This document shows, piece by piece, positions 1-64,000 of a stretch of DNA of 64,000 nucleotides. Source of the stretch: Pleurocapsa sp. FMAR1 (lineage in GTDB: Bacteria; Cyanobacteriota; Cyanobacteriia; Cyanobacteriales; Xenococcaceae); contig NZ_OY762512.1 in assembly GCF_963665995.1 (NCBI RefSeq), positions 2,728,001-2,792,000 on the forward strand. The letters are read 5' to 3'. The notes below the pieces were generated by a model that was not told the DNA's origin, made no database searches, and was given only the letters and a program-made list of their open reading frames with translations. The number at the start of each line of letters is the position of its first letter. The stretch's first letter is position 1. The position numbers and the translations under genes are program-made.

Positions 1-436
1 CCCAAAACAGTAAAACTAACCACAACAAACCAAGCCAAGGCTGAGGATAATTTATTAAATGTAACCCCGACCATAATTGCCAAATGCGAAACCCCGTGTA
101 AAGTGTTCCAATAATGACAACAACACTTTTACACAAAATACGACTAAAACCTGTTTCACTCGCTAACTGAACGACAACAGCCAATAAATAACAACTGAAA
201 AAGACTCGTACAATTGGCTGATTCCAGAAGACAATCCACATAACTAGAGGCAGAATTATCCCTACTAGCCCTGCAACCTTAGCCCAAACTCTAATAAATT
301 GGATCTGTGCATCGTTAAAAGCCATCACTGAGTTTAATGGTAGTTTTCCTTTTTTGACTAACCAACCATAACTCACGCTCAAAAAAGTGGCGATCGCACA
401 AAAAGAAAAGACTGTAAACCAGTTGTTAGGATTCAT
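1..436 (-). CDS. Membrane protein of unknown function, 3' end cut by the window edge
   Basis: I translated this from the reverse strand. It opens with ATG at 436 (MNPNNWFTVF) and stays open for 145 codons to base 1, so the C-terminus lies outside the window. The visible part has about four hydrophobic stretches: one at the N-terminus, then around residues 50-70, 75-90 and 105-145, separated by short loops with Lys and Arg. That is the pattern of a small polytopic inner-membrane protein. I recognise no family motif. The ATG is the first one after an AT-rich intergenic stretch shared with the divergent gene at 703. Confidence 0.7.
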   Translation of the reverse strand, partial: MNPNNWFTVFSFCAIATFLSVSYGWLVKKGKLPLNSVMAFNDAQIQFIRVWAKVAGLVGIILPLVMWIVFWNQPIVRVFFSCYLLAVVVQLASETGFSRILCKSVVVIIGTLYTGFRIWQLWSGLHLINYPQPWLGLLWLVLLFW

Positions 437-702
437 TGAATTATTATTTAACGTTTTCTGATTTTATTCTCTTTATTTCTATCGTACCTACCGCATACTG
501 TTCTTTCAATAACGCGATTGCACTACTTCAAACTACAATAAATAAACTCAATCTTGCTGCCACTCAAAGCAATCGTCAGCCGCAAATTTATCAGGCTCAC
601 TGTTAGCAATGTAAATTTCTTTAATTAGTAGTACAATGCTCCACTTTTAAGCAACAATAAAGATATCAGTAAATATACTGTTGTTTATAACGAGCCAGAA
701 AA

Positions 703-1227
703 ATGACTTATAAATTTCTACTAACAATATTTTTAACTAGCCTGAGTTTGATCGGTGTGTTGACACCAATAGCTGTCGCACAAGAACGCCCAAAATGTTA
801 CCTAATCGATAATTCTGGACAGCTAACAGATTTAACCGATATCTGCAATGCCAGTCAGAAGCGATCGCCTGAGACAGACCCTGCTACCAGTGAAAGTCAG
901 AATATTATTAACAATAACAATAATATTAGTATCGACTCCCAACCCCTAGACCCAGGGCTTTCGGTAGATGATAACGTATATATTTTAGGAGATAACAATC
1001 TTCCTGTTGAGTCCAGCTTTATTGATAGCTCTTACTACATTGATAACGGAATAGGTACGAACTATACAGCATATATAAGAAGCTATCAAGTTTCTCCTAC
1101 TTCGTTAGTCCGTGAGACACTTAGAGAGCAGGTATTTCAATTTGGTACTTACCCAAATAGTATTACTTCAACTCTCAGACAAGGGCGAGGCAGAGTTCCT
1201 TTTATTATTTATCGCTATCAAATCTAA
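703..1227 (+). CDS. Secreted hypothetical protein with cyanobacterial CYLID/LTDIC N-terminal motif
   Basis: The 174-residue product starts with a clear signal peptide (residues 1-26, cleavage probably after AVA) followed by QERPKCYLIDNSGQLTDLTD and a second Cys. This 'CYxID-xxGxxxDLxxxC' start recurs in small exported cyanobacterial proteins of unknown role; the two cysteines could form a disulfide. The rest is rich in Asn, Ser and Asp (a run of Asn near residues 70-75) and ends with a more basic segment. No enzyme motif is visible. It is probably periplasmic or extracellular. Transcribed alone, divergent from the gene at 436. Confidence 0.65.
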   Translation: MTYKFLLTIFLTSLSLIGVLTPIAVAQERPKCYLIDNSGQLTDLTDICNASQKRSPETDPATSESQNIINNNNNISIDSQPLDPGLSVDDNVYILGDNNLPVESSFIDSSYYIDNGIGTNYTAYIRSYQVSPTSLVRETLREQVFQFGTYPNSITSTLRQGRGRVPFIIYRYQI

Positions 1228-1235
1228 TTTTCTTA

Positions 1236-1379
1236 GAATCAACACCCGAACTAAAAGCCGAATCTGAAGTAAAGCCAACCGAAGCTGAATCTGCCAAAAC
1301 TACCAAATCTGAGGCTAAAGTAGTTACCACCCTGAAGAAAACTAAGGCAAGCAGAAAAAGTAACGGTTGGTCACGGTGA
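1236..1379 (+). pseudogene. Lys/Glu-rich coding remnant
   Basis: Directly behind the preceding gene, in another frame, a 47-codon stretch reads ESTPELKAESEVKPTEAES and ends KASRKSNGWSR before TGA. Its charged Glu/Lys/Ala/Thr composition is protein-like and unlike the AT-rich spacers, but it has no start codon of its own. It may be the displaced C-terminal tail of a larger gene. This is inference only. Confidence 0.3.
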
Positions 1380-1406
1380 ATATTAAAAATCTGATTACAT
1401 ACAGGC

Positions 1407-1868
1407 TCAATTGCGCCGATTATTACTCAAAAGATTACGAGCTAACAAACGAAATAACAAGACCGTTCCTATTCCCCAAACACCATTAACAATTAAAGCA
1501 GTAGCTACACCAGGCACTTGCCAACCACCGCCAACGGGTTCATCTTTAAGAGGTAAAACGATAAACCAATTAACTAAACTAGGGACTATTGCGCCCAATA
1601 ACAGTCCTGATAACCAGTAAGCAAGACCTTGAGTGCCAGAAATAGCGATCGCCAAAAGTATGCCCCAAACTCCTCCCCATAATGCCAAAGACAAAACGCG
1701 AGGGATACCGAAAGGAGGAGTTGGATTCGTAGCATAAGGAGTAAGATTATCGGCAGCCAACCCAATGTTTTTGAGCAGAATTAGCATTGGTTGATGAAAA
1801 ACTAAAACTGCCAAAAAACCAGCAACTAATGCCACAATAAGTATTGGTAAAGAATTTTTGTCGTTCAT
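1407..1868 (-). CDS. Four-helix membrane protein of unknown function
   Basis: The 153-residue product has four hydrophobic segments (about residues 8-25, 56-78, 84-105 and 120-142), typical of a small integral membrane protein. Loops contain Pro/Gly-rich stretches such as TPYATNPTPPFGIPRV and the C-terminus is basic (LARNLLSNNRRN), predicting a cytoplasmic tail. Similar short proteins occur in many cyanobacteria without assigned function. The ATG at 1868 is the only reasonable start. It is not clustered with genes of known role. Confidence 0.6.
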   Translation of the reverse strand: MNDKNSLPILIVALVAGFLAVLVFHQPMLILLKNIGLAADNLTPYATNPTPPFGIPRVLSLALWGGVWGILLAIAISGTQGLAYWLSGLLLGAIVPSLVNWFIVLPLKDEPVGGGWQVPGVATALIVNGVWGIGTVLLFRLLARNLLSNNRRN

Positions 1869-1984
1869 CTTTATAAAGTCTCAAAAAACTGATATTAATA
1901 TTATTCGTATCTTCCGCAGCACTTAATTAGAGGGCGTTGCTGAATTGAAGTATGATTTAGAAGAAATGCGATCGCCTTGTCTGT

Positions 1985-2095
1985 GAATAATTTGTCCATG
2001 AAGCAGTAAAAATTAAAAAAGAAGAACTCTTGCCTATTTGTTCTGCAACCTTGTCAACTTCTTTGGCGATGATAATACTGCGATCGCTAAAGCCG
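1985..2095 (-). pseudogene. Possible aldo/keto reductase remnant
   Basis: In the gap 1869-2271 the reverse strand encodes IIIAKEVDKVAEQIGKSSS followed by a degraded tail with a TASWTNYS-like stretch. This resembles the segment of aldo/keto reductases normally written 'xIAxEVxxVAxEIGxSPxQVALxWL'. No start, NADPH site or catalytic Tyr/Lys is present, so it can only be a fragment. The same gap carries AGGGCGTTGCTGAATT near 1931, which looks like a decayed insertion-sequence end. Low certainty. Confidence 0.25.
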
Positions 2096-2271
2096 AATAT
2101 TCTTAAATATTCGTAACTATAACCAAGACTCGAATTTATACTAACTATACGCTGCTGTTAATCAAGAAACGCGATCGCGGATAGAAATAATATCGCTTTC
2201 TCCTAGTAATTCATCTCATTTGAATTGATCGAGCAAAGTTTTTGCTGGCAATTTGCGATCGACTCATTATT

Positions 2272-2829
2272 TTACAGAAGATCGAAAAGACTAAAGTTGT
2301 AGCCGACACCCAAAAGTAAGCCTACATCAGTATCATCTTCACCAAAGCCCAAATTAAGACGGACTGTCCCTGTAACTCTTGATAATATAGGTATATCAAC
2401 TCCTGTAGTCACTAAGCCATCGACATTAAAGTCGCCAAAAAAATCTTCTATTGCTATTCCACCACCAACAAAAGGGTAAATAAAATCTAAATCACTGGTA
2501 AAAGATTTAAAGACAGGAACGCCAAAGGTTAAGGCAAAAGTGCTGACGTTATTGCCGCCAAAAATAGTTGAAGTGTGAAGAGATATGTTTTTTGTAAAAG
2601 CAGTTTTACCTACTAAAGAGAAGCCTCCGTCTCCTAAAGCCGTTTTTGACCCACTAATACCAATATTGCCACCTAAACCAATGTAGCTGCGTGTCGGTTT
2701 ATCTTTTTTTTGTTTCTTTGCTTCTGTTTCTTCATTGGTTTGCGCCAAAACAGTATCTGCTGTTTTTAGTACTATAAAAGCTGTCTCTATAAAGAGACAT
2801 AAAAACAAAAAGACAATTTTATTTTTCAT
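2272..2829 (-). CDS. Exported beta-barrel-like protein of unknown function
   Basis: The 185-residue product has a signal peptide (hydrophobic residues 5-25, ending VLAQ), a short charged linker (residues 30-45, EETEAKKQKKDKPTRS), then alternating strands rich in Gly and aromatic residues: YIGLGGNIGISG, FSLVGKTAF, VGLLLGVGYNFSLFDLL. The protein ends in an aromatic/hydrophobic strand, as small outer-membrane barrels do. It may be an outer-membrane or periplasmic protein. No specific family is recognised. It stands alone between a decayed region and a divergent gene at 2998. Confidence 0.6.
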   Translation of the reverse strand: MKNKIVFLFLCLFIETAFIVLKTADTVLAQTNEETEAKKQKKDKPTRSYIGLGGNIGISGSKTALGDGGFSLVGKTAFTKNISLHTSTIFGGNNVSTFALTFGVPVFKSFTSDLDFIYPFVGGGIAIEDFFGDFNVDGLVTTGVDIPILSRVTGTVRLNLGFGEDDTDVGLLLGVGYNFSLFDLL

Positions 2830-2997
2830 AATCTAACACTACATTATAGATCCTGCTTATATTTGATATGTCGCTCGGTTATTATAGGCAATTATCTGCC
2901 ATTGCATCCAATAAAGTTTGCAAGTCCTGATGTTCTTCAGGATTTACATGGCGATCGCTTTAACTGAAATATTAACCTAAAACTAATTTGGAAACTA

Positions 2998-3393
2998 ATG
3001 CCAGGCGAAACCAATCTAAAGGCTTTGTTAAAATCCATGCAGCCTGTTCTCTGTTCAGGGGAGTATGTTTTTTGCAGCGTCAATAATCAAAATCATAGCT
3101 TTTCTCACCTCGATCCTATTGGGCAATTCCGAGAAAATGAGGGGTTGACTCTGATTCTAGAACGAGAACAGGCTGATACAGCCAATTTGTCTTACACATC
3201 AGTCTTTTCGATGATCACTCTTTCGATCCATTCTAGTTTGGAAGCAGTTGGTTTTCTTGCTGCGATCGCTAACAAATTAGCCGAACATAATATCAGCGTA
3301 AATCCAGTTTCGGCTTATTACCACGATCATTTATTTGTCCCTGCTTCACGCGCTAAAGAGACAATGAAGTTGCTTCACGAGTTTTCAAACTGA
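2998..3393 (+). CDS. ACT-domain protein (COG3602-like)
   Basis: The 131-residue product matches the small stand-alone ACT-domain family. The N-terminal half begins MPGETNLKALLKSMQPVL and has the typical 'GEYVFCSV' strand. The second half carries the ACT fold with ITLSIHSSLEAVGFLAAIAN, then ISVNPVSAYYHDHLFVP. ACT domains bind small ligands, often amino acids. Family members are usually annotated as ACT-domain or amino-acid-binding proteins with no confirmed target. Length is normal for the family. Start is the ATG at 2998. Monocistronic. Confidence 0.8.
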   Translation: MPGETNLKALLKSMQPVLCSGEYVFCSVNNQNHSFSHLDPIGQFRENEGLTLILEREQADTANLSYTSVFSMITLSIHSSLEAVGFLAAIANKLAEHNISVNPVSAYYHDHLFVPASRAKETMKLLHEFSN

Positions 3394-3561
3394 AATAGGA
3401 TCTTATTTTTATTTTTAATATAGCGATCGCATCTGCTCTTTTTCTTCAGCTTTAACTTGCTACCAATAATTGGACAGATTCAACTAGTCATAAAACTACA
3501 AAGCTGTCTTGCATAATTCATTTTGTTATTATAATGATTGCTATAATATTGTGCTGATTTT

Positions 3562-3831
3562 ATGTATACACTCAAGTTAGCTACAGTAGGATCTTCAACA
3601 GGAGTTGTTATTCCTAAAGAAATGCTCAAAAGCATGAAGCTAGAGAAAGGAGATTTTCTTTATGCAGTAGAAACTGCCGAAGGATATGTTTTAACTCCTT
3701 ACAATCGAGAAGTGGAGGCACAAATTCAAAAAGGTCGCGTCTTTATGAAGCAGTATCGAGAAACTTTTAAAGCCTTAGCAGTATTGATTAATTTACGACT
3801 CAAATTTTGGTCAAAAAGTAGTTTCAATTAA
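3562..3831 (+). CDS. AbrB/MazE-type antitoxin with altered C-terminus
   Basis: Residues 1-50 form a SpoVT/AbrB swapped-hairpin DNA-binding domain: LKLATVGSSTGVVIPKEMLK followed by LEKGDFLYAVETAEGYVLTPY. Such proteins act as antitoxins or transcription regulators. In relatives the protein ends soon after a 'MxxYRxxxxxLA' helix; here MKQYRETFKALA is followed by about 18 unrelated residues (VLINLRLKFWSKSSFN), so the end looks like a frameshift or fusion into neighbouring DNA. No toxin gene follows; instead the DUF433 gene runs in on the opposite strand and overlaps by 8 bases. Confidence 0.75.
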   Translation: MYTLKLATVGSSTGVVIPKEMLKSMKLEKGDFLYAVETAEGYVLTPYNREVEAQIQKGRVFMKQYRETFKALAVLINLRLKFWSKSSFN

Positions 3832-4054
3832 TATTTACAGAAGCAACTAAACGATGTTCGCGATCGGCAGCAAATTCCAAACAGGCTTTGATATCCTCCT
3901 CGGTCAATTTAGAAAAGTCGTCTATAATTTCATCATGAGACATTCCAGAAGCTAACCAGCCTAAAACATCGTAGACAGTAATCCTCATTCGTCTAACACA
4001 GGGCTTTCCTCCTCGTTTATCTGGTTCAATTGTAATTAAGTCGTGATAGCCCAT
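3824..4054 (-). CDS. DUF433 domain protein, antitoxin-like, partner missing
   Basis: The 76-residue product is a complete DUF433 protein: ITIEPDKRGGKPCVRRMRIT, VYDVLGWLASGMS, then EIIDDFSKLTEEDIKACLEFAADREHRL. DUF433 proteins have a helix-turn-helix fold and commonly sit upstream of a DUF5615 (PIN-like) gene as a probable toxin-antitoxin pair. Here the position where the partner should lie, below 3824, holds the AbrB-type gene on the other strand instead. The gene is therefore an orphan. Start ATG at 4054 fits the family N-terminus (MGYHDLITIEP). Confidence 0.8.
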   Translation of the reverse strand: MGYHDLITIEPDKRGGKPCVRRMRITVYDVLGWLASGMSHDEIIDDFSKLTEEDIKACLEFAADREHRLVASVNIN

Positions 4055-4177
4055 GACTGCAAAAACATATTTTTATCATTAGCTATACTTTATCAAAAAA
4101 TAGTAATGAGATGAAGAGCGAGCGCATCTTCTCTTTTTACTCGGCTTCAACTAACTGCTATTTAATTCCCAAGAATT

Positions 4178-6601
4178 ATGTCTGTAAGATTATTACTGAT
4201 AGAAGATTTATTTAACCTCGAACAGATTGGACGTTATTATGGCGGGGCTTATAGTTTTTCTCCAGATGGTAAAACGTTAGCCTATGTAGTCCAAAGAGCC
4301 AAAGCAACTACTAAAAATCACAAACAAGATTTTTTACATGATAATGATCGCGCCGACATTTGGCTGGCAGATTTGGCAACTTCTAAATCATTCAATCTCA
4401 CCAAGGGTATAGAAGAAGATGTCGGTTATTGGTCGCCAGCTTGGTCGCCCGATGGCAAACACTTAGCTATGTTATCTACTAAGGGAGGTAATGTTACTCT
4501 CTGGGCTTGGTCGCAAGCTACAGAAAGTTTTCAGCAGCTTACTTCAAGAGGAGTTAACTCTGAAGATGCAACATATTGCCCTTACGTTTGGATTTCCAAC
4601 AAAGAGATTATCTGTACGGTTTTAGCAGAAGGTGAAAAACCCTGGGGAATGATTGTCGAAACAGACTCTCCACAAAAGGCATGGCAAGGATCGCAAACAG
4701 CCAATAGAGGGAAAGAAGTAACTGTTAGTGTTTTAAAAAGTGGTGTTGCAGTCGATCTTAGTAAACGCGATCCAAAAACATCGATTGTAGTTAATATTGG
4801 CGATCCGTTAGGATACGCGCAGCGTAGTTGCACTACCAAAACTCTGTTTACGGCTAATACCCAAGAATATACCCTTTCTGGCGATAAAAACTGGCTTGCT
4901 TGTCTAGAAACAGTAGATATTCGACAGCCACAAGCCGATTTATCCCTCAATTTAGAGTTTGCTGAAAGATACGCCCTTAGGCTTATTTCTTTACAAGATC
5001 GAGAACCAAAAAGATTAGAAGTAAGTAACGATGTATTGGCAGATTCTTTGTGTTGGTCGCCAGATAGTCAACAATTAGCTTTTATCGGTTATGAAGACAA
5101 ACGAGATCGCCCGCCACAGATTTATATTTACGATTGTCAGAATAATACAGTGCAAACTTGGGGTAGCAAAATTAATGCTGCACCTTTAATTAGAAATAAA
5201 CCCCGTCTACTCTGGGCGGTAGATAATACATTACTGGTTTACGCTGCACAGAAAGAGGCTCAACCCACTCCCCAAAACAGCTATGATTGGTGGTTAGTAC
5301 GGTTTAATAGCGAACCAATTTGTTTGACCGCAGACCTAGAGACACCCCCAGTAGAATTATTAGCAGAGGTAGGAAGTAAATCATTTGTCGGACTTGTTGA
5401 GGGTAATCTTTGGCGTATTAGACTTAAGAACAATCCTCTAGAGAATATTACTACTGAATTAGAAGCAAAATTAACCGCAATTGTTTACCCAGGAGATACC
5501 AGCAGAGGAGATACTCAAGTAGTTTCTACCAAACAAGAATTTACTAAGATTATAGTGAGTACGGAGGTAGAAGAACAGACCGAATTTTATCAAATCGACC
5601 TAGTAGAAGACACCTGGAAACTGTTAGAGAAACCACAACCAAAAGCCCAAGTAGCAGCATACGAATCTCAAACAGATACAGTGATTTTTACTGCTAGCGA
5701 TAATACGGGGACTTATCTCTGGTCTTCTCATAACTCAAAAATTAATTGTTTTTTAGAAACCAATACTTTTCTGCGTGATATTAAACTAGGTCAACTACGC
5801 CAAATAGAATATACCAGCTTAGACGGGGAAAAACTTAGGGCGCAACTTATTTTACCGCCAGACTATGACTCAGAATGCACTTATCCTGTAATAACAGAGG
5901 TTTACCCAGGCTGGGTTATTAGTCCTACCCCTCATCCTTCTTGCGAACTTAACTTTGTTAGCCCTCTCAATTTTCAACTGGCAGCAGCCCAGGGTTATGT
6001 ATTCCTGCAACCCAGTATTCCCCTTAAACCAGAAGGAGAAGCAGACGATCCAATGTTAAAGTTACTCCAGGTCGTCTTACCCGCAGTGGAAAAAGCGATC
6101 GCTCTTAACATTGCCGATCCTGAACGACTTTATTTAATGGGTCACAGTTTTGGTGGTTATGCCGTTTATGGTCTGATTACTCAAACCCATCGCTTTAAAG
6201 CAGCAGTATCCTTGGCGGGACTTGCCAATCTTGTTAGTTTGTATGGTGCATTCGACCCTAGATTTCGCTATCGAGAAAATGCCCACGAAGATTTTTTTCA
6301 GGGCATACTGCTTGAATCTGGTCAAACAGCAATGGGTAATCCACCCTGGAAAAATTTGGGGCGTTATCTCCGTAACAGTCCCATTTTTGCAGTAGATCGC
6401 GTGCAAACCCCTCTAATGATTATTCAAGGAGACATGGATTACGTACCCATCCAGCAAGGAGAAGAATTTTTTGCCAGCCTCTACCGTCAGGGAAAACGAG
6501 CCGAATTTGTGCGTTATTGGGGAGAAGGTCATGTTCTTTCCAGCCCTGCCAATATTAAGGATATGTGGGAGCGCATTTTTGCTTGGTTTGGAGACTTTTA
6601 A
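4178..6601 (+). CDS. S9 family peptidase (prolyl oligopeptidase / acylaminoacyl peptidase type)
   Basis: The 807-residue product has an N-terminal beta-propeller with WD40-like/TolB-like repeats (YSFSPDGKTLAYV near residue 25, WSPAWSPDGKHLAML near 90, LCWSPDSQQLAFIGY near 290) and a C-terminal alpha/beta-hydrolase domain from about residue 550. The nucleophile lies in GHSFGGYAVYG (near 655), the acid in QGDMDYVPIQQGEEF (near 750) and the histidine in GEGHVLSSPANI (near 785), so the catalytic triad is complete. It should cleave short peptides or remove acylated N-terminal residues. No signal peptide, so probably cytoplasmic. Monocistronic, followed by the deaminase gene after 118 bases. Confidence 0.85.
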   Translation: MSVRLLLIEDLFNLEQIGRYYGGAYSFSPDGKTLAYVVQRAKATTKNHKQDFLHDNDRADIWLADLATSKSFNLTKGIEEDVGYWSPAWSPDGKHLAMLSTKGGNVTLWAWSQATESFQQLTSRGVNSEDATYCPYVWISNKEIICTVLAEGEKPWGMIVETDSPQKAWQGSQTANRGKEVTVSVLKSGVAVDLSKRDPKTSIVVNIGDPLGYAQRSCTTKTLFTANTQEYTLSGDKNWLACLETVDIRQPQADLSLNLEFAERYALRLISLQDREPKRLEVSNDVLADSLCWSPDSQQLAFIGYEDKRDRPPQIYIYDCQNNTVQTWGSKINAAPLIRNKPRLLWAVDNTLLVYAAQKEAQPTPQNSYDWWLVRFNSEPICLTADLETPPVELLAEVGSKSFVGLVEGNLWRIRLKNNPLENITTELEAKLTAIVYPGDTSRGDTQVVSTKQEFTKIIVSTEVEEQTEFYQIDLVEDTWKLLEKPQPKAQVAAYESQTDTVIFTASDNTGTYLWSSHNSKINCFLETNTFLRDIKLGQLRQIEYTSLDGEKLRAQLILPPDYDSECTYPVITEVYPGWVISPTPHPSCELNFVSPLNFQLAAAQGYVFLQPSIPLKPEGEADDPMLKLLQVVLPAVEKAIALNIADPERLYLMGHSFGGYAVYGLITQTHRFKAAVSLAGLANLVSLYGAFDPRFRYRENAHEDFFQGILLESGQTAMGNPPWKNLGRYLRNSPIFAVDRVQTPLMIIQGDMDYVPIQQGEEFFASLYRQGKRAEFVRYWGEGHVLSSPANIKDMWERIFAWFGDF

Positions 6602-6719
6602 TCTAATGAAGCTCAATAATCTTCAAATATAACTGCAAGTATCTTTGCTATAAAGTAAAAGCGATCGCCTTATCTCCTGTCTCTATTAGAATACTTATAT
6701 TCCTCATCTCCTCAAATAA

Positions 6720-8081
6720 ATGCCTACCCTACTTGTCAAAAATATTCATACTTTAGTAACAATGAATGATCGCCGTCGCGAGATTCGTCACGGTGCTTTA
6801 TTAGTCAGGGATAACGTTATCGAACAGGTAGGGACAACAAAAGAATTACCCAATACTGCTGATGAAGTTTTAGATTTACAAGACAGACATATAGTTTTAC
6901 CTGGTTTAGTCAATACCCATCATCATTTCTTTCAAAACCTAACTCGTGTAACTCCCGCAGGGCAAAATGGCGATTTGTTTGAGTGGTTAACAGCGCACTA
7001 TCCTTTGTGGTCAAACTTAACTGCGGAAGGAATGTACTATAGTTCCCAGTTGGCAGCAGCAGAACTAATTCTATCAGGCTGTACTACTGCCAGCGATCAT
7101 CATTATTTATTTCCCAATGACTGCACCCTCGATGAGCAAATCCGCGCTGTCGGGGGCATTGGCTTGCGGTTTCATGCCAGTCGGGGCAGTATGAGCGTCG
7201 GGGAAAGTAATGGCGGTTTGCCTCCAGATTTTTTAGTTGAAAAAGAAGCAGATATCTTAAAAGATTCGCAGCGATTAATCGAACAGTATCACGATAACGA
7301 TCGCTATTCTATGGTGAGAATCGTCCTTGCGCCCTGTTCGCCATTCTCCGTATCTCAAGATTTAATGAAAGAGTCGGCTGCAATGGCGAGAAGTTATCCA
7401 GGGGTAAGACTCCATACCCATCTAGCAGAAACCAAAGGGGATGTGGAGTATAGCCTGTCTAAGTTTAATCTAACTCCTGGAGACTATGCAGAGTCAGTCG
7501 GCTGGCTGGGGGATGATGTCTGGCACGCTCACTGTGTTAAGTTAAGCGATCGCTCTATTGATAAGTTTGGTCAAACTGGTACTGGAGTGGCACACTGTCC
7601 CTGTAGCAATATGCGTTTGGCTAGCGGTATTGCACCTATCCGTAAAATGCTTAATGCCAATGTTCCTGTAGGCTTGGGCGTAGACGGTGCAGCTTCTAAT
7701 GATGCCACAAACTTATTCCATGAAGCCCGCCAAGCTTTTCTTCTCGCCCGCGTCAAAGATGAAGATGCTTCAGTAATGACTGCCCGTGATGCCTTAGAGA
7801 TTGCTACTAAAGGCGGTGCGAAGGTTTTAGGCAGAAACGATATTGGCTATCTAGCACCAGGGATGGCAGCAGATTTTGTTGCGGTTGATTTAGATAAGCC
7901 TGGTTTTGTCGGAACACAACAAGATCCTGTTGCTGCATTAATTTACTGTCAAACTGATTATGTAGACTACAGCTTTATTAATGGTCAAAAAATTGTGGAT
8001 CGAGGTAATTTAACTACTATTGAGTTTAAGCAAATAATCGAAAAGAGCAATCAAATTGCAGTAAAATTAGCTTCCAAATAA
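6720..8081 (+). CDS. 8-oxoguanine deaminase (amidohydrolase superfamily)
   Basis: The 453-residue product is an ATZ/TRZ-type metal-dependent hydrolase. Metal and substrate motifs are in order: LVNTHHHFFQNLTR (near residue 68), CTTASDHHYLFP (near 120), LHTHLAETKGDVEY (near 235), WHAHCVKLSD (near 270), CPCSNMRLASGI and GLGVDGAASND (near 320). The combination NTHHHxxQNLTR with CPCSNMRLASG is characteristic of 8-oxoguanine deaminase, which turns 8-oxoguanine into urate; hydroxyatrazine hydrolases are close relatives. It may remove oxidised purine, relevant for a phototroph. A guanine deaminase gene lies 1.1 kb downstream on the other strand. Confidence 0.8.
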   Translation: MPTLLVKNIHTLVTMNDRRREIRHGALLVRDNVIEQVGTTKELPNTADEVLDLQDRHIVLPGLVNTHHHFFQNLTRVTPAGQNGDLFEWLTAHYPLWSNLTAEGMYYSSQLAAAELILSGCTTASDHHYLFPNDCTLDEQIRAVGGIGLRFHASRGSMSVGESNGGLPPDFLVEKEADILKDSQRLIEQYHDNDRYSMVRIVLAPCSPFSVSQDLMKESAAMARSYPGVRLHTHLAETKGDVEYSLSKFNLTPGDYAESVGWLGDDVWHAHCVKLSDRSIDKFGQTGTGVAHCPCSNMRLASGIAPIRKMLNANVPVGLGVDGAASNDATNLFHEARQAFLLARVKDEDASVMTARDALEIATKGGAKVLGRNDIGYLAPGMAADFVAVDLDKPGFVGTQQDPVAALIYCQTDYVDYSFINGQKIVDRGNLTTIEFKQIIEKSNQIAVKLASK

Positions 8082-8173
8082 TTGCTTTTTTCAGCTTTCT
8101 CTCCACTGTATTGCAGAGACTACCCACATATTCTCATTAATCTCTTTTCAACAAGCGCGCTATTCCACGTACT

Positions 8174-8714
8174 TCAATTAAGCAAAATTTCTCCATAAAC
8201 ATCAACATTATCTATAAAAGAGTTATCGGCATCAGTAGCAAAATTGTTACTAAATTCAGGTAATGATTTTAAAGAAGCAACTAGAGAGCGATCGCACCCT
8301 CTTGGAGACCCCCTAAAGGGTTCAACAGTTTGCTCGCCCTCGACAATAACCTCAACGGGGGGAACCCCCGCAACGGTTTTGTCTCGCAACGGGGGAAACC
8401 CCCCTTCGGGTTCAGCAGTTTCTTTAAGCGGGGGAACCCCGCCAACGAACTGCTTCACCGCAACGCAACTGTCTCACCGCGTCGCCGTCAGAGCGGGTGG
8501 AAACGGCTCTGTTCAAGAGCCTTGTTCCACACCCGCTAGCAAGGGAATGCTCCAATCGACAGTCGCTATAACGGGTCGCTGTCTCGCTATTTGCTTGTTG
8601 TGCTAAAGCTTCGGTAACCATAAAAATAGCACCGCCTTTTCCTTGATTTATCCCGTTGCCAGCGATCGCCGCTCTCAACGAACCTGAACCTCGATCATCA
8701 GTAGTAGTAACCAT
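8174..8714 (-). pseudogene. Short surface-protein fragment split by a 288-bp repeat element
   Basis: Reading right to left, the reverse strand starts VTTTDDRGSGSLRAAI, a motif found near the start of large beta-helix or cadherin-like exported proteins, then runs to MVTEALAQQANS. The frame is broken by the repeat at 8296-8583 and resumes as DRSLVASLKSLPEFSNN to the stop at 8174. Removing the repeat plus one copy of the flanking TCGC restores one uninterrupted 82-codon frame. It lacks a signal peptide and most of any parent protein, so it was already a fragment before the insertion. Confidence 0.55.
8296..8583. repeat. 288-bp palindrome-rich repeat element flanked by TCGC
   Basis: GC-rich block inside an AT-rich region, made of nested inverted repeats (GGGGGGAACCCCC, ACGGGGGAAACCCCCC, GCGGGGGAACCCCGC). 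It is bordered by TCGC at 8292-8295 and 8584-8587; the joined empty site would be a HIP1-like GCGATCGC. Its 3' part shares a core of about 70 bases with the insertion at 27457-27693: CACCGCGTCGCCG, GGGTGGAAACGGCTC, GTTCCACACCCGCTAGCAAG. Open frames through it are translation shadows. Confidence 0.75.
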
Positions 8715-8897
8715 AATTCAAGTTGGAATTAAGTCTATTTCTACTTCTACTGCTATTGCTGAAGTAATTCCTAATTCAATCCAGAGCAAAATTGATAACC
8801 TAAATAGTCTTAATATATTCACCGACCTCAATAAATTAGATACAATGACCATAAATTAAATTAGTTTTCAGTAGCCTTTGCTACTTTTATACAAAAT

Positions 8898-9185
8898 ATG
8901 TCTAACTATTGGGGAAATTATTGGCAACCAGAACAATCGCCTAAAAATATAGCGGTATCTCAACCTTCTAAATGGTTATCTAAATTGTTTGTTAAAGGAC
9001 AGTCATCCTTGGCTAATACATCAGTTCGAGAATTATCTTTATCTAGGCAAGTAGAACATTTGGAAAGGTGTAGCAACTTAGATTCAACACAGCCAGCAAA
9101 GCGTACTCGAATTAGTGAATTTACTTTAGCAGAACCTTTAGGCACAGCCAAGCGATCGCTAATCAAAATGCTTTATGGTAAGTAG
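8898..9185 (+). CDS. Small hypothetical protein
   Basis: A 95-residue ORF with ATG at 8898 (MSNYWGNYWQPEQSPKNI). It is hydrophilic and rich in Ser, Leu and Lys, with no signal peptide or membrane segment; the C-terminal part (RTRISEFTLAEPLGTAKRSL) is basic. It contains a HIP1 site and shows normal codon use for this genome, which supports it being real. I recognise no family. It ends 21 bases before the convergent guanine deaminase gene. Confidence 0.5.
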   Translation: MSNYWGNYWQPEQSPKNIAVSQPSKWLSKLFVKGQSSLANTSVRELSLSRQVEHLERCSNLDSTQPAKRTRISEFTLAEPLGTAKRSLIKMLYGK

Positions 9186-9206
9186 GGTGTGTCAATTTAC
9201 CTGTAC

Positions 9207-10529
9207 CTAAGAAAATTGAACAGCCTCACCTGCAACATAAGTAGCTGTTACCGCACGTTCATCTCCCAAGATCATCATGGCAAAGGCTTTTTCAGTTAAT
9301 TCGGCTAGATTTTTTGATTTAGGGTCGGGGTTACGCAGTTTCATTAAAGGTGTGGCTTGTAAATCCCAAACTACAAAATCAGCTTCTTTTCCTAGTTCAA
9401 AATTACCAATTTGATCCTCCAACGAAAGAGCTTTGGCTGCACCGAGAGTTGCTAAGTAAAAAGCCTGGAATACAGATAAACTCTTATTTTGCAGTTGCAT
9501 GATTTTATAAGCATCACTCATTGTTTTTAGCTGAGAAAGACTTGTTCCGCCTCCTACATCAGTGGCTAAACCAACTTTGATTGGGGTTTGAGTTGATTTT
9601 GCTTGGTCGAGTTTAAATAATCCACTGCCTAAAAATAGATTAGAAGTCGGACAAAAAGCGATCGCTGCACCTGCATCTGATAACCTGGCAAAAGCTGAAT
9701 CATCTAATTGAACGCAGTGAGCTAAAATAGTGCGATCGCCGATCAAATCAAACTGTTCGTATACATTTAAGTAATCTTTACTCTCAGGAAAAAGTTCGGC
9801 AGTAAACTGCACTTCTTGAACATTCTCTGCTAAATGAGTATGTACGTAGACATCGGCAAATTCCGCTTTTAACTTACCTGCTAGAGATAATTCTTCTGGG
9901 GTTGAAGTGATCGCAAAGCGGGGAGTGATAGCATAAAGCAATCGATCTAACCCGTGCCACTGTTGAATTTGTTCGCGAGTCTGGGCATAAGCAGTTTGAG
10001 CGTCGTTGAGCAAAAAATCTGGTGCATTGCGCGTCATCAACATTTGCCCCGCAATAATTCGCATCTGACGACTCTGTGCTTCAGTAAATATAGCTTCCAC
10101 TGACTGAGGAAAAATCGTGGTTAAGACTACGGCTGTTGTTGTACCGTTGCGTAATAGTTCGTCAAGAAAAAAAGAGGCGATTTTACGGGCATACTCCCTA
10201 TCCTTGAACTTAGCTTCAGTAGGAAAAGTATACTGATCCAGCCATTCCATCAATTGTTCTCCATAGGCAGCGATCATCTCGGTTTGAGGATAGTGAACGT
10301 GAAGATCGATTAAGCCTGGAGTAATTAATTTATCTTGATAGCTGGTAATTTCATCATTGGCATATTGTTCTTTTAAGCTTTCATAAGTCCCAAAAGCTTT
10401 GATTTTGCCATTTTCAACTACCAATAGCCCATCTGGCAGATAACGAACGCTATCCACTTCTGATTGATAAAAAGGATCGTTAACAAAGTCTAAAAATGAA
10501 CCACGAATTATTTTAGTAGATGATGACAT
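9207..10529 (-). CDS. guaD: Guanine deaminase
   Basis: The 440-residue product is a zinc-dependent amidohydrolase that converts guanine to xanthine and ammonia. Motifs in order: LIDLHVHYPQTEMIAAYG (near residue 72, metal ligands and guanine pocket), LLRNGTTTAVVL (near 130), YVHTHLAENVQEV (near 228), ILAHCVQL (near 265), FCPTSNLFLGSG (near 290) and GLATDVGGGTSLS (near 320). The order and the HVHYPQ motif are diagnostic for guanine deaminase rather than chlorohydrolases. Length fits the family. With the 8-oxoguanine deaminase at 6720 it makes a small purine-base deamination locus, although the genes are convergent and not an operon. Confidence 0.88.
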   Translation of the reverse strand: MSSSTKIIRGSFLDFVNDPFYQSEVDSVRYLPDGLLVVENGKIKAFGTYESLKEQYANDEITSYQDKLITPGLIDLHVHYPQTEMIAAYGEQLMEWLDQYTFPTEAKFKDREYARKIASFFLDELLRNGTTTAVVLTTIFPQSVEAIFTEAQSRQMRIIAGQMLMTRNAPDFLLNDAQTAYAQTREQIQQWHGLDRLLYAITPRFAITSTPEELSLAGKLKAEFADVYVHTHLAENVQEVQFTAELFPESKDYLNVYEQFDLIGDRTILAHCVQLDDSAFARLSDAGAAIAFCPTSNLFLGSGLFKLDQAKSTQTPIKVGLATDVGGGTSLSQLKTMSDAYKIMQLQNKSLSVFQAFYLATLGAAKALSLEDQIGNFELGKEADFVVWDLQATPLMKLRNPDPKSKNLAELTEKAFAMMILGDERAVTATYVAGEAVQFS

Positions 10530-10717
10530 GGTAAAAGAAGTCAGAAATTATAAGTCAAAAGTTATGAAGTCAAAAGTCACGAAGCTGACTGCCTGACATA
10601 TTTATTGTAGTAAAGCTAAATTTTAAAACACTTCAATTCATAAATTCGAGAAAACCAAATGGCATCATAATAGCTGATAGCCTGACTAATCAAAATTAAC
10701 TTGTACAATTGGCAAGT

Positions 10718-11200
10718 CTAAGAAAAGAATGAAATAGCCCCTATTTTTCCTTTAACTATCTGCAAGTAATCTTGGGGAGTTAACATAATTAAAGTACCTC
10801 GCACCCCAGCCGAGACAGTAATGCGATCGAAAGCTTCAATTGTTTCATCTACATAAACGGGATAGTCTTTTTTACTAGCTATAGCTGTTACTCCTCCGCG
10901 AACATATCCTGTAAGCGATTTTAGTTCTTTCAATGCAATCATTTCTAATTTACGTTCTCCAGTTAACTTAGCCATTGCTTTCAAGTCTAGCTGGGCATTA
11001 CCAGGAATTACAGCAAAATAAACATTGTTTGCATTACTGCAAACTACCAAAGTTTTAAAAACTTGTTCAGGCGCAAGATTTAGTTTATTAGCCGTACTTT
11101 CTGCGGTTAAATCTTCTATATCTACTTCATAATCGAGCAATTCATATACTATATCCGAAGAATCGAGCAGACGTACTGCATTGGTTTTTGGTATCGGCAT
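10718..11200 (-). CDS. ybaK: Cys-tRNA(Pro) deacylase / YbaK family
   Basis: The 160-residue product is a YbaK/ProX-type editing domain: KTNAVRLLDSSDIVYELLDY at the N-terminus, VFKTLVVCSNANNVYFAVIP, then LTGYVRGGVTAIASKKDYPV and IEAFDRITVSAGVRGTLI. Bacterial YbaK hydrolyses Cys-tRNA(Pro) misacylated by prolyl-tRNA synthetase. I set the start at ATG 11200 (MPIPKTNAVRLL) because this matches the family N-terminus. A longer reading frame up to 11308 exists, but its extra 36 codons are the translation of the palindromic repeat at 11224-11371. Monocistronic. Confidence 0.85.
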   Translation of the reverse strand: MPIPKTNAVRLLDSSDIVYELLDYEVDIEDLTAESTANKLNLAPEQVFKTLVVCSNANNVYFAVIPGNAQLDLKAMAKLTGERKLEMIALKELKSLTGYVRGGVTAIASKKDYPVYVDETIEAFDRITVSAGVRGTLIMLTPQDYLQIVKGKIGAISFFS

Positions 11201-11223
11201 TATATTACTATTTTCTGACTTCT

Positions 11224-11371
11224 GTAGGGGGCGAACGGTGAGGCAGCGCGTTGGGTCGAGACCCCGCGTCGGCGTAAGACGCAAGGGAATGCTCGACTTG
11301 CGGGTCACATGCGGCTAAAGCCTTTGTCGACTTGAAGCGACTGTCGAACCCGAAGGGCCGTTCGCCCCTAC
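11224..11371. repeat. 148-bp GC-rich palindromic repeat upstream of ybaK
   Basis: The element is bounded by GTAGGGGGCGAACGG on the left and CCGTTCGCCCCTAC on the right, which pair as an almost perfect 14-base stem with one extra G. Internal sequence holds further inverted repeats. Modules such as CGGGTTCGACAGTCGC and GGAATGCTC are shared (in either orientation) with the repeat at 8296-8583. It sits in the 5' region of ybaK, 24 bases upstream of its start codon. Confidence 0.7.
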
Positions 11372-11495
11372 TTGTTACAGTTGACTTTATTTGCCCTGCC
11401 TATTCAGAACTCAATTGTATACTGTATGCAGTTATACTTTTGTTCTCAGCCAATAATGGTAATTTTGCCTATTATTAACAGGTGTGAGAGTCAGA

Positions 11496-13358
11496 ATGAG
11501 TATTCAAAAAATAAAACAATGGCAGTTAAAATCTAGCAGTAGATTTAATTTAATTAACAATTCAATTTTATTATTCTTACCTTTTGCTATATTATCGGCT
11601 TCGGCACTTGAAACCAGGGCATCAGAAGAAGTGAACAGCTTCGATGACACTAGCGGGATGTCGCAAGTTAATAATGTTAGACAGTTAAAAACCAAAAAAG
11701 GTTTAGAAAGCCATGATGGTAATAGCGAGATGTCTCAGGTTACCAACGTTCAGCAGCTAAGAGATGTTTCGCCCACAGATTGGGCTTATGAGGCATTACG
11801 TTCATTGGTAGATCGTTATGGTTGCATTGCTGGTTTTCCCAATCAAACTTATCGCGGTAATCAACCCCTGTCTCGCTACGAATTTGCTGCGGGTTTAAAT
11901 TCCTGCCTCAGTCAAATCGAGCGATTAATTGCCTCGTCAGGAAGTGTTTCTCAATCTGACGTAGAGACTATTCAACGTTTAAACCAAGAATTTGCAGCAG
12001 AATTAGCAACCCTTGGTGGCAGAGTCGATGAATTGGAAAGTCGCGCTGCTGTAGTAGAAGATAGTCAATTTTCTACTACAGCTAAATTTACAGGTAATGT
12101 CTTTCTAAACGCTACAGGTGCAACTGCTAGTGATGATGTTTTAGCAGAAACAGCTAGTCTTGATGCACCTTTTAGTCTTCGTCGCGCAGGGCGGGATGCA
12201 AATAATAATCCTCTAATCAGCAACATTACAGACGATCCTGAAATTACCTTTAGTTATTATACTTGGTTAAACTTCGACTCTTCATTTACAGGAGAAGATA
12301 ACTTAACAGTTCAACTAGTAGCAGGGAACGGTAATTCTCCTGCTAACAATTATGTTTCCGCAGGGCTTTACAACACTTTTGGCGTTCCTTTTACCGATCA
12401 AACAGGTACAGCTACAGGAGTAGGTACTGTCGAGCTACGAGAATTATCATATGATTTTCCTGTTGGTGAAAAGTTAAGGGTTATAGTCGGACCTAGAATT
12501 AATTGGTATCGCTATTTTGATAACAACAACTATACCTTCTTCCTTACAGGCGCAAGTAGCTATAACTCTAGTGGTGGTACTTTAGTAAATCCAATCGATC
12601 GTGGTTCGGGTGCAGTAGTAACTTATGACTTTAATGACTTACTAAGCTTTAGAGTCGGTTATTTGGGAGAAAACACCGAGTTTTTACCCGCAGCGTTCTT
12701 TAATACCTCTTCCGATCCTAATAAAGGGTTATTTAGTGCTACTCAAAGCCTCACTGCCGAAATCGGTTTAGCGATCGCCGAAAAAGCAAATATCCGTTTT
12801 TTATATACTAGGGCTACTATAGACAATAACCAACCGATCCTGGATGCAAATGGCAACATTACAGGCTTTGGTGTCGGTGGAGCAACAGGAGAACCCATCT
12901 ATGGAGTGGCTGATGATGGCTTTGGTGGCACAATTGGAGATGCTCCTTCTGATACTTTTTCTTTTAACTTTGACTGGACAATTTTTGATAAGCTGGGAGT
13001 ATTTGGACGCTATGAATATGGCAGCACTAGCATTAGACCGACAAATCCCGCTCTAGACAATGGTAAAGTGAATGCCCAGTCTTTCCAAGCTGGATTAGCT
13101 TTTCCAGACTTGGGCAAAGAAGGTGCATTAGGGACTTTATCTTTTGTAGTCCCTTTTGATGTGCTTGATGGAGAAGAGTTTCTAATATCTGGTTCGGGTG
13201 ATGGAGGTACTCAATACGACCTTGAAGCTACCTATAATTTCCCAGTAAATGATAACATCTCTATTCTTCCTGCCTTTTACCTGACAATTAACCCCAATAA
13301 CTTTCAAGACAACCCCGATATTTATGTAGGTAATTTGCGGATGCAGTTTAAGCTATAG
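11496..13358 (+). CDS. Iron-uptake-type porin (SLH domain plus OprB-like barrel)
   Basis: Cyanobacterial SomA-type outer-membrane porin. Residues 1-45 form a signal peptide. An SLH domain follows: DVSPTDWAYEALRSLVDRYG, CIAGFPNQTYRGNQPLSRYE, FAAGLNSCLSQIERL. Next comes a coiled coil (about residues 155-185, ETIQRLNQEFAAELATLGG, RVDELESRAA), then a long barrel ending in a strand with a terminal aromatic/hydrophobic pattern (NLRMQFKL). The SLH part ties the trimer to peptidoglycan. Members are annotated as iron uptake porins. Start: ATG 11496 (MSIQKIKQW) is preceded by GAGAG and is preferred; a GTG at 11484 would add four residues. Confidence 0.85.
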   Translation: MSIQKIKQWQLKSSSRFNLINNSILLFLPFAILSASALETRASEEVNSFDDTSGMSQVNNVRQLKTKKGLESHDGNSEMSQVTNVQQLRDVSPTDWAYEALRSLVDRYGCIAGFPNQTYRGNQPLSRYEFAAGLNSCLSQIERLIASSGSVSQSDVETIQRLNQEFAAELATLGGRVDELESRAAVVEDSQFSTTAKFTGNVFLNATGATASDDVLAETASLDAPFSLRRAGRDANNNPLISNITDDPEITFSYYTWLNFDSSFTGEDNLTVQLVAGNGNSPANNYVSAGLYNTFGVPFTDQTGTATGVGTVELRELSYDFPVGEKLRVIVGPRINWYRYFDNNNYTFFLTGASSYNSSGGTLVNPIDRGSGAVVTYDFNDLLSFRVGYLGENTEFLPAAFFNTSSDPNKGLFSATQSLTAEIGLAIAEKANIRFLYTRATIDNNQPILDANGNITGFGVGGATGEPIYGVADDGFGGTIGDAPSDTFSFNFDWTIFDKLGVFGRYEYGSTSIRPTNPALDNGKVNAQSFQAGLAFPDLGKEGALGTLSFVVPFDVLDGEEFLISGSGDGGTQYDLEATYNFPVNDNISILPAFYLTINPNNFQDNPDIYVGNLRMQFKL

Positions 13359-13575
13359 TCATTACTGAGCAAAAATGAAAGAATTTAATATAGCGGTTCT
13401 CAAACTAATGAGATACAAAAGGGAATTGCTTTTAGGGATAGGGATCGGGGATTAGGAAAGAACTAGTACCTAATCCCCAATCTCCAATCTCCAGTCCCCA
13501 GACAGAACTAAAATGTACCTTGTTAATACGAGAAACGCTATAAACAGACTGAACAAGTTAAGTAAATTCTTTCTC

Positions 13576-13620
13576 AGCGTAAGATTCAAGCAATAATTCA
13601 TATTGCTTGAATCTTACGCT
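13576..13620. repeat. Perfect 20-bp inverted repeat with 5-base loop
   Basis: The left arm 13576-13595 begins AGCGTAAGATTC and the right arm 13601-13620 ends GAATCTTACGCT; they are exact reverse complements around ATTCA. There is no following T-run in either direction, so a classical terminator is not obvious. It could be a miniature mobile element or a transcript-end stem shared by porin and Uma2 transcripts. Confidence 0.8.
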
Positions 13621-13750
13621 TTGCTGCATGAATTCCAAAAAAGAATGATGCGAATCAAGTGGCGGGGTGACGGGGGAAGCGGAAGACGAGGAGACGGAGA
13701 GAACAGGAGACGAGGGGCAACTACGCAGGTAGCAAATTCTTTCCCCCAGT

Positions 13751-13782
13751 CCCCAAGTCCCCAAGTCCCCAAGTCCCCAAGT
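13751..13782. repeat. Tandem octamer repeat (CCCCAAGT)x4
   Basis: Four exact head-to-tail copies of CCCCAAGT, with a degenerate copy (CCCCAGT) in front. Short tandemly repeated sequences of this type are common in cyanobacterial spacers and vary in copy number. Confidence 0.85.
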
Positions 13783-13890
13783 CCATAAATTATCATCCGT
13801 AGCAAACATTTGAGTATTTCATATTACATTAGACTAAAAGAGTCAGATTTTTGCGCTGTGACTGTCAAGTTGTCACAACTATCTATAGCT

Positions 13891-14493
13891 ATGTTGATTG
13901 ATGACCAATTATCCATAAGCAAAGAGCATCTTTTAAAGCAGGATCGCACCCTCAGCTTTTCTGGTATGACTTGGGATGATTACGAAAAGTTTAATGCCGT
14001 TGAATACTTAGGCTATCGTGCATCTTTTTTAGATGGAGTAATTACTCTTATGTCTCCAAGTCAAAACCATGAGACAATTAAAGACTTTATCTTTTTGTTA
14101 GTTGTTACTTATGGTGATGCCTTTGATTTGGATTACTACCCTACAGGATCGACAACTTTTAAAGATAAAAATAAGCAGGTAGGAAAAGAACCAGATACAA
14201 GTTTTTGCTTTAATAATTTGAAAGAGATTCCCGACTTGGCGATAGAAGTAGTTTTTGGTAGTGATAGTATCAACGATCTAAAAAAATATCAGCAGTTAGA
14301 AGTTAAAGAAGTTTGGTTTTGGATTAATAATGTCCTAGAAATTTATGTTTTGGTTGATGATGTTTATCAACAGCAACAATATAGTTTAAATTTGCCGAAA
14401 ATTGAAGCTAAGTTGCTCACGAAATATATTGCTCAAGCTTTGACTGGAAATCCTAGAATACTTAAGAAAGGTTTTATAGAAGAAATAATTTAG
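13891..14493 (+). CDS. Uma2 family endonuclease (DUF820)
   Basis: The 200-residue product from ATG 13891 has the PD-(D/E)xK-type Uma2 fold: LSFSGMTWDDYEKFNAVEYL, SPSQNHETIKDFIFLLV (helix with the conserved His), GKEPDTSFCF (catalytic Asp), IPDLAIEVVF (catalytic Glu) and LKKYQQLEVKEVWFW. Uma2 proteins are very abundant in cyanobacteria; their biological role is unknown, and nuclease activity is inferred from the fold. A TTG at 13810 would add 27 residues unlike the family, so I rejected it. Two more Uma2 loci occur in this window (27118 and a fragment at 61532). Confidence 0.8.
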   Translation: MLIDDQLSISKEHLLKQDRTLSFSGMTWDDYEKFNAVEYLGYRASFLDGVITLMSPSQNHETIKDFIFLLVVTYGDAFDLDYYPTGSTTFKDKNKQVGKEPDTSFCFNNLKEIPDLAIEVVFGSDSINDLKKYQQLEVKEVWFWINNVLEIYVLVDDVYQQQQYSLNLPKIEAKLLTKYIAQALTGNPRILKKGFIEEII

Positions 14494-14719
14494 TTTAGAA
14501 AAGAGACTTTACTTTAAAACAATAAAGTTTTTTAAATGCCATGCAACTTAATTATGGCGCGATCGCAGTTACTTTTGTATAAAAACATTTTCAGATTTTG
14601 AAGCTCAATTTAGCAAAATTATCTTTGAGCTATATAACAACAGATCTCGATCACAGCTTGATTATTTAAGGCAAGTTTAAAATATTGCTTATTATTATAA
14701 AATAAGGATATTTATAACG

Positions 14720-15691
14720 ATGGGCGATTTTAGTTGGAGTGCTTTCGATAAATATACTCCCGATATCGATCAAGAAATAAAAGAAATATTAGATCGACTT
14801 CCTATTACGAACACTTCCAATAATCCCCAAGTTATTACTAATACGGTTATTCAGAACAAAAATGTTGTCATAAATAATTTAGAGGATATAGAAAATATCT
14901 TACGAGAATTAAATAGTTTAATTGGCTTGAAACAACTTAAATCAGAAATAAATAATCTGATCGACTTTCTTAAAATTCAACAAAAAAGGCAGGAATTGGG
15001 AATGTCTAAAGTTCCCATAACTTTACATTTAGTATTTTGTGGTTCACCTGGTACTGGAAAAACTACTGTAGCGCGACTAATTGGTAAGATATACAAAGAA
15101 TTGGGCATTCTCAAAAAAGGACATTGTATCGAAACAGATCGTTCGGGAATGGTAGCAGAATATATTGGACATACTGCCCCCAAGGTGGATAAATTAATTG
15201 AATCAGCCTTAGATGGTGTTTTATTTATTGATGAAGCTTATACTCTAAAACCAGAAAATGCAGGTAAAGATTTTGGACAAGAAGCGATTGATACTTTATT
15301 AAAAAGAATGGAAGATTATCGCGATCGCATCGTAGTTATTGTCGCAGGTTATAATCAGGAAATGTCTCGTTTTATTGAATCTAACCCAGGCTTGCAATCT
15401 AGATTTACGCGCTATTTTACTTTTGAAGATTATCAACCAAATGAATTATTAACTATCTTTCAAAAAATATGTAATTCTCATCATTATAAATTAGATAAAG
15501 CAGCAGAAAAAGCCTTAATAACAAAATTTACAAAGTTATTTGAGGAGAGAAATAAAAATTTTGGCAATGGTAGATTGGTACGCAATCTTTTTGAAAGAAC
15601 TATAGAAAAGCAAGCCACAAGACTAACTAAACTTTCTGAACTCGATCGAGAAAATATTGTCACCATCATGACAGAAGATATTGCTGTATAG
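14720..15691 (+). CDS. CbbX/SpoVK-type AAA+ ATPase
   Basis: The 323-residue product has a short polar N-terminus (1-50) and one AAA+ module: lead-in [20 protein letters not shown] (66-85), Walker A GSPGTGKT (109-116), the pore-loop-like region [18 protein letters not shown] (143-160), Walker B VLFIDEAY (167-174), sensor 1 IVVIVAGYN (204-212), the arginine finger [12 protein letters not shown] (224-235) and sensor 2 [13 protein letters not shown]. The closest named families are the Rubisco-activating CbbX and SpoVK. No Rubisco gene is nearby, so the substrate is unknown; its N-terminus may be the targeting part. Monocistronic, start ATG 14720 after an AAGGA-like site. Confidence 0.8.
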
Positions 15692-15737
15692 TCATGAGTA
15701 ATTTTAAATGTTATCGTCAACGCACATAATAACAAAT

Positions 15738-15783
15738 TGAAAAAACCTCCTGATCGGATTTAGTGATCCAGCGTCAAGAGGTT
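15738..15783 (-). terminator. Terminator of the hli gene
   Basis: On the reverse strand AACCTCTTGA (15783-15774) pairs with TCAGGAGGTT (15753-15744) with a single G-T pair, and is followed by TTTTT. It lies 28 bases beyond the stop codon of the hli gene. Confidence 0.75.
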
Positions 15784-15810
15784 AAGTAATATCCACCTTA
15801 GATTATACAA

Positions 15811-15954
15811 TTACATTAGACCAAACTGAGCCAAAACTCCATGTCCAGTATTCATTTCTAAAATAATAGCTGCAACAAAACCAATCATCGCTAAACGACC
15901 ATTCCAAATTTCTGCATAATTGGTGAAGCCAAACTTGCCTTCTTTCTTTTGCAT
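15811..15954 (-). CDS. hli: High-light-inducible protein (one-helix chlorophyll-binding protein)
   Basis: The ORF is only 47 residues and I translated it from the reverse strand: [20 protein letters not shown] followed by [20 protein letters not shown]. The [19 protein letters not shown] helix is the chlorophyll a/b-binding signature of Hli/SCP proteins: the Glu-Arg pair and Asn coordinate chlorophyll. Such proteins bind chlorophyll and carotenoid in the thylakoid membrane and protect photosystem assembly under high light. ATG at 15954, terminator at 15738-15783, so monocistronic. Confidence 0.9.
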
Positions 15955-16218
15955 AATTAATTACTCCATTAGTTGCAGAGAACTGCTTAAGTCAACTATT
16001 CTTAATTAAGTGTAACTTTTTTACATAAAGCGTTGCAATATACTTTAGATAATAAGATTGCCTTCGTAAAAACTTTTAGCGTCCTAAGCATAGATTAAAG
16101 AGATTTAATTTCTTCGATCGTTTAAAACCGATCCTCTTACCCTGGAGTGAAGACAAAGCATACAGCTACAGGCTAATTTAATTATTAAGATTGGCAATAT
16201 AAACAAGATAGACTGAGC

Positions 16219-18624
16219 GTGATTACCACAGAAACTTTAGATTTATTAGAATGGCATCGCCTATGCCAAAACTTATCCACTTTTGCAGCGACGAAACTGG
16301 GGGTTGTGGCAGCGCGTCAGTTGAAATTGCCGAATACGCAAGCAGAAAGCGAAAGATTATTAGCCCAAACAAAAGAGATATATAGCTTAGAACAAGAGTT
16401 AGATTCTGGCTGGACTTTCAAAGGAATAAAAGATGTAGGTGCAGCCTTGGAAAGAGTTAGCATCGGCGGGGTACTATCGGCACAAGAGCTTTTAGATTTG
16501 GCTACTACCCTGGCTGGGATGCGCTATCTACGTCGTTTAATTGACAGCAAAAGCGAATTACCTACCCTGACTAAATTAGTTGCCGATGTCCGCACCTATC
16601 CTGAAATAGAAAAAGACATTCATCACTGTATCGACGATCGCGCCGAAATAGCCGATCGCGCTAACCCCAAGTTAGCAGAAATCCGCAGCGAAATTAAAAA
16701 CCTACGTAGTCGAATTTATAAAGTGCTTCAGGGCATTATGCAGCGTAACTCTACGGCAATACAAGAAGCCGTAATCACTCAAAGAGGCGATCGCTTTGTT
16801 TTACCTGTCAAACCAGCTTCAAAGGAGACAATTAAGGGTATTGTTCATGATGTTTCCAGTACGGGTTCAACCTATTATATAGAGCCAAATGCAGTAGTAG
16901 GACTAGGTAATCAGTTACGGCAAAAAGAACGCCAAGAAAAGCGCGAAGAAGAGATAATCTTAAAAGCTTTATCAGAAAAGGTGAGGGAGGTACAATCAGA
17001 CTTAGAAGAAGTTTTAGCTGTAGCCACCATGTTAGATTTAGCTACAGCTAAGGCGCGATATGGCTTATGGTTAGAAGCCAATCCTCCTAGGTTTATTGAC
17101 ACCGCAAAAAGCGAAACCACAACCTTGCGTCGTCTGCGTCATCCTTTGTTGGTTTGGCAACAACGCCACGAGGAAGGAACAGAAGTAGTTCCCATTAATG
17201 TTTTAGTAAAACCCGAAACAAAAGTTGTGGCGATCACCGGACCAAACACGGGAGGTAAAACCGTTACCCTCAAGACAATGGGCTTGGCTGCGCTAATGGC
17301 AAAGGCTGGAATGTTTGTTCCCGCGCAAGTGCCTGTTGAGTTGCCTTGGTTTGATGTGATCTTAGCAGACATTGGCGATGAACAGTCTTTACAACAAAGC
17401 TTATCGACATTTTCGGGACATATACGCCGTATTAGTCGCATAATTGCAGCTTTAAAGGATAATGCTGCTGCCAACTCTCTGATCCTTTTAGACGAAGTTG
17501 GTGCAGGAACAGATCCCGTCGAAGGAAGTGCTTTGGCGATCGCCCTTTTAAAATATTTAGCAGAACACGGCTTATTAACTATTGCCACAACTCACTACGG
17601 GGAACTAAAAGCCCTTAAATACGAAGATTCTCGGTTTGAAAATGCCTCGGTAGAGTTTGACGACAGCACTCTTCAGCCTACTTATCGCCTGCTGTGGGGG
17701 ATTCCTGGGCGTTCTAATGCCCTGACTATAGCCCAGCGTTTAGGCTTAAACGATGAGATTATCGAACAAGCCCAATCTCTAGTGGGTACAGGTTCAGACG
17801 AAGATGTAAATCAAGTAATTGCAGCTTTAGAAGCACAAAGGCGAGAACAAGAAGCTAAAGCCCAAGAAGCAGGAAAGCTATTAGAACAAACCGAGCGTTT
17901 TTATGCTGAAGTATCAGCCAAGGCGGCTTCTCTTCAAGAAAGAGAACAGGCATTAAAAGTTTACCAGGAACAGGCGGTACAAGATGCGATCGCTCAAGCA
18001 AAAAAAGAAGTAGCAAAAGTTATTCATCGGCTACAGCAGGGCGATCGAACCATGCAAAAAACCCAACAGGCGACAGAGGCTTTAGACAGAATTACAGCTA
18101 AAGAATTAGCGAAAACTCAAACACCAAAAGCCAAAAAGCCAGGTTACAAGCCAAAAGTAGGTGAAAAAATTAGAATTCCTCGCCTCAATCAAACAGCAGA
18201 CGTACTCAGCTTTGACGAAGATACGGAACAGCTAGCGGTCAGGTTTGGCATCATGAAAATGAATGTCGGCTTGGCAGAGATTGAGTCTCTCGACGGACAA
18301 AAAGCCGAAGTCAAGCCTAAAACCCAAGCCACGAAAAAACCTCTGGCACAAACCCAGCCAAAAAAACCTGCGGTGATGGTAAGAACTTCTAAGAACACCT
18401 TAGATATACGTGGTCAAAGAGTAGATAATGCGGAAATTGAAATAGATAATGCGATCGCCAAGGCAATTGAATCAGGAGTACTCTGGATAATTCACGGCAA
18501 GGGTACAGGGCGTTTACGTCAGGGTGTGCATGAATTTCTTAAACGCCATTCTCAAGTAGACAAGTTTGAACTAGCTGAACAAAAAGAAGGTGGTTCGGGA
18601 GTAACGATAGTACATCTTAAGTAG
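16219..18624 (+). CDS. mutS2: Endonuclease MutS2
   Basis: The 801-residue product has the MutS2 core and lever regions (1-330), the MutS-type ATPase with Walker A GPNTGGKT at 341-348, LADIGDEQSLQQSLSTFSGH, Walker B LILLDEVGAGTDPVEGSAL and TTHYGELK. A coiled coil follows (about 530-640), then a basic linker and a C-terminal Smr nuclease domain (LDIRGQRVDNAEIEID, WIIHGKGTGRLRQGVHEFL). MutS2 suppresses recombination and acts in rescue of collided ribosomes in other bacteria. Start is GTG 16219 (MITTETLDLLEW), which matches the family N-terminus. Monocistronic. Confidence 0.93.
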   Translation: MITTETLDLLEWHRLCQNLSTFAATKLGVVAARQLKLPNTQAESERLLAQTKEIYSLEQELDSGWTFKGIKDVGAALERVSIGGVLSAQELLDLATTLAGMRYLRRLIDSKSELPTLTKLVADVRTYPEIEKDIHHCIDDRAEIADRANPKLAEIRSEIKNLRSRIYKVLQGIMQRNSTAIQEAVITQRGDRFVLPVKPASKETIKGIVHDVSSTGSTYYIEPNAVVGLGNQLRQKERQEKREEEIILKALSEKVREVQSDLEEVLAVATMLDLATAKARYGLWLEANPPRFIDTAKSETTTLRRLRHPLLVWQQRHEEGTEVVPINVLVKPETKVVAITGPNTGGKTVTLKTMGLAALMAKAGMFVPAQVPVELPWFDVILADIGDEQSLQQSLSTFSGHIRRISRIIAALKDNAAANSLILLDEVGAGTDPVEGSALAIALLKYLAEHGLLTIATTHYGELKALKYEDSRFENASVEFDDSTLQPTYRLLWGIPGRSNALTIAQRLGLNDEIIEQAQSLVGTGSDEDVNQVIAALEAQRREQEAKAQEAGKLLEQTERFYAEVSAKAASLQEREQALKVYQEQAVQDAIAQAKKEVAKVIHRLQQGDRTMQKTQQATEALDRITAKELAKTQTPKAKKPGYKPKVGEKIRIPRLNQTADVLSFDEDTEQLAVRFGIMKMNVGLAEIESLDGQKAEVKPKTQATKKPLAQTQPKKPAVMVRTSKNTLDIRGQRVDNAEIEIDNAIAKAIESGVLWIIHGKGTGRLRQGVHEFLKRHSQVDKFELAEQKEGGSGVTIVHLK

Positions 18625-18636
18625 ATCGCAATTGAA

Positions 18637-18870
18637 TTAAACTGTTTGCTCTTTGTTAATACGAGGCTGAACGTGACTGTAAATTTCATCTCTCGTTGTC
18701 AATGTTTTGAGATCGTATAGAGAGCCTGAAGATTTAGCTATGATGCTGCATCACCTCCAAAATAACGAGCCAGCCTTTCCGCAGTATCGGCGGAAATTGA
18801 GCGCCGTTCTTTGACAATTTCGTGTATTCGAGTAGCTGGAACATTTAAAGCTAATGCCAAAGCGTTAACA
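18637..18870 (-). pseudogene. higA: HigA antitoxin, C-terminal part, cut off by the IS element
   Basis: Reverse-strand reading gives VNALALALNVPATRIHEIVK, ERRSISADTAERLARYFGGD, AAS, the XRE/HigA helix-turn-helix. In relatives the next residue is Trp; here it is TAG. Downstream the frame shifts by 2 bases (an extra TA near TCTATACGATC) before YDLKTLTTRDEIYSHVQPR and the original stop at 18637. The gene is thus broken three ways: IS insertion, nonsense codon and frameshift. Its N-terminal half lies at 21448-21538. Confidence 0.8.
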
Positions 18871-19050
18871 CCTGGTTGACTGACAAAAGATGAAGAGAAA
18901 AACCTGAGAATAGAGATTCAGTAAAGAGTTGAGGGATTGACACAAAGCAAGGGGAGTCAGCACTCTGAGATTAGATACCACTCATAATTTCAGAATACTG
19001 TGAATCAAAACTCCCGTCTCTACAATGCCTTGAATCAATGGATGAGTCAA

Positions 19051-19672
19051 TAGAAGTTTGAAGACAGAAGTATGAAGGCGCGAAGTTTCAAGTTTGTTCG
19101 AGGGCTTGTACCTCATACGAAGGAAGAAGTTTGAAGTTTGAAGGAAGAAGGAATTCGGAATTCGGGAAGGATTTTTTGTAGCTCATACCTCACACCTCAT
19201 ACTTCGCGCCTTCATACCTCATACACAGGGCTATCGCCCAGATCGTCCGTCCTTCGGACGACTTCGATGCTTCGCATCGTGTAGGGCGAAGCCCTGGTAC
19301 CTCTACCAAACTAAGAGCGATCGTGAACGACGGGGCTTGCAACTATAGTGGAACAAAGGACTTGTCCGCATGTAGGAGGAAGTAGCTGTTTACGAAGTTT
19401 GAAGGAAGAAGTTTGAAGGAAGAAGGAAGAAAGATTTTTTGTACCTCATACGAAGGAAGAAGTAGCTGTTTTACTTCATACTTCATACCTCATACTTCAT
19501 ACTTCATGCAGCTGTTTTACTTCATACACGGACTCTCTGTCCGTCGCCGTTCCCGAGGAGACGTCGGAACGCAGAGAGCGTTCACCTCACACTTCGCGCC
19601 ACAGGGCTATCGCCCAGATCGTCCGTCCTTCGGACGACTTCGATGCTTCGCATCGTGTAGGGCGAAGCCCTG
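19051..19672. repeat. 622-bp non-coding element, copy A
   Basis: Inserted in the transposase gene and flanked by GTCAA on both sides (19046-19050, 19673-19677). Contents in order: purine-rich GAAGTTTGAAG-type repeats, a 75-base module (19224-19298), a unique middle part, pyrimidine-rich CTTCATACCTCATAC repeats, a hairpin CGGACTCTCTGTCCG, and a second exact copy of the 75-base module (19600-19674). No terminal inverted repeats and no convincing ORF; it puts a TAG directly into the transposase frame. Confidence 0.88.
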
Positions 19673-20232
19673 GTCAAGCTACTGACTGGTTACATTTATG
19701 TCATCTTCAAACTTGTATTTGGATGATAATTGCTTTAATACACACGGGCAATGTCAACCTGACAAAATGGTCGATGTACATCCCTGGTCGAGGGAAGTTG
19801 GCTGGGGGTAGACAGAGACGTATTCAGCGTTGGCTAAACAATCCTCGAATCAATGTCCATCGAATCAGAAAGTCCTTGGTCAAAGCAGCACTTGATGATT
19901 GGTCAGAATCAAAAATATTTTTGGCATTAGACACTTCACTGTTCTGGGATGAGTATTGCCTTGTGCGGCTTTGGGTTATTCATCGAGGGAGAGCTTTACC
20001 GTTGGTGTGGAGAGTGATGAACCATGAAAGTGCTAGTATTTCAGTTACCGATTATCGAGAGATGATTAAGCAGGCACAAGTTAGGCTACGAGAATCAGTT
20101 AAGGTAATTTTACTCGCGGAGCGAGGATTTATACATACCGAATTGATGACCATGCTGACAACTCAACTAGGATGGCATTATCGTCTCCGAATTAAGAGTA
20201 ATACCTGGATTTGGCGTGGAAGTTGGTGTCAA

Positions 20233-20854
20233 CAGAAGTTTGAAGACAGAAGTATGAAGGCGCGAAGTTTCAAGTTTGTTCGAGGGCTTGTACCTCATAC
20301 GAAGGAAGAAGTTTGAAGTTTGAAGGAAGAAGGAATTCGGAATTCGGGAAGGATTTTTTGTAGCTCATACCTCACACCTCATACTTCGCGCCTTCATACC
20401 TCATACACAGGGCTATCGCCCAGATCGTCCGTCCTTCGGACGACTTCGATGCTTCGCATCGTGTAGGGCGAAGCCCTGGTACCTCTACCAAACTAAGAGC
20501 GATCGTGAACGACGGGGCTTGCAACTATAGTGGAACAAAGGACTTGTCCGCATGTAGGAGGAAGTAGCTGTTTACGAAGTTTGAAGGAAGAAGTTTGAAG
20601 GAAGAAGGAAGAAAGATTTTTTGTACCTCATACGAAGGAAGAAGTAGCTGTTTTACTTCATACTTCATACCTCATACTTCATACTTCATGCAGCTGTTTT
20701 ACTTCATACACGGACTCTCTGTCCGTCGCCGTTCCCGAGGAGACGTCGGAACGCAGAGAGCGTTCACCTCACACTTCGCGCCACAGGGCTATCGCCCAGA
20801 TCGTCCGTCCTTCGGACGACTTCGATGCTTCGCATCGTGTAGGGCGAAGCCCTG
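20233..20854. repeat. 622-bp non-coding element, copy B
   Basis: Same length and, by eye, identical to copy A except for its first base (C instead of T). It is also flanked by GTCAA (20228-20232, 20855-20859). The orientation is the same as copy A. The identity of two non-coding copies 1,182 bases apart points to very recent insertion or gene conversion. Confidence 0.88.
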
Positions 20855-21447
20855 GTCAACCTAAAAACTTTCACTTTCATTTAGCAGAGGCAATTTGCTT
20901 ACACAACGTACAGATTCACAAAGGTGAATTTTCTGGCAAAGTTCATGTGATTCTTGGTCGCAACAACGTTAACGGCGAACTATGGGCAATTGTCAGTAAT
21001 AAAAAAACTACTCTACAAACCTTTGCTGAATATGGATTACGTTTTGATATCGAAGAGAATTTTTTAGATGACCAAGCTGGTGGTTGGAATGTTCAACGCT
21101 CGATGATTCGAGATGTATGCGCTTTGTCCCGTTTGTGGTTTATCTTATCTGTGGCTACTCTCTACGTTAGTGCCCAAGGTGTTGAGGTAGTTCGTATTGG
21201 CAAACGAAGATGGGTTGATACTCATTGGTTTCGTGGTAATAGCTATTTTAGGATTGGTTGGGATTGGGTCAAAGCTGCACTCATTAATGGTTGGAATTTA
21301 CTTCATTGCGTGACTTTCTCTAGTAATCAAGATCCCTCACCTGCAATGGCATCACGATCGCAATATCAAAAACGAGCAGATCAGTTGGAGTTCAAAGTTT
21401 TAACTTATTCCTACAATATTTCTTGAAAGTTTTGTCAGTCAATCAGG

Positions 21448-21538
21448 CGTTAACACTCATTCCTAAAGGCAAGATAAAGTCTTCTCTTAAAATTTCTCCT
21501 GGATGAACTGGACGCATAAGATTAATTGGACGGTTCAT
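21448..21538 (-). pseudogene. higA: HigA antitoxin, N-terminal part
   Basis: Reverse-strand ATG at 21538 reads MNRPINLMRPVHPGEILRED then FILPLGMSVNA, the canonical start of HigA antitoxins, and runs into the IS at 21447. HigA represses its own operon and neutralises the HigB mRNA interferase. No higB gene is left upstream; only NIDYY-stop, which could be the end of one, remains between this start and the MITE at 21574. Confidence 0.8.
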
Positions 21539-21573
21539 AATCTTGTTAGTAATAATCGATATTTTATTATTTT

Positions 21574-21686
21574 AGGACTTACGCAGTTTAACGAGTTTTG
21601 CCCCCCTAGCCCCCCAAATTTGGGGGGAACAAGAATATAAAAGTCTCCCAAGTTTGGGGGATTTAGGGGGCGAGTGCGTAAGTCCT
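21574..21686. mobile_element. 113-bp MITE with AGGACTTACGCA ends
   Basis: Terminal inverted repeats AGGACTTACGCA and TGCGTAAGTCCT border a GC-rich interior of hairpins (CCCCCCAAATTTGGGGGG). The dinucleotide TA is present at each junction (21573-21574, 21686-21687), as for Tc1/IS630-type targets. Non-autonomous elements with this end sequence are widespread in cyanobacteria. It lies just upstream of the broken higA. Confidence 0.85.
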
Positions 21687-21722
21687 ATATTTTATGCCGT
21701 GCTAGGTATGAAAGCCTAAAAA

Positions 21723-22338
21723 TTAGGCTTCCTGGTTGCTCATTTGTTTACGGGCTGCTATGATTTTACATAGACGAGAAGCACCATATAATCCTCCTAA
21801 AATTAAGATACCTAGGTCGGGTGATACGTCGAAGGGAACGGCAGTAGCGGGAGAGGAAGAAAAAGTATAGGCTCCATTGTAGGGAGCAGATTGACTGGAT
21901 TTATTATTTATAAGAGAATATTGAAATGATCCTTTTCTTAAACCAAAATTATGATGTATTCCCGTTAGAAGAACCATCTAAAGTATCTATAAGAAGAAAA
22001 TCATCCATCACTAATTCAGATCCATTTGAGGAAAAAATATTGCTGTAACCCCCTCTATTGAAAAAGGAGGAATTTGGTGTTCCAAAATTTCCTCCAGAAC
22101 CATAAAAAGTAAAGGTTTCACCATTACCTTGAGTAGTGATTTCCCAGTCCTCAAAATCTGATGTTGTTAAATTGCCAGGAATTGCACTATCTTTTACAGA
22201 AAAAGTTCCAGAAGAGGTATTTTGACCGACCGTTAAACCACTAAAAGAGAAATCAAAAGCTTGTGCTGATGACTGAATTGTCAATGCCAGAGTAGTTGCT
22301 AATCCAAATCCAGCAACTTTAGATAAATAATTCTTCAT
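21723..22338 (-). pseudogene. PFE-CTERM-like exported protein, frameshifted
   Basis: From ATG 22338 (MKNYLSKVAGFGLATTLAL) a signal peptide ending SAQAFD is followed by a Gly/Ser/Asn-rich domain (residues 25-125). The frame stops at 21949-21951 after GSSNG. A second frame overlapping it continues HHNFGLRKGSFQYSL and ends with AVPFDVSPDLGILILGGLYG then a basic tail, the short C-terminal sorting signal seen in cyanobacterial PFE-CTERM proteins. One base change near 21960 joins both parts into a normal 200-residue substrate of an exosortase-like system. It is either a pseudogene or a sequencing error. Confidence 0.65.
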
Positions 22339-22561
22339 TTTTGTAAAAATAAATAGATGAGATATATGCATCTCTAATATGGCTGTTGTCTTGTATTTTA
22401 GAAAACAGTATTTTTACGAAAAGTATAGAGTTACACAAAGATACTTTGTGTAATTTACTTAATTAGAAAACTTTTCAAATTCTTTTATTATCTTTGTTAA
22501 TTGCCGAATATTGATTACTAAGCTATAAAAAGGCTTATAGCTCTATCTCTTATTTTTATTC

Positions 22562-23320
22562 ATGCTAAAGTATCGTTTGTGGCGAATTAAACAAAGCTTT
22601 GTTGCTCGCACAAAAACAACCTTGGAATACAAAAGATTAAATATCCAGGTTGAACGAAACTCAACAAAAATTATTAATACTGTTGGTTATGTAATCTTTG
22701 CTGTTGTTTTATTAGACTATGCTTTTCTGTTAGCTTCGGCTCAATTTTCTGATTCTGATTGGGTGCATAGCACGGCTGGTGGTTTAGTGGAAAATGGTTG
22801 GGGGCTTTTGCTGGGATTTCTGTTTATTTTCTACCGTCGCGATCAGGATATTGTCAAACCAAAAGAGTTCTTTCTCCTCAAACTTATTTCTTGGTTGGCT
22901 TTAGTTATTGGTATTAGTTATTTTCTAGTTGCACCTTTGATTATTGGCAATGCTTTTCGGATTAATCGTAATTCTAAAGCACAAATGATCGCTCAAATTG
23001 ATGCAGCTAATACTCAAGTCGAGCAATATTCTACTCAGTTAGAAAAAGCTACTCCCGAACAGTTAGCTAGTGTATTAAAAAACTATCAATCTAACTCACC
23101 AGAACTAGAGATAACTAATAGGCAACAATTAAAAGAAAACTTACTAACCCAAGTTCAACAAAAGCAAAATCAAGCAAAAAAAGAACTACAAACTCAATTT
23201 ACATTACAGAAGAAAAAACTGTTTAAAATAACTGTCAAATGGTCAATGACAGCAATTATGACAGGGATGTGTTTTATATTGATTTGGAAATATACGACTT
23301 GGGCAAGAGTTGGTTATTAA
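22562..23320 (+). CDS. HpsJ-like membrane protein
   Basis: The 252-residue product has four predicted membrane helices: about 38-60 (GYVIFAVVLLDYAFLLASAQ), 74-92, 105-128 and 228-246. Between the third and fourth lies a long charged coiled coil (about 140-225; IDAANTQVEQYSTQLEKATP, then Gln/Lys-rich). This arrangement, with the conserved LxDYAFLLxxAxF start, matches the cyanobacterial HpsJ family, linked to hormogonium polysaccharide secretion or cyanoexosortase loci. Its neighbour is a PFE-CTERM-like protein, which fits a surface-export theme. Family assignment is by resemblance only. Confidence 0.6.
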   Translation: MLKYRLWRIKQSFVARTKTTLEYKRLNIQVERNSTKIINTVGYVIFAVVLLDYAFLLASAQFSDSDWVHSTAGGLVENGWGLLLGFLFIFYRRDQDIVKPKEFFLLKLISWLALVIGISYFLVAPLIIGNAFRINRNSKAQMIAQIDAANTQVEQYSTQLEKATPEQLASVLKNYQSNSPELEITNRQQLKENLLTQVQQKQNQAKKELQTQFTLQKKKLFKITVKWSMTAIMTGMCFILIWKYTTWARVGY

Positions 23321-23649
23321 GCTAAATCTATTGATGAGTTTAGAATAGGTTGATATGGATGAAGAAATAGAGCTAGATTCAACAACATAAATGGGGATTA
23401 AAAACCTTTTTAAATTAGATATAGTTTTTAAAATAGTGTTTGTAGATGAAAGGATTGAGTATAACTGCTATTAGTTTAAGAAGTTTTGCTGAGTGCATGA
23501 ATATTTTTCATACTTTTAAACCATGCTTATGAAAGGCTAGATAAATGTCGTAAATTTGAACTTGATACTTGAAAAGTGCGATCGCTTTCTAACAAATGTA
23601 TAAGTGATAATAATCGTTATAATTTACCCAAAATATACCAGTTAATAAA
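23321..23649. other. Intergenic, nothing recognised
   Basis: AT-rich spacer between the hpsJ-like gene and glutaredoxin, with one HIP1 site near 23579 and a possible -10 box (TATAAT-like) near 23615. No ORF, repeat or RNA structure stands out. Confidence 0.6.
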
Positions 23650-23970
23650 ATGCTTGATTTTCTTAATCCTCTTTTAAATCGTCATCCAGAAAAATATAAG
23701 GCTGATGTAGAAATTTATACTTGGGCTACCTGTCCATTTTGCATCCGTGCCAAGCTACTAATGTGGTGGAAAGGAGTTAAATTTACCGAATATAAAATAG
23801 ACGGCGATGAACAAGCTAGGGCGCAAATGGCTCAAAGGGCTAACGGTAGAAAAAGTGTACCTCAGATCTTTGTTAATAATCAGCATTTAGGTGGCTGTGA
23901 TGATCTCTATGATTTAGATGCTCAAGGACAATTAGAACCCCTGTTAATTAAAGCATCTAGTTCCGTTTAA
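23650..23970 (+). CDS. grxC: Glutaredoxin 3 (GrxC)
   Basis: The 106-residue product is a dithiol glutaredoxin: VEIYTWATCPFCIRAKLLMW carries the redox pair CPFC (near residue 27), with Phe in place of the usual Tyr. VPQIFVNNQHLGGCDDLYDL carries the cis-Pro loop and the GGCDD glutathione-binding motif. It reduces disulfides and mixed glutathione disulfides in the cytosol. A short N-terminal extension (about 18 residues, MLDFLNPLLNRHPEKY) precedes the thioredoxin fold. Own terminator directly downstream. Confidence 0.9.
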   Translation: MLDFLNPLLNRHPEKYKADVEIYTWATCPFCIRAKLLMWWKGVKFTEYKIDGDEQARAQMAQRANGRKSVPQIFVNNQHLGGCDDLYDLDAQGQLEPLLIKASSSV

Positions 23971-23974
23971 TTGC

Positions 23975-24017
23975 AAAAGGCGATCGCTCTATAAAGATAA
24001 CTGGCGATCGCCTTTTT
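23975..24017 (+). terminator. grxC terminator built from two HIP1 sites
   Basis: AAAAGGCGATCGC (23975-23987) pairs perfectly with GCGATCGCCTTTT (24004-24016), 16-base loop, T-run TTTTT. It begins 5 bases after the grxC stop codon. Both arms contain a HIP1 octamer. Confidence 0.85.
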
Positions 24018-24366
24018 ATTGACAAAGTTCTTATCTGCAACACCATCATGGGTATTTATTGGTAATAACTTTATTTTGTATTTTGGCTTTATTTTTAATG
24101 AATACTTTGATTATTTACTGCACTTTTCGGTTGAAATGATTAAGCCTTTATTTTCTGAAAATCTTCGCTTTTAACCAGCATAGCTAAAGGTCGTATTCGT
24201 TTTTTTTACTTGAATTTGGTTTTCTAAGGGGGAAATTAAGAACATCGTAATCCTATAGTTCCCTAGACTAAGATAGTAGATTGACTAGGAAGTAATTCAT
24301 AAGCTATTACTAACAAACATAGAACCTCTAAGCTGTAATAGTCATAAAATATAATTGAAAACCAGT
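24018..24366. other. Intergenic, probable promoter region of the proton-channel operon
   Basis: AT-rich, no ORF. TATAAT occurs at 24350-24355, only 12 bases before the chosen ATG, too close for a normal leader, so the functional promoter is probably further upstream. No other structure noted. Confidence 0.5.
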
Positions 24367-25791
24367 ATGAGCAAGTTAAGCCTTAAACCTAAAGCCCGTA
24401 GTCAAAATTCCAAACGTCAGGAATTAGAAATTGACCCTATCTTTCTATTGTTATTGGCATTAGCAATTTTTCTAGTCACCTATGGTGTAATCGGCATTGT
24501 GCCACCATTTAGGCAATCTTATGTTGGGGTATTACTATTTGAAAGAGGTCCTATTCAATACTTAGTAGTGGCATTGGCTGCGATAGTGTTAGCAACTTCG
24601 ATCTTGAAATTTTTGCTGCTGAGGAATGAATATAATGCTCTAAGTAAGATCTGGATTGCCGATCACATACCTTTAGATCAGCCTGATACTCATGAGGTTG
24701 ATTATTTTCAGCAGCGGTTGATGAAGGACAAAAACTTAATCGCCATAAGATGTGGGCGAATTTTGAAAGCCTATGTAAAAAGTGGCGATCGCACTGTGGC
24801 TAACGAGTTTGCTCTAGATGATTCTTCTTTTTATCTTAGTGCCTCAGAATCTTCCTATTCTATACCTCGTATTTTGGTTTGGGCAATTCCTCTACTAGGC
24901 TTTATTGGTACGGTTGTTGGTATTAGTAGCGCGGTTAATAATTTTTCTGGTCTTTTAAACACTGCGGGAGACATCGAAAAAATTAAGGCGGGAATTGGGG
25001 CAGTAACACAAGGTTTGGGAGTAGCGTTTGATACTACTTTGTTAGCTCTATTTCTGAGTGTCTTGGTGATGATTCCTTTAGTAATAGTTGAAAAATACGA
25101 GTCTAAATTACTCTTGGGAATTGATGTCTTTATTAACGATAAATTATTACCCCGATTAAAAAAGAGAAATGAACAGCTAGATCCAGAAACTATCAATCAA
25201 GCTGTAGAAGGCGCAATCAAAGAATATTTTCCTCAACCTCAAGACTTGATTGAGCCAGCCAATGCTTACGCTGAACAAGCTGCCAAAAGACTCTCTCAAG
25301 GATTTTTATCGGAAATAGGCAAGGTTCAAGACGTTAGCTCTCAGGTCATTGCCCAAGTTGGCGAAGTCAGAAAAATGGCAGATCGCGATCGCCAAGAGTT
25401 TTTGAGCTTTTTTGCCAAGCAACAGCAAGCAAACCAAGAGTTAGTCGTGCAAATTCGAGCAATTTTAGAAGAGATTAGAAGCAAAAATATGGCAGTTGCC
25501 AACGATCTCAATGCTCAAACCCAAGGAATTAGCCACCAACTAGAAAAAGCTGCTCAAGTTTTAGAAAGTAGAGTTGGTTCTTTAGAAACCGCAACTCAGA
25601 AAATGACTGATTTTCAGCAGATACAGCAGGGTTTAGAAAGAAGTTTTGCATCCTTAGAAAAAACTGCACAGCTAGAAAATGTTCTAGCAGGAGTTAAAGA
25701 TAACTTATCTCAGCTTCAGCCCATTCTCCAACAGCTAAATAAGCCTCGTCGCATTACTTTTGTCGAACAGGACAATAATAATAATTCTTAG
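24367..25791 (+). CDS. MotA/TolQ/ExbB-type proton channel subunit with long coiled-coil tail
   Basis: The 474-residue product has four membrane helices: about 25-47 (PIFLLLLALAIFLVTYGVIG), 60-85, 165-190 (LVWAIPLLGFIGTVVGISSA, the MotA/ExbB core) and 215-240 (AFDTTLLALFLSVLVMIPLV). From residue 250 a long helical tail follows, rich in Gln, Glu and Ala (about 290-460). This is the stator subunit type that conducts protons. The tail resembles in layout the long tail of ZorA rather than short TolQ. Start ATG 24367 (MSKLSLKPKARSQ); an upstream TTG at 24355 is weaker. First gene of a three-gene operon with two ExbD-like proteins. Confidence 0.8.
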   Translation: MSKLSLKPKARSQNSKRQELEIDPIFLLLLALAIFLVTYGVIGIVPPFRQSYVGVLLFERGPIQYLVVALAAIVLATSILKFLLLRNEYNALSKIWIADHIPLDQPDTHEVDYFQQRLMKDKNLIAIRCGRILKAYVKSGDRTVANEFALDDSSFYLSASESSYSIPRILVWAIPLLGFIGTVVGISSAVNNFSGLLNTAGDIEKIKAGIGAVTQGLGVAFDTTLLALFLSVLVMIPLVIVEKYESKLLLGIDVFINDKLLPRLKKRNEQLDPETINQAVEGAIKEYFPQPQDLIEPANAYAEQAAKRLSQGFLSEIGKVQDVSSQVIAQVGEVRKMADRDRQEFLSFFAKQQQANQELVVQIRAILEEIRSKNMAVANDLNAQTQGISHQLEKAAQVLESRVGSLETATQKMTDFQQIQQGLERSFASLEKTAQLENVLAGVKDNLSQLQPILQQLNKPRRITFVEQDNNNNS

Positions 25792-25812
25792 TAAAACTAG
25801 ACAGCATTTTTT

Positions 25813-26277
25813 ATGTCAAGGCGTAATATTTATCGCAAAAAACAGGCAGAGGTAGAGCTATTTCCCTTTCTATCTGTTCTTGCCTGTACCATTGGTACTT
25901 TAATTTTATTAATTATCGTTTTAACTACCCAAGCGTTAGAACCTCAAGAGGCTACTGTAGTTGCCAAAGCTGAAAAGGACGGTAAAGGTGCTAATCAAAA
26001 CAAAACTCCTCTTTATATTGAATGTCGTCAAGATGGTTTTATAATTCATCCCAGCAAAGAATTTGCTCCTAGAGCCGATATATACGATCAAAAATCTCCC
26101 TTAAGAAAAACAATTGCCAAGTTAAAAGCTAACAAAGATAAACAGTATTTAATTGTTATTTTGCGTCCAGACGGTCTGGAAATGTTTGATAAACTGCGCG
26201 CGCTGGTAGATGAAGAAGGAATAGATATTGGTTATGAGCCTTTGGAATTTGGCTTAGAACTAAAAATAGAAAGTTAG
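25813..26277 (+). CDS. ExbD/TolR-like protein 1 (membrane Asp replaced by Ser)
   Basis: The 154-residue product has a basic N-terminus, one membrane helix (about 17-40: PFLSVLACTIGTLILLIIVL), a linker, and a small periplasmic-type domain with YLIVILRPDGLEMFDKLRAL and IDIGYEPLEFGLEL. ExbD, TolR and MotB normally carry an Asp at the start of the helix that relays protons; at that place this protein has Ser21, and the nearest acids are Glu13 and Glu15. It starts 21 bases after the channel gene, so it is cotranscribed. There is no OmpA-like peptidoglycan domain. Confidence 0.75.
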   Translation: MSRRNIYRKKQAEVELFPFLSVLACTIGTLILLIIVLTTQALEPQEATVVAKAEKDGKGANQNKTPLYIECRQDGFIIHPSKEFAPRADIYDQKSPLRKTIAKLKANKDKQYLIVILRPDGLEMFDKLRALVDEEGIDIGYEPLEFGLELKIES

Positions 26278-26317
26278 ACAAATAATAAAAATAAAAATTT
26301 AAAAACTAAAATTATTA

Positions 26318-27031
26318 ATGAGAAGCAGAGCAAGGCGAAAAACCAATCATGCCAGCCAAAATTTAGATTCTTTTTTAGATATTCTGACAAACACTGTTGG
26401 CGTATTGATGTTTATTAGTCTGTTTGTCACTTTGATCGCCACTGGTAGTAACCCTAAAACCACGGTAACTATACAAACACCTTTATCCTCTCCAACCAAA
26501 AAAGAATCTCTGTGGTTTGAAATAAAAGACAACAAAGTAATCTACCTAAACCTACGTCAAGTAAGAGAAAAAGAACTGGAATTAACAGGTAACCTGCCCA
26601 ACTGCAATAAACCAGCAAACGGCTTAGATTCGCCTGCAAGTCTAAGTAATTACCAATCTTGTTTACTAAGCGTTTTGGGTCGTCAAAGTAACTTTAGAAC
26701 TAGCACCAAAAACTATGAAGTTCAAACCGTAGATGAAGGTGTATCTTTGCTCTTTAAACCAATATCTGAAGATGTAGGGGAGACAAGCAACCAGCTAACG
26801 GCAGCAGACTCTCAGTTTAAAAAAGTTTTGTCTGAGTATAAACCCAATCAAGATTATTTGGTATTTATTGTTAGACCAGATAGCTTTGAGACTTTTCGCG
26901 CAGCGAGAAAACAAGCTTGGGATGCTGGTTATGAAGTAGGTTGGGAACCCCAAGCTCAAAACTCGCCAATAAAAATCCGTACTATAGTTGGTTCTGAACT
27001 TCCTGGAGGTCAGTCTATCGGTGTGCAATAG
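26318..27031 (+). CDS. ExbD/TolR-like protein 2 (membrane Asp present)
   Basis: The 237-residue product has a basic N-terminus and one helix (about 19-42: FLDILTNTVGVLMFISLFVT) with Asp21 at the proton-relay place. A larger soluble part follows, with two Cys near residues 93 and 112 (NLPNCNKPAN, YQSCLLSVLG), and the same terminal domain as its neighbour: DYLVFIVRPDSFETFRAARK and GYEVGWEPQ. It lies 40 bases after the second gene of the operon. The shared RPD...F...R...GxEP pattern shows the two are paralogues. Substrate or partner proteins are unknown. Confidence 0.75.
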   Translation: MRSRARRKTNHASQNLDSFLDILTNTVGVLMFISLFVTLIATGSNPKTTVTIQTPLSSPTKKESLWFEIKDNKVIYLNLRQVREKELELTGNLPNCNKPANGLDSPASLSNYQSCLLSVLGRQSNFRTSTKNYEVQTVDEGVSLLFKPISEDVGETSNQLTAADSQFKKVLSEYKPNQDYLVFIVRPDSFETFRAARKQAWDAGYEVGWEPQAQNSPIKIRTIVGSELPGGQSIGVQ

Positions 27032-27117
27032 GCTAAAGAATGAGGAAAGAAAAACTGAAGTTACTATGATTCTTTGAAATTAGAATTAAGGACACCTCCG
27101 AAAAAATTACTTAAATT

Positions 27118-27924
27118 ATGACTATAACTACCTACAAATGGTCAATTGAAGAATACCACCTGCTAATTGAATCTGGACTATTAGAGGGGAAATCGGTTGA
27201 GTTGTTAGATGGTGAAATAGTCGAAATGAGTCCAGAAAGGGAAGAGCATAGCTACACTAATGATGATGTAGCAGAGTTACTACGAACAAAACTCAAAGGA
27301 TTGGCTAAAATACGCGAATCTCATCCAATTACTTTAAATAATTCCCTTCATTCTAGGGCAAGCGAGCCAGAACCAGATATCACAGTAGTTAGACTACCTA
27401 AGACTATTTATATTGAGCATCATCCATATCCTGAAGATATTTATTGGTTGATCGAGGTGCGACCCCCTAAAGGGTTCGTGCCTTTGCTTATGCCAGGGAA
27501 CCTTTCAGCATTTGCTCATGGGGGAAACCCCCAAGACCGCAATGCTTCACCACCGCAACTGCTTCACCGCGTCGCCGACAGATCGGGTGGAAACGGCTCC
27601 GTCCAGGAGCCATGTTCCACACCCGCTAGCAAGCGCCAGTTCCTTCAAGTCGGGGAATCCGCCCAACGGACTGGCTTGGGAACGCGCACCTTTGAGATTG
27701 CTAACAAAACTCTGAGTAAAGATTTAGTAGAAAAAAGTGCTATTTATGCCCGTAACGACATTCAAGAGTATTGGATAATAGATTTGGTAAACAAAAAGTT
27801 AATTGTTCATACTCATCCTCAAAACAATAGCTATTCTAAAATAACAGAATACACTGATGGTTCAATTTCTCCTTTGGCTTTTCCCGATCTGGAAATTGCC
27901 CTAGATCAACTTTTATTGTTTTAA
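27118..27924 (+). CDS. Uma2 family endonuclease with an 80-residue in-frame repeat insertion
   Basis: The 268-residue frame is a Uma2 protein: MTITTYKWSIEEYHLLIESG, VELLDGEIVEMSPEREEHSY, ASEPEPDITVVRLP (catalytic Asp) and EDIYWLIE (catalytic Glu). Directly after this Glu the sequence becomes low-complexity and GC-rich for 80 codons, then returns to family sequence IANKTLSKDLVEKSAIYARN, IQEYWIIDLV. Removing 27457-27696 gives the normal 188-residue length and the family motif WLIEIANKTLSKD. The insertion has no stop codon, so a protein may still be made, but the active site is split. Behind the proton-channel operon by 86 bases. Confidence 0.75.
   Translation: MTITTYKWSIEEYHLLIESGLLEGKSVELLDGEIVEMSPEREEHSYTNDDVAELLRTKLKGLAKIRESHPITLNNSLHSRASEPEPDITVVRLPKTIYIEHHPYPEDIYWLIEVRPPKGFVPLLMPGNLSAFAHGGNPQDRNASPPQLLHRVADRSGGNGSVQEPCSTPASKRQFLQVGESAQRTGLGTRTFEIANKTLSKDLVEKSAIYARNDIQEYWIIDLVNKKLIVHTHPQNNSYSKITEYTDGSISPLAFPDLEIALDQLLLF
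27457..27693. repeat. 237-bp repeat element inserted in frame in a Uma2 gene
   Basis: GC-rich insertion flanked by GAG on both sides (27454-27456 and 27694-27696); 240 bases including one GAG, a multiple of three. Its ends GTGCG and CGCAC are inverted. It shares CACCGCGTCGCCG, GGGTGGAAACGGCTC and GTTCCACACCCGCTAGCAAG with the element at 8296-8583, and GACCCCCTAAAGGGTTC at its left side. Confidence 0.8.
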
Positions 27925-27937
27925 ATTTTTATTGCTC

Positions 27938-28177
27938 ATGAAAGCATTTGTAGGTCTATTAAATTCTTCGATGTGGGCAGGTTATATTGCAGCGATCGCC
28001 ATTTTCTCAATTCAAAACATTAAACCTGTATCCCTTAACTTTCTCACATTTCAATCCATTAACATACCTGTAGGAGTATTGTTGACTTTTTGTGGCGCAG
28101 CAGGAATAATTATTGGCTGGTTTATTCCCTTATTGTTTTCCAAAAGGAGAAGAGTTAATACCAATTCTCGAATATAG
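27938..28177 (+). CDS. LapA-like (DUF1049) small membrane protein
   Basis: The 79-residue product has two membrane helices (about 12-30 and 44-66) joined by IQNIKPVSLNFLTFQSINIP, the layout of DUF1049/LapA-domain proteins: AIFSIQNxxPVSLxFL is their signature. The C-terminus is basic (LLFSKRRRVNTNS). Role unknown; in enterobacteria the relative LapA helps regulate lipopolysaccharide synthesis. Start ATG 27938 (MKAFVGLLN) is preferred over an in-frame codon two positions upstream. Follows the Uma2 gene by 13 bases. Confidence 0.7.
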   Translation: MKAFVGLLNSSMWAGYIAAIAIFSIQNIKPVSLNFLTFQSINIPVGVLLTFCGAAGIIIGWFIPLLFSKRRRVNTNSRI

Positions 28178-28239
28178 CGAGAGATTTGAGTTTTGTTAGG
28201 AGATAGGTTTTAGGGTGTGGGGTGTAGGTACAAGTATAA

Positions 28240-28905
28240 TTATTGCTTTTGAGAAGCCAATTTATCTGCCCATCTAGTAGTCTCAGGCAAACGGTATTTT
28301 GTCAAACAGCCCATCACATATTTGATCGCCGTAGGCAAACTGATCTTGTGTCCAATTGATACATAAATAGGCTTTACCTTGGTGCGCGATCGCAATACCA
28401 TGCCGATAGTCTCGTGCTTATCTATTAAAGGCTGCTGGCTACCTTTGTCTAAAGCAACTTCTTCATGTTTACCAATAAACCAGGATTTTGCTACCCCAAT
28501 AGTCGGAATATCTAACAGCACTCCTAAATGAGATGCCAACCCTAGGCGACGAGGATGAGCCAAACCTTGACCATCACACAAGATAAGGTCAGGAATAGTA
28601 TTTAACTGCGGAAAGGCTGCCAAAATTGCGGGAATTTCGCGAAAAGAAAGATATCCAGGCACATAAGGAAAGGCTGTAGGAATACGAGCGATCGCTTTTT
28701 CCACTAACTCTAATTCTGGATAACTCAATACCACTACTGCTGCTTTGGAAATAGCATAGTTATTTTCAAAGCCAATATCTACCCCCGCTACATATTTAAC
28801 CTCTCCCAAAGTGTCTGTGGTAATTACCTGATGTCTTAATTGCTCCTGAATTTCCTTGGCTTCGGCTACAGTTTTGACCCAAGGATGGTTAAAATTAATT
28901 TTCAA
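28240..28905 (-). CDS. nfi: Endonuclease V
   Basis: The 221-residue product has all EndoV motifs: VKYVAGVDIGF (catalytic Asp near residue 43), FPYVPGYLSFREIPAI (wedge PYVPGxLxFRE with catalytic Glu near 89), ILCDGQGLAHPRRLGLASHL (catalytic Asp near 110) and TIGVAKSWFIGK. It nicks DNA one base 3' to deaminated bases, chiefly hypoxanthine, using magnesium. Length is normal. Monocistronic; the stop codon lies 63 bases from the convergent LapA-like gene. Confidence 0.92.
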   Translation of the reverse strand: MKINFNHPWVKTVAEAKEIQEQLRHQVITTDTLGEVKYVAGVDIGFENNYAISKAAVVVLSYPELELVEKAIARIPTAFPYVPGYLSFREIPAILAAFPQLNTIPDLILCDGQGLAHPRRLGLASHLGVLLDIPTIGVAKSWFIGKHEEVALDKGSQQPLIDKHETIGMVLRSRTKVKPIYVSIGHKISLPTAIKYVMGCLTKYRLPETTRWADKLASQKQ

Positions 28906-29111
28906 TTTGATATAGATAAGAAATAAAACTAGGCTTTTTTAGTATAAATTCAACACTTTATTTACTTTTATAGCATTACAACTTTTATTAAGTAACGTTA
29001 AGATATCTGTAGCTGATTCCCTTCAGCAATATTTATCAAAAGCTTAAACCCCTTCTACGATAAGCTTACGGCTTATAGCTAGGGCGAAGCCCTTTATCTT
29101 TAAGAAAATTT
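28906..29111. other. Intergenic with a small GC-rich palindrome
   Basis: Spacer between divergent nfi and the MFS gene. Near 29078 it carries AGGGCGAAGCCCT, the same core that closes the 75-base module of the 622-bp elements, plus AAGCTTACGGCTTA. This may be a single repeat remnant. Confidence 0.5.
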
Positions 29112-30377
29112 GTGAAAGCCTGGAAAGTTCTCGAAAAAACCACAAAACAAAAGCTGATTTACCTATTTACAGCAGGATTGCTATTCTGGATCAGCATTAC
29201 TTTATTATTACCGACTTTACCTACTTATATTCAAGTAATGGGTGGTACTGTTCAACAGGTAGGAATAGTAATGAGTTGTTTTGCGATTGGACTACTAGGT
29301 TCTCGTACTTGGTTAGGAAAGGTAGCAGATCGCCGTAGCCGAAAACTAGTGATTTTAATTGGTGCGCTAGTAGCAGCCATAGCACCTATAGGCTATTTAC
29401 TAGTTAATTCTATAGTTGGTTTGGCAGAGATTAGGGCTTTTCATGGCATTAGTATTGCAGCTTTCACCATTGGCTATAGTGCTTTAGTAGTGGATTTAGC
29501 ACCTCTGCAACATCGAGGAACGTTAATTGGCTACATGAATTTGGCTGTGCCGATTGGAATGTCTGTAGGACCAGCTATGGGTGGATTTTTACAGGCTAGT
29601 GGCAAATTATTTGTTCGAGATGGTACGGGCTACGAAGTTGTATTTATAAGCTCAATGATCTGCGGTATTTTAGCTTTTTTATTGGCGAGTCAAATTAAAG
29701 AATCAGCACTACCAGAAGCAGAATCTCAACAAAAGTTGAGTAACAGTAGGCGAGATTTTTGGCAGTTAACCAAAGATCCTGGTTTAATTGTGCCGACTAT
29801 TATTTTATTGCTGGTGGGTTTGGTTTTTGGGACTTTAGTTGCTTTTTTACCTTTGTATATCAAGGAGTTGGAGCTAGACTTTAACGTCGGATTATTCTAC
29901 ACGGCAACGGCGATCGCCTCTTTTTCAGTCCGACTATTTATTGGTCAAGCAAGCGATCGCTATGGTCGAGGCTTATTTATCAGTGGCGCGCTTGTTTGCT
30001 ATATTGTCTCGATGGTGTTGCTAACCTTGGCTCAGACCCCAATCATGTTTATCTTAGCTGCGATCGCCGAAGGAGCAGGAGCAGGAATACTAATTCCTTT
30101 GGTTTTAGCTTTAATTGCCGATCGCTCCTATGCCCAAGAAAGGGGACAGGTTTTTGCCTTGTGTATGGGGGGATTTGACTTAGGTATTGCCCTAGGAGGC
30201 TTTATTCTTGGTTCTCTATCTTTTGTCTTAGGGGGTTATCAAGGCATCTTTGCCTTAGCTGCAATCTTGGCTTTAGTTGCTCTAGTCATCTTTGTGACCC
30301 AAGCAGGTAAAAACCTGCGTCATTCTCTTTACTTTGCCCTGGGAAAAGCTCAGGATGTTTATGCCCTAAATAAGTAG
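29112..30377 (+). CDS. MFS transporter
   Basis: The 421-residue product has 12 hydrophobic helices. The loop between helices 2 and 3 carries the MFS motif GSRTWLGKVADRRSRKLVIL, and its counterpart in the second half is FIGQASDRYGRGLFISG. Helix 5 region PIGMSVGPAMGGFLQ matches drug/proton antiporter-type members. The substrate cannot be told from sequence; export of small molecules or drugs is the usual function of this subgroup. GTG 29112 is the start giving the full first helix. Monocistronic. Confidence 0.85.
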   Translation: MKAWKVLEKTTKQKLIYLFTAGLLFWISITLLLPTLPTYIQVMGGTVQQVGIVMSCFAIGLLGSRTWLGKVADRRSRKLVILIGALVAAIAPIGYLLVNSIVGLAEIRAFHGISIAAFTIGYSALVVDLAPLQHRGTLIGYMNLAVPIGMSVGPAMGGFLQASGKLFVRDGTGYEVVFISSMICGILAFLLASQIKESALPEAESQQKLSNSRRDFWQLTKDPGLIVPTIILLLVGLVFGTLVAFLPLYIKELELDFNVGLFYTATAIASFSVRLFIGQASDRYGRGLFISGALVCYIVSMVLLTLAQTPIMFILAAIAEGAGAGILIPLVLALIADRSYAQERGQVFALCMGGFDLGIALGGFILGSLSFVLGGYQGIFALAAILALVALVIFVTQAGKNLRHSLYFALGKAQDVYALNK

Positions 30378-30479
30378 TTGAACAAAATCAAATTCAACGT
30401 TGATGCTCAAAGTCAGAGGTCAGAGTCAGAGGTCAGTAATAATTAACTGTAGTTATTTCTGTCCATGTATTTCAGCCTG

Positions 30480-30767
30480 TTATTCTTGTTCTAAAGAATT
30501 AGACTGTACTGACCCCAACTGTTGTCTAACATCATCAATTGCCAAATTCAATTGAGCAATTTTGTCTTCTAAACCATGACGAGCTAGTTCAATACTCTCT
30601 TCATTATCAAAAGGTATTGCTTTACCACTGCGTAAAATTGTCCGATCTTGTCCTACAATTTGTTTCTCGCTGCGATTTGCCAGTGCTGTCCCCAGCAGTC
30701 CGCCAACAACACCGCCAATAATTGAACCGAAAATAAATCCACTGCCAAAACCATTCTGTTGACTCAT
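30480..30767 (-). CDS. Small glycine-zipper protein, YtxH-like
   Basis: The 95-residue product (ATG 30767, MSQQNGFGSG) has a hydrophobic Gly-rich helix FIFGSIIGGVVGGLLGTALA with GxxxG spacing, then RSEKQIVGQDR and a C-terminal amphipathic helix (ELARHGLEDKIAQLNLAIDD). Similar proteins occur in most cyanobacteria without assigned function and resemble YtxH-type membrane-associated proteins. Lies 43 bases downstream of upp on the same strand, so the pair may be cotranscribed. Confidence 0.65.
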   Translation of the reverse strand: MSQQNGFGSGFIFGSIIGGVVGGLLGTALANRSEKQIVGQDRTILRSGKAIPFDNEESIELARHGLEDKIAQLNLAIDDVRQQLGSVQSNSLEQE

Positions 30768-30810
30768 AGTAATCAAACTACTTAATATTGTTTATTTGAA
30801 GTTTGGTAAT

Positions 30811-31461
30811 TTAAGTGCCAAAAGCGCGATCGCCTGCATCTCCTAGACCAGGAACTATATATCCTTTGCTGTTTAATCCTTCATCGATAGTAGCCGTGTA
30901 GATTTCTAGTCCAGGATAACTTTCGCTCAATTGTCTAAGAGCAGGAGGAGCAGCAACCACGGAGACAATCCGAATAAACTCAGGCTGGACACCTCGACTA
31001 ACAATCTCCTTCATTGCCATCATAATCGATCCTCCCGTAGCTAGCATCGGTTCAAGGATAACGATTCTTGCTTGGGGGTTAAAGCGATCGGGTAATTTGT
31101 TTAAATAACACTCAGGTTCAAGAGTTGATTCATTCCTTACCAAACCTAAATGATAAATCCCTGCCAAAGGCAGAATTTGTTGCACTCCATCTAACAATAC
31201 CAAACCTGCTCGGAGAATTGGTACTATTCCCACAGGCATCTCAGGGTTAATAAATGTGGCAGAGCATTCTTTTAAGGGGGTTTGGACTACTGTATCTAAA
31301 GTAGGCAGCCAATTTCTAGTCGCTTCATAAGTCAACCATCGTCCTAATTCCGTCATCGCACTTTTGAATAGCACAGAAGGTGTATCAACGTCCCGTGCAA
31401 CCGCCAGCCAATGTTTAATCAAAGGGTGTTCTGGAACATAAACTCGCAGTTGTAAAGTCAT
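30811..31461 (-). CDS. upp: Uracil phosphoribosyltransferase
   Basis: The 216-residue product makes UMP from uracil and PRPP. Visible are VGIVPILRAGLVLLDGVQQI, the PRPP loop VILEPMLATGGSIMMAMKE and the uracil-binding C-terminus NSKGYIVPGLGDAGDRAFGT, all diagnostic. Length is close to the usual 208-215. Start ATG 31461 fits (MTLQLRVYVPEHPLIKHWL). Probably first gene of a two-gene transcript with the YtxH-like gene. Confidence 0.9.
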   Translation of the reverse strand: MTLQLRVYVPEHPLIKHWLAVARDVDTPSVLFKSAMTELGRWLTYEATRNWLPTLDTVVQTPLKECSATFINPEMPVGIVPILRAGLVLLDGVQQILPLAGIYHLGLVRNESTLEPECYLNKLPDRFNPQARIVILEPMLATGGSIMMAMKEIVSRGVQPEFIRIVSVVAAPPALRQLSESYPGLEIYTATIDEGLNSKGYIVPGLGDAGDRAFGT

Positions 31462-31889
31462 ATTAGCAAAAATATTCTGTGCTGAAAAACGTCGAACCTA
31501 CAGCAAGGTTAACATTACATAGCCATTCTACAAACCTGCATTAGTTTCTAATTTAATTCTGCCTAATATTTTACTCAAGGCGATCGCCTTATTTTAAATG
31601 TTCGTACACCTCAAGAATATAGTGGCGAATTATTTGTCATGAAACCTCCGACAGAAAAGGGAGGTTCTTGACCTCTTTGCACGAGATAATATTATTTCTT
31701 CGTAAGCAACTTAGTATAAGGGTTCTCTTGCACAATGTTAAAAGCTTCGTCTATAGGAGCAAAGATGATACAAAAAAAGCCTTAATCTAACAACTTAACT
31801 AACATTGCTACTTCATATTGCTTGAAGCAGAGTATTCAATAATTCGCTTCCTAAAGCAACCTCTACAATATTTATATCCCAGTACTAGA
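31462..31889. other. Intergenic with a hairpin, no gene
   Basis: Holds an AACCTCC/GGAGGTT hairpin (about 31643-31667) and a short phase that reads LNVRTPQEYSGEL, too short to call. No ORF with support. The ORFs seen antisense to 31890-32258 are shadows of the repeat protein. Confidence 0.5.
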
Positions 31890-32258
31890 TCAATCCCCAG
31901 TACCAGATTCATCAGTTTCCCTTTCCGTACCCGTATCAGATTCATCCGTTTCACTTTCCGTACCTGTATCAGATTCATCCGTTTCACTTTCCGTACCTGT
32001 ATCAGATTCATCCCTTTCCATATTCGAATTCGTACCAGATTCATCCCCTTCCGTTTCCGTACCCGTATCAGATTCATCCGTTTCACTTTCCGTACCCGTA
32101 TCAGATTCATCCCTTTCCGTTTGCGCCATCTTGTGAGATTCTATTGAGTCGGTATGGTTATCCGCCAAGACAGGAGATATAGATAGAGTACCTGTACCAA
32201 AAAGAGTCGTGAATACCAATAGTTGTCTTGATATTTGTGTGAAAAGATTAACATTCAT
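31890..32258 (-). CDS. Exported acidic protein made of 11-residue repeats
   Basis: From ATG 32258 (MNVNLFTQISRQLLVF) a signal peptide ending ISPVLA precedes a short linker (DNHTDSIESHKMAQTER). The rest is six tandem 11-residue units of the type DESDTGTESET plus a partial unit (DESGTGD). At DNA level the unit is 33 bases. The repeat is very acidic and has no Cys; it should be disordered and could bind calcium or other cations outside the cell. No family is recognised. Repeat-unit count may vary between strains. Monocistronic. Confidence 0.7.
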   Translation of the reverse strand: MNVNLFTQISRQLLVFTTLFGTGTLSISPVLADNHTDSIESHKMAQTERDESDTGTESETDESDTGTETEGDESGTNSNMERDESDTGTESETDESDTGTESETDESDTGTERETDESGTGD

Positions 32259-32503
32259 TAGTTTCAAATTACGTAATTGTATTTAGATGCTAGTCATTTT
32301 TACTTACTAAATAGTCTTACTATGGTCTGAAACGGGAAAATACTTTTTTCTGTAAATGGTTAGATACCATTATTAGCGATCTCTGTTAATTAACAATCTT
32401 TACTTTTGCACCATCTGCAAAACGATTTTGTCCTTGGGTAACTACAGATTATTCTGGTTCGACACCCTTCTATAAAGCCTAGGTAGTAGATAGTAGGTAA
32501 CAA

Positions 32504-32716
32504 TTAAATCGAGCTACATCTTTGATCGATCCAAAGTTTAGCTTTACGAATAGCATCTATGCTGGTCAGAGCAAAGGGTACAGCTACAGCACAGCCTTGC
32601 TCATGATTGACCCATGCTGCATAGATACAGTGTCCATCTGATTCGTCACGGTCTATTTCTACTTTGCAGCCACGATAAGCAAAAGAGAGAATAATCTGAG
32701 GATAATTAGGCTTCAT
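32504..32716 (-). CDS. Small conserved hypothetical protein
   Basis: The 70-residue product (MKPNYPQIILSFAYRGCKVE) has a beta-rich start, a central segment DGHCIYAAWVNHEQGCAVAV and a final amphipathic helix (SIDAIRKAKLWIDQRC). Length, composition and the well-formed ATG suggest a real protein. It has no membrane helix. Function is unknown. Confidence 0.55.
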   Translation of the reverse strand: MKPNYPQIILSFAYRGCKVEIDRDESDGHCIYAAWVNHEQGCAVAVPFALTSIDAIRKAKLWIDQRCSSI

Positions 32717-32804
32717 TATAGTTGTTCAAAAAACAAAATTGACGGTATCGAATCAAATGATTGCTGATAAGTGAACTATTTACACGCTCGAATTAGCGAC
32801 TCGT

Positions 32805-32939
32805 TCAAGTTTTACTAGTTTTGTTTCTCGCTTCAACAATTTCCCAAACTTCCTGCCATCTATTGGTAATTATGCGCTTCATTTTGTTTGATTGCCATTG
32901 AGGAATACCACGGGTTTGGGAGTTTTTAAATTCAGTCAC
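32805..32939 (-). CDS. Possible 44-residue ORF
   Basis: GTG at 32939 gives VTEFKNSQTRGIPQWQSNKM followed by KRIITNRWQEVWEIVEARNK. The second half forms an amphipathic Trp-containing helix, so this may be a small protein or the tail of a lost one. No other support. Confidence 0.3.
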   Translation of the reverse strand: MTEFKNSQTRGIPQWQSNKMKRIITNRWQEVWEIVEARNKTSKT

Positions 32940-33024
32940 GATACTTATTTGCTCTTAAATATGAATCAAGTAAGCGGATATAGAGTTAAACATCTAAAAT
33001 ATCCGCTCTTGTTTTAATTTCTGC

Positions 33025-33624
33025 TTACGCAGCAGCCAAATTTTGAGTGACAAAATCCCAATTGACTAATTTACCGAGAAAATCATCGATATAAGCAGGA
33101 CGTTTATTTTGATAATCGAGATAGTAGGCGTGTTCCCAAACATCCATAGTTAATAGAGGAACTTGTTCGCTAGTTAAAGGATTATCAGCATTCAGAGTTT
33201 TGGTTACTTTGAGTGTATCGCCATCTAAAACTAGCCACGCCCAACCACTGCCAAACTGAGTTCCACCTGCGTTTTTGAAAGCTTCGACAAATTTGTCAAA
33301 ACTACCAAAGTCAGCCTCAATTTTTTGAGCTAATTCTCCTGTAGGAGTACCACCGCCATCGGGTTTCATACATTGCCAATAAAAAGTATGATTCCAAGCT
33401 TGGGCAGCATTATTAAACAGTCCAGCTTTGCTATTATCTTTGGCGATCGCTTTGATGACCTCTTCTATAGATTGGCTATCTAATTCTGTCCCTTTTACTG
33501 CGTCATTATATTTACTGACATAAGCAGCATGATGCTTGTCGTGATGGAATTCTAAAGTGCCTTGAGAAATAGATGGTTCTAAAGCCTTGTAATCGTAAGG
33601 AAGAGATGGTAATTCATAAGCCAT
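33025..33624 (-). CDS. sodB: Superoxide dismutase, Fe type
   Basis: The 199-residue product converts superoxide to hydrogen peroxide and oxygen. Metal ligands are visible: His in LEFHHDKHHAAYV (near residue 27), His in AAQAWNHTFYWQC (near 80), and Asp/His in TMDVWEHAYYLDYQ (near 161 and 165). AAQAWNHTFYW and GSGWAWLVLDG are typical of the iron enzyme (MnSODs usually have GGHxNH at the second site). No signal peptide, so cytosolic. Start ATG 33624 (MAYELPSLPYDYKAL). Monocistronic. Confidence 0.92.
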   Translation of the reverse strand: MAYELPSLPYDYKALEPSISQGTLEFHHDKHHAAYVSKYNDAVKGTELDSQSIEEVIKAIAKDNSKAGLFNNAAQAWNHTFYWQCMKPDGGGTPTGELAQKIEADFGSFDKFVEAFKNAGGTQFGSGWAWLVLDGDTLKVTKTLNADNPLTSEQVPLLTMDVWEHAYYLDYQNKRPAYIDDFLGKLVNWDFVTQNLAAA

Positions 33625-33999
33625 TTTGGTTTGTTCTCCTCTCGCTATAAAAAATTGCGGTAGCTAAATATTTGGAACATTACTTTTGTTATTAGCGTGA
33701 TTTTGACAGCAAATAACAGATGTTAAGCCTATTTCCAGTCCTTTTGCTGATATTACCGTAGTTTTGATAAATAAAAAATGCTCATCCCCAGGAGGGGGAA
33801 TCAAATGATTTGAGGAAAGACCAACTGAGATTAACCCTGCTGCTAGGTCTTGCTGAACATTTTACTGAAGGCGATCGCTCGGCTACGCTACGCTTTTTTT
33901 GACTTTTATCTATATAAAAGAAAAGTGTTTTGTAAATGTATTGCAATTCATATAAGATTCAACTAGGATTAAATCTTAAATAAATCAAGTTGTAAATTT
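33625..33999. other. Intergenic, no gene
   Basis: AT-rich leader of sodB. Contains a partial GC-rich element near 33785-33800 (CATCCCCAGGAGGGGGAAT) and one HIP1 site near 33871 followed by GCTCGGCTACGCTACGC. Nothing else recognised. Confidence 0.5.
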
Positions 34000-34145
34000 A
34001 TGATTAAAAGCAAGCAATTTATAGGTTGGATATTAGCAGGGTTGATTGCTAGCGGGGCGATCGCTATCCTAGTCAGCTTTCTGGTGGACAAAGACAGCGT
34101 GTTGCCCTTGCCCGTGCTTTAGCAAGTACAGCAACCATTAGTTAA
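34000..34145 (+). pseudogene. Joined remnants: membrane/signal fragment fused to an ABC ATPase fragment
   Basis: ATG 34000 opens [20 protein letters not shown], a signal or membrane-helix start. At 34074 a second frame reads [20 protein letters not shown] and stops at 34145. This is the ABC-transporter signature and following helix, of the type in CysA/PotA ATPases. The first frame stops at 34122. Two unrelated gene ends have been joined by deletion. Confidence 0.65.
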
Positions 34146-34204
34146 TAGTTCAACTTGGCTTCTGGATGTCAAAGGTGAAATGTAGCAAACCTATAAATAT
34201 CAAA

Positions 34205-34615
34205 ATGGAAAAAAACCCAGAAAATTCAGCTCAATTAAAACGAAGAAATTCTTCCCGTATTAGAGATCACTTAGCAAACGAGCGTACTTATCTAGCATGG
34301 ATGCGGACGGCAATCTCTTTGATGGGCTTTGGTGTCGTCATCGTTCGTCTACGCTTTTTTAGACCACCTATAGCTACTACTCCTGGTAATGGTTGGAAGT
34401 TAGGATTAATCTTTTCTTTGGTAGGACTCTCAACAGTACTCCTCTCAACTTATCATTATTTTGCTGTGCGCCATGATATAGATGAAGATACATATGAACC
34501 GCCCGATCGCTGGGTATTAATTTTTAGCTTGACCATTACACTTCTGGGCGCGGGCATTATTTATTATGTTTTCACCCTGCCTCTCAACCCAATTAATACT
34601 CTTAATTTTGAATAA
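34205..34615 (+). CDS. DUF202 (YidH family) membrane protein
   Basis: The 136-residue product has the DUF202 signature RDHLANERTYLAWMRTAISL, then three membrane helices (about 30-48, 66-85 and 104-125). DUF202 proteins are small inner-membrane proteins with unknown function. I prefer ATG 34205 (MEKNPENSAQLKRRNSS) because the 13 residues before it are unlike the family; ATG 34166 is an alternative. It is followed by the 53-residue zinc-ribbon gene after 18 bases, likely one operon. Confidence 0.8.
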   Translation: MEKNPENSAQLKRRNSSRIRDHLANERTYLAWMRTAISLMGFGVVIVRLRFFRPPIATTPGNGWKLGLIFSLVGLSTVLLSTYHYFAVRHDIDEDTYEPPDRWVLIFSLTITLLGAGIIYYVFTLPLNPINTLNFE

Positions 34616-34633
34616 AAAAGTAGGAGAACTAAG

Positions 34634-34795
34634 ATGAATCAATGTTTGTGCTGTCGAGATCGCTTGATTAAACATTTAAATCAGACAAGAATGTATTGGT
34701 TTTGTCCTTCCTGTTATCAGGAAATGCCAAATGTTAACGTAATTGCAACAAAATATCCGCAAAAGGTCAAACGGCAATTAATAGCTCAAAAATAA
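34634..34795 (+). CDS. 53-residue zinc-ribbon protein
   Basis: ATG 34634 is preceded by AGGAGAAC and gives MNQCLCCRDRLIKHLNQTRM then YWFCPSCYQEMPN. Two Cys pairs (CxxC-x17-CxxC type: CLCC and CPSC) should bind one zinc ion. The YWFCxxCxQEMP pattern recurs in short cyanobacterial proteins of unknown function. The C-terminal part is basic (TKYPQKVKRQ). The sequence, ribosome site and operon position after the DUF202 gene support expression. Confidence 0.7.
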   Translation: MNQCLCCRDRLIKHLNQTRMYWFCPSCYQEMPNVNVIATKYPQKVKRQLIAQK

Positions 34796-34862
34796 TGCGT
34801 TCAAATTGGCTAATTAGCGTAAGAATGTACGCACTCCTAGAGTAGAGACAACAAAAAATAAA

Positions 34863-34908
34863 GCCAAGGCAAGAATTATGCTTTAACAGTACAATTTTTT
34901 GTCTTGGC
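34863..34908 (-). terminator. Terminator of the wzc-like gene
   Basis: On the reverse strand GCCAAGACAA pairs with TTGCCTTGGC (9 of 10 positions), and TTTATTTTTTG follows. It lies 34 bases beyond the stop of the kinase gene. Confidence 0.7.
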
Positions 34909-34941
34909 AACTTACACAGATGATCACAAAAGCCTAGTAGA

Positions 34942-37227
34942 TTAAATTTTGGTTTTGCTGACCCTACCTTTGTGGGAATTATTGTTTTCAGAAATGTCAG
35001 ATACTTTCGCTTTTAGATCGGGGTATTTGGGAATCTGATTGCCCAAAGTTCCTTTATCGTAGTAGCTTTTAGCATAACGACCATGATAAGAATAGCGATC
35101 GAAGTCGTTTGGCTTGACCCCATTGACTACCATTCCTAATACCTTTTTTCCTGTAGTAGCCAAAGCCTCTTGAGCAAGCTCCGCGCTTTCTTGTTCAACA
35201 ATTCCAGGTCTAGTTATAAAAACGATGCCATCTACTAGCTTACTTAGGGTAAGTACGTCTGCGGTAACAGGCAAAGGAGGTGCATCGATGAGAATCAGGT
35301 CATATTCTCGGCGGGAGCGACCTACAAAGTCACTTAGAGCAGGAGAGTCAAGTATAGCCAAAGGATTAGAGTTGACCATGCCACTGGTTAACAGGCTTAG
35401 ATTTGGCATTGGCTTTTTGAGAATCGGTATGGGACTAACATTGTTAACAACAATGTCTTTCAAGCCTTGGTTATTGTCTACATCCCATAAATAATGTTGA
35501 GAAGAACGACGCAGATCTCCGTCTACTAATAAGACATTACGACCCAGTTGAGCGATCGCTGCTCCTAAGTTAGCTGTTACCGTTGATTTTCCTTCTTCAG
35601 GAACGGAGCTGGTAATCAAGATTACTTTGGGAGGTTTATCGCTAGTCAAAAATTTAAGATTTGCCTGAATCATGCGATAAATTTCGCTGGTAAAAGAATC
35701 TGGTTCTTCCCTGGTAATAATTCTACCCTGATAGCTAGGTGGCTCTAAAGGAGTAATACCAATAACGTTATAGGCAAATCTCTTTTTAATTTCTGCTAGA
35801 CTCTTAAGGGAACGATCCTGCATTTCCAGCAAAATAACGGATAAATTCGCCAAAAACGCGCCTAAAACTATCCCTAGTCCCATTAACACTACCCTACCAG
35901 AGCTACCTTGATCTGGAACAGAGGCATATTCTACAATATCAGTATTACCACTTTGTTGATTTCCTGCTATTTGCGCTTGCTGTAGGCTATCTAATAGGGT
36001 CTTGTATGTTTTGCCCGCAGCTTCTGAGTTACGAACTAATTCTTGCTCTTGCTTTTCTAGTCGCGGTATTTCTTTAGCTCGCTGCAAATATTTCTGCTGA
36101 GATTCATACAGAGAAGCAACCTGTCTTTGCAAGCTTAATTCGTCAATTTTTAAGCTAATAAATCTCTCTAACTGGTTTTCTTTTGTTCCGTCTTTGCTGT
36201 TTAATAAACCTTCAGATACATTAACTCCCTGTCCGACAGAACTAGCAATTAATCCTTGTAGCTGCTGTGTCAAGTCATTTTTCTTTTCTAGGAGACTGAC
36301 TATAGTAGGGTGGTCATCCTTAAATCTTTGACGCTGTTCAGCTAGCTCTGATTCGGTTGCGCCCAACTGCTCTATAATACTTTGAACTTCAGGAGAAGCT
36401 CCTAATTGATTAGCAGCAATAGCCTGATTCATATCTAAGCCGATCTGACTTTGTAGCGCAGAAGTTTGAGCCTGAGTACCTTGTAGTTCAGAGCCAGTAG
36501 TTGTTATTTGCTGGTTTAATGCTCCCAGGTTAGCAACTAAATCTTTCTTTTCTTCACCAATATCAACAATGCTATTTTCCGTTCTAAATTTAGAGATATT
36601 AGACTCTGCTTGTTCTACCTTGGTTTCAACACCAGGTAACTCTTTTTCGATAAAATCTCTAGCTGCTTCTGGCTGAGACTGATTGCCTCTAATCTGCTCC
36701 TGAACATAGACATCCATTAAGGAATTTACTACTTCAGAAGCTATTTTTGGATCGGGACTCTTGTAATTTATTTGAACTACATCAGTCCCACCAACTAATT
36801 CTGTAGCCAGTTTTTTTCTAAAATCTTCAGGTTTTAAAGGTTCTCCTTGATCATTGGTTAGCTTTTGCCGATCGATTACCTGTTGAATTACTGGTTCAGA
36901 AGTTAAAACCTCAATTTGGGTACTTAAAGGACTTTGACTATTCAACAAAGGTTCTAGTTCACCTGCCTGTTGCCCAATTCCTACATAGTTGGCTGCGGTT
37001 TTTTGTTTAAACAGCAATTTGCCTTCTGCTTGATATGTTTTCTGCTGTAATAAGCTCAGACCTCCCGTAACTCCTAAAGTTAAGAGGAATATTGCTAAGG
37101 CGGGTTTCCAACGTCTTTTAACTTTAAGTAGATACTCGCTAAAATCTACGTCTAGGGAGTCTCTCTTAGAACCTGCTGACGCAGAAGAATTATTGATATT
37201 TTGGTCTTTAGAGTTATTACTCAACAT
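34942..37227 (-). CDS. Polysaccharide co-polymerase with tyrosine autokinase (Wzc/BY-kinase)
   Basis: The 761-residue product has an N-terminal Wzz domain with a membrane helix (about 39-58), a long periplasmic coiled coil (about 190-430), a second helix (about 445-468) and a C-terminal BY-kinase. Kinase motifs: Walker A SSVPEEGKSTVTANLGAAIA (near 538), Walker A' NVLLVDGDLRRSSQ, Walker B YDLILIDAPPLP. The tail holds a Tyr cluster (FDRYSYHGRYAKSYYDKG) for autophosphorylation. It controls chain length and export of a capsule or exopolysaccharide. No other polysaccharide genes flank it. Start ATG 37227. Confidence 0.9.
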   Translation of the reverse strand: MLSNNSKDQNINNSSASAGSKRDSLDVDFSEYLLKVKRRWKPALAIFLLTLGVTGGLSLLQQKTYQAEGKLLFKQKTAANYVGIGQQAGELEPLLNSQSPLSTQIEVLTSEPVIQQVIDRQKLTNDQGEPLKPEDFRKKLATELVGGTDVVQINYKSPDPKIASEVVNSLMDVYVQEQIRGNQSQPEAARDFIEKELPGVETKVEQAESNISKFRTENSIVDIGEEKKDLVANLGALNQQITTTGSELQGTQAQTSALQSQIGLDMNQAIAANQLGASPEVQSIIEQLGATESELAEQRQRFKDDHPTIVSLLEKKNDLTQQLQGLIASSVGQGVNVSEGLLNSKDGTKENQLERFISLKIDELSLQRQVASLYESQQKYLQRAKEIPRLEKQEQELVRNSEAAGKTYKTLLDSLQQAQIAGNQQSGNTDIVEYASVPDQGSSGRVVLMGLGIVLGAFLANLSVILLEMQDRSLKSLAEIKKRFAYNVIGITPLEPPSYQGRIITREEPDSFTSEIYRMIQANLKFLTSDKPPKVILITSSVPEEGKSTVTANLGAAIAQLGRNVLLVDGDLRRSSQHYLWDVDNNQGLKDIVVNNVSPIPILKKPMPNLSLLTSGMVNSNPLAILDSPALSDFVGRSRREYDLILIDAPPLPVTADVLTLSKLVDGIVFITRPGIVEQESAELAQEALATTGKKVLGMVVNGVKPNDFDRYSYHGRYAKSYYDKGTLGNQIPKYPDLKAKVSDISENNNSHKGRVSKTKI

Positions 37228-37425
37228 ATTAAGTCTGGAAATTTTATTGTTATGGTGATACTCTGATTTTTTTTAGTTATGTTAGACAGTATTTCTAGTG
37301 CTTATATTGATACTTCATCTAAGATATATCATGGACTACAGAATAAACTGTCTCAATCGCTATAATCTTGCAGATAATCTTATATATGTTTTACAACTAA
37401 CTTATCCACGCTTTCGGAAATATCT
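37228..37425. promoter_or_regulatory. Divergent promoter region wzc-like / sirB
   Basis: AT-rich spacer between divergent genes, without repeats or ORFs. Candidate -10 boxes (TATAAT at 37361-37366 on the plus strand) are present but no convincing -35 element. Confidence 0.35.
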
Positions 37426-38229
37426 TTGATTTCATCCTCCGCTTATCTATTAGTTTTTCATGGTAGTCGAAGTAGCAAAACTCACTCTGCTGCATCAGAT
37501 TTATGTAGGCTGTTAACTATAAAATTTAGATATAGAAATATATTAACTCAGCAAAATTACTTAAGAGCTAATTTAACTTGTTCTGAGCTAGAAATAGCCA
37601 CAATCAAAAATTTACCGATGACCCCTTTGGTTGAAGTTGCTGCCTTGGAATTAGCACCGCTTTCTTTAAATGAAAGTTTGGTTAATTTTGCTCAGACAGC
37701 TTATCAAAAAGGTTACAGGAAAATTAAGGTATTGCCTTTGTTTCTTGCTCCTGGTATTCATGTAACCAAAGATATCCCTGACGAGATTGCTTTAGCCGCA
37801 AAACGGATTAATAATCATTTAACTATAGAATTATTGCCATATCTAGGTAAATATTCGGGAATGATACCCCTAATATCTCGTGAGTTTTCTCAACTGTCAG
37901 GCGAAACACAAATTTTGATGGCACATGGAAGTTCTCTATCTACAGCAACTAAATACTTTCAAAATTTAAGCGTCAAGTTAAATGCAGTAATTGCCTATTG
38001 GTCAATTAGCCCTAGTCTCAGGGAACAGGTAACGGCGCAAATTGCTGCTGGCTATCAAAAAATTGCCATCCTACCTTATTTTCTTTTTCCAGGCAAAATC
38101 TCTAGGGCGATCGCCCTGGAAGTTGAGGCACTACAGGCAGAGAATCCTCAAGTTGAGTTGATTATGGGTCAGCCTTTAGGAGCTTGTGAAGCTTTAGCGC
38201 AAATGATTTTTGAGGAAGTGGAAGTGTAA
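37426..38229 (+). CDS. sirB: Sirohydrochlorin chelatase (CbiX/SirB, two-domain)
   Basis: The 267-residue product has two CbiX repeats. The first begins YLLVFHGSRSSKTHSA and continues with IKVLPLFLAPGIHVTKDIPD. The second reads ILMAHGSSLSTATKYF and IAILPYFLFPGKISRAI. The HGS motifs and FLxPGxHVxxDIP carry the metal-binding His residues. It inserts Fe2+ (siroheme) or Co2+ into sirohydrochlorin. The second domain has lost the His of the HVxxDIP motif (GKISRAI). TTG 37426 (MISSSAYLLVFHGS) fits the family start. It is followed by cobA after 4 bases, as in many siroheme operons. Confidence 0.85.
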   Translation: MISSSAYLLVFHGSRSSKTHSAASDLCRLLTIKFRYRNILTQQNYLRANLTCSELEIATIKNLPMTPLVEVAALELAPLSLNESLVNFAQTAYQKGYRKIKVLPLFLAPGIHVTKDIPDEIALAAKRINNHLTIELLPYLGKYSGMIPLISREFSQLSGETQILMAHGSSLSTATKYFQNLSVKLNAVIAYWSISPSLREQVTAQIAAGYQKIAILPYFLFPGKISRAIALEVEALQAENPQVELIMGQPLGACEALAQMIFEEVEV

Positions 38230-38233
38230 ATAT

Positions 38234-38992
38234 ATGAAACAAGCTAAATATGTTGGCAAAGTTTATTTGGTTGGTGCAGGTCCAGGCGATCCTGGATTAT
38301 TGACGGTTAAAGGTAAAACCCTGTTAGAACACGCTGATGTGGTAGTTTACGATGCTTTGGTCAGCCCAGAAATCATAGCGATAATCAATCCTCAAGCAGA
38401 AAAGGTCAATGCAGGAAAACGCCGAGGTCGTCACTCTTTGCCCCAGGCTCAGACAACAGAATTATTAAGGATTAAGGCGGAAAAAAGTGCTGTAGTAGTT
38501 CGCCTAAAAGGAGGAGATCCTTTTGTTTTTGGCAGGGGTGGAGAAGAAATGGCAGATTTAATTAAAGCAGGAGTAAAAGTAGAAGTTGTTCCAGGAATTA
38601 CTTCAGGTATTGCTGCGCCTGCCTATGCAGGGATTCCCGTTACCCATCGTCAATATAATTCTGCGGTCACTTTTGTGACTGGACATGAGGCAACCGAGAA
38701 ATATCGCCCTGGAGTCAACTGGCAAGCGATCGCCCAAGGCTCGGAAACTATAGTAATTTATATGGGCGTGCATAACCTACCGCAGATTATTCCTCAGTTG
38801 CTAGCAGGAGGAATGACTTTGGATACTTCTATTGCCCTTATACGTTGGGGGACAAGACCAGACCAAACCCAGCTTATAGGTACTCTTAAAACAATTGTTG
38901 GGCAAATTGCAGCAGCAGATTTTCAAGCTCCTGCGATCGCTGTTATTGGTCAAGTGGTGGATTTGCGCTCTTTACTATCTATCGGGCCATAA
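38234..38992 (+). CDS. cobA: Uroporphyrinogen-III C-methyltransferase
   Basis: The 252-residue product has the SUMT motifs KVYLVGAGPGDPGLLTVKG, VVYDALVSPEIIAIINP, GKRRGRHSLPQAQTTELL, VRLKGGDPFVFGRGGEEMAD and VVPGITSGIAAPAYAGIPVT. It methylates uroporphyrinogen III twice with S-adenosylmethionine to give precorrin-2, the substrate of SirB-type branch chemistry. Start: ATG 38234 (MKQAKYVGKVYL) lies 4 bases after the sirB stop; a GTG inside sirB at 38210 would give an 8-residue extension unlike the family. Two-gene operon with sirB for siroheme. Confidence 0.92.
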   Translation: MKQAKYVGKVYLVGAGPGDPGLLTVKGKTLLEHADVVVYDALVSPEIIAIINPQAEKVNAGKRRGRHSLPQAQTTELLRIKAEKSAVVVRLKGGDPFVFGRGGEEMADLIKAGVKVEVVPGITSGIAAPAYAGIPVTHRQYNSAVTFVTGHEATEKYRPGVNWQAIAQGSETIVIYMGVHNLPQIIPQLLAGGMTLDTSIALIRWGTRPDQTQLIGTLKTIVGQIAAADFQAPAIAVIGQVVDLRSLLSIGP

Positions 38993-39256
38993 AACCTACA
39001 CCCTGCACTTAGCCACAAATTTTTGCAGCAATTGGGTCTATTAAATGGGATGATATTTAATGGGCAGATGTGCTGATGCATAAGCAGCATATTTCACGTC
39101 CAATGATTTATCATCATCGCTCTAGGAATCAAGATTTGCTAAGTATTATTACTCAGTCTGCCTTGACAGAAATCCTAGTATAATACATAACTACTGAATC
39201 CTGACAATTTATTAATCATTTCGTCTTTGTTGATGAGATTTATATAGACCGTGCTT
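38993..39256. other. Intergenic with a possible phosphatase-like remnant
   Basis: A broken frame reads KWDDI-stop-WADVLMHKQH (39040-39085) and runs on to 39182. It faintly recalls the WADxIFVMExKH part of small tyrosine-phosphatase-like proteins. TATAAT at 39179-39184 may be the -10 of the next gene. Confidence 0.25.
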
Positions 39257-39445
39257 ATGGGCTTTGCAGAACTGTCAATTGCTGATATTGCAGCAGAATA
39301 CCAAATAAAAGAACAAGAAGTGTTTGAGCTTTGCGATCGCTTTAAAATTAATTATAAAAACGAACGCACCTGTCTAGCACTAGAAGATGCTAAGGCAATT
39401 ATCATGGAAATTCTGGCTGCTAAGACTAACTCAGAAGCTAAATAA
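39257..39445 (+). CDS. Small hypothetical protein with IF2-N-like helical fold
   Basis: The 62-residue product (ATG 39257) reads MGFAELSIADIAAEYQIKEQ, EVFELCDRFKINYKNERTCL and ALEDAKAIIMEIL. The pattern of short helices 'SIADIAxEYxIxxxEVFxLCxxxxI' resembles the small domain repeated at the N-terminus of IF-2 (compare [20 protein letters not shown] in infB here), or a helix-turn-helix. This likeness is mine, not a known assignment. It precedes psbV by 168 bases, and similar short ORFs exist in other cyanobacteria. Confidence 0.55.
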   Translation: MGFAELSIADIAAEYQIKEQEVFELCDRFKINYKNERTCLALEDAKAIIMEILAAKTNSEAK

Positions 39446-39613
39446 AAATAACTAAACTTAGCTTTTATAGGTTCTATCTGCACTTATAGCGATAAGATTG
39501 TTTACTGTTTTTATTAAAAACCAGGTATTCTGTCAAGATAAATAACTGAAGATTATGTATATTGGTGCATTACAAACAGCACCACTATCAAATTAAAACT
39601 TTTGAGGAAAACA

Positions 39614-40105
39614 ATGTTGAAGCGATTATTATTTGCTGCTGTAGCTGCCTTATTTTTGGCAATTCAATTTAATATCGGTAGCGTAAACGCGCTCGAATTA
39701 GATGAAAATATTCGGACTGTACCCCAAAACGATCAGGGTGAGAAAATGGTTCTGAGTCTAAAGCAAGTAAAACAAGGACAAAGAGTGTTTGTCGATACTT
39801 GTTCTTATTGCCATAAAAATGGTGTAACCAAAACTAATCCTAACGTTAACTTGGGCTTGACTGCTTTGGCTGGTGCTTATCCTGCTAGAGACAACTTAGA
39901 AGGAATTGTCGATTATCTAAAGAACCCCACTACTTACGACGGGGAAAGAGATATTTACGAATTTCATCCTAACACTACCCGCTCGGATCTTTATCCTTTG
40001 ATGCGTAATTTGACTGATGAAGATTTAGAGGCTGTTGCAGGACATATTCTAATCCAGCCTGAAATTCGTGGCATCCTTTGGGGTGGAGGAAAAGTCTACA
40101 ACTAA
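39614..40105 (+). CDS. psbV: Photosystem II cytochrome c-550
   Basis: The 163-residue precursor has a lumen-targeting signal peptide (residues 1-26, ending VNA), and mature protein begins LELDENIRTVP. The heme site is FVDTCSYCHKNG and the distal ligand His is in YEFHPNTTRSD. The end EIRGILWGGGKVYN matches PsbV. It is an extrinsic subunit that stabilises the oxygen-evolving manganese cluster on the lumenal side. ATG 39614 has GAGGAAAA in front and is chosen over TTG 39602. Monocistronic. An IS630 remnant lies 220 bases downstream. Confidence 0.95.
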   Translation: MLKRLLFAAVAALFLAIQFNIGSVNALELDENIRTVPQNDQGEKMVLSLKQVKQGQRVFVDTCSYCHKNGVTKTNPNVNLGLTALAGAYPARDNLEGIVDYLKNPTTYDGERDIYEFHPNTTRSDLYPLMRNLTDEDLEAVAGHILIQPEIRGILWGGGKVYN

Positions 40106-40326
40106 ATTTTGAAGCCAATAGCTGTCGGCTTTTAGCCATCAACTACCAAGTTAATTATTTGTATATAGACAGGATAAGAGATTAAAGATAAATTCTTCTG
40201 GTTTCTTGTCCTTTTTTTTGGCTCAATATCAAAAGGTGATACAAGTTATATTTGCATTTCCACTAATATAGATAACATTACCAGTGTTGCCAGAATTAGT
40301 ATAGATTCCACAATAATTAAGTAATA

Positions 40327-41346
40327 CAGCGGTTTGCAGGTTTAAGAGGGACAGTAGCAGCAGTGAGCGAACCAGTTACGCAAATGTTTAGGATTAATTA
40401 AATCCATCGCTATTTTAATCAGCATATCGACCCTTTTGGAAGTCCTGGGAGAAAATTGTCTCAGGAAAGCCTTGAGTTGTGACCACCAATGTTCAATTGG
40501 ATTAAATTCGGGAGAGTATGGAGACAGGTACAAAATCTTCGCGACCACTGCTTCAATTAAAGGTGCAATAGCTTCTACTTTATGTGCAGGCAAATTGTCC
40601 ATCACCACCACTGCTCCTTTCCATAGCTGAGGCACTAAACACCTAGAAACATAAACCTCAAACGCAGCCGCAGCCATTGAATCATTAAGCGTCATTACTG
40701 CTAGTATTTTAGACTCGCTGATTGCGCCGATAACACTTACCTTGCTACCTCGAGCAAACGGTTTGTAGTCATAGGCTCTCTCACGCCCGTGCAGCGCGAG
40801 CATGAGTTCTCATCAATCCGAGTAAAACACCCATTTCATCTATCTAAAAACACGAGGTTTTGGGGATCTACATTTTTAACTTTTGCCCAATACTCTGCTC
40901 TTAGAAGCTGGACGCGCTCACGAATTGCTTGGCTGGAGCGAAGTGTTTTTTTTGAGTGGTAATTTTAATCTCTGAAATGTCCGACACATCGTACTTTGAC
41001 TTACCCATAGTCCCGTCTCATCAAAAAGTAGCTCACAGTATTCTGCTAAAGTCGCATCAGTCTGTTTTTTAAAGATGGCTATCAGCTCGGCTTTATATTT
41101 CCGAACAGGACTTACCATCGACCCGCCCTGCTTCCCTGGCAGGATATGCCCTTTTGTCCGCTTCTGAGTAATCAATCTTTGGACACAGTTTTTGCTCACA
41201 CCGAAGCGTAGCGCAACTTTTCTCACCGAGCTATCACCTTTCTCGATCGCACTAACTATCTTCTCTCGTAAATCTACAGAATAAGGCTTCATTTGTTACC
41301 TATTTTTATAACACTTTATTGTCCCCTATTTAGATGCAAATCGCTG
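40327..41346 (-). mobile_element. IS630-type element, degenerate
   Basis: Ends CAGCGGTTTGCA (40327) and TGCAAATCGCTG (to 41346) are inverted copies with one mismatch, and TA flanks both sides (40325-40326, 41347-41348), the Tc1/IS630 target. The length is about 1.02 kb. The transposase inside is broken. Confidence 0.85.
40342..41292 (-). pseudogene. IS630 family transposase, broken
   Basis: The N-terminal part (41292-40918) is a helix-turn-helix domain: MKPYSVDLREKIVSAIEKGD, VRKVALRFGVSKNCVQRLI. The C-terminal part (40803-40342) has the DDE core: VVVMDNLPAHKVEAI, LSPYSPEFNPIEHWWSQLKA. In between, AEYWAKVKNVDPQNLVF ends at a stop just where the first catalytic Asp (IDEMGV) should follow, and frames differ on both sides. 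At least two frameshifts and one stop make it inactive. Confidence 0.88.
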
Positions 41347-41348
41347 TA

Positions 41349-41867
41349 ATTGTTTTCTCGTTAGTGATCGCAGCATTCAAGCCAATAACAGTAATATTAG
41401 AACGGACACTTTTAAAAAATTATGTATACGGTTTAAATAACCGCTAATAATAAGATTACCTGTTGATGCTTTTTCTATGTTTTAAATTGAACTGACTTTA
41501 TCTAATCTTTAAAGAGATAAAAAGATTTCGTAAACTAAAAGAAATTATGTACGTGCAACTTGCTTTTAATTTTAAAAAACGCTAATTAAATTACGGATAA
41601 GATAAAAAAATAGTTGGTTGTTATTTTCTAACTGCTTCTTTTAGATCGTCTAGCTCATTACTTTGAAGTGCGATCGCGCTTTCGTAACATTTGCAACTTT
41701 GGATATGGACTTTTTAATAGAAAAAGCGATCGCCTGTAAAAATAAGCTTTACTATTCAATGAATAGGTTTCTCTACTGCTCTAACCATCAAACAAATAAT
41801 TTTGAGTAATATTAAATATTGTAGTGAATTTGTAAAAGATTACATTGATATTTATCTTTCAAAATTT
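41349..41867. other. Long AT-rich intergenic stretch, no gene
   Basis: Very AT-rich, two HIP1-type sites (near 41672 and 41728). I see no ORF, RNA gene or repeat that can be supported. Confidence 0.6.
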
Positions 41868-42074
41868 TTAGTTTTTCTCTTTCACTTTATTACTTGCTAT
41901 ATTTGCTTCGGCTTTGGAAATAAGTTTATTTAGTCTGCCAGATTGCAAATCTGATTCTATTTGCCGATCCCAAATATCATTTACATATTCTTGAAGCCAT
42001 GCAGTAAGTTGACGAACATCTTTTTCTGGTAATTGCTTAATAGCAGTTTCGATTTCTATGATTTTTGTAGACAT
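41868..42074 (-). CDS. Orphan antitoxin-like small protein
   Basis: The 68-residue product from ATG 42074 reads MSTKIIEIETAIKQLPEKDV, RQLTAWLQEYVNDIWDRQIE, SDLQSGRLNKLISKAEAN. The pattern 'IExAIxxLPxxxLxxxxxWxxEYxxxxWDxQIExDxxxGRLxxLIxxAExx' is that of small cyanobacterial antitoxins placed upstream of RelE/ParE-type toxins. The usual end (GxCxPL) is replaced by SNKVKEKN, and no toxin follows; the DNA downstream is empty. ATG 42149 would add 25 unusual residues and is rejected. Confidence 0.65.
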   Translation of the reverse strand: MSTKIIEIETAIKQLPEKDVRQLTAWLQEYVNDIWDRQIESDLQSGRLNKLISKAEANIASNKVKEKN

Positions 42075-42196
42075 AAGTAGACATAAATATAAATGGGTAA
42101 ATTCGTATATTTGCTCGATTTCAATATTGTAATTCTTACGGAGTGACAAAGAACTTAAAAGAAAGATAAACAGTTAGATTTTAAGCTCAGGTAAGA

Positions 42197-43030
42197 TCAA
42201 GGCTGTATTTCTAAACTATCTTTAGTGTTGCAGCGGGTATAAGCATTCCAGGTAGTTAAATCGGGTGCAGGAAACCCTAAAATAGCAGAACGAGCTTGCT
42301 GGCTTAAACCCTTAACCATACTAAAGTCTGCTCCCGCCACATTTTGAATATTATCTAGGTTTGCCCGTGTCAAATCAGCGGCACGAAAATCAACGCCCTT
42401 CAATTCCGTGTTACCTAAACGAGCATTACGTAAACTAGCTCCTGTCATAATCGCCTTTTGCAGGTTTGCGCCACTTAAGGAAACATCATCTAATATCGCC
42501 CCTGTTAAATCTGCACCGCTTAGATAAGCCCCGATCATTTTTGCCCCTGTTAAATTTACTCTTCGCAGGTTAGCCGTATTAAGATAAGCACCGTTAAGAC
42601 TAGCGCCAGGTCCTATTGCGCCAGAACTTTTGTAGTTAAATCCTTGAGGAAAAATAGTTTCGTTGTCGTAGATAGTTACTTGAAACTGAGTACCCTCTAA
42701 GTTAGTATCCTTGAGGTTAGCCCCACGTAAATCAGCACGGCTTAAATATGCCCCTGTTAAGTTTGCCCCTGTCAAGTCTGCTTTTTGAAGATTAGCCCCT
42801 CTTAAATCTGCTTTTTGAAGATTAGCCCCTCTTAAATCTGCTCCAACTAAATCTGCATTTGTCAAAATACTGTGAGAAAAGTTTACCTGTGCCAAATTAG
42901 CTTGATTGAGAGCGATCGCATATAGATCTAAATTACTATAGTCTGCATTAGTTAAACTTTCTCCTGCCTGTAATTTGGCAGTAATATTAGCAGCGAGAGG
43001 AGATTTATTACTAGAAGCGGTTGTGGGCAT
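42197..43030 (-). CDS. Pentapeptide repeat protein
   Basis: The 277-residue product has an N-terminal tail (about 1-25), then A(D/N)Lxx repeats: LDLYAIALNQANLAQVNFSH, ADLVGADLRGANLQKADLRG and onwards to residue 110. A short break follows (QFQVTIYDNETIFPQGFNYK) and a second repeat block (about 145-235). These form a right-handed quadrilateral beta-helix. Function is unknown; many cyanobacterial members lack assigned roles. Two 33-base units in the first block are exact copies (TTAAATCTGCTTTTTGAAG). Start ATG 43030. Monocistronic. Confidence 0.88.
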   Translation of the reverse strand: MPTTASSNKSPLAANITAKLQAGESLTNADYSNLDLYAIALNQANLAQVNFSHSILTNADLVGADLRGANLQKADLRGANLQKADLTGANLTGAYLSRADLRGANLKDTNLEGTQFQVTIYDNETIFPQGFNYKSSGAIGPGASLNGAYLNTANLRRVNLTGAKMIGAYLSGADLTGAILDDVSLSGANLQKAIMTGASLRNARLGNTELKGVDFRAADLTRANLDNIQNVAGADFSMVKGLSQQARSAILGFPAPDLTTWNAYTRCNTKDSLEIQP

Positions 43031-43243
43031 GATTCAGTTGAAATTTTATCGAATTTATTTTAAATAGTCACTTGCCAAAAAGTATAAATTATTCAGTACC
43101 TTTCATGAGGTTGAGAATTGTTGACACAATAAATATAGGAGTTCAGTTAGACAAAACCCTTCTACTCTTCAAGCTCTACATTAATTTAGCTAACAAAATT
43201 TCAGCTTCAAAAGCTGATAGCTACCCCAATCCTTAAATTAACG

Positions 43244-43621
43244 TTATTGCAGCTTGCTTCTAATTTCTTCAACTCGCTTACGATTAACTCCTAAATCTGA
43301 TTTCCCTAGGCGTGAAGCAGAACGTACCTGAACGGCATTTGATTCTTGGTCTGAGTAAAATTCAACATCATCCACATAGCCCATTAACTTACTCTTGAAT
43401 TCCGCGTAAAGATAATTACCTGTCTCTTCAATTATGGTAGTTCCCTCCATAGCTTCTACTACTTGCTTAATTTGGGCAATAGACTCAGTTGGCAAAGGTT
43501 CAATCTTGGATTTAGCATCATTGCTTTGACTGTTGACACAGTTAGGAGTTCCAGGACAGGCAGTTAACTTTCCATCTTTTATGCCTAAATTATTTGGTTT
43601 TTTCCCTGAAAAATTAAACAT
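43244..43621 (-). CDS. DUF1499 protein
   Basis: The 125-residue product has the DUF1499 signature: LTACPGTPNCVNSQSNDAKS near residue 17, and YLYAEFKSKLMGYVDDVEFY followed by VQVRSASRLGKSDLGVNRKR. DUF1499 proteins are widespread in phototrophs and proteobacteria without known function. The two Cys in CPGTPNCVNS are conserved. No signal peptide or membrane helix. Start ATG 43621. It lies 128 bases beyond ctpA on the same strand. Confidence 0.85.
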   Translation of the reverse strand: MFNFSGKKPNNLGIKDGKLTACPGTPNCVNSQSNDAKSKIEPLPTESIAQIKQVVEAMEGTTIIEETGNYLYAEFKSKLMGYVDDVEFYSDQESNAVQVRSASRLGKSDLGVNRKRVEEIRSKLQ

Positions 43622-43748
43622 CTTAGATACTTCTCTTTAAAACTTGGTTTTAATGCTATTAGGATGTATTTTATAGCAATTCCTCGGTTTAATTCAGATG
43701 TTGTCAGAATATTTAGTAATTAATTAGTTAAAAGCTGATAGCTAAGAA

Positions 43749-45005
43749 TTAAGAGCTTTCTAATGCTGCATCAGCTAAAACATTTTGCTTTGAAGTCAAC
43801 AATTTTACTGCCTCTTGGTATTGCTTGTCTGCGTCTGTGGCAATTTGCGCGTAGGTAATCGGATCTTGTGATACAACATCGTCAGGCATAATTCCCAATT
43901 TATTAATATCTGTGTGGTTAGGAGTCTCATACTTAGCAACTGTTACGGCTAATCCTGCGCCATCAGGTAATTCAAACAGAGATTGAATTAAACCTTTGCC
44001 AAAGGTTTTTTCACCTACCAATAATGCTCTCTCATTGTCTTGTAAAGCTCCTGCCAAAATTTCGCTAGCACTGGCAGTACCTTGATTAACCAAAACCACT
44101 AAAGGATCATCCGTCAGCATTCCGTCATTAGCATCGAAGCTGCCCAAGGCTCCCTGGCGGTTGACTGTATAGACAATAGTGCTATTGTTTAACCACATTC
44201 TGGCAATTTCAACCCCCGCTTGCAGCAGCCCTCCAGGATTATTCCTTAAATCTAAAATATAAGCTTCTGCTCCTTGTTGCTCTAATTTACTAACTCCGTG
44301 AGCAATTTCTTTAGCTGCATTGGCACTAAATTGATTGAGGCGCACATAACCAATTTTTTCATCAGTGCTAGTATCCAAGGCAGTGAAGACAGGATTGAGA
44401 GAAATGCGATCGCGCACTATATTTACAGTATGGGGTTTAGCCGCCTTGTCCAAACCAGACTGCACCCGCAGCGAAACTTTAGTGCCGATAGCACCACGCA
44501 TTTTTGCTGCTGCTTCATCTAGAGTAATAGTTTTGGTATCAACTCCATCAATTTCTAAAATGCTATCTTTTGGTTGAACTCCTGCTGCTTCTGCGGGAGA
44601 GCCAGCCAAGGGAGAAATAACTTCAATCAGTTTCGTTTCGGGATTAACGTTGATCTGTAGACCTACCCCCGAAAGTTCTCCTGAAGTATTAACCTGTAAA
44701 CTATGATATTGTTCTGGTCGCAGTAGTCTAGTGAATGGATCGTCTAGTTTAGCCAGCATCTCTTCGATCGCCGTATAAGTTTCATTGCGATCGAGCAAGG
44801 GCTTCTTAACAAATTTCTCTCGTAGCTTCCACCAATTTTGATGGTTAAAGCTTTCATCTACATAGGACTGGTTGACAATCCGCCAAGACTGAAGCAGTAA
44901 TTTTTGCTCTTCGGTAAAAGCTTGAGCCTGAGAAGTGTACCAGCCAAAAGAAGACACAAAACAGAAAAATGTTAATAAGGCGATCGCCAAAATTTTTTTG
45001 ATCAT
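43749..45005 (-). CDS. ctpA: Carboxyl-terminal processing protease (S41 family)
   Basis: The 418-residue product has a signal peptide (1-30, ending AQAF), an N-terminal helical region (TEEQKLLLQSWRIVNQSYVD), a PDZ domain (about 105-190; SGVGLQINVNP, AGSPAEAAGVQPKDSILEID) and a C-terminal protease core. Catalytic Ser is in NQGTASASEILAGALQDNER and the general-base Lys in VGEKTFGKGLIQSL. CtpA removes the C-terminal extension of the D1 precursor in the lumen, which is needed for manganese cluster assembly; CtpB/C paralogues exist, so the exact member is by resemblance. Divergent from petB. Confidence 0.88.
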   Translation of the reverse strand: MIKKILAIALLTFFCFVSSFGWYTSQAQAFTEEQKLLLQSWRIVNQSYVDESFNHQNWWKLREKFVKKPLLDRNETYTAIEEMLAKLDDPFTRLLRPEQYHSLQVNTSGELSGVGLQINVNPETKLIEVISPLAGSPAEAAGVQPKDSILEIDGVDTKTITLDEAAAKMRGAIGTKVSLRVQSGLDKAAKPHTVNIVRDRISLNPVFTALDTSTDEKIGYVRLNQFSANAAKEIAHGVSKLEQQGAEAYILDLRNNPGGLLQAGVEIARMWLNNSTIVYTVNRQGALGSFDANDGMLTDDPLVVLVNQGTASASEILAGALQDNERALLVGEKTFGKGLIQSLFELPDGAGLAVTVAKYETPNHTDINKLGIMPDDVVSQDPITYAQIATDADKQYQEAVKLLTSKQNVLADAALESS

Positions 45006-45469
45006 GAGAAAAATTTAGGGTTATATCTTAGATTATTTTAATTTAGAAAATCTTAATTAATTGTTACGCAAAAACCAAAATTTTTTTTGCCAGCGTCAAA
45101 GCTTTGACGGTGTGTTTTTTAAGATGTACTGGTTATCCCGCCCTAAATATGGCGTATAATTAAGATAATAAATAAAGCCACCATAGCTTAAAGTTATGTT
45201 AAATTTTTTAAAGAGGCAAGAACGATTGTATTCATGAGTTCTTTCCCCTGATGGACTTAAACAACAAATATACCCATTTGTGCCGTCTGCTTTTGTGCAG
45301 CAAGGCTTTTAAAAAGTTGGCACTCTTTTATCTGGAGGCTTTAGGGCAGTCTCACATATCCACAGGTTCAAGCAAAGTAATCTTGAATTTTAAAGATAGT
45401 CAAGACTCCAAGGAAGCTAATTCGGTAAAATTATCCATAATTATTTTTGTTAGCTAATTTATAGGCTTC
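45006..45469. promoter_or_regulatory. Divergent region between ctpA and petB
   Basis: Contains a perfect 16-base palindrome CGTCAAAGCTTTGACG at 45094-45109 framed by T-runs on both strands, and TATAAT at 45155-45160 as a candidate -10 for petB with a leader of about 300 bases. A 68-codon frame at 45251-45457 has no support and is taken as leader sequence. Confidence 0.5.
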
Positions 45470-46138
45470 ATGTTTTCAAAACAAGTAACAGATTCAAAAA
45501 CTTTTCAATGGTTTGATGAGCGTCTGGAAATTCAAGCAATTTCTGACGACATTACCAGCAAGTACGTGCCACCCCACGTAAATATTTTTTACTGCTTGGG
45601 CGGTATAACTCTAGTCTGCTTTTTAATTCAGTTTGCGACTGGATTTTGCATGACTTTCTACTACAAACCCAGTGTAGCTGAGGCTTTTACTTCAGTCGAA
45701 TATCTGATGAACGAGGTCAGCTTTGGCTGGTTAATTCGTTCTATCCATCGCTGGTCAGCCAGTATGATGGTCTTAATGATGATTCTTCATACTTTCCGCG
45801 TCTATCTTACAGGTGGTTTCAAAAAACCCCGTGAGTTGACCTGGATTACTGGAGTAATCATGGCTGTAATTACAGTAAGCTTTGGCGTTACTGGTTATTC
45901 TCTTCCTTGGGATCAAGTTGGCTATTGGGCTGTAAAAATTGTCTCTGGTGTACCAGCAGCAATTCCCGTTGTCGGCGACCAAATGGTTGAACTATTAAGA
46001 GGTGGCGCAAGTGTTGGTCAAGCTACCTTAACTCGTTTTTATAGCTTACATACCTTTGTCTTACCTTGGTTGATTGCAGTGTTTATGCTGCTACACTTTT
46101 TGATGATTCGCAAACAAGGAATCTCTGGTCCTTTGTAA
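45470..46138 (+). CDS. petB: Cytochrome b6
   Basis: The 222-residue product is the four-helix heme subunit of cytochrome b6f. Cys35 in [14 protein letters not shown] holds the extra heme c_i. Paired heme ligands are His in [20 protein letters not shown] (near residues 86 and 100) and His in [20 protein letters not shown] (near 187 and 202). The end [11 protein letters not shown] is canonical. It passes electrons from plastoquinol in the thylakoid membrane. ATG 45470 gives the family-like [19 protein letters not shown]. Operon with petD after 136 bases. Confidence 0.97.
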
Positions 46139-46274
46139 ACTAGCAATCACGACGTTATCAGAGGTTTTAATCAGCTACCTCTGATAGATTTTGATAAGAT
46201 TGTAACTAGATTGTATCTAAGCTAGATAGACTATTTCAATTAGCTGATTTCCAGGAAATTTAGGAGAAAAAACT

Positions 46275-46757
46275 ATGTCCACTTTAAAAAAGCCAGATCT
46301 TAGCGATCCCGCTTTACGCGCTAAGTTGGCTCAAGGTATGGGTCACAACTACTATGGTGAACCTGCTTGGCCCAACGATTTGTTATATATATTCCCCGTA
46401 GTTATTTTAGGAACTATTGGTTTAACCGTAAGTTTAGCTGTCCTCGATCCTGCGTCGATTGGCGAACCTGCTAATCCTTTTGCTACTCCTTTGGAGATTT
46501 TACCTGAGTGGTACTTGTATCCTGTATTCCAAATTTTGCGTGTAGTTCCCAGTAAACTATTAGGGATTGCTGCTCAAACAGCGGTACCTTTAGGGTTGAT
46601 GTTAATTCCTTTCATCGAAAACGTTAACAAGTTCCAAAATCCCTTCCGTCGCCCAGTAGCTACCAGCGTGTTTATATTTGGCACTTTGGTAACTATTTGG
46701 TTGGGTATTGGTGCGACCTATCCCATCGACGAATCCTTAACTTTAGGCTTGTTCTAA
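46275..46757 (+). CDS. petD: Cytochrome b6f subunit IV
   Basis: The 160-residue product has three membrane helices (about 35-55, 95-115 and 127-147) and the Qo-site PEWY motif in [17 protein letters not shown]. Start [20 protein letters not shown] is the standard PetD N-terminus and is preceded by AGGAGAAA. Together with PetB it corresponds to mitochondrial cytochrome b. Second gene of petBD; an inverted repeat at 46801-46865 probably ends the transcript. Confidence 0.97.
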
Positions 46758-46800
46758 ATCCTATTTATTTATAGGTTTGATTCGAGTTTTAGTTAAGTTT

Positions 46801-46865
46801 GCGAGATACAGTATTTCGTTATTCATCATTTTTGCTATGAGGAGTAATGATCGATTGTATCTCGC
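46801..46865 (+). terminator. Inverted repeat behind petD, probable terminator
   Basis: GCGAGATACA (46801-46810) pairs with TGTATCTCGC (46856-46865), with an inner imperfect stem (ATTCATCAT/ATGATCGAT region). TGTTTAATTT follows. 44 bases after the petD stop. Confidence 0.55.
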
Positions 46866-47084
46866 TGTTTAATTTAGTAACCCAATTTCTGAGAGATTGT
46901 CGTAACCTATAATTTATTGGTATCATGAATTGATTGAGGAGTTGATAGCCAAAGTTACACCTCTTCACCTGCATACATAATTAGAGAAGAAATGAAGTGG
47001 GAATAGCCCGCTTTTTTTGTTGTCTAAATTAAATAAACAATTCCAACTCAACCAGAGTTGGCTGACGACAACTTTTTCCTCAAC

Positions 47085-47543
47085 ATGACTCATCCTGTTG
47101 TTCCCCAAATTATTGAACTAGCATCTCCCCTAGCTGAAGAACTCAATTTAGAGCTAGTTGACGCGGTTTTTCAAACAAATAAAAACCCACCTATTTTAAG
47201 AATAGACGTTCGCAATCCTAATACAGACACTAGTTTAGAAAACTGTGAACAAATGAGTCGTATTTTAGAAGAAAAACTAGATCTTGCTGAAATTGTTCCT
47301 GGAGCTTATGTTTTAGAAATTTCTAGCCCTGGTATTTCTCGTACTTTAACCACAGAGCGAGAATTTATCGCCTTTAAAGGTTTTGCCGTCAAGATTAGTA
47401 CTTTTGGTCCTTACAAAAATCACCAACAATGGCATGGAAGACTACAGCATCGAGACGAAACAGCAGTTCATATCAATAAAAAAGGAAAAGCGATCGCGAT
47501 TCCCCGTAATTTAATTGCCAAAGTAGAGCTTGACGATGAATAG
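47085..47543 (+). CDS. rimP: Ribosome maturation factor RimP
   Basis: The 152-residue product has the RimP N-terminal domain (VVPQIIELASPLAEELNLEL, LRIDVRNPNTDTSLENCEQM) and the SH3-like C-terminal domain, with LEISSPGISRTLTTEREFIA between. It assists 30S subunit assembly. ATG 47085 (MTHPVVPQIIELA) matches the usual cyanobacterial start; TTG 47058 would add nine residues. First gene of the conserved rimP-nusA-ylxR-infB translation cluster. Confidence 0.92.
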   Translation: MTHPVVPQIIELASPLAEELNLELVDAVFQTNKNPPILRIDVRNPNTDTSLENCEQMSRILEEKLDLAEIVPGAYVLEISSPGISRTLTTEREFIAFKGFAVKISTFGPYKNHQQWHGRLQHRDETAVHINKKGKAIAIPRNLIAKVELDDE

Positions 47544-47619
47544 CTTAGCCAACTTTACCAATCTAGGTTAATTACAATCATAATCTTAATCTAAATTTTA
47601 CTATTAGGAGTACAACAAC

Positions 47620-48963
47620 ATGACCTTAGTCAGTTTGCCTGGTCTGAGGGCAACAATCGCCGAAATCAGTCAACGATACAACTTGCCCGATAGTGCTGTT
47701 GAAGAAGCACTAAGAGAAGCTTTAGTTAAAGGCTACGAAAAGTTTCGCCGTTCTAAAAGCCGTGATGAAGAATTTAGTGAAGAATATTTTGAAAACTTTA
47801 ATGTTCAGTTAGATACAGAAGACGAAGGGTTTCAAATTCTAACTACCAAAGTCATTGTTGACGTTAGTAAAGACCAAATTGAAGATCGGGATCATCAAAT
47901 AGCTTTGAGTGAAGTACAAGAGCAGGTTGATGACTCAGAAATTCAGGTAGGAGATTCTGTATTAGTTGATGTAACTCCCGAACAGAAAGACTTTGGGCGC
48001 ATGGCAGCAATTCAAACTAAACAAGTCCTGTTACAAAAATTACGGGATCAGCAAAGAAAACTTATTCAAGAAGAATTTGAAGATTTAGAAGATACAGTTT
48101 TACAGGCACGAGTAGTCCGTTTTGAACGTCAGTCAGCTATTGTTGCGGTTAGTAGCGGTTTAGGACAGCCAGAGGTAGAAGCTGAATTACCCAAAAGAGA
48201 ACAACTGCCCAATGATACCTATCGTTCTAACACCACCTTCAAAGTCTATTTGAAAAAAGTTAGGGATACTCCTAATCGTGGTCCTCAGCTAATGGTTTCC
48301 AGAGCAACTGCGGGTTTAGTTGTCGAACTGTTTAGCAATGAAGTTCCCGAAATTGAAGAAGAAATTGTCCGTATTGTGGCTGTGGCAAGAGAAGCTCATC
48401 CTCCATCACGTCATGTTGGGGTACGTACCAAAATAGCTGTAGATACCTTAGAACAAGATGTCGATCCTGTGGGAGCTTGTATTGGTGCTAGAGGTTCAAG
48501 AATTCAGGCAGTAGTTAATGAGCTTAGAGGCGAAAAAATTGATGTAATTCGCTGGTCTCCTGACCCAGCTACCTATATTGCCAATTCTCTAAGTCCTGCC
48601 AGAGTAGATCAGGTAGTTTTAGCAAATACTGAAGAAAAGCAATCTGTGGTTTTGGTAGCTGAAGACCAACTAAGTTTGGCGATTGGTAAAGAAGGGCAAA
48701 ATGTTCGTTTGGCAGCTAGACTTACGGGCTGGAAAATTGATATTAAAGATATTAATAAATTTGATGAGGAAGCTGAAATGGCAAAATGGGCTGCTCAGGC
48801 AGAAGCAGCTAAGGTAAGGGCAGCAGAACTTGTTGAAGAAGAAGAAATAGAGGAGGCAGAAGTAGAGGAGGCAGAATCTGACGTAGAAACAATCACTGAG
48901 TCAGCATCAGAAAAAGATTTAGCAACTCAACCAGCAGAAACAGAAATAGAACAAGAGAACTAG
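47620..48963 (+). CDS. nusA: Transcription termination/antitermination factor NusA
   Basis: The 447-residue product has the NusA N-terminal domain (1-125), an S1 domain (about 130-200, [20 protein letters not shown]), and two KH domains (about 225-375: [60 protein letters not shown]). The tail is very acidic ([19 protein letters not shown]), typical of cyanobacterial NusA, which lacks the E. coli AR repeats. It binds RNA polymerase and modulates pausing. ATG 47620 is preceded by TAGGAG. Confidence 0.95.
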
Positions 48964-48990
48964 GTAATTTGTATTTATGCGGTCATAGTT

Positions 48991-49299
48991 ATGGTTATAA
49001 TTTATGACCGCGCAAAAAACTATACCCGTGCAATAGGCAAAAGCAAGAGTTTGAAGCAGATTAATTATCGTCGATGTGTTAGCTGCCGTCGAGTAGCACC
49101 CAAAGAATCATTTTGGCGAATAGTTCGCCTACAGCGAAACCATCAAATTCAGTTGGACAGAGGCATGGGGCGTTCAGCTTACCTCTGCTGCAATATTAAA
49201 TGTTTAAATCAAGCTAAAATTAAAAACCGTTTGAGCAGTTCCCTAAGAACAAAAGTACCCGAAGGTATTTATCAAAAATTACAAGAACGTTTAAGCTGA
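48991..49299 (+). CDS. ylxR: YlxR (DUF448) protein
   Basis: The 102-residue product is basic and has the DUF448 signature INYRRCVSCRRVAPKESFWR, then GMGRSAYLCCNIKCLNQAKI, a putative RNA-binding fold. YlxR sits between nusA and infB in many bacteria and has been linked to RNase P or transcription; its role here is by synteny. The first 20 residues (MVIIYDRAKNYTRAIGKSKS) are longer than usual, so a later start is possible. Confidence 0.88.
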   Translation: MVIIYDRAKNYTRAIGKSKSLKQINYRRCVSCRRVAPKESFWRIVRLQRNHQIQLDRGMGRSAYLCCNIKCLNQAKIKNRLSSSLRTKVPEGIYQKLQERLS

Positions 49300-49575
49300 T
49301 AATATTAATATCAGATAATGTCAGAAAATAAATACCAAACTTTTTTCAACTTAAACTTAAAATCACCTAAACAATCTGATATTTTTCTCTAAAATAGAGC
49401 TATGAGGTAATTGCCGTTAAACTTAAAGACTTGTTCAATATCATTCTATAGTTTAAATTTAGATTTTATTTGATAGAGTCATAAAAGTTGGATTAGCAAT
49501 CTTGGAAACATGAAAGACTACATGGATAAACAAATGGTCAAATAAACACAAACAGTTAACAGAGGGGCATAGTGG

Positions 49576-52527
49576 ATGAACGGCAAAGTAAGAATATACG
49601 AACTATCGAAAGAATTAAATTTGGATAACAAAGACATTAAAGAAATTTGCGAACAGCTTAACATTGCAGTTAAAAGTCATAGCAGCACAATTACAGCATC
49701 TCAAGCAGAAAGAGTAAAAGCCATGGCTGCAAAATCCCCTCTCGCTGAAAAGACAACAAGCAGCCCAAAAAAAGAAGCAAAACCACCAAAAGCACCAGGA
49801 AAACGCAAGCAGCAAATCTTGGCTGTTCATCATAATAGAGGTGAAGCTCCTGCTTCCTTTCAAAATAATAATTCTAATGGTGGAACATCTTCAAAATTGG
49901 TATCTCCGCCCAGTAGACCAGCATCCCCAGCTTCCAAAACATCTCAATCAGAATCTTTGGTATCACCAAAACCTGCTCAATTTAGAGAGTCTGATTCCAA
50001 TCGTCATGAGCTTAAACAATCTTCTCGAAGAGAACAGAATAACTCAGAGCCAGCTTCTAAACCAACAGCAGCTAAACCTCCTCGATTAGTTACGCCTCCT
50101 TCTCGCGCCCAGGAGAATAAGGCAAAGGCGAAAAGCTCTAGCTCAATTCCCTCACCTGTTAAGCCTAAAATAAAAATTACGGAGCAACCCCAAAATAAGC
50201 AAGAAGAAGAGAAAGAGAAAAAGAAAAAGGTTCTTCCTGCTCTGCCTAAGTTAAATCAAAGACCTCAAAAAGCGCAAGTAGCTAGCAAAGCCAAAACAAC
50301 ATCGGATGATGATCTTGATGATAGTCTGGCTATTGACTTGCCTGATGATAATGAGATCGATAATGACGAGATCATCAAAAAAACTGAAGTTAACAAGGTT
50401 ACTAGACTCAAGCGTCCGACTCCTCCTCGCAAAGTAAAAGAATGGGAAAACGAAGAGGAGGATGAAGGAAAACAAAAGGCGGGCAAAGCAAAAGCTAGTA
50501 AAAAACGTCGTGGAATCAAACCTTTGTTGGATGATGATGACGATTTTGATTCTGATTCAAATACAGTTCAAGTTAATACAGCTTTTACTTTGTCTACGGC
50601 GCGTCCAGCCAAGCCAAAATCTATGCAGCAAGAACAGCCTGCTGCCAGCGTCAACAAAAAACCGCGCAAGCCATCATTTAAGACAGAGAAAACTCAAAAA
50701 ACTGAACGTCAGTCGAAAAATAAAGCTGTTACGCCAACTTTACCTGAGTTAATTACTTTGTCCGATAATTTGACCGTCAGAGATCTATCTGAAAGACTTA
50801 ATACCCCAGAAACGGACATTATTAGAAGCTTGTTCTTCAAAGGAATAGCGGTCAATATTACTCAAACTTTAGATTTAGAAACGGCTCGTACAGTAGCTGA
50901 GGAGTTGGGGGTAATTGTAGATACTCCTGAAGAAAAATCAGCAGCTACTAAAGATACAGAAATGTTAGATGCTAATGATTTAGAAAATCTTCAGCCTCGC
51001 CCACCTGTAGTTACAATCATGGGTCACGTAGATCACGGTAAAACTACTTTACTTGATTCAATTCGTAAAAGCAGCGTCGCTTCGGGAGAAGCAGGGGGAA
51101 TTACCCAGCATATTGGTGCTTATCATGTTGATGTAGAACATAACGGTAGTAATCAGCAAATTGTCTTTTTGGATACTCCTGGTCATGAAGCCTTCACGGC
51201 AATGCGTGCTAGAGGCACAAGAGTGACGGATATAGCTGTTTTGGTAGTAGCTGCTGATGATGGAGTACAACCTCAAACAAAAGAAGCTATTAGCCATGCT
51301 AAAGCTGCTCAAGTGCCGCTCTTAGTAGCGATTAATAAAGTAGATAAGCCAGGATCTAACCCCGACAGAATTAAACAAGAACTAACAGAACAAGGATTAG
51401 TTTCTGAAGATTGGGGTGGTGACACCACTATGGTTGAGGTAAGCGCGCTTAAGGGAGACAACTTAGATGAACTACTAGAGATGATTCTTTTATTAGCTGA
51501 GGTTGAAGAGCTTTCGGCTAACCCAGACCGTCCTGCTAAAGGAACAGTTATTGAAGCTAATCTTGATCGCAATCGTGGTCCAGTTGCTACACTTCTAGTT
51601 CAAAATGGTACTCTGCGGGTAGGGGACAGCATTGTTGCTGGTTCTGTGTTTGGTAAAGTTAAAGCGATGGTTGATGACACAGGAAACAAAGTTGAAGCAG
51701 CAACGCCATCATTTGCTGTTGAAGTCTTAGGACTCAACGATGTTCCTGAAGCTGGAGATGAGTTTGATATTTACCCTAGTGAAAAAGAAGCAAGAGTAGT
51801 TGCTGACCAAAGAGCGATCTCCCAACGCGATACCAGACTACTACAGTCCTTATCATCTCGTCGGGTTAGTCTTAGTACTCTTTCCGCTCAAGCACAGGAA
51901 GGAGAGCTTAAAGAGCTAAACTTGATTATCAAAGCTGATGTTCAAGGTTCGGTAGAGGCTATTCAGGGTTCTTTACAACAGCTACCTCAAAATGAAGTTC
52001 AGATTCGGACTCTGATGGCATCTCCAGGAGAAGTAACTGAAACTGATGTAGATTTGGCAGCAGCCAGTGGCGCAGTCATTATTGGCTTTAATACTACCTT
52101 GGCTACAGGTTCAAGACAGGCAGCCGATAGAGAAGGGGTAGACATTCGCCAGTACGATATTATCTATAAGCTTTTAGATGATATTCAAGGGGCAATGGAA
52201 GGTCTGCTCGATCCAGAGGAGATTGAAGAAAGCCTAGGTCAAGTTGAAGTTCGTGCCGTATTCCCAGTTGGTCGTGGTGCTGTGGCTGGTTGTTATGTTT
52301 TATCTGGTAAAATCGTTCGTAACTGTAAAATCCGCGTTCGTCGTGGAGATAAAATAGTCCACGAAGGTGAATTGAATTCTCTCAAACGGATGAAGGATGA
52401 CGTAAAAGAAGTTAATACTGGTTTTGAGTGTGGTATTGGCGCAAGCAAATTCTCTGACTGGAAAGAAGGAGATATTATCGAGGCTTATGAACTAGTCTTC
52501 AAACGCCGTACCTTAGCAACTAAATAA
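49576..52527 (+). CDS. infB: Translation initiation factor IF-2
   Basis: The 983-residue product has a short N-terminal IF2-N domain ([20 protein letters not shown], 1-50), a long low-complexity linker rich in Lys, Pro, Ser and Asp (about 55-390), a second IF2-N domain ([20 protein letters not shown]), then the G domain: [17 protein letters not shown] (near 482), [29 protein letters not shown]. Domains II, III and IV follow. It places fMet-tRNA on the 30S subunit using GTP. The start codon is GTG just before or ATG 49576 ([13 protein letters not shown]). End of the translation cluster; terminator at 52568. Confidence 0.95.
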
Positions 52528-52567
52528 ACACACTTCTTGTTAAAAGAAATAGAAGTTAAGCTTGATA

Positions 52568-52597
52568 GTAGAGGGAGTATGCTTCCTCTATTTTTTT
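52568..52597 (+). terminator. infB terminator
   Basis: TAGAGGGAG and CTTCCTCTA form a stem around TATG with one G-T pair, followed by TTTTTTT (52591-52597). It begins 41 bases after the infB stop. Confidence 0.85.
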
Positions 52598-52689
52598 GTC
52601 TGTACTTTGTTATTTCGAGTAAATACTGATTGATTTGATATTGCTAAATAGTTGTATATTTAAAGTTAGCGATCGCTAATTATGATTAA

Positions 52690-53313
52690 ATGTTAAATGT
52701 CAAACGTTTACGTTCTGAACCTTTTATTTGGATTCATCTATCGGGAATAGTTCTTTTTCCTATTTTATTAGAAGTAGCTTGGATAGGCTTGTCGCTGGGC
52801 AATCGTTTTACTTACATATTAGAAATAGCTTTGCTGATTGGCAGCGGCGTTTTCCCTGTGCTGTTAATGCAGCTAATTCGCCCGTTTAACATTTTTAGTA
52901 TTTTATTAGTGTCTTTAAAAGCCGAATGCCTAAGTGATGAGCAAAGACAAATACTGGCTTTGTTTAGAACTGCCAAGCAAAAATTTTTTAGCATGGTAAC
53001 AGCAGGAATTATGATCCTAGTATTGTTGCTGCTCTATCGCTTATCTCCATTAGCTGTTGGTGTTGCTGACTTTTTACCTCAATGGCATATATTAGGCTTG
53101 GCGATCGCTATTGTGGCTTTTTTAGCGAGTAACCTGTTTTTACAAGTACCTTTAAGCGTTTTATTGGTTTTGCTGACCAAAAAATCAAAACTAGCTGAGA
53201 TTGAACCATATCCTCTAGAAAAAATAAATGAGAGCTTTACCACACCTGGAATTAAGGTAAATAAAATACTTTGGTTTTTAGAACCTGCACTCGAAACTAC
53301 AGATAATGCCTGA
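52690..53313 (+). CDS. Low-complexity tail membrane protein family
   Basis: The 207-residue product has membrane helices at about 17-35, 40-62, 100-120 and 133-155 and the family-typical RSEPFIWIHLSGIVLFPILL, MQLIRPFNIFSILLVSLKAE and LSDEQRQILALFRTAKQKFF. This cyanobacterial family is found directly downstream of infB, as here. Members often end in a low-complexity tail; this one has only a short end (EPALETTDNA). Function unknown. The gene is behind a terminator, so it may have its own promoter. Confidence 0.75.
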   Translation: MLNVKRLRSEPFIWIHLSGIVLFPILLEVAWIGLSLGNRFTYILEIALLIGSGVFPVLLMQLIRPFNIFSILLVSLKAECLSDEQRQILALFRTAKQKFFSMVTAGIMILVLLLLYRLSPLAVGVADFLPQWHILGLAIAIVAFLASNLFLQVPLSVLLVLLTKKSKLAEIEPYPLEKINESFTTPGIKVNKILWFLEPALETTDNA

Positions 53314-53415
53314 GTGTTCTTTAAAATTCTCAATTGTGTAATTTCAACTACAAACTCTTTTTGCGCTTGAGGTACGCTTATACTTATAGAGTAAGAAATA
53401 TAATATCTTTACCCC

Positions 53416-53610
53416 ATGGCAGATTCAGATATAGCAGTACAAAACGGCAGCAATCAAGATCAAGAAATCTGGAACAACCTTCAACAGGCGATCGCTAAAA
53501 GCTCTGGTTTTCAAAGCTGGAAACAAGAAAGAAATGTGAGCATCAATGAGAACTTAGATGTTCAAGTACGACGCTATCTAGAAGAAACTCTAGAAACTCT
53601 CGCTTACTAA
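53416..53610 (+). CDS. Small conserved hypothetical protein
   Basis: The 64-residue product (ATG 53416, MADSDIAVQNGSNQDQEIWN) has NNLQQAIAKSSGFQSWKQER and a C-terminal helix VQVRRYLEETLETLAY. It is soluble and acidic. The pattern 'LxxAIAxSSGFQxWxxER......DxxVRxYLRETLETLAY' looks like one seen in cyanobacteria with no assigned function. The preceding sequence CTATACTTATAGAG contains a possible promoter. Monocistronic. Confidence 0.7.
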   Translation: MADSDIAVQNGSNQDQEIWNNLQQAIAKSSGFQSWKQERNVSINENLDVQVRRYLEETLETLAY

Positions 53611-53744
53611 ACAATAGAATGATAAGGCTTTGATTGATTTTTGGCTTAATTTTTATAGGGACGTATAACCAATGCGTCCCTATTCTAGTTTTTAGCTAAC
53701 AAATATCGCTATTCATATCTTTTACCATTGTGTTCAATCCATCC

Positions 53745-54152
53745 TCAAGGATGATTCCTGGCAGGATCGTGATGTGTCCAATGTATTACACCACCCTGAG
53801 CATTCCACTCATATTCACCCTTGAATATAACTAAATCGCCTTTTTGAAGCGAATTAATTCTGGGAGCAACGTCGATGTTGTGAGCAATTAATAAAGTTTT
53901 ACCAGAACTTAGTTTAATAATAAATCTTTGGTGTCTACTACCATCTAGGTCGTCTGCAAGAATCTTGATTACAATCCCTTGACCTTTTACTTGAGCATTA
54001 CTGTTTTGAGTTTTAAAAGCATTTCCTGATAGTTGCTTATTACCTTTAATTGACGGCGAAAGTTCTGCATTAGAAACTAGCGTCATTTTAGTAGATCCAT
54101 CAGCCAATTCAATCAAAATAATTAAAATCAGCAGTTTGTGTAAAGACCTCAT
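53745..54152 (-). CDS. DUF3465 protein ending at an in-frame TGA
   Basis: The 135-residue product has a signal peptide or anchor (1-20, LLILIILIELADG), a linker, and the DUF3465 domain (about 65-135): GIVIKILADDLDGSRHQRFI, TLLIAHNIDVAPRINSLQKG and YEWNAQGGVIHWTHHDP. Family members end with a further GW(I/L)xHxGxxY. Here the frame stops at TGA (53745-53747) after ARNHP, and the next codons read GWIEHNGKRYE to TAG at 53709. One codon therefore removes exactly the conserved end. Start ATG 54152. Exported, function unknown. Confidence 0.75.
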   Translation of the reverse strand: MRSLHKLLILIILIELADGSTKMTLVSNAELSPSIKGNKQLSGNAFKTQNSNAQVKGQGIVIKILADDLDGSRHQRFIIKLSSGKTLLIAHNIDVAPRINSLQKGDLVIFKGEYEWNAQGGVIHWTHHDPARNHP

Positions 54153-54315
54153 TTTCGTTCTGAAAAATACTATCTTAACTCTGCATTATCTAAAATAAGA
54201 GATCTACAATTTGGAAAGAGTGCGATCGCATTTTCCTCGATTATGATTAAGTTAGTTTAGCCAATCTAATGACTGATAAAATAAGAACTCTGCAAGCTTA
54301 CTGAAGGAAATAACC

Positions 54316-56121
54316 ATGCGACTAAACGAGATGCTGTTTGTAACACTGCGAGAAACACCAGCAGAGGCAGAAATACCCAGTCATCAATTGTTGCTTCGAG
54401 CTGGCTATATTCGTCGCATTGGTAGCGGTATCTACGCCTATATGCCCTTGATGTGGCGCGTGTTGCAAAAGGTGTCTCAAATTGTGCGAGAAGAAATGGA
54501 TGCAACGGGGGCGCAGGAATGTTTATTACCTCAATTGCAGCCATCCCAGCTATGGCAAGAATCAGGACGCTGGGATACCTATACCAAAGCAGAAGGGATT
54601 ATGTTTTCCCTCACAGATCGCAGTGACAGGGAGTTAGGTTTAGGTCCTACTCATGAAGAGGTGATCACGACTATTGCCCGTGAGACTATTCGTTCCTACC
54701 GTCAATTGCCTTTGAATTTATATCAAATTCAAACTAAATTCCGTGATGAAATTCGCCCTCGTTTCGGCTTGATGCGAGGCAGAGAATTTATTATGAAGGA
54801 TGCCTATTCTTTCCATGCTGACGAAGCAAGTTTGAAGCAGACTTATCAAGCAATGGATCGAGCATATCGCCAGATTATGACTCGCTGTGGGTTGCAGTTT
54901 CGACCTGTAGACGCGGATTCTGGGGCAATTGGTGGTTCTGGTTCACAGGAATTTATGATCTTAGCAGAGGCGGGAGAAGATGAAATTCTCTACACCGAAG
55001 ATGGCAAGTATGCAGCCAATACCGAAAAAGCAGTATCTCTTGTTCCAGATGTAGTCCCGTCGCCTTTTAATAGCTACGAAAAGTTGGCTACACCTGACAC
55101 AGAAACGATCGCTAAATTAGCAGAGACGGTTAAATGTTCGCCGACGGTAATCGTTAAAAATGTTTTATACGAAGTTATTTATGATAACGGCATGACTGTA
55201 TTAGTCTTAATTAATATTCGTGGCGATCGCGATATTAATGAAGTCAAACTAACTAATGAGTTAACCAAACTTGCGCCACAGTATAAAGCCAAGACAATTA
55301 TTTCTCTTAGCGTACCCAATGCCACCGCCCAGAAGAAATGGGTAGCCAAACCTTTACCGTTAGGCTATATTGCACCCAATCTTGATGATGACTATATAAG
55401 TGCCTCGAAAAACGTAGCCAAAAAGTTTTTACGTCTGGCAGATCGAACCGTTATCGACGCTAAAAACTTTGTCACAGGAGCAAATGAAGTGGGCTATCAC
55501 GTTGTTGGGGCAAACTGGGGCGATAATTTTAGCTTACCCGAACTTCAGGTAGATATTCAAAAGGCAAAGGCAGGCGATCGCGCCATTCACGATCCAAGTC
55601 AAACTTTAATGAGTGCGAGGGGCATTGAAGCGGGGCATATTTTCCAGCTAGGCACAAAATACTCCGAGGCGATGGGGGCAAACTTTACCAATGAACAGGG
55701 TAAAACAGAACCTCTATGGATGGGTTGTTATGGCATTGGTGTCTCGCGGTTGGCTCAAGCGGCAGTAGAACAATCTTATGATAAAGATGGTATTATTTGG
55801 CCCGTAGCGATCGCACCTTATCATGTAGTAGTGATCGTGCCTAATATCTCTGATCAAGAAAAAATGGCTGCGGGAGAAAAGCTGTATGAAGAGTTTAAGC
55901 AGGCTGGAGTAGAAGTCTTGTTAGATGATCGCCAAGAACGGGCAGGAGTTAAATTTAAAGATAGTGAACTAATTGGTATTCCCTATCGCGTGGTCACAGG
56001 GCGATCGCTAGCAGAAGGGAAAGTTGAGGTAGTTAAACGGGCTAATAGAGAATCTCAGGATCTACCTATTGAAGAAGTGGTGGCAACGGTTAAACAATGG
56101 ATTAAGCAGAAAACCCACTGA
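54316..56121 (+). CDS. proS: Proline-tRNA ligase
   Basis: The 601-residue product is a bacterial-type class II synthetase: [40 protein letters not shown] (motif 1 region), [20 protein letters not shown] (motif 2), an inserted editing domain (about 225-390) and [20 protein letters not shown] (motif 3). The C-terminal anticodon-binding domain begins [11 protein letters not shown]. It charges tRNA-Pro. Length is normal. A YbaK-type deacylase that clears Cys-tRNA(Pro) is encoded at 10718. Start ATG 54316 is preceded by AAGGAAATA. Confidence 0.95.
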
Positions 56122-56283
56122 CATTATCTAAGGCAACGGCGTTACTTGATTGATAATTTTGCCAGTTGCCGAAATCTCTGATTGAATTTCACCTATATTT
56201 TCTGTTTTTGGTAATTCACTTATTTAAGGCTACTAGAATGTTATTCTACGAATTACTCAAGGAGATAACATTTTAGATAAAAG

Positions 56284-58329
56284 TTAATTGTCTCTTTCGC
56301 GCTCTTTTTTTTGCTTATCTAGTTTAAAAGTGGGAGGAACTACTGGTTCGGGTGCAAGTCTGATCCGCCAGATTTTAATTTCTCCTTGGGCAGTAGTATA
56401 GCTAGTCGTACCAGAGGGAATTTGTTTGGCGATCGCAATTGCTTCTTCTAAAGAACTATCAGAAGCTTCTCTAGCCTGGTCGAGAATTTCTGCTGACCAG
56501 TCCTCAACGCTAGGTATTACCTCATTCCCATAAGAGCTACTCCTAGGAACTTGTCTTATGACCCTAATTGCACTAGCTAGAGCTTCTGGTGTACCCCTAT
56601 CTGCCAGGTCATAAGCTTCTTCTAGATATCTTTCCCCATCAATTTCCGCTTGCCAACGGGCAATTTTGCTTTGAGCATCTGGATATAAAGCCCTGCCCGA
56701 ACTGATTCTTTGAGCCGTTCTAATCGCAGCAGTATAGTTATCATCATAGGCAAAAGCCTCAGCTTCATCGAGAATTGGCTGGTCTTTTATGCGCTCAATA
56801 TTAGCTCGCCAAGTACGAACATTGTCCTGTGCTTCTTTATGCAAAGGGCTGTTACCAGAAATTAGATTAGCTTCAGCGATCGCTCTAGTCCAGGCATTAA
56901 CATTATTACCGTAGGCTAATTCTTTAGCACGATTTAAAATTGGCTGATCTTCAATTGTCTGAATTTGTTTGCGCCATTGATTTATCTCTCCACTAGCTTC
57001 TTGATAACGAGGATTAGCATCAGGAATTAACCTAGCTTCGGTAATTGCCTTATTTAGAGCAGCTATAGTCCCAGTTCTAGCAAAATCCCTAGCTTTAGTA
57101 AGATGGCGTACATCGTCAATTTCTTTTTCCCAACGGCTAGCAAGTTTTTGCCCTAAATCGTAATATTCGCTTTTTTTGCCTAATTTATCTATTTCTTCGA
57201 TTGCATCTTCAATGCCAAATACGGTATCTAGCTGCGCGCTAGAACCTGCGTTTGCCAAAATTTGCCAATCTTTGACTCGCTTTTGTAGCTTAAGGCTACG
57301 AGGAACACGACCAGTTATCCGTAGCAACTGTTGCCAATCTCGATCTTCAATTGACTGTTCAATAATAGCTACTAGTTTTTCTTTCCCTTGGGCAATAATT
57401 TCTTGAGCCTGATCGTAGGCATAGCTTTTACTATCAATATCGGCTGCCTTCTCAATTGCTAAGATCAAACCATCTATTTGACCGCTACTAATTTGAGCTT
57501 GGGCTTTATTTAAGCTAGCATTTTCTTCTTGAGCAATATTAATATTATTGATGCTTTCTTCATACTTAGTAGTTGCCCAATATTTATTAGGATTGTCGGT
57601 TAAAAGTACAGCAGCACTAAAAGCTCCGTTCCAATCAGCTTCTCGAAGTTTGTCTTCTACCTGCCTGTAGGTTTCTTCCCCGTCTGACCAAATAGATTTC
57701 CAAGTAGCAATTTTTTTGTCTACTAGTTTTTTGGCAGAGAGTCTGCTAGGAATTTTTTTTGCTGTGGCGATCGCCTGCTCTAATTTTCCCGCCTGGAATT
57801 CTTCTTCGCCGATAGCCAGAATAGAAGTTGCCCAACGGTTGATATTGCGATTTATTTCTGGTCTGAGAGGATGATTGTTTGGCAAAACTGCCACTAAATT
57901 AATTGCCGACAACAAGCCTTCAACATTCTTCTGTTCCGCAGCAGTTTGAGCGCAATAAAGGCGAATTGAAGCAGAGGCGAACGGCCAAAATACCTTGGAA
58001 CAGCTTTGAGTTTTAGGTAATTTTAGCAACGTTGTCATTGCTCCATAACCTATCCCCCCAGAACATAATACTAAGACCAAGCCCCAAATTTGCCACATTT
58101 GCCACCAGGATCTTTTCTGTTTGCGTGTTGTAGTTGATTTTGTTCGCTCCGCAGCCGAGCCGATTGAAGAAGTTTGTGGAGTCACAGGAATTAAAAGATT
58201 TTTTTGGAGATTATTATCTTTACTAAAAGCTTGATTAGGATGTCGAGGCTTATCACTGTCAATTTTAGCGTCAGATTCATTTGACATTGCATCTAACCCT
58301 GATTTTTTTGGATCTTTATCTATCGCCAT
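56284..58329 (-). CDS. Large membrane-anchored helical-repeat protein
   Basis: The 681-residue product has a polar cytoplasmic tail (1-75), one membrane helix (about 80-105, IWGLVLVLCSGGIGYGAMTT), and a long outer part made of repeated helix pairs. The repeat, about 60-70 residues, follows the pattern 'AxxLAxxxxxxALxxAIxxAxxIPxxxPxYxxAxxxIxxWxxxI', e.g. ANPRYQEASGEINQWRKQIQ and NSPLHKEAQDNVRTWRANIE. Seven or so units can be seen, ending before a basic tail. The fold should be TPR-like and serve protein binding in the periplasm. Family members in cyanobacteria have no known role. Monocistronic. Confidence 0.7.
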   Translation of the reverse strand: MAIDKDPKKSGLDAMSNESDAKIDSDKPRHPNQAFSKDNNLQKNLLIPVTPQTSSIGSAAERTKSTTTRKQKRSWWQMWQIWGLVLVLCSGGIGYGAMTTLLKLPKTQSCSKVFWPFASASIRLYCAQTAAEQKNVEGLLSAINLVAVLPNNHPLRPEINRNINRWATSILAIGEEEFQAGKLEQAIATAKKIPSRLSAKKLVDKKIATWKSIWSDGEETYRQVEDKLREADWNGAFSAAVLLTDNPNKYWATTKYEESINNINIAQEENASLNKAQAQISSGQIDGLILAIEKAADIDSKSYAYDQAQEIIAQGKEKLVAIIEQSIEDRDWQQLLRITGRVPRSLKLQKRVKDWQILANAGSSAQLDTVFGIEDAIEEIDKLGKKSEYYDLGQKLASRWEKEIDDVRHLTKARDFARTGTIAALNKAITEARLIPDANPRYQEASGEINQWRKQIQTIEDQPILNRAKELAYGNNVNAWTRAIAEANLISGNSPLHKEAQDNVRTWRANIERIKDQPILDEAEAFAYDDNYTAAIRTAQRISSGRALYPDAQSKIARWQAEIDGERYLEEAYDLADRGTPEALASAIRVIRQVPRSSSYGNEVIPSVEDWSAEILDQAREASDSSLEEAIAIAKQIPSGTTSYTTAQGEIKIWRIRLAPEPVVPPTFKLDKQKKERERDN

Positions 58330-58656
58330 AAACTACCCGTTGTGATGCCAATAATAATCTGTTTGATTTATCTAATAAGGCGATCGGAGATTATTACCTT
58401 GTTTAAAAGACTTGTCTCCACTAACACCTTTGATTGAATCGTATCCCATCTTATCACCTGATTTTATTGCGTAAATAATACATATGTGTCTGTTTAACCA
58501 AGACTTGATTTAGTTGTGAATTTTGGACAATATAACAATATTTATACTATCAACTCTTGTCAAATACAAAGATGTTGCTTATGATAGAGGCTTCTTCCGC
58601 CAAGAAGAAGCCCTTAATTTGCCTTTTATACCTAGTTTAAATCTGCAAAATACTTT
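58330..58656. other. Intergenic between hslO and the repeat protein
   Basis: Contains a hairpin GGCTTCTT/AAGAAGCC at 58589-58612 (on the reverse strand 45 bases beyond hslO), possibly its terminator although the T-run is weak. Otherwise AT-rich with nothing recognised. Confidence 0.55.
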
Positions 58657-59550
58657 TTATTCTGCTCTTAAATCAGCAATCAACTGATTTAGTTGATTTT
58701 CATTTGCCTGATAAACTTCACCGCAGAATTGGCAGATTGCTTCTGCTCCCTCGTCTTTTTCAATCATATCTTGCAGTTCAGCCGATCCCAGCATTTTGAG
58801 CGCGCCTAAAACTCGTTCAAAAGAACAGCCGCAATTAAAACTTACGTCTTGAGATTCAGGAAAGATAAAGAGATCTAAATCTCCCAATAGCTCTTGCAAG
58901 ATTGTTCTCAGACTTTTTCCTGCTAACAGCAAAGGCGTAAAACCTGATAGTTGAGATACGCGAGACTCTAGTAATTTAACTAACGATTGATCGCGGACAG
59001 CTTTAGGCATAATTTGTAATAGTATTCCTCCTGCTGCGGTAACTCCTCCTGCACCCACAAAAACCCCTACTAATAGAGCGGAGGGAGTTTGTTCTGAAGT
59101 TACTAAATAATTGGCTACATCTTCCCCAACCTCTCCTGACACTAGCTCGACTGTACTAGAATATGGTTGCCCATAGCCTAGATCTCGAACTACGTGCAGA
59201 TAACCATTGTGACCAACTGCTCTACCCACATCTAACTTACCTCGGTCGTTAGGAGGAAGCTCGACTTGAGGATTTTGAACATAGCCTCTAACCGTGCCGT
59301 CTACTCCCGCATCAGCCAAAATAGTTCCTAGAGGACCATCTCCTTTTAGATGAATGTTAACCCTAGAGCCTTCTTTTTTCATATTGGAAGCTAACAATAA
59401 TCCAGAAGCCATTGAGCGACCTAAAGCTGCTGTGGCAACATAAGAAAGCTTATGTCTGCGTCGTGCTTCTTCAGTAAGGTCTGTGGTGATAACGCCAACG
59501 GCTCTGATTCCTCCATCTGCTGCGATCGCTCGAATTAATTTATCTGTCAT
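58657..59550 (-). CDS. hslO: Redox-regulated chaperone Hsp33
   Basis: The 297-residue product has the Hsp33 core (TDKLIRAIAADGGIRAVGVI, LGRSMASGLLLASNMKKEGS, VNIHLKGDGPLGTILADAG) and the C-terminal zinc switch with CGCSFERV and AICQFCGEVY (CxC plus CxxC). Oxidation releases zinc, unfolds the linker and activates the holdase. Length is typical. Start ATG 59550 (MTDKLIRAIAADGG). Cytosolic, monocistronic. Confidence 0.93.
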   Translation of the reverse strand: MTDKLIRAIAADGGIRAVGVITTDLTEEARRRHKLSYVATAALGRSMASGLLLASNMKKEGSRVNIHLKGDGPLGTILADAGVDGTVRGYVQNPQVELPPNDRGKLDVGRAVGHNGYLHVVRDLGYGQPYSSTVELVSGEVGEDVANYLVTSEQTPSALLVGVFVGAGGVTAAGGILLQIMPKAVRDQSLVKLLESRVSQLSGFTPLLLAGKSLRTILQELLGDLDLFIFPESQDVSFNCGCSFERVLGALKMLGSAELQDMIEKDEGAEAICQFCGEVYQANENQLNQLIADLRAE

Positions 59551-59938
59551 TGGTATTTGTATTTAGATATTTCCTATATATGCTTGTTGGTTATTCAAAC
59601 ATGATGTAAATCATTCTCTATCTCATACTGTACAAGTTAGAATTATATTAATGCTAGGCTAGTACCGCTTCGCTTAAGTAGTAAGTAGCAAGTTAGATAT
59701 CGTCTGCGATTTGATATATTATTTTCTACCACTATATTAATTTAACTAACTTTTTAGTATTGTTACAGACTGTATTTTTCAGACTCTGAGATCTTCTGGG
59801 TAACTATACTGCCAACAGATTTTTATAATTTATGAACGTTCTATTTTTGTTTTTGCCTGGATTGTCTTATCAAGTGTAGATTTTGATACTCCTGGAATGG
59901 TAAGAATTATTCCTGCCAATACTACTGAAATTGACATT
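59551..59938. other. Intergenic, no gene
   Basis: AT-rich spacer upstream of the divergent HEAT-repeat remnant. The ORF read on the minus strand across 59830-60024 is antisense to that remnant and not supported. No repeat recognised. Confidence 0.5.
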
Positions 59939-60395
59939 GTGTTTGAACTAATTAAAGATTTGCAACAAAGCGATCGCACCTTAAGATGCAAAGCAATTTG
60001 GGCAAAAAGGAGATTCGAGAGCAATAGAGCCTTTAGTCGAAGTTATGCTAGAAGCAAGCTCTTTTGGTAAAAGCTTGATTGTCAGCACGATTGCTCAGAT
60101 TGCTCATCATCATATTGCACCAGTCAATGATACTTTATTTGCTTCTTTAAACGATAAAAATTCTGAAGTAAGAAAAGATGCTATTCACAATTTAGCTGCT
60201 TTACATAAATCTATCTCAGAAGTAAATAAACGCCTAACTAGTATGCTAAAAGACTCAGATCGCGAAGTACGCCAAATGGCTGAGTGGGCGTTAATAAGAA
60301 TCAATTTAGCGTCTTCTCCAACTGCTCAAAACTATATTAATCATCAAGATAACCATGGCATTGCCTCTAGTAACGGCACATCTAACCATAATTAG
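59939..60395 (+). pseudogene. HEAT-repeat protein, N-terminally broken
   Basis: The first frame reads VFELIKDLQQSDRTLRCKAI and ends up out of frame after 59995; the second continues GDSRAIEPLVEVMLEASSF, then NDKNSEVRKDAIHNLAALHK and MLKDSDREVRQMAEWALIRI to the stop at 60395. Together they give HEAT/PBS-lyase-like repeats (DxxVRxxAxxxLxxI...DxRAIxPLxxxL). One base near 59995 separates them, and no proper start is present upstream. An ORF from ATG 60045 (116 residues) may still be translated. Family members include phycobilin lyase subunits. Confidence 0.6.
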
Positions 60396-60439
60396 ATAAT
60401 ATGCAATCTCATTTTTAAATAAACATTCATAAAAATGTA

Positions 60440-61495
60440 ATGCTTAAAATTTTATTTCTATCTACTTCCGTTGGTTCGTTAGGTTCAGGAGAAGGAGGGG
60501 GAGTAGAATTAACTGTGCAAAACTTGGCTCAAGAATTACGTCGTCGAGGACACCAGTTAGAAGTTGTTGCTCCTAATGGTTCTTGGTTAACTGACATTCC
60601 TGTTACCACCATAGAGGGAAATCTACAGATTCCTGTACAAACTCAAAGCCGAGATGTCCCAGTTTGTTTACCAGATAATTCGGTATTGGCGAATATGTGG
60701 TCATATGCCCGTCAAGTGCAGCATCAGTATGATTTACTAGTAAATTTTGCTTTTGATTGGCTACCCTTTTATTTAACCCCCTTTTTTGAGACTCCTATTG
60801 CTCATTTTATTAGTATGGGGTCAATGACGAAGGCAAGCGATCGCATTATGCAGCAGATAATTAAACAGTATCCTGGTACTTTTGGCGTATACACCCAATC
60901 TCAGGCAGATACTTTTCCTTTTGCCAAAGAATGTAAAATCCTTGGCAGTGCTATCGATTTATCTCTTTATAACTTTAACCCAAATCCCCAGGCAAGTTTA
61001 GCCTGGTTGGGACGTATTGCCCCCGAAAAAGCCCTAGAAGATGCAGTAGAAGCAGTAAATATTACGGGTATCCCCCTAAAAATATTTGGCAGAATCCAAA
61101 ATCAGGAATACTGGCAAGAAATTTTAACTAATTTTCCGAATGCGCCCATAGAATATCAAGGGTTTTTAGCTACGGAAAAACTACAGCAAGAATTGGGCAA
61201 ATGTCTGGCTTTACTCATGACACCACGCTGGATTGAAGCCTTTGGCAATGTTGCCATCGAAGCTCTTGCCTGTGGAGTCCCAGTTATCGCTTATCGTCGT
61301 GGAGGCCCTGCGGAGATAGTCAAGCAGGGTCAAACAGGCTTTTTAGTCGAGCCAGATAGCGTTACGGAATTAGTAGCAGCAATCAATAAAATTGGACAGA
61401 TTGACCGCCAACTGTGCCGTAAGCAGGCAGAAGCAGAATATTCTCTAAAAGCATTGGGCGATCGCTTTGAGGCTTGGTTTACTAGCCTGATCTAA
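60440..61495 (+). CDS. Glycosyltransferase family 4
   Basis: The 351-residue product has a GT-B fold: N-terminal GSLGSGEGGGVELTVQNLAQ, LRRRGHQLEVVAPNGSW, and C-terminal LAWLGRIAPEKALEDAVEA, IKIFGRIQ, YQGFLATEKLQQELGKC, IEAFGNVAIEALACGVPVIA, YRRGGPAEIVKQGQTGFLVE. The E(x7)E motif in EAFGNVAIE is that of retaining GT4 enzymes. It transfers a sugar from a nucleotide donor; the acceptor is unknown. No signal peptide. Stands alone, 45 bases after the HEAT remnant. Confidence 0.85.
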   Translation: MLKILFLSTSVGSLGSGEGGGVELTVQNLAQELRRRGHQLEVVAPNGSWLTDIPVTTIEGNLQIPVQTQSRDVPVCLPDNSVLANMWSYARQVQHQYDLLVNFAFDWLPFYLTPFFETPIAHFISMGSMTKASDRIMQQIIKQYPGTFGVYTQSQADTFPFAKECKILGSAIDLSLYNFNPNPQASLAWLGRIAPEKALEDAVEAVNITGIPLKIFGRIQNQEYWQEILTNFPNAPIEYQGFLATEKLQQELGKCLALLMTPRWIEAFGNVAIEALACGVPVIAYRRGGPAEIVKQGQTGFLVEPDSVTELVAAINKIGQIDRQLCRKQAEAEYSLKALGDRFEAWFTSLI

Positions 61496-61531
61496 TTAAA
61501 AAAAAATAGTTTTCAAATTAACTCAATATTT

Positions 61532-61624
61532 TCATACAGATCGGCAATTTCGTTCTTCTGAAAGTATTTCTTGGTCTAAATACTCTTCAGGGGTATAAAT
61601 CTTCTTCTTAAGTGCCTGTGTCAT
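61532..61624 (-). pseudogene. Uma2 N-terminal fragment
   Basis: ATG 61624 reads MTQALKKKIYTPEEYLDQEI then LSEERNCRSV and stops after 30 codons. IYTPEEYLxxE is the usual N-terminus of Uma2 family proteins, which then continue for about 160 more residues. The rest of the gene is missing, so it is a deletion remnant. It lies 16 bases past the tatA stop on the same strand. Confidence 0.6.
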
Positions 61625-61639
61625 TTCTTAGCTAAAGTT

Positions 61640-61813
61640 TTATTCTTGTTCTTTTTCTTCACCCTCTTCTAATTGAGGATTGTCCATCTCTTCTTTAAAA
61701 CCACGAATTGTTTTACCTAGTGCGCTGCCGATTTCAGGAATTTTCTTGGGACCAAAAATTAGAATCGCTACTAGACCAATTACAGCTACTTCAGGTACAC
61801 CTAAACCAAACAT
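61640..61813 (-). CDS. tatA: Sec-independent translocase subunit TatA/E
   Basis: The 57-residue product, translated from the reverse strand, is MFGLGVPEVAVIGLVAILIF followed by GPKKIPEIGSALGKTIRGFK and an acidic tail. It has the single membrane helix, the FGPKKxPE hinge and the amphipathic helix of TatA/E. It forms the pore for folded proteins in the plasma or thylakoid membrane. Start ATG 61813 is preceded by GGAGATT. Short length is normal for TatA/E. Confidence 0.92.
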   Translation of the reverse strand: MFGLGVPEVAVIGLVAILIFGPKKIPEIGSALGKTIRGFKEEMDNPQLEEGEEKEQE

Positions 61814-61952
61814 AATTAATCTCCTGCACTAAAATCTATTACGATTAATAGCTAAATACATCTATCAAGTCAGTCTCAGTATATCGTTAATTTTATAGAC
61901 ATCTGTGGCTGCTAATATTTATTTGCCTAGATCGAGCTTTTTTATAATCGTA

Positions 61953-62738
61953 ATGTTAGAAACTTCTCAACCTTCACTGCGTCAAGAACAACATCCTTTA
62001 ATCCATCGGCTTGCTGAACGAATTATAAATTCTTGGCAAAAGTATTTAGATTTATCAGTTTATGCTTTGCCTGAGGGATTAGGATACGTAGAAGGTAAAT
62101 TGGAAGGAGAAAGACTACGGATTGAAAATCGCTGTTATCAAACTCCTCAATTTCGCAAAATGCACCTGGAATTAGCCAAGGTTGGTAAAAACCTAGATAT
62201 TCTCCATTGTGTAATGTTTCCTCGTCCCGAATATCCTCTACCGATTTTTGGCTGTGATATTGTGGCAGGTAGAGGAGGAATTAGTGCCGCGATCGCTGAT
62301 TTGTCTCCCACTAGCCCCGAAAAAACTTTATCTGCTGGCTATACCGAGTCTCTTTTGGCACTACCAAAGTTTGAATTTGCCGAAGCAAGAGAATTACCCC
62401 CCTGGGCTGATATTTTCTCCGATTTCTGTCTGTTTGTTCGCCCCCACAATGCTGAAGAAGAACAAGAGTTTTTGGATTTAGCCTCTAGCTATCTGCGTAT
62501 ACACTGCAAACAAGCAGTAAAGTCTAATTCTGTATCTCTTCCCCAACAAGAACTATATTTAGCTGGACAAAGGTATTACTGCACCAAGCAGCAGCAAAAC
62601 GATAAAACTCGTCGTGTTCTAGAAAAAGCTTTTGGCGAGGAATGGGCAGAAAATTATATGACTTCGGTATTATTTGATGTGCCTGAAGCCATAAGTGAAC
62701 CAGAAGCTTCTGTAACTACCGAAAAAGCAAATTTATAA
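61953..62738 (+). CDS. pcyA: Phycocyanobilin:ferredoxin oxidoreductase
   Basis: The 261-residue product is PcyA, which reduces biliverdin IXa to phycocyanobilin with ferredoxin. Conserved catalytic residues of the family appear with correct spacing: Glu in [11 protein letters not shown], His 12 residues later in [10 protein letters not shown], and Asp 17 residues after that in [11 protein letters not shown] (Glu76/His88/Asp105 in the Synechocystis enzyme). ATG 61953 ([20 protein letters not shown]) matches the family start; GTG 61905 would add 16 odd residues. Supplies the chromophore for phycobilisomes and phytochromes. Monocistronic. Confidence 0.94.
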
Positions 62739-63289
62739 TAGTTGCAGCTAGTATCCTATATCCCTAAAGGAATTTTTAGAGGCTGTTGATTAACTAAAAA
62801 TCAAGTGCTTTTTTTGCTCTAGCCCATTTAAATTAAGTGTTTAAGTAGTAATATATTTGACAACGTTTCCTAAAACAGCGTAGTATAATATTAACTAATC
62901 AATCGCCTGGCTGTTGAAAGCTGCGGTTTGATAAGCAATTTGAACGTAGAGAAAAGTTTGACTTTATATGGAAATACTGTCCCTTTCTCTCGTACTAGCA
63001 TTGGTAACAATCTATGACCTAGCTGTAAACAGCGAGTGTTAAGCAAGGTTCTAGCTCTGCTTGTATTTTGAAGCGATCGCAATTCAATCGGGAAAAGAAA
63101 AAGAGAGATGAAATAGTTTGCTTCAATGTACTTCTTTTCCTTCACTACAATTATGCTCGGCATGATTGATAATTTTTACGGCACTGACTTAATTTTAGAC
63201 GGTGCTTTTTTTATTGCAGAAATATTTTGTAATTTTTAAGATGATGGTTACAATTTTGAAGACACTATAGAAGCGCGATCGCTCTTATT
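62739..63289. other. Intergenic, no supported gene
   Basis: A 90-codon reverse frame at 62891-63163 (MPSIIVVKEKKYIEANYFIS) has no recognisable domain and lies in sequence with HIP1 sites near 63074. A plus-strand stretch reads NTVPFSRTSIGNN. Neither is convincing. Otherwise AT-rich. Confidence 0.5.
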
Positions 63290-63913
63290 TTATCTGCCTA
63301 ATTGCTCTTTAATAACGTCAATTAGACTAGAACCTCCCCAGACAACGGCAATCAAAATTGAAGTAGAAATAGCCCCTGCTACAGCACAGATAATTAAACC
63401 CAATAAGCCGATCGCACCATCATCTTCTACTAAGCCAAAACCAGTTACAAAAATACCCATCGCTGGTAGGGTATTTGTCCCTGGAATAGGAATCATCATC
63501 GAAATAGACATTAAGGCGATCGCAATTCCCAAGATTACTCTACCAGGTAAACTAGTGCAAAGGGAGCTAAGACGGGGTTTAGTTATCGCTTCAATTCTCT
63601 CCAACCAAGGAATACCCTTTTTAATAAATCCTTGAACACTCTTAAGGGACATTGAACCATTCATGATTTTAGCAGGCAGCCAAGGGCGATCGCGACCTAT
63701 AATTAGCTGTATTGCCAAGAAAAACATCGCAATGCCAAAAGGAATCGAGTATCCAGGGGCAGGAATTGGCAAAGCAGAAGGTAAAGCCAAAACTACAAAT
63801 AAAAACCCAAATATTCTTTCCCCTGCCAAGGTTAAAATATCTGATAAAGTTACCTTTTCTTCCCTTGCTTCTTCAAAAAAGTAGCGATTTAATTCCACAG
63901 AAAGTTTAGCCAT
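63290..63913 (-). CDS. exoD: ExoD-family exopolysaccharide biosynthesis protein
   Basis: The 207-residue product has an N-terminal helix (1-35), then hydrophobic segments (about 36-55, 60-78, 135-160, 175-200) and the ExoD signature ILTLAGERIFGFLFVVLALP, SALPIPAPGYSIPFGIAMFF, AIQLIIGRDRPWLPAKI. ExoD was first linked to exopolysaccharide synthesis in Rhizobium; its biochemistry is unknown. Start ATG 63913 (MAKLSVELNRYFFEE) is chosen because the longer frame to 63958 adds residues unlike the family. Confidence 0.85.
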   Translation of the reverse strand: MAKLSVELNRYFFEEAREEKVTLSDILTLAGERIFGFLFVVLALPSALPIPAPGYSIPFGIAMFFLAIQLIIGRDRPWLPAKIMNGSMSLKSVQGFIKKGIPWLERIEAITKPRLSSLCTSLPGRVILGIAIALMSISMMIPIPGTNTLPAMGIFVTGFGLVEDDGAIGLLGLIICAVAGAISTSILIAVVWGGSSLIDVIKEQLGR

Positions 63914-64000
63914 TTGCTCCCACACTTTAGATAAATATAATTGTTTAGATAATACCAAGATCGAACTACTGGCAATTATAAAAACTTAAGCAAGATAAAA

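Follow-up and report, generated by a model that had tools for sequence, protein, structure and literature searches.

Can a proton-driven motor run on an axle in which only one of two helices carries the ion-binding Asp? The question is raised by three adjacent genes, named here A, D1 and D2, in a 64,000-nucleotide stretch of DNA from Pleurocapsa sp. FMAR1 (hereafter the window), whose source genome comprises 5.43 Mb in one contig. In MotAB and related motors, a dimer with an ion-binding Asp on each of its helices is enclosed by five channel subunits; a 2022 review describes steps of 36 degrees between equivalent states (PMC9389320). In this published 5:2 model the axle subunits are equivalent and alternate in ion binding. 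A conserved natural pair with one Asp, of the kind described below, makes two points directly testable, namely whether a single ion site suffices and what effect this has on stepping. Searches of the open literature, outside which most subscription papers lie, listed no publication that names this triad of cyanobacteria or an ExbD pair with an Asp-less member.

All three genes lie on the + strand. Gene A (24367..25791) encodes a MotA/TolQ/ExbB-class channel subunit of 474 amino acids with four Kyte-Doolittle hydropathy peaks, at residues 27-45 (24445..24501; 2.76), 66-84 (24562..24618; 2.58), 169-187 (24871..24927; 2.18) and 223-241 (2.7). The third peak contains the invariant GFIGT including Thr182, and the fourth, taken together with the likewise invariant D222-T223-T224, occupies 25030..25089. 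A C-terminal tail (residues 291-447; 25237..25707) was modelled as helix by AlphaFold2, with pLDDT block means of 48-80, and is presumably located in the cytoplasm. D1 (25813..26277), an ExbD/TolR-like protein of 154 amino acids with one helix, follows after 21 nucleotides. D2 (26318..27031), of 237 amino acids, follows after a further 40; it is likewise ExbD/TolR-like with one helix, and its periplasmic domain contains an insertion. This order and spacing agree with a preliminary description of the locus. Position 21, that of the proton-relaying Asp, is Ser in D1 (codon TCT, 25873..25875) and Asp in D2 (codon GAT, 26378..26380).

A matched Pfam MotA_ExbB (PF01618) with 28.4 bits, above the cut-off of 22.9, and its predicted fold is TolQ/ExbB/ZorA/MotA-like. 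D1 and D2 are paralogues by profile-profile comparison (probability 98.9, E 1.3e-17), which aligned FLSxLxCTIGTL of D1 without gaps to FLDILTNTVGVL of D2 and gave the two proteins a common helix register and a common end domain. Both the sequences and this alignment confirm the Ser21/Asp21 contrast that had first drawn attention to the locus. The shared C-terminal domain had been thought to occur in no named stator partner; the best matches of the D2 model were TolR and ExbD, and the domain is TolR/ExbD-like, hence already known and not new. The triad resembles ExbB/ExbD and TolQ/TolR in the channel fold of A and the periplasmic fold of D2. It differs from ExbD in that D1 scored 18.2 bits against Pfam ExbD (PF02472), below the cut-off of 25.4, and that D2 had no Pfam match whatever at E<=10. 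The two Pfam-detected ExbD proteins of the same genome both have the Asp, unlike D1. The nearest named relatives of D2 are from Pleurocapsales.

The conservation of the pair was followed in 65 distinct D1, 70 distinct D2 and 63 distinct A sequences, obtained by merging identical ones among 72, 78 and 70 open reading frames from the window and loci L063-L153 (score limits 100, 60 and 100 bits, respectively). All of these belong to the window's subfamily, subfamily I, except L089, which belongs to subfamily II. Position 21 of D1 was Ser in 61 of the 65 sequences, always encoded by TCN, and the remaining four had Asp, Ala, Asn (L089) and a gap (a decayed Calothrix copy). The same position of D2 was Asp in 69 of 70 and Ala in one. 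The pair, for which a survey of cyanobacterial homologues had been proposed, is therefore kept. Ala stands at position 21 of both proteins in genome G080 (RI_101, also L153), which has no Asp at either. Asp21 was found in both D1 and D2 of a Xenococcus MAG (L106), so that a close relative with Asp instead of Ser21, which the preliminary description considered fatal to an asymmetric stator, does exist. We do not accept it as such, since residues 1-35 of this D1 scored 117 against D2 proteins and 82 against D1 proteins while the remainder scored 512 against D1 and 96 against D2, and its N-terminus looks copied from the start of D2. Helix position 25 was Cys in 64 of 65 D1 sequences, whereas its equivalent was Asn in 69 of 70 D2 sequences, so that the constraints on the two helices differ. 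Thr182, Asp222, Thr223 and Thr224 of A were each present in 62 of 63 rows, the remaining row being a truncated gene. The sequences thus show that A has the channel fold and the threonines conserved in it, that the ion-binding Asp is retained in D2, and that D1 is a paralogue with Ser almost always in its place.

The three genes were then compared for their distribution in 292 cyanobacterial genomes, using queries of the window type, with which distant A-D1-D2 sets could be missed. A (strong match, E below 1e-30) and D1 were each found in 22 genomes, and the two lists of genomes were identical. D2 was detected in 21 of these, as well as in the form of a fragment in G048, outside the 22; in the 22nd genome, G181, D2 lies beside D1 (HMM, 66 bits). 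Eight more genomes with weak A-like matches only (E 6.8e-5 to 8.8e-4) were left out of the counts. Within one genus (g5), G014 and G080 have all three genes, and G076 and G093 have none. D2 is located away from A-D1 in nine of the 22 genomes (G080, G109, G119, G145, G187, G089, G179, G247 and G280). The last four of these, the f24 genomes, have A, D1 and D2 all apart; because they share neighbour genes with named Thermosynechococcus loci, we regard them as Thermosynechococcus-like.

A named collection provided 55 D2 loci, all labelled cyanobacterial except two MAGs. The A of L142, the MAG labelled Gracilibacteria, forms a pair with Hydrococcus (support 100/99); that of L144, labelled Chloroflexaceae, is on a long branch without a clear position. 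In 46 of the 55 loci the three genes are in order and close together, a gap of about 1.1 kb precedes D2 in one (L118), and in eight the piece contains D2 without A, D1 being present in two of them. When A was sought in nine genomes via loci of this last kind, it was already known in three and was found elsewhere in the genome in five of the other six, the exception being G298, an incomplete 2.1-Mb Thermosynechococcus MAG which has D2. Distances among 62 sets, with two long branches excluded and shared ancestry uncorrected, correlated at 0.83 for A-D1, 0.82 for A-D2 and 0.90 for D1-D2. The preliminary description had asked whether the gene order is always kept, and had taken separate occurrence of the two ExbD-like genes as evidence against an asymmetric stator. 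The close order prevails in the named loci but is broken in the nine genomes with an unlinked D2. Separation therefore occurs, but presence is still joint, and the idea of an asymmetric stator passes the most important test put to it, with the Ser/Asp pair conserved and the genes, within the reach of the window-type queries, present or absent together. Co-dependence of A, D1 and D2 is well supported, and judged from these comparisons the genes are inherited together even where they are scattered.

The tree of 62 A rows mostly groups by cyanobacterial family. The source genome harbours a second set (G000:C1, about 3267804-3270085; L093), whose partner in the trees of all three genes is likewise a second set, that of Xenococcus PCC 7305 (supports 1.0, 0.997 and 1.0). 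Relatives of A were found in 17 of 300 genomes of the Cyanobiaceae, the family of G181, and were assigned to three further subfamilies; the partial or weak sets of G341, G373 and G409 were left unclassified. Subfamily II (G181, G314, G502 and G551) has Asn in D1 and Asp in D2, and in subfamily IV (G435) both proteins have Asp. Subfamily III (G331, G358, G362, G366, G383, G401, G405, G429 and G501) has Asp in nine of nine D1 and nine of nine D2 proteins, and its A proteins, of 272-279 amino acids (that of G401 runs off the contig), have no tail, which implies that the tail is not essential to the whole family. In the unrooted tree, II and IV formed a clade (100/100) and III lay on a long branch. 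Since these distant Cyanobiaceae have Asp in both proteins or Asn in D1, the loss of Asp from D1 is probably derived. The simplest reading would be that both proteins of the ancestor had the Asp and that D1 then lost it, probably twice, to Ser in subfamily I, that is in most cyanobacterial carriers, and to Asn in subfamily II, the Synechococcus relatives.

We infer that A5:D1:D2 is the likeliest arrangement, and give about an even chance to the proposal that the three proteins form one proton-driven motor of this composition with a single protonatable axle helix. Five A subunits would surround a D1:D2 heterodimer, so that one axle helix could be protonated and the other could not. The single Asp would carry every proton, moving from each of the five A subunits to the next, and the motor would move once per A subunit, in five steps of about 72 degrees and not in ten alternating half-steps, as deduced from the 5:2 model above. 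Both D proteins may work on the cell wall, or close to it, through their TolR-like domains, a contact made plausible by the hidden peptidoglycan-binding activity reported for the periplasmic domain of TolR (PMC4646322). The helical tail of A could be the output arm, by likeness to Zorya, and lineages may have coupled it to different partners. A Zorya study describes the ZorA tail as important for function (PMC11890865); with subfamily III lacking a tail, such an output is suggested but not general. Counting against a single-Asp motor are G080 without Asp in both proteins, L106 with Asp in both, and the D2 without a detected A in the incomplete MAG G298.

D1 could also form separate homodimers, or lie outside the ring. 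ExbB5-ExbD2 complexes carry an extra outside helix, that of TonB or TolA, and this precedent, the lack of Asp in D1 and its near-invariant Cys25 where D2 has Asn would all fit a true motor A5:D2(2) with two Asp, to which D1 is added as an inhibitor, an assembly factor or an outside TonB/TolA-like transducer. We regard this as possible but doubtful, because the paralogy of D1 and D2, which agree in helix register and end domain, is clear, and because Asp is present in D1 of subfamilies III and IV and of L106, which suggests that D1 sits where an Asp can act. The gliding motor AglR-AglQ-AglS of Myxococcus likewise consists of one TolQ-like and two TolR-like proteins; AglQ and AglS are both predicted to have the Asp, which D1 lacks (PMC3169522, PMC9389320). 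Whether AglQ and AglS form hetero- or homodimers is not known according to the 2022 review (PMC9389320), and the triad bears on this question.

As to the function of the motor, the tail of A had been said to recall ZorA. The likeness stands, ZorA models being among the better weak matches of A (PADLOC 6.9e-6; NCBIfam 6.3e-6). Membership in Zorya was rejected: A scored 25.5 bits against the NCBIfam ZorA model, whose cut-off is 100, D1 and D2 had no OmpA family among their Pfam matches at E<=10, and no ZorC, ZorD or ZorE was recognised by eye among the open reading frames overlapping 19000-33000 (longest besides A, 421 amino acids), in line with the preliminary description. The PADLOC scan at the window covered the two nearest open reading frames on each side. 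Zorya furthermore has one partner, ZorB, whereas A has two. An anti-phage device of Zorya type, in which the periplasmic domains would sense envelope damage and the tail of A would signal inward, is in our opinion rather unlikely, although some neighbourhoods speak for it. In four Nostocales loci, from Richelia sinica (L064), Dolichospermum (L067), Cuspidothrix (L122) and an Anabaena cylindrica plasmid (L203), the genes immediately before A-D1-D2 and in the same direction form a type III-B CRISPR module, with Cmr genes first and one or two CARF-HEPN-type proteins at the end. Family scans of L067 identified Cas10b, Cmr3 and two CARF-HEPN proteins (5e-250 and 4e-133), and the locus contains a 42-copy repeat family; the module of L203 is based on the plasmid annotation and those of L064 and L122 on close sequence similarity. 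Inspection of two other Nostocales loci (L115 and L092) revealed no such module, L097 is cut at A, and in L065, where the contig edge lies upstream, viperin and its kinase are encoded about 6 kb downstream. The genes just ahead of the Microcystis plasmid copy encode an oligonucleotide cyclase, a SLATT effector and a helicase, a PbeC-like gene adjoins D2 in G187, and G051 has a GmrSD_N gene close to D2 and, about 5 kb upstream of A, a Cas_APE2256 gene.

The linkage to type III CRISPR genes was seen in the four Nostocales loci only and not at the window, and most sets among 36 loci inspected by eye lie among unrelated, often housekeeping genes. Against an anti-phage device, the A tree mostly follows taxonomy. 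At E<=1e-20, 98 proteins near 26 loci (at most the two closest genes on either side) matched 44 PADLOC families and 100 proteins from 26 random regions, mostly of the same genomes, matched 115, in a crude control whose counts are of overlapping, redundant families and not of proteins hit. This control comprised 100 of 104 selected proteins, four of the longest being left out, from 28 chosen regions, two of which (both in G051) gave no open reading frames. It included one region each of G109 and G181, and the test set was made up without the loci of G109, G179, G247, G155, G048 and G181, the plasmid and the named loci. A general enrichment in defence islands, of which this comparison gave no sign, was rejected, and the CRISPR link, like the secretion link described below, is therefore lineage-specific.

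In subfamily II the three genes are embedded in a block. Ahead of A-D1-D2 are genes for the ABC protein of type I secretion, for HlyD and for a small protein; behind it come a protein of 162-171 amino acids with a signal peptide by eye and a convergent giant gene. The full block is present in G181 and G551, that of G314 is without the PPIase-like gene, and a 4-kb contig of G502 shows an HlyD-like end and a small gene before A-D1-D2. The giant gene encodes 10,749 amino acids in G181, is represented by a 1,865-amino-acid piece with a Cadherin_5 match in G551, and by frames of 1,502 and 788 amino acids in G314. The available part of a report on the G181 strain lists its giant protein as cadherin-like and does not mention the motor genes (PMC9387257). 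A similar arrangement is known from Salmonella, where SiiA/SiiB lie with SiiCDF and SiiE; SiiAB is described as a proton channel of Mot/Exb/Tol kind that belongs to a type I secretion system with a giant adhesin (PMC12607715). Both the block and this precedent are consistent with a cell-surface motor that would control the presentation of large secreted adhesins. We nevertheless think this improbable, since the secretion block was seen only in subfamily II, and by eye no secretion genes or giant adhesin block were seen at the window, nor secretion genes within two genes of the window copy or of other inspected subfamily-I sets. The Salmonella system differs in having one MotB-like partner, where there are two here. 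The 162-amino-acid neighbour was rejected as an obligate partner: its family is enriched but not strict, occurring in 10 of 22 carriers (one of them the query's own genome) and 22 of 270 other genomes (Fisher p 1.6e-5, or 6.7e-5 without the query's genome, kinship uncorrected in both).

Adhesin-type and defence-type roles are both live for the window's motor, and the shifting neighbours suggest one engine with several jobs. The combined reading, that of a heterodimeric-axle motor with a single Asp, whose D1 probably lost its Asp twice and which was plugged into III-B CRISPR modules in Nostocales and into a secretion/giant-adhesin block in Synechococcus, is put forward tentatively. Among the other neighbours, a family of about 478 amino acids, by eye a histidine kinase, occurs in 16 loci and lies just upstream of A in both loci inspected for it (L069 and L129). 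A search of viral contigs found no relative. Plasmids searched with an A of subfamily III gave weak matches in Sagittula and Rhizobium, and in Sagittula the channel gene is followed by two small proteins, by eye ExbD-like, with Asp in both.

The aspartate at residue 222 of A, the MotA/TolQ/ExbB-class channel subunit (codon 25030-25032 of the window, + strand), lies just before the conserved threonines of the fourth helix and is present in every untruncated row of the A alignment. In Cyanobacteria bacterium RI_101 (genome G080; loci L090 and L091), position 21, the proton-Asp site of the ExbD/TolR-like paralogues D1 and D2, is Ala in both proteins, and A has retained its channel residues. The A-D1-D2 set of Calothrix NIES-3974 (L092 9039-10683) is decaying; of A only the C-terminal part is left, a stop lies close to where D1 begins, and D2 is open.

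In four Nostocales loci, Anabaena cylindrica (L203 7031-9610), Richelia sinica (L064), Dolichospermum (L067) and Cuspidothrix (L122), a type III-B CRISPR module that includes CARF-HEPN-type proteins immediately precedes A-D1-D2; the first of these sets is plasmid-borne, and the same plasmid has viperin. On a Microcystis plasmid, a SMODS cyclase, a SLATT effector and a PLD-SNF2 helicase lie just upstream of the set (L204 1981-9511). In Synechococcus sp. NB0720_010, the set and type I secretion genes adjoin a giant gene of 10,749 aa (genome G181, contig C1 756899-797579; L089 with L164-L166), and similar blocks were found in genomes G551 and G314.

On a Sagittula stellata plasmid (L205 5479-7457), the gene for a MotA/TolQ/ExbB protein precedes those for two small proteins of ExbD-like appearance, both bearing the Asp; a channel with two partners may thus occur beyond cyanobacteria as well.

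Within the window, a putative transposase reading frame, recognized by eye (19723-21426), is flanked and interrupted by two near-identical ORFs (19413-19685 and 20595-20864). An ORF of Uma2 type, also assigned by eye (27118-27924), contains an in-frame insertion, which resembles a repeat-derived ORF present also in L001 (554-886) and looks like a dispersed repeat.
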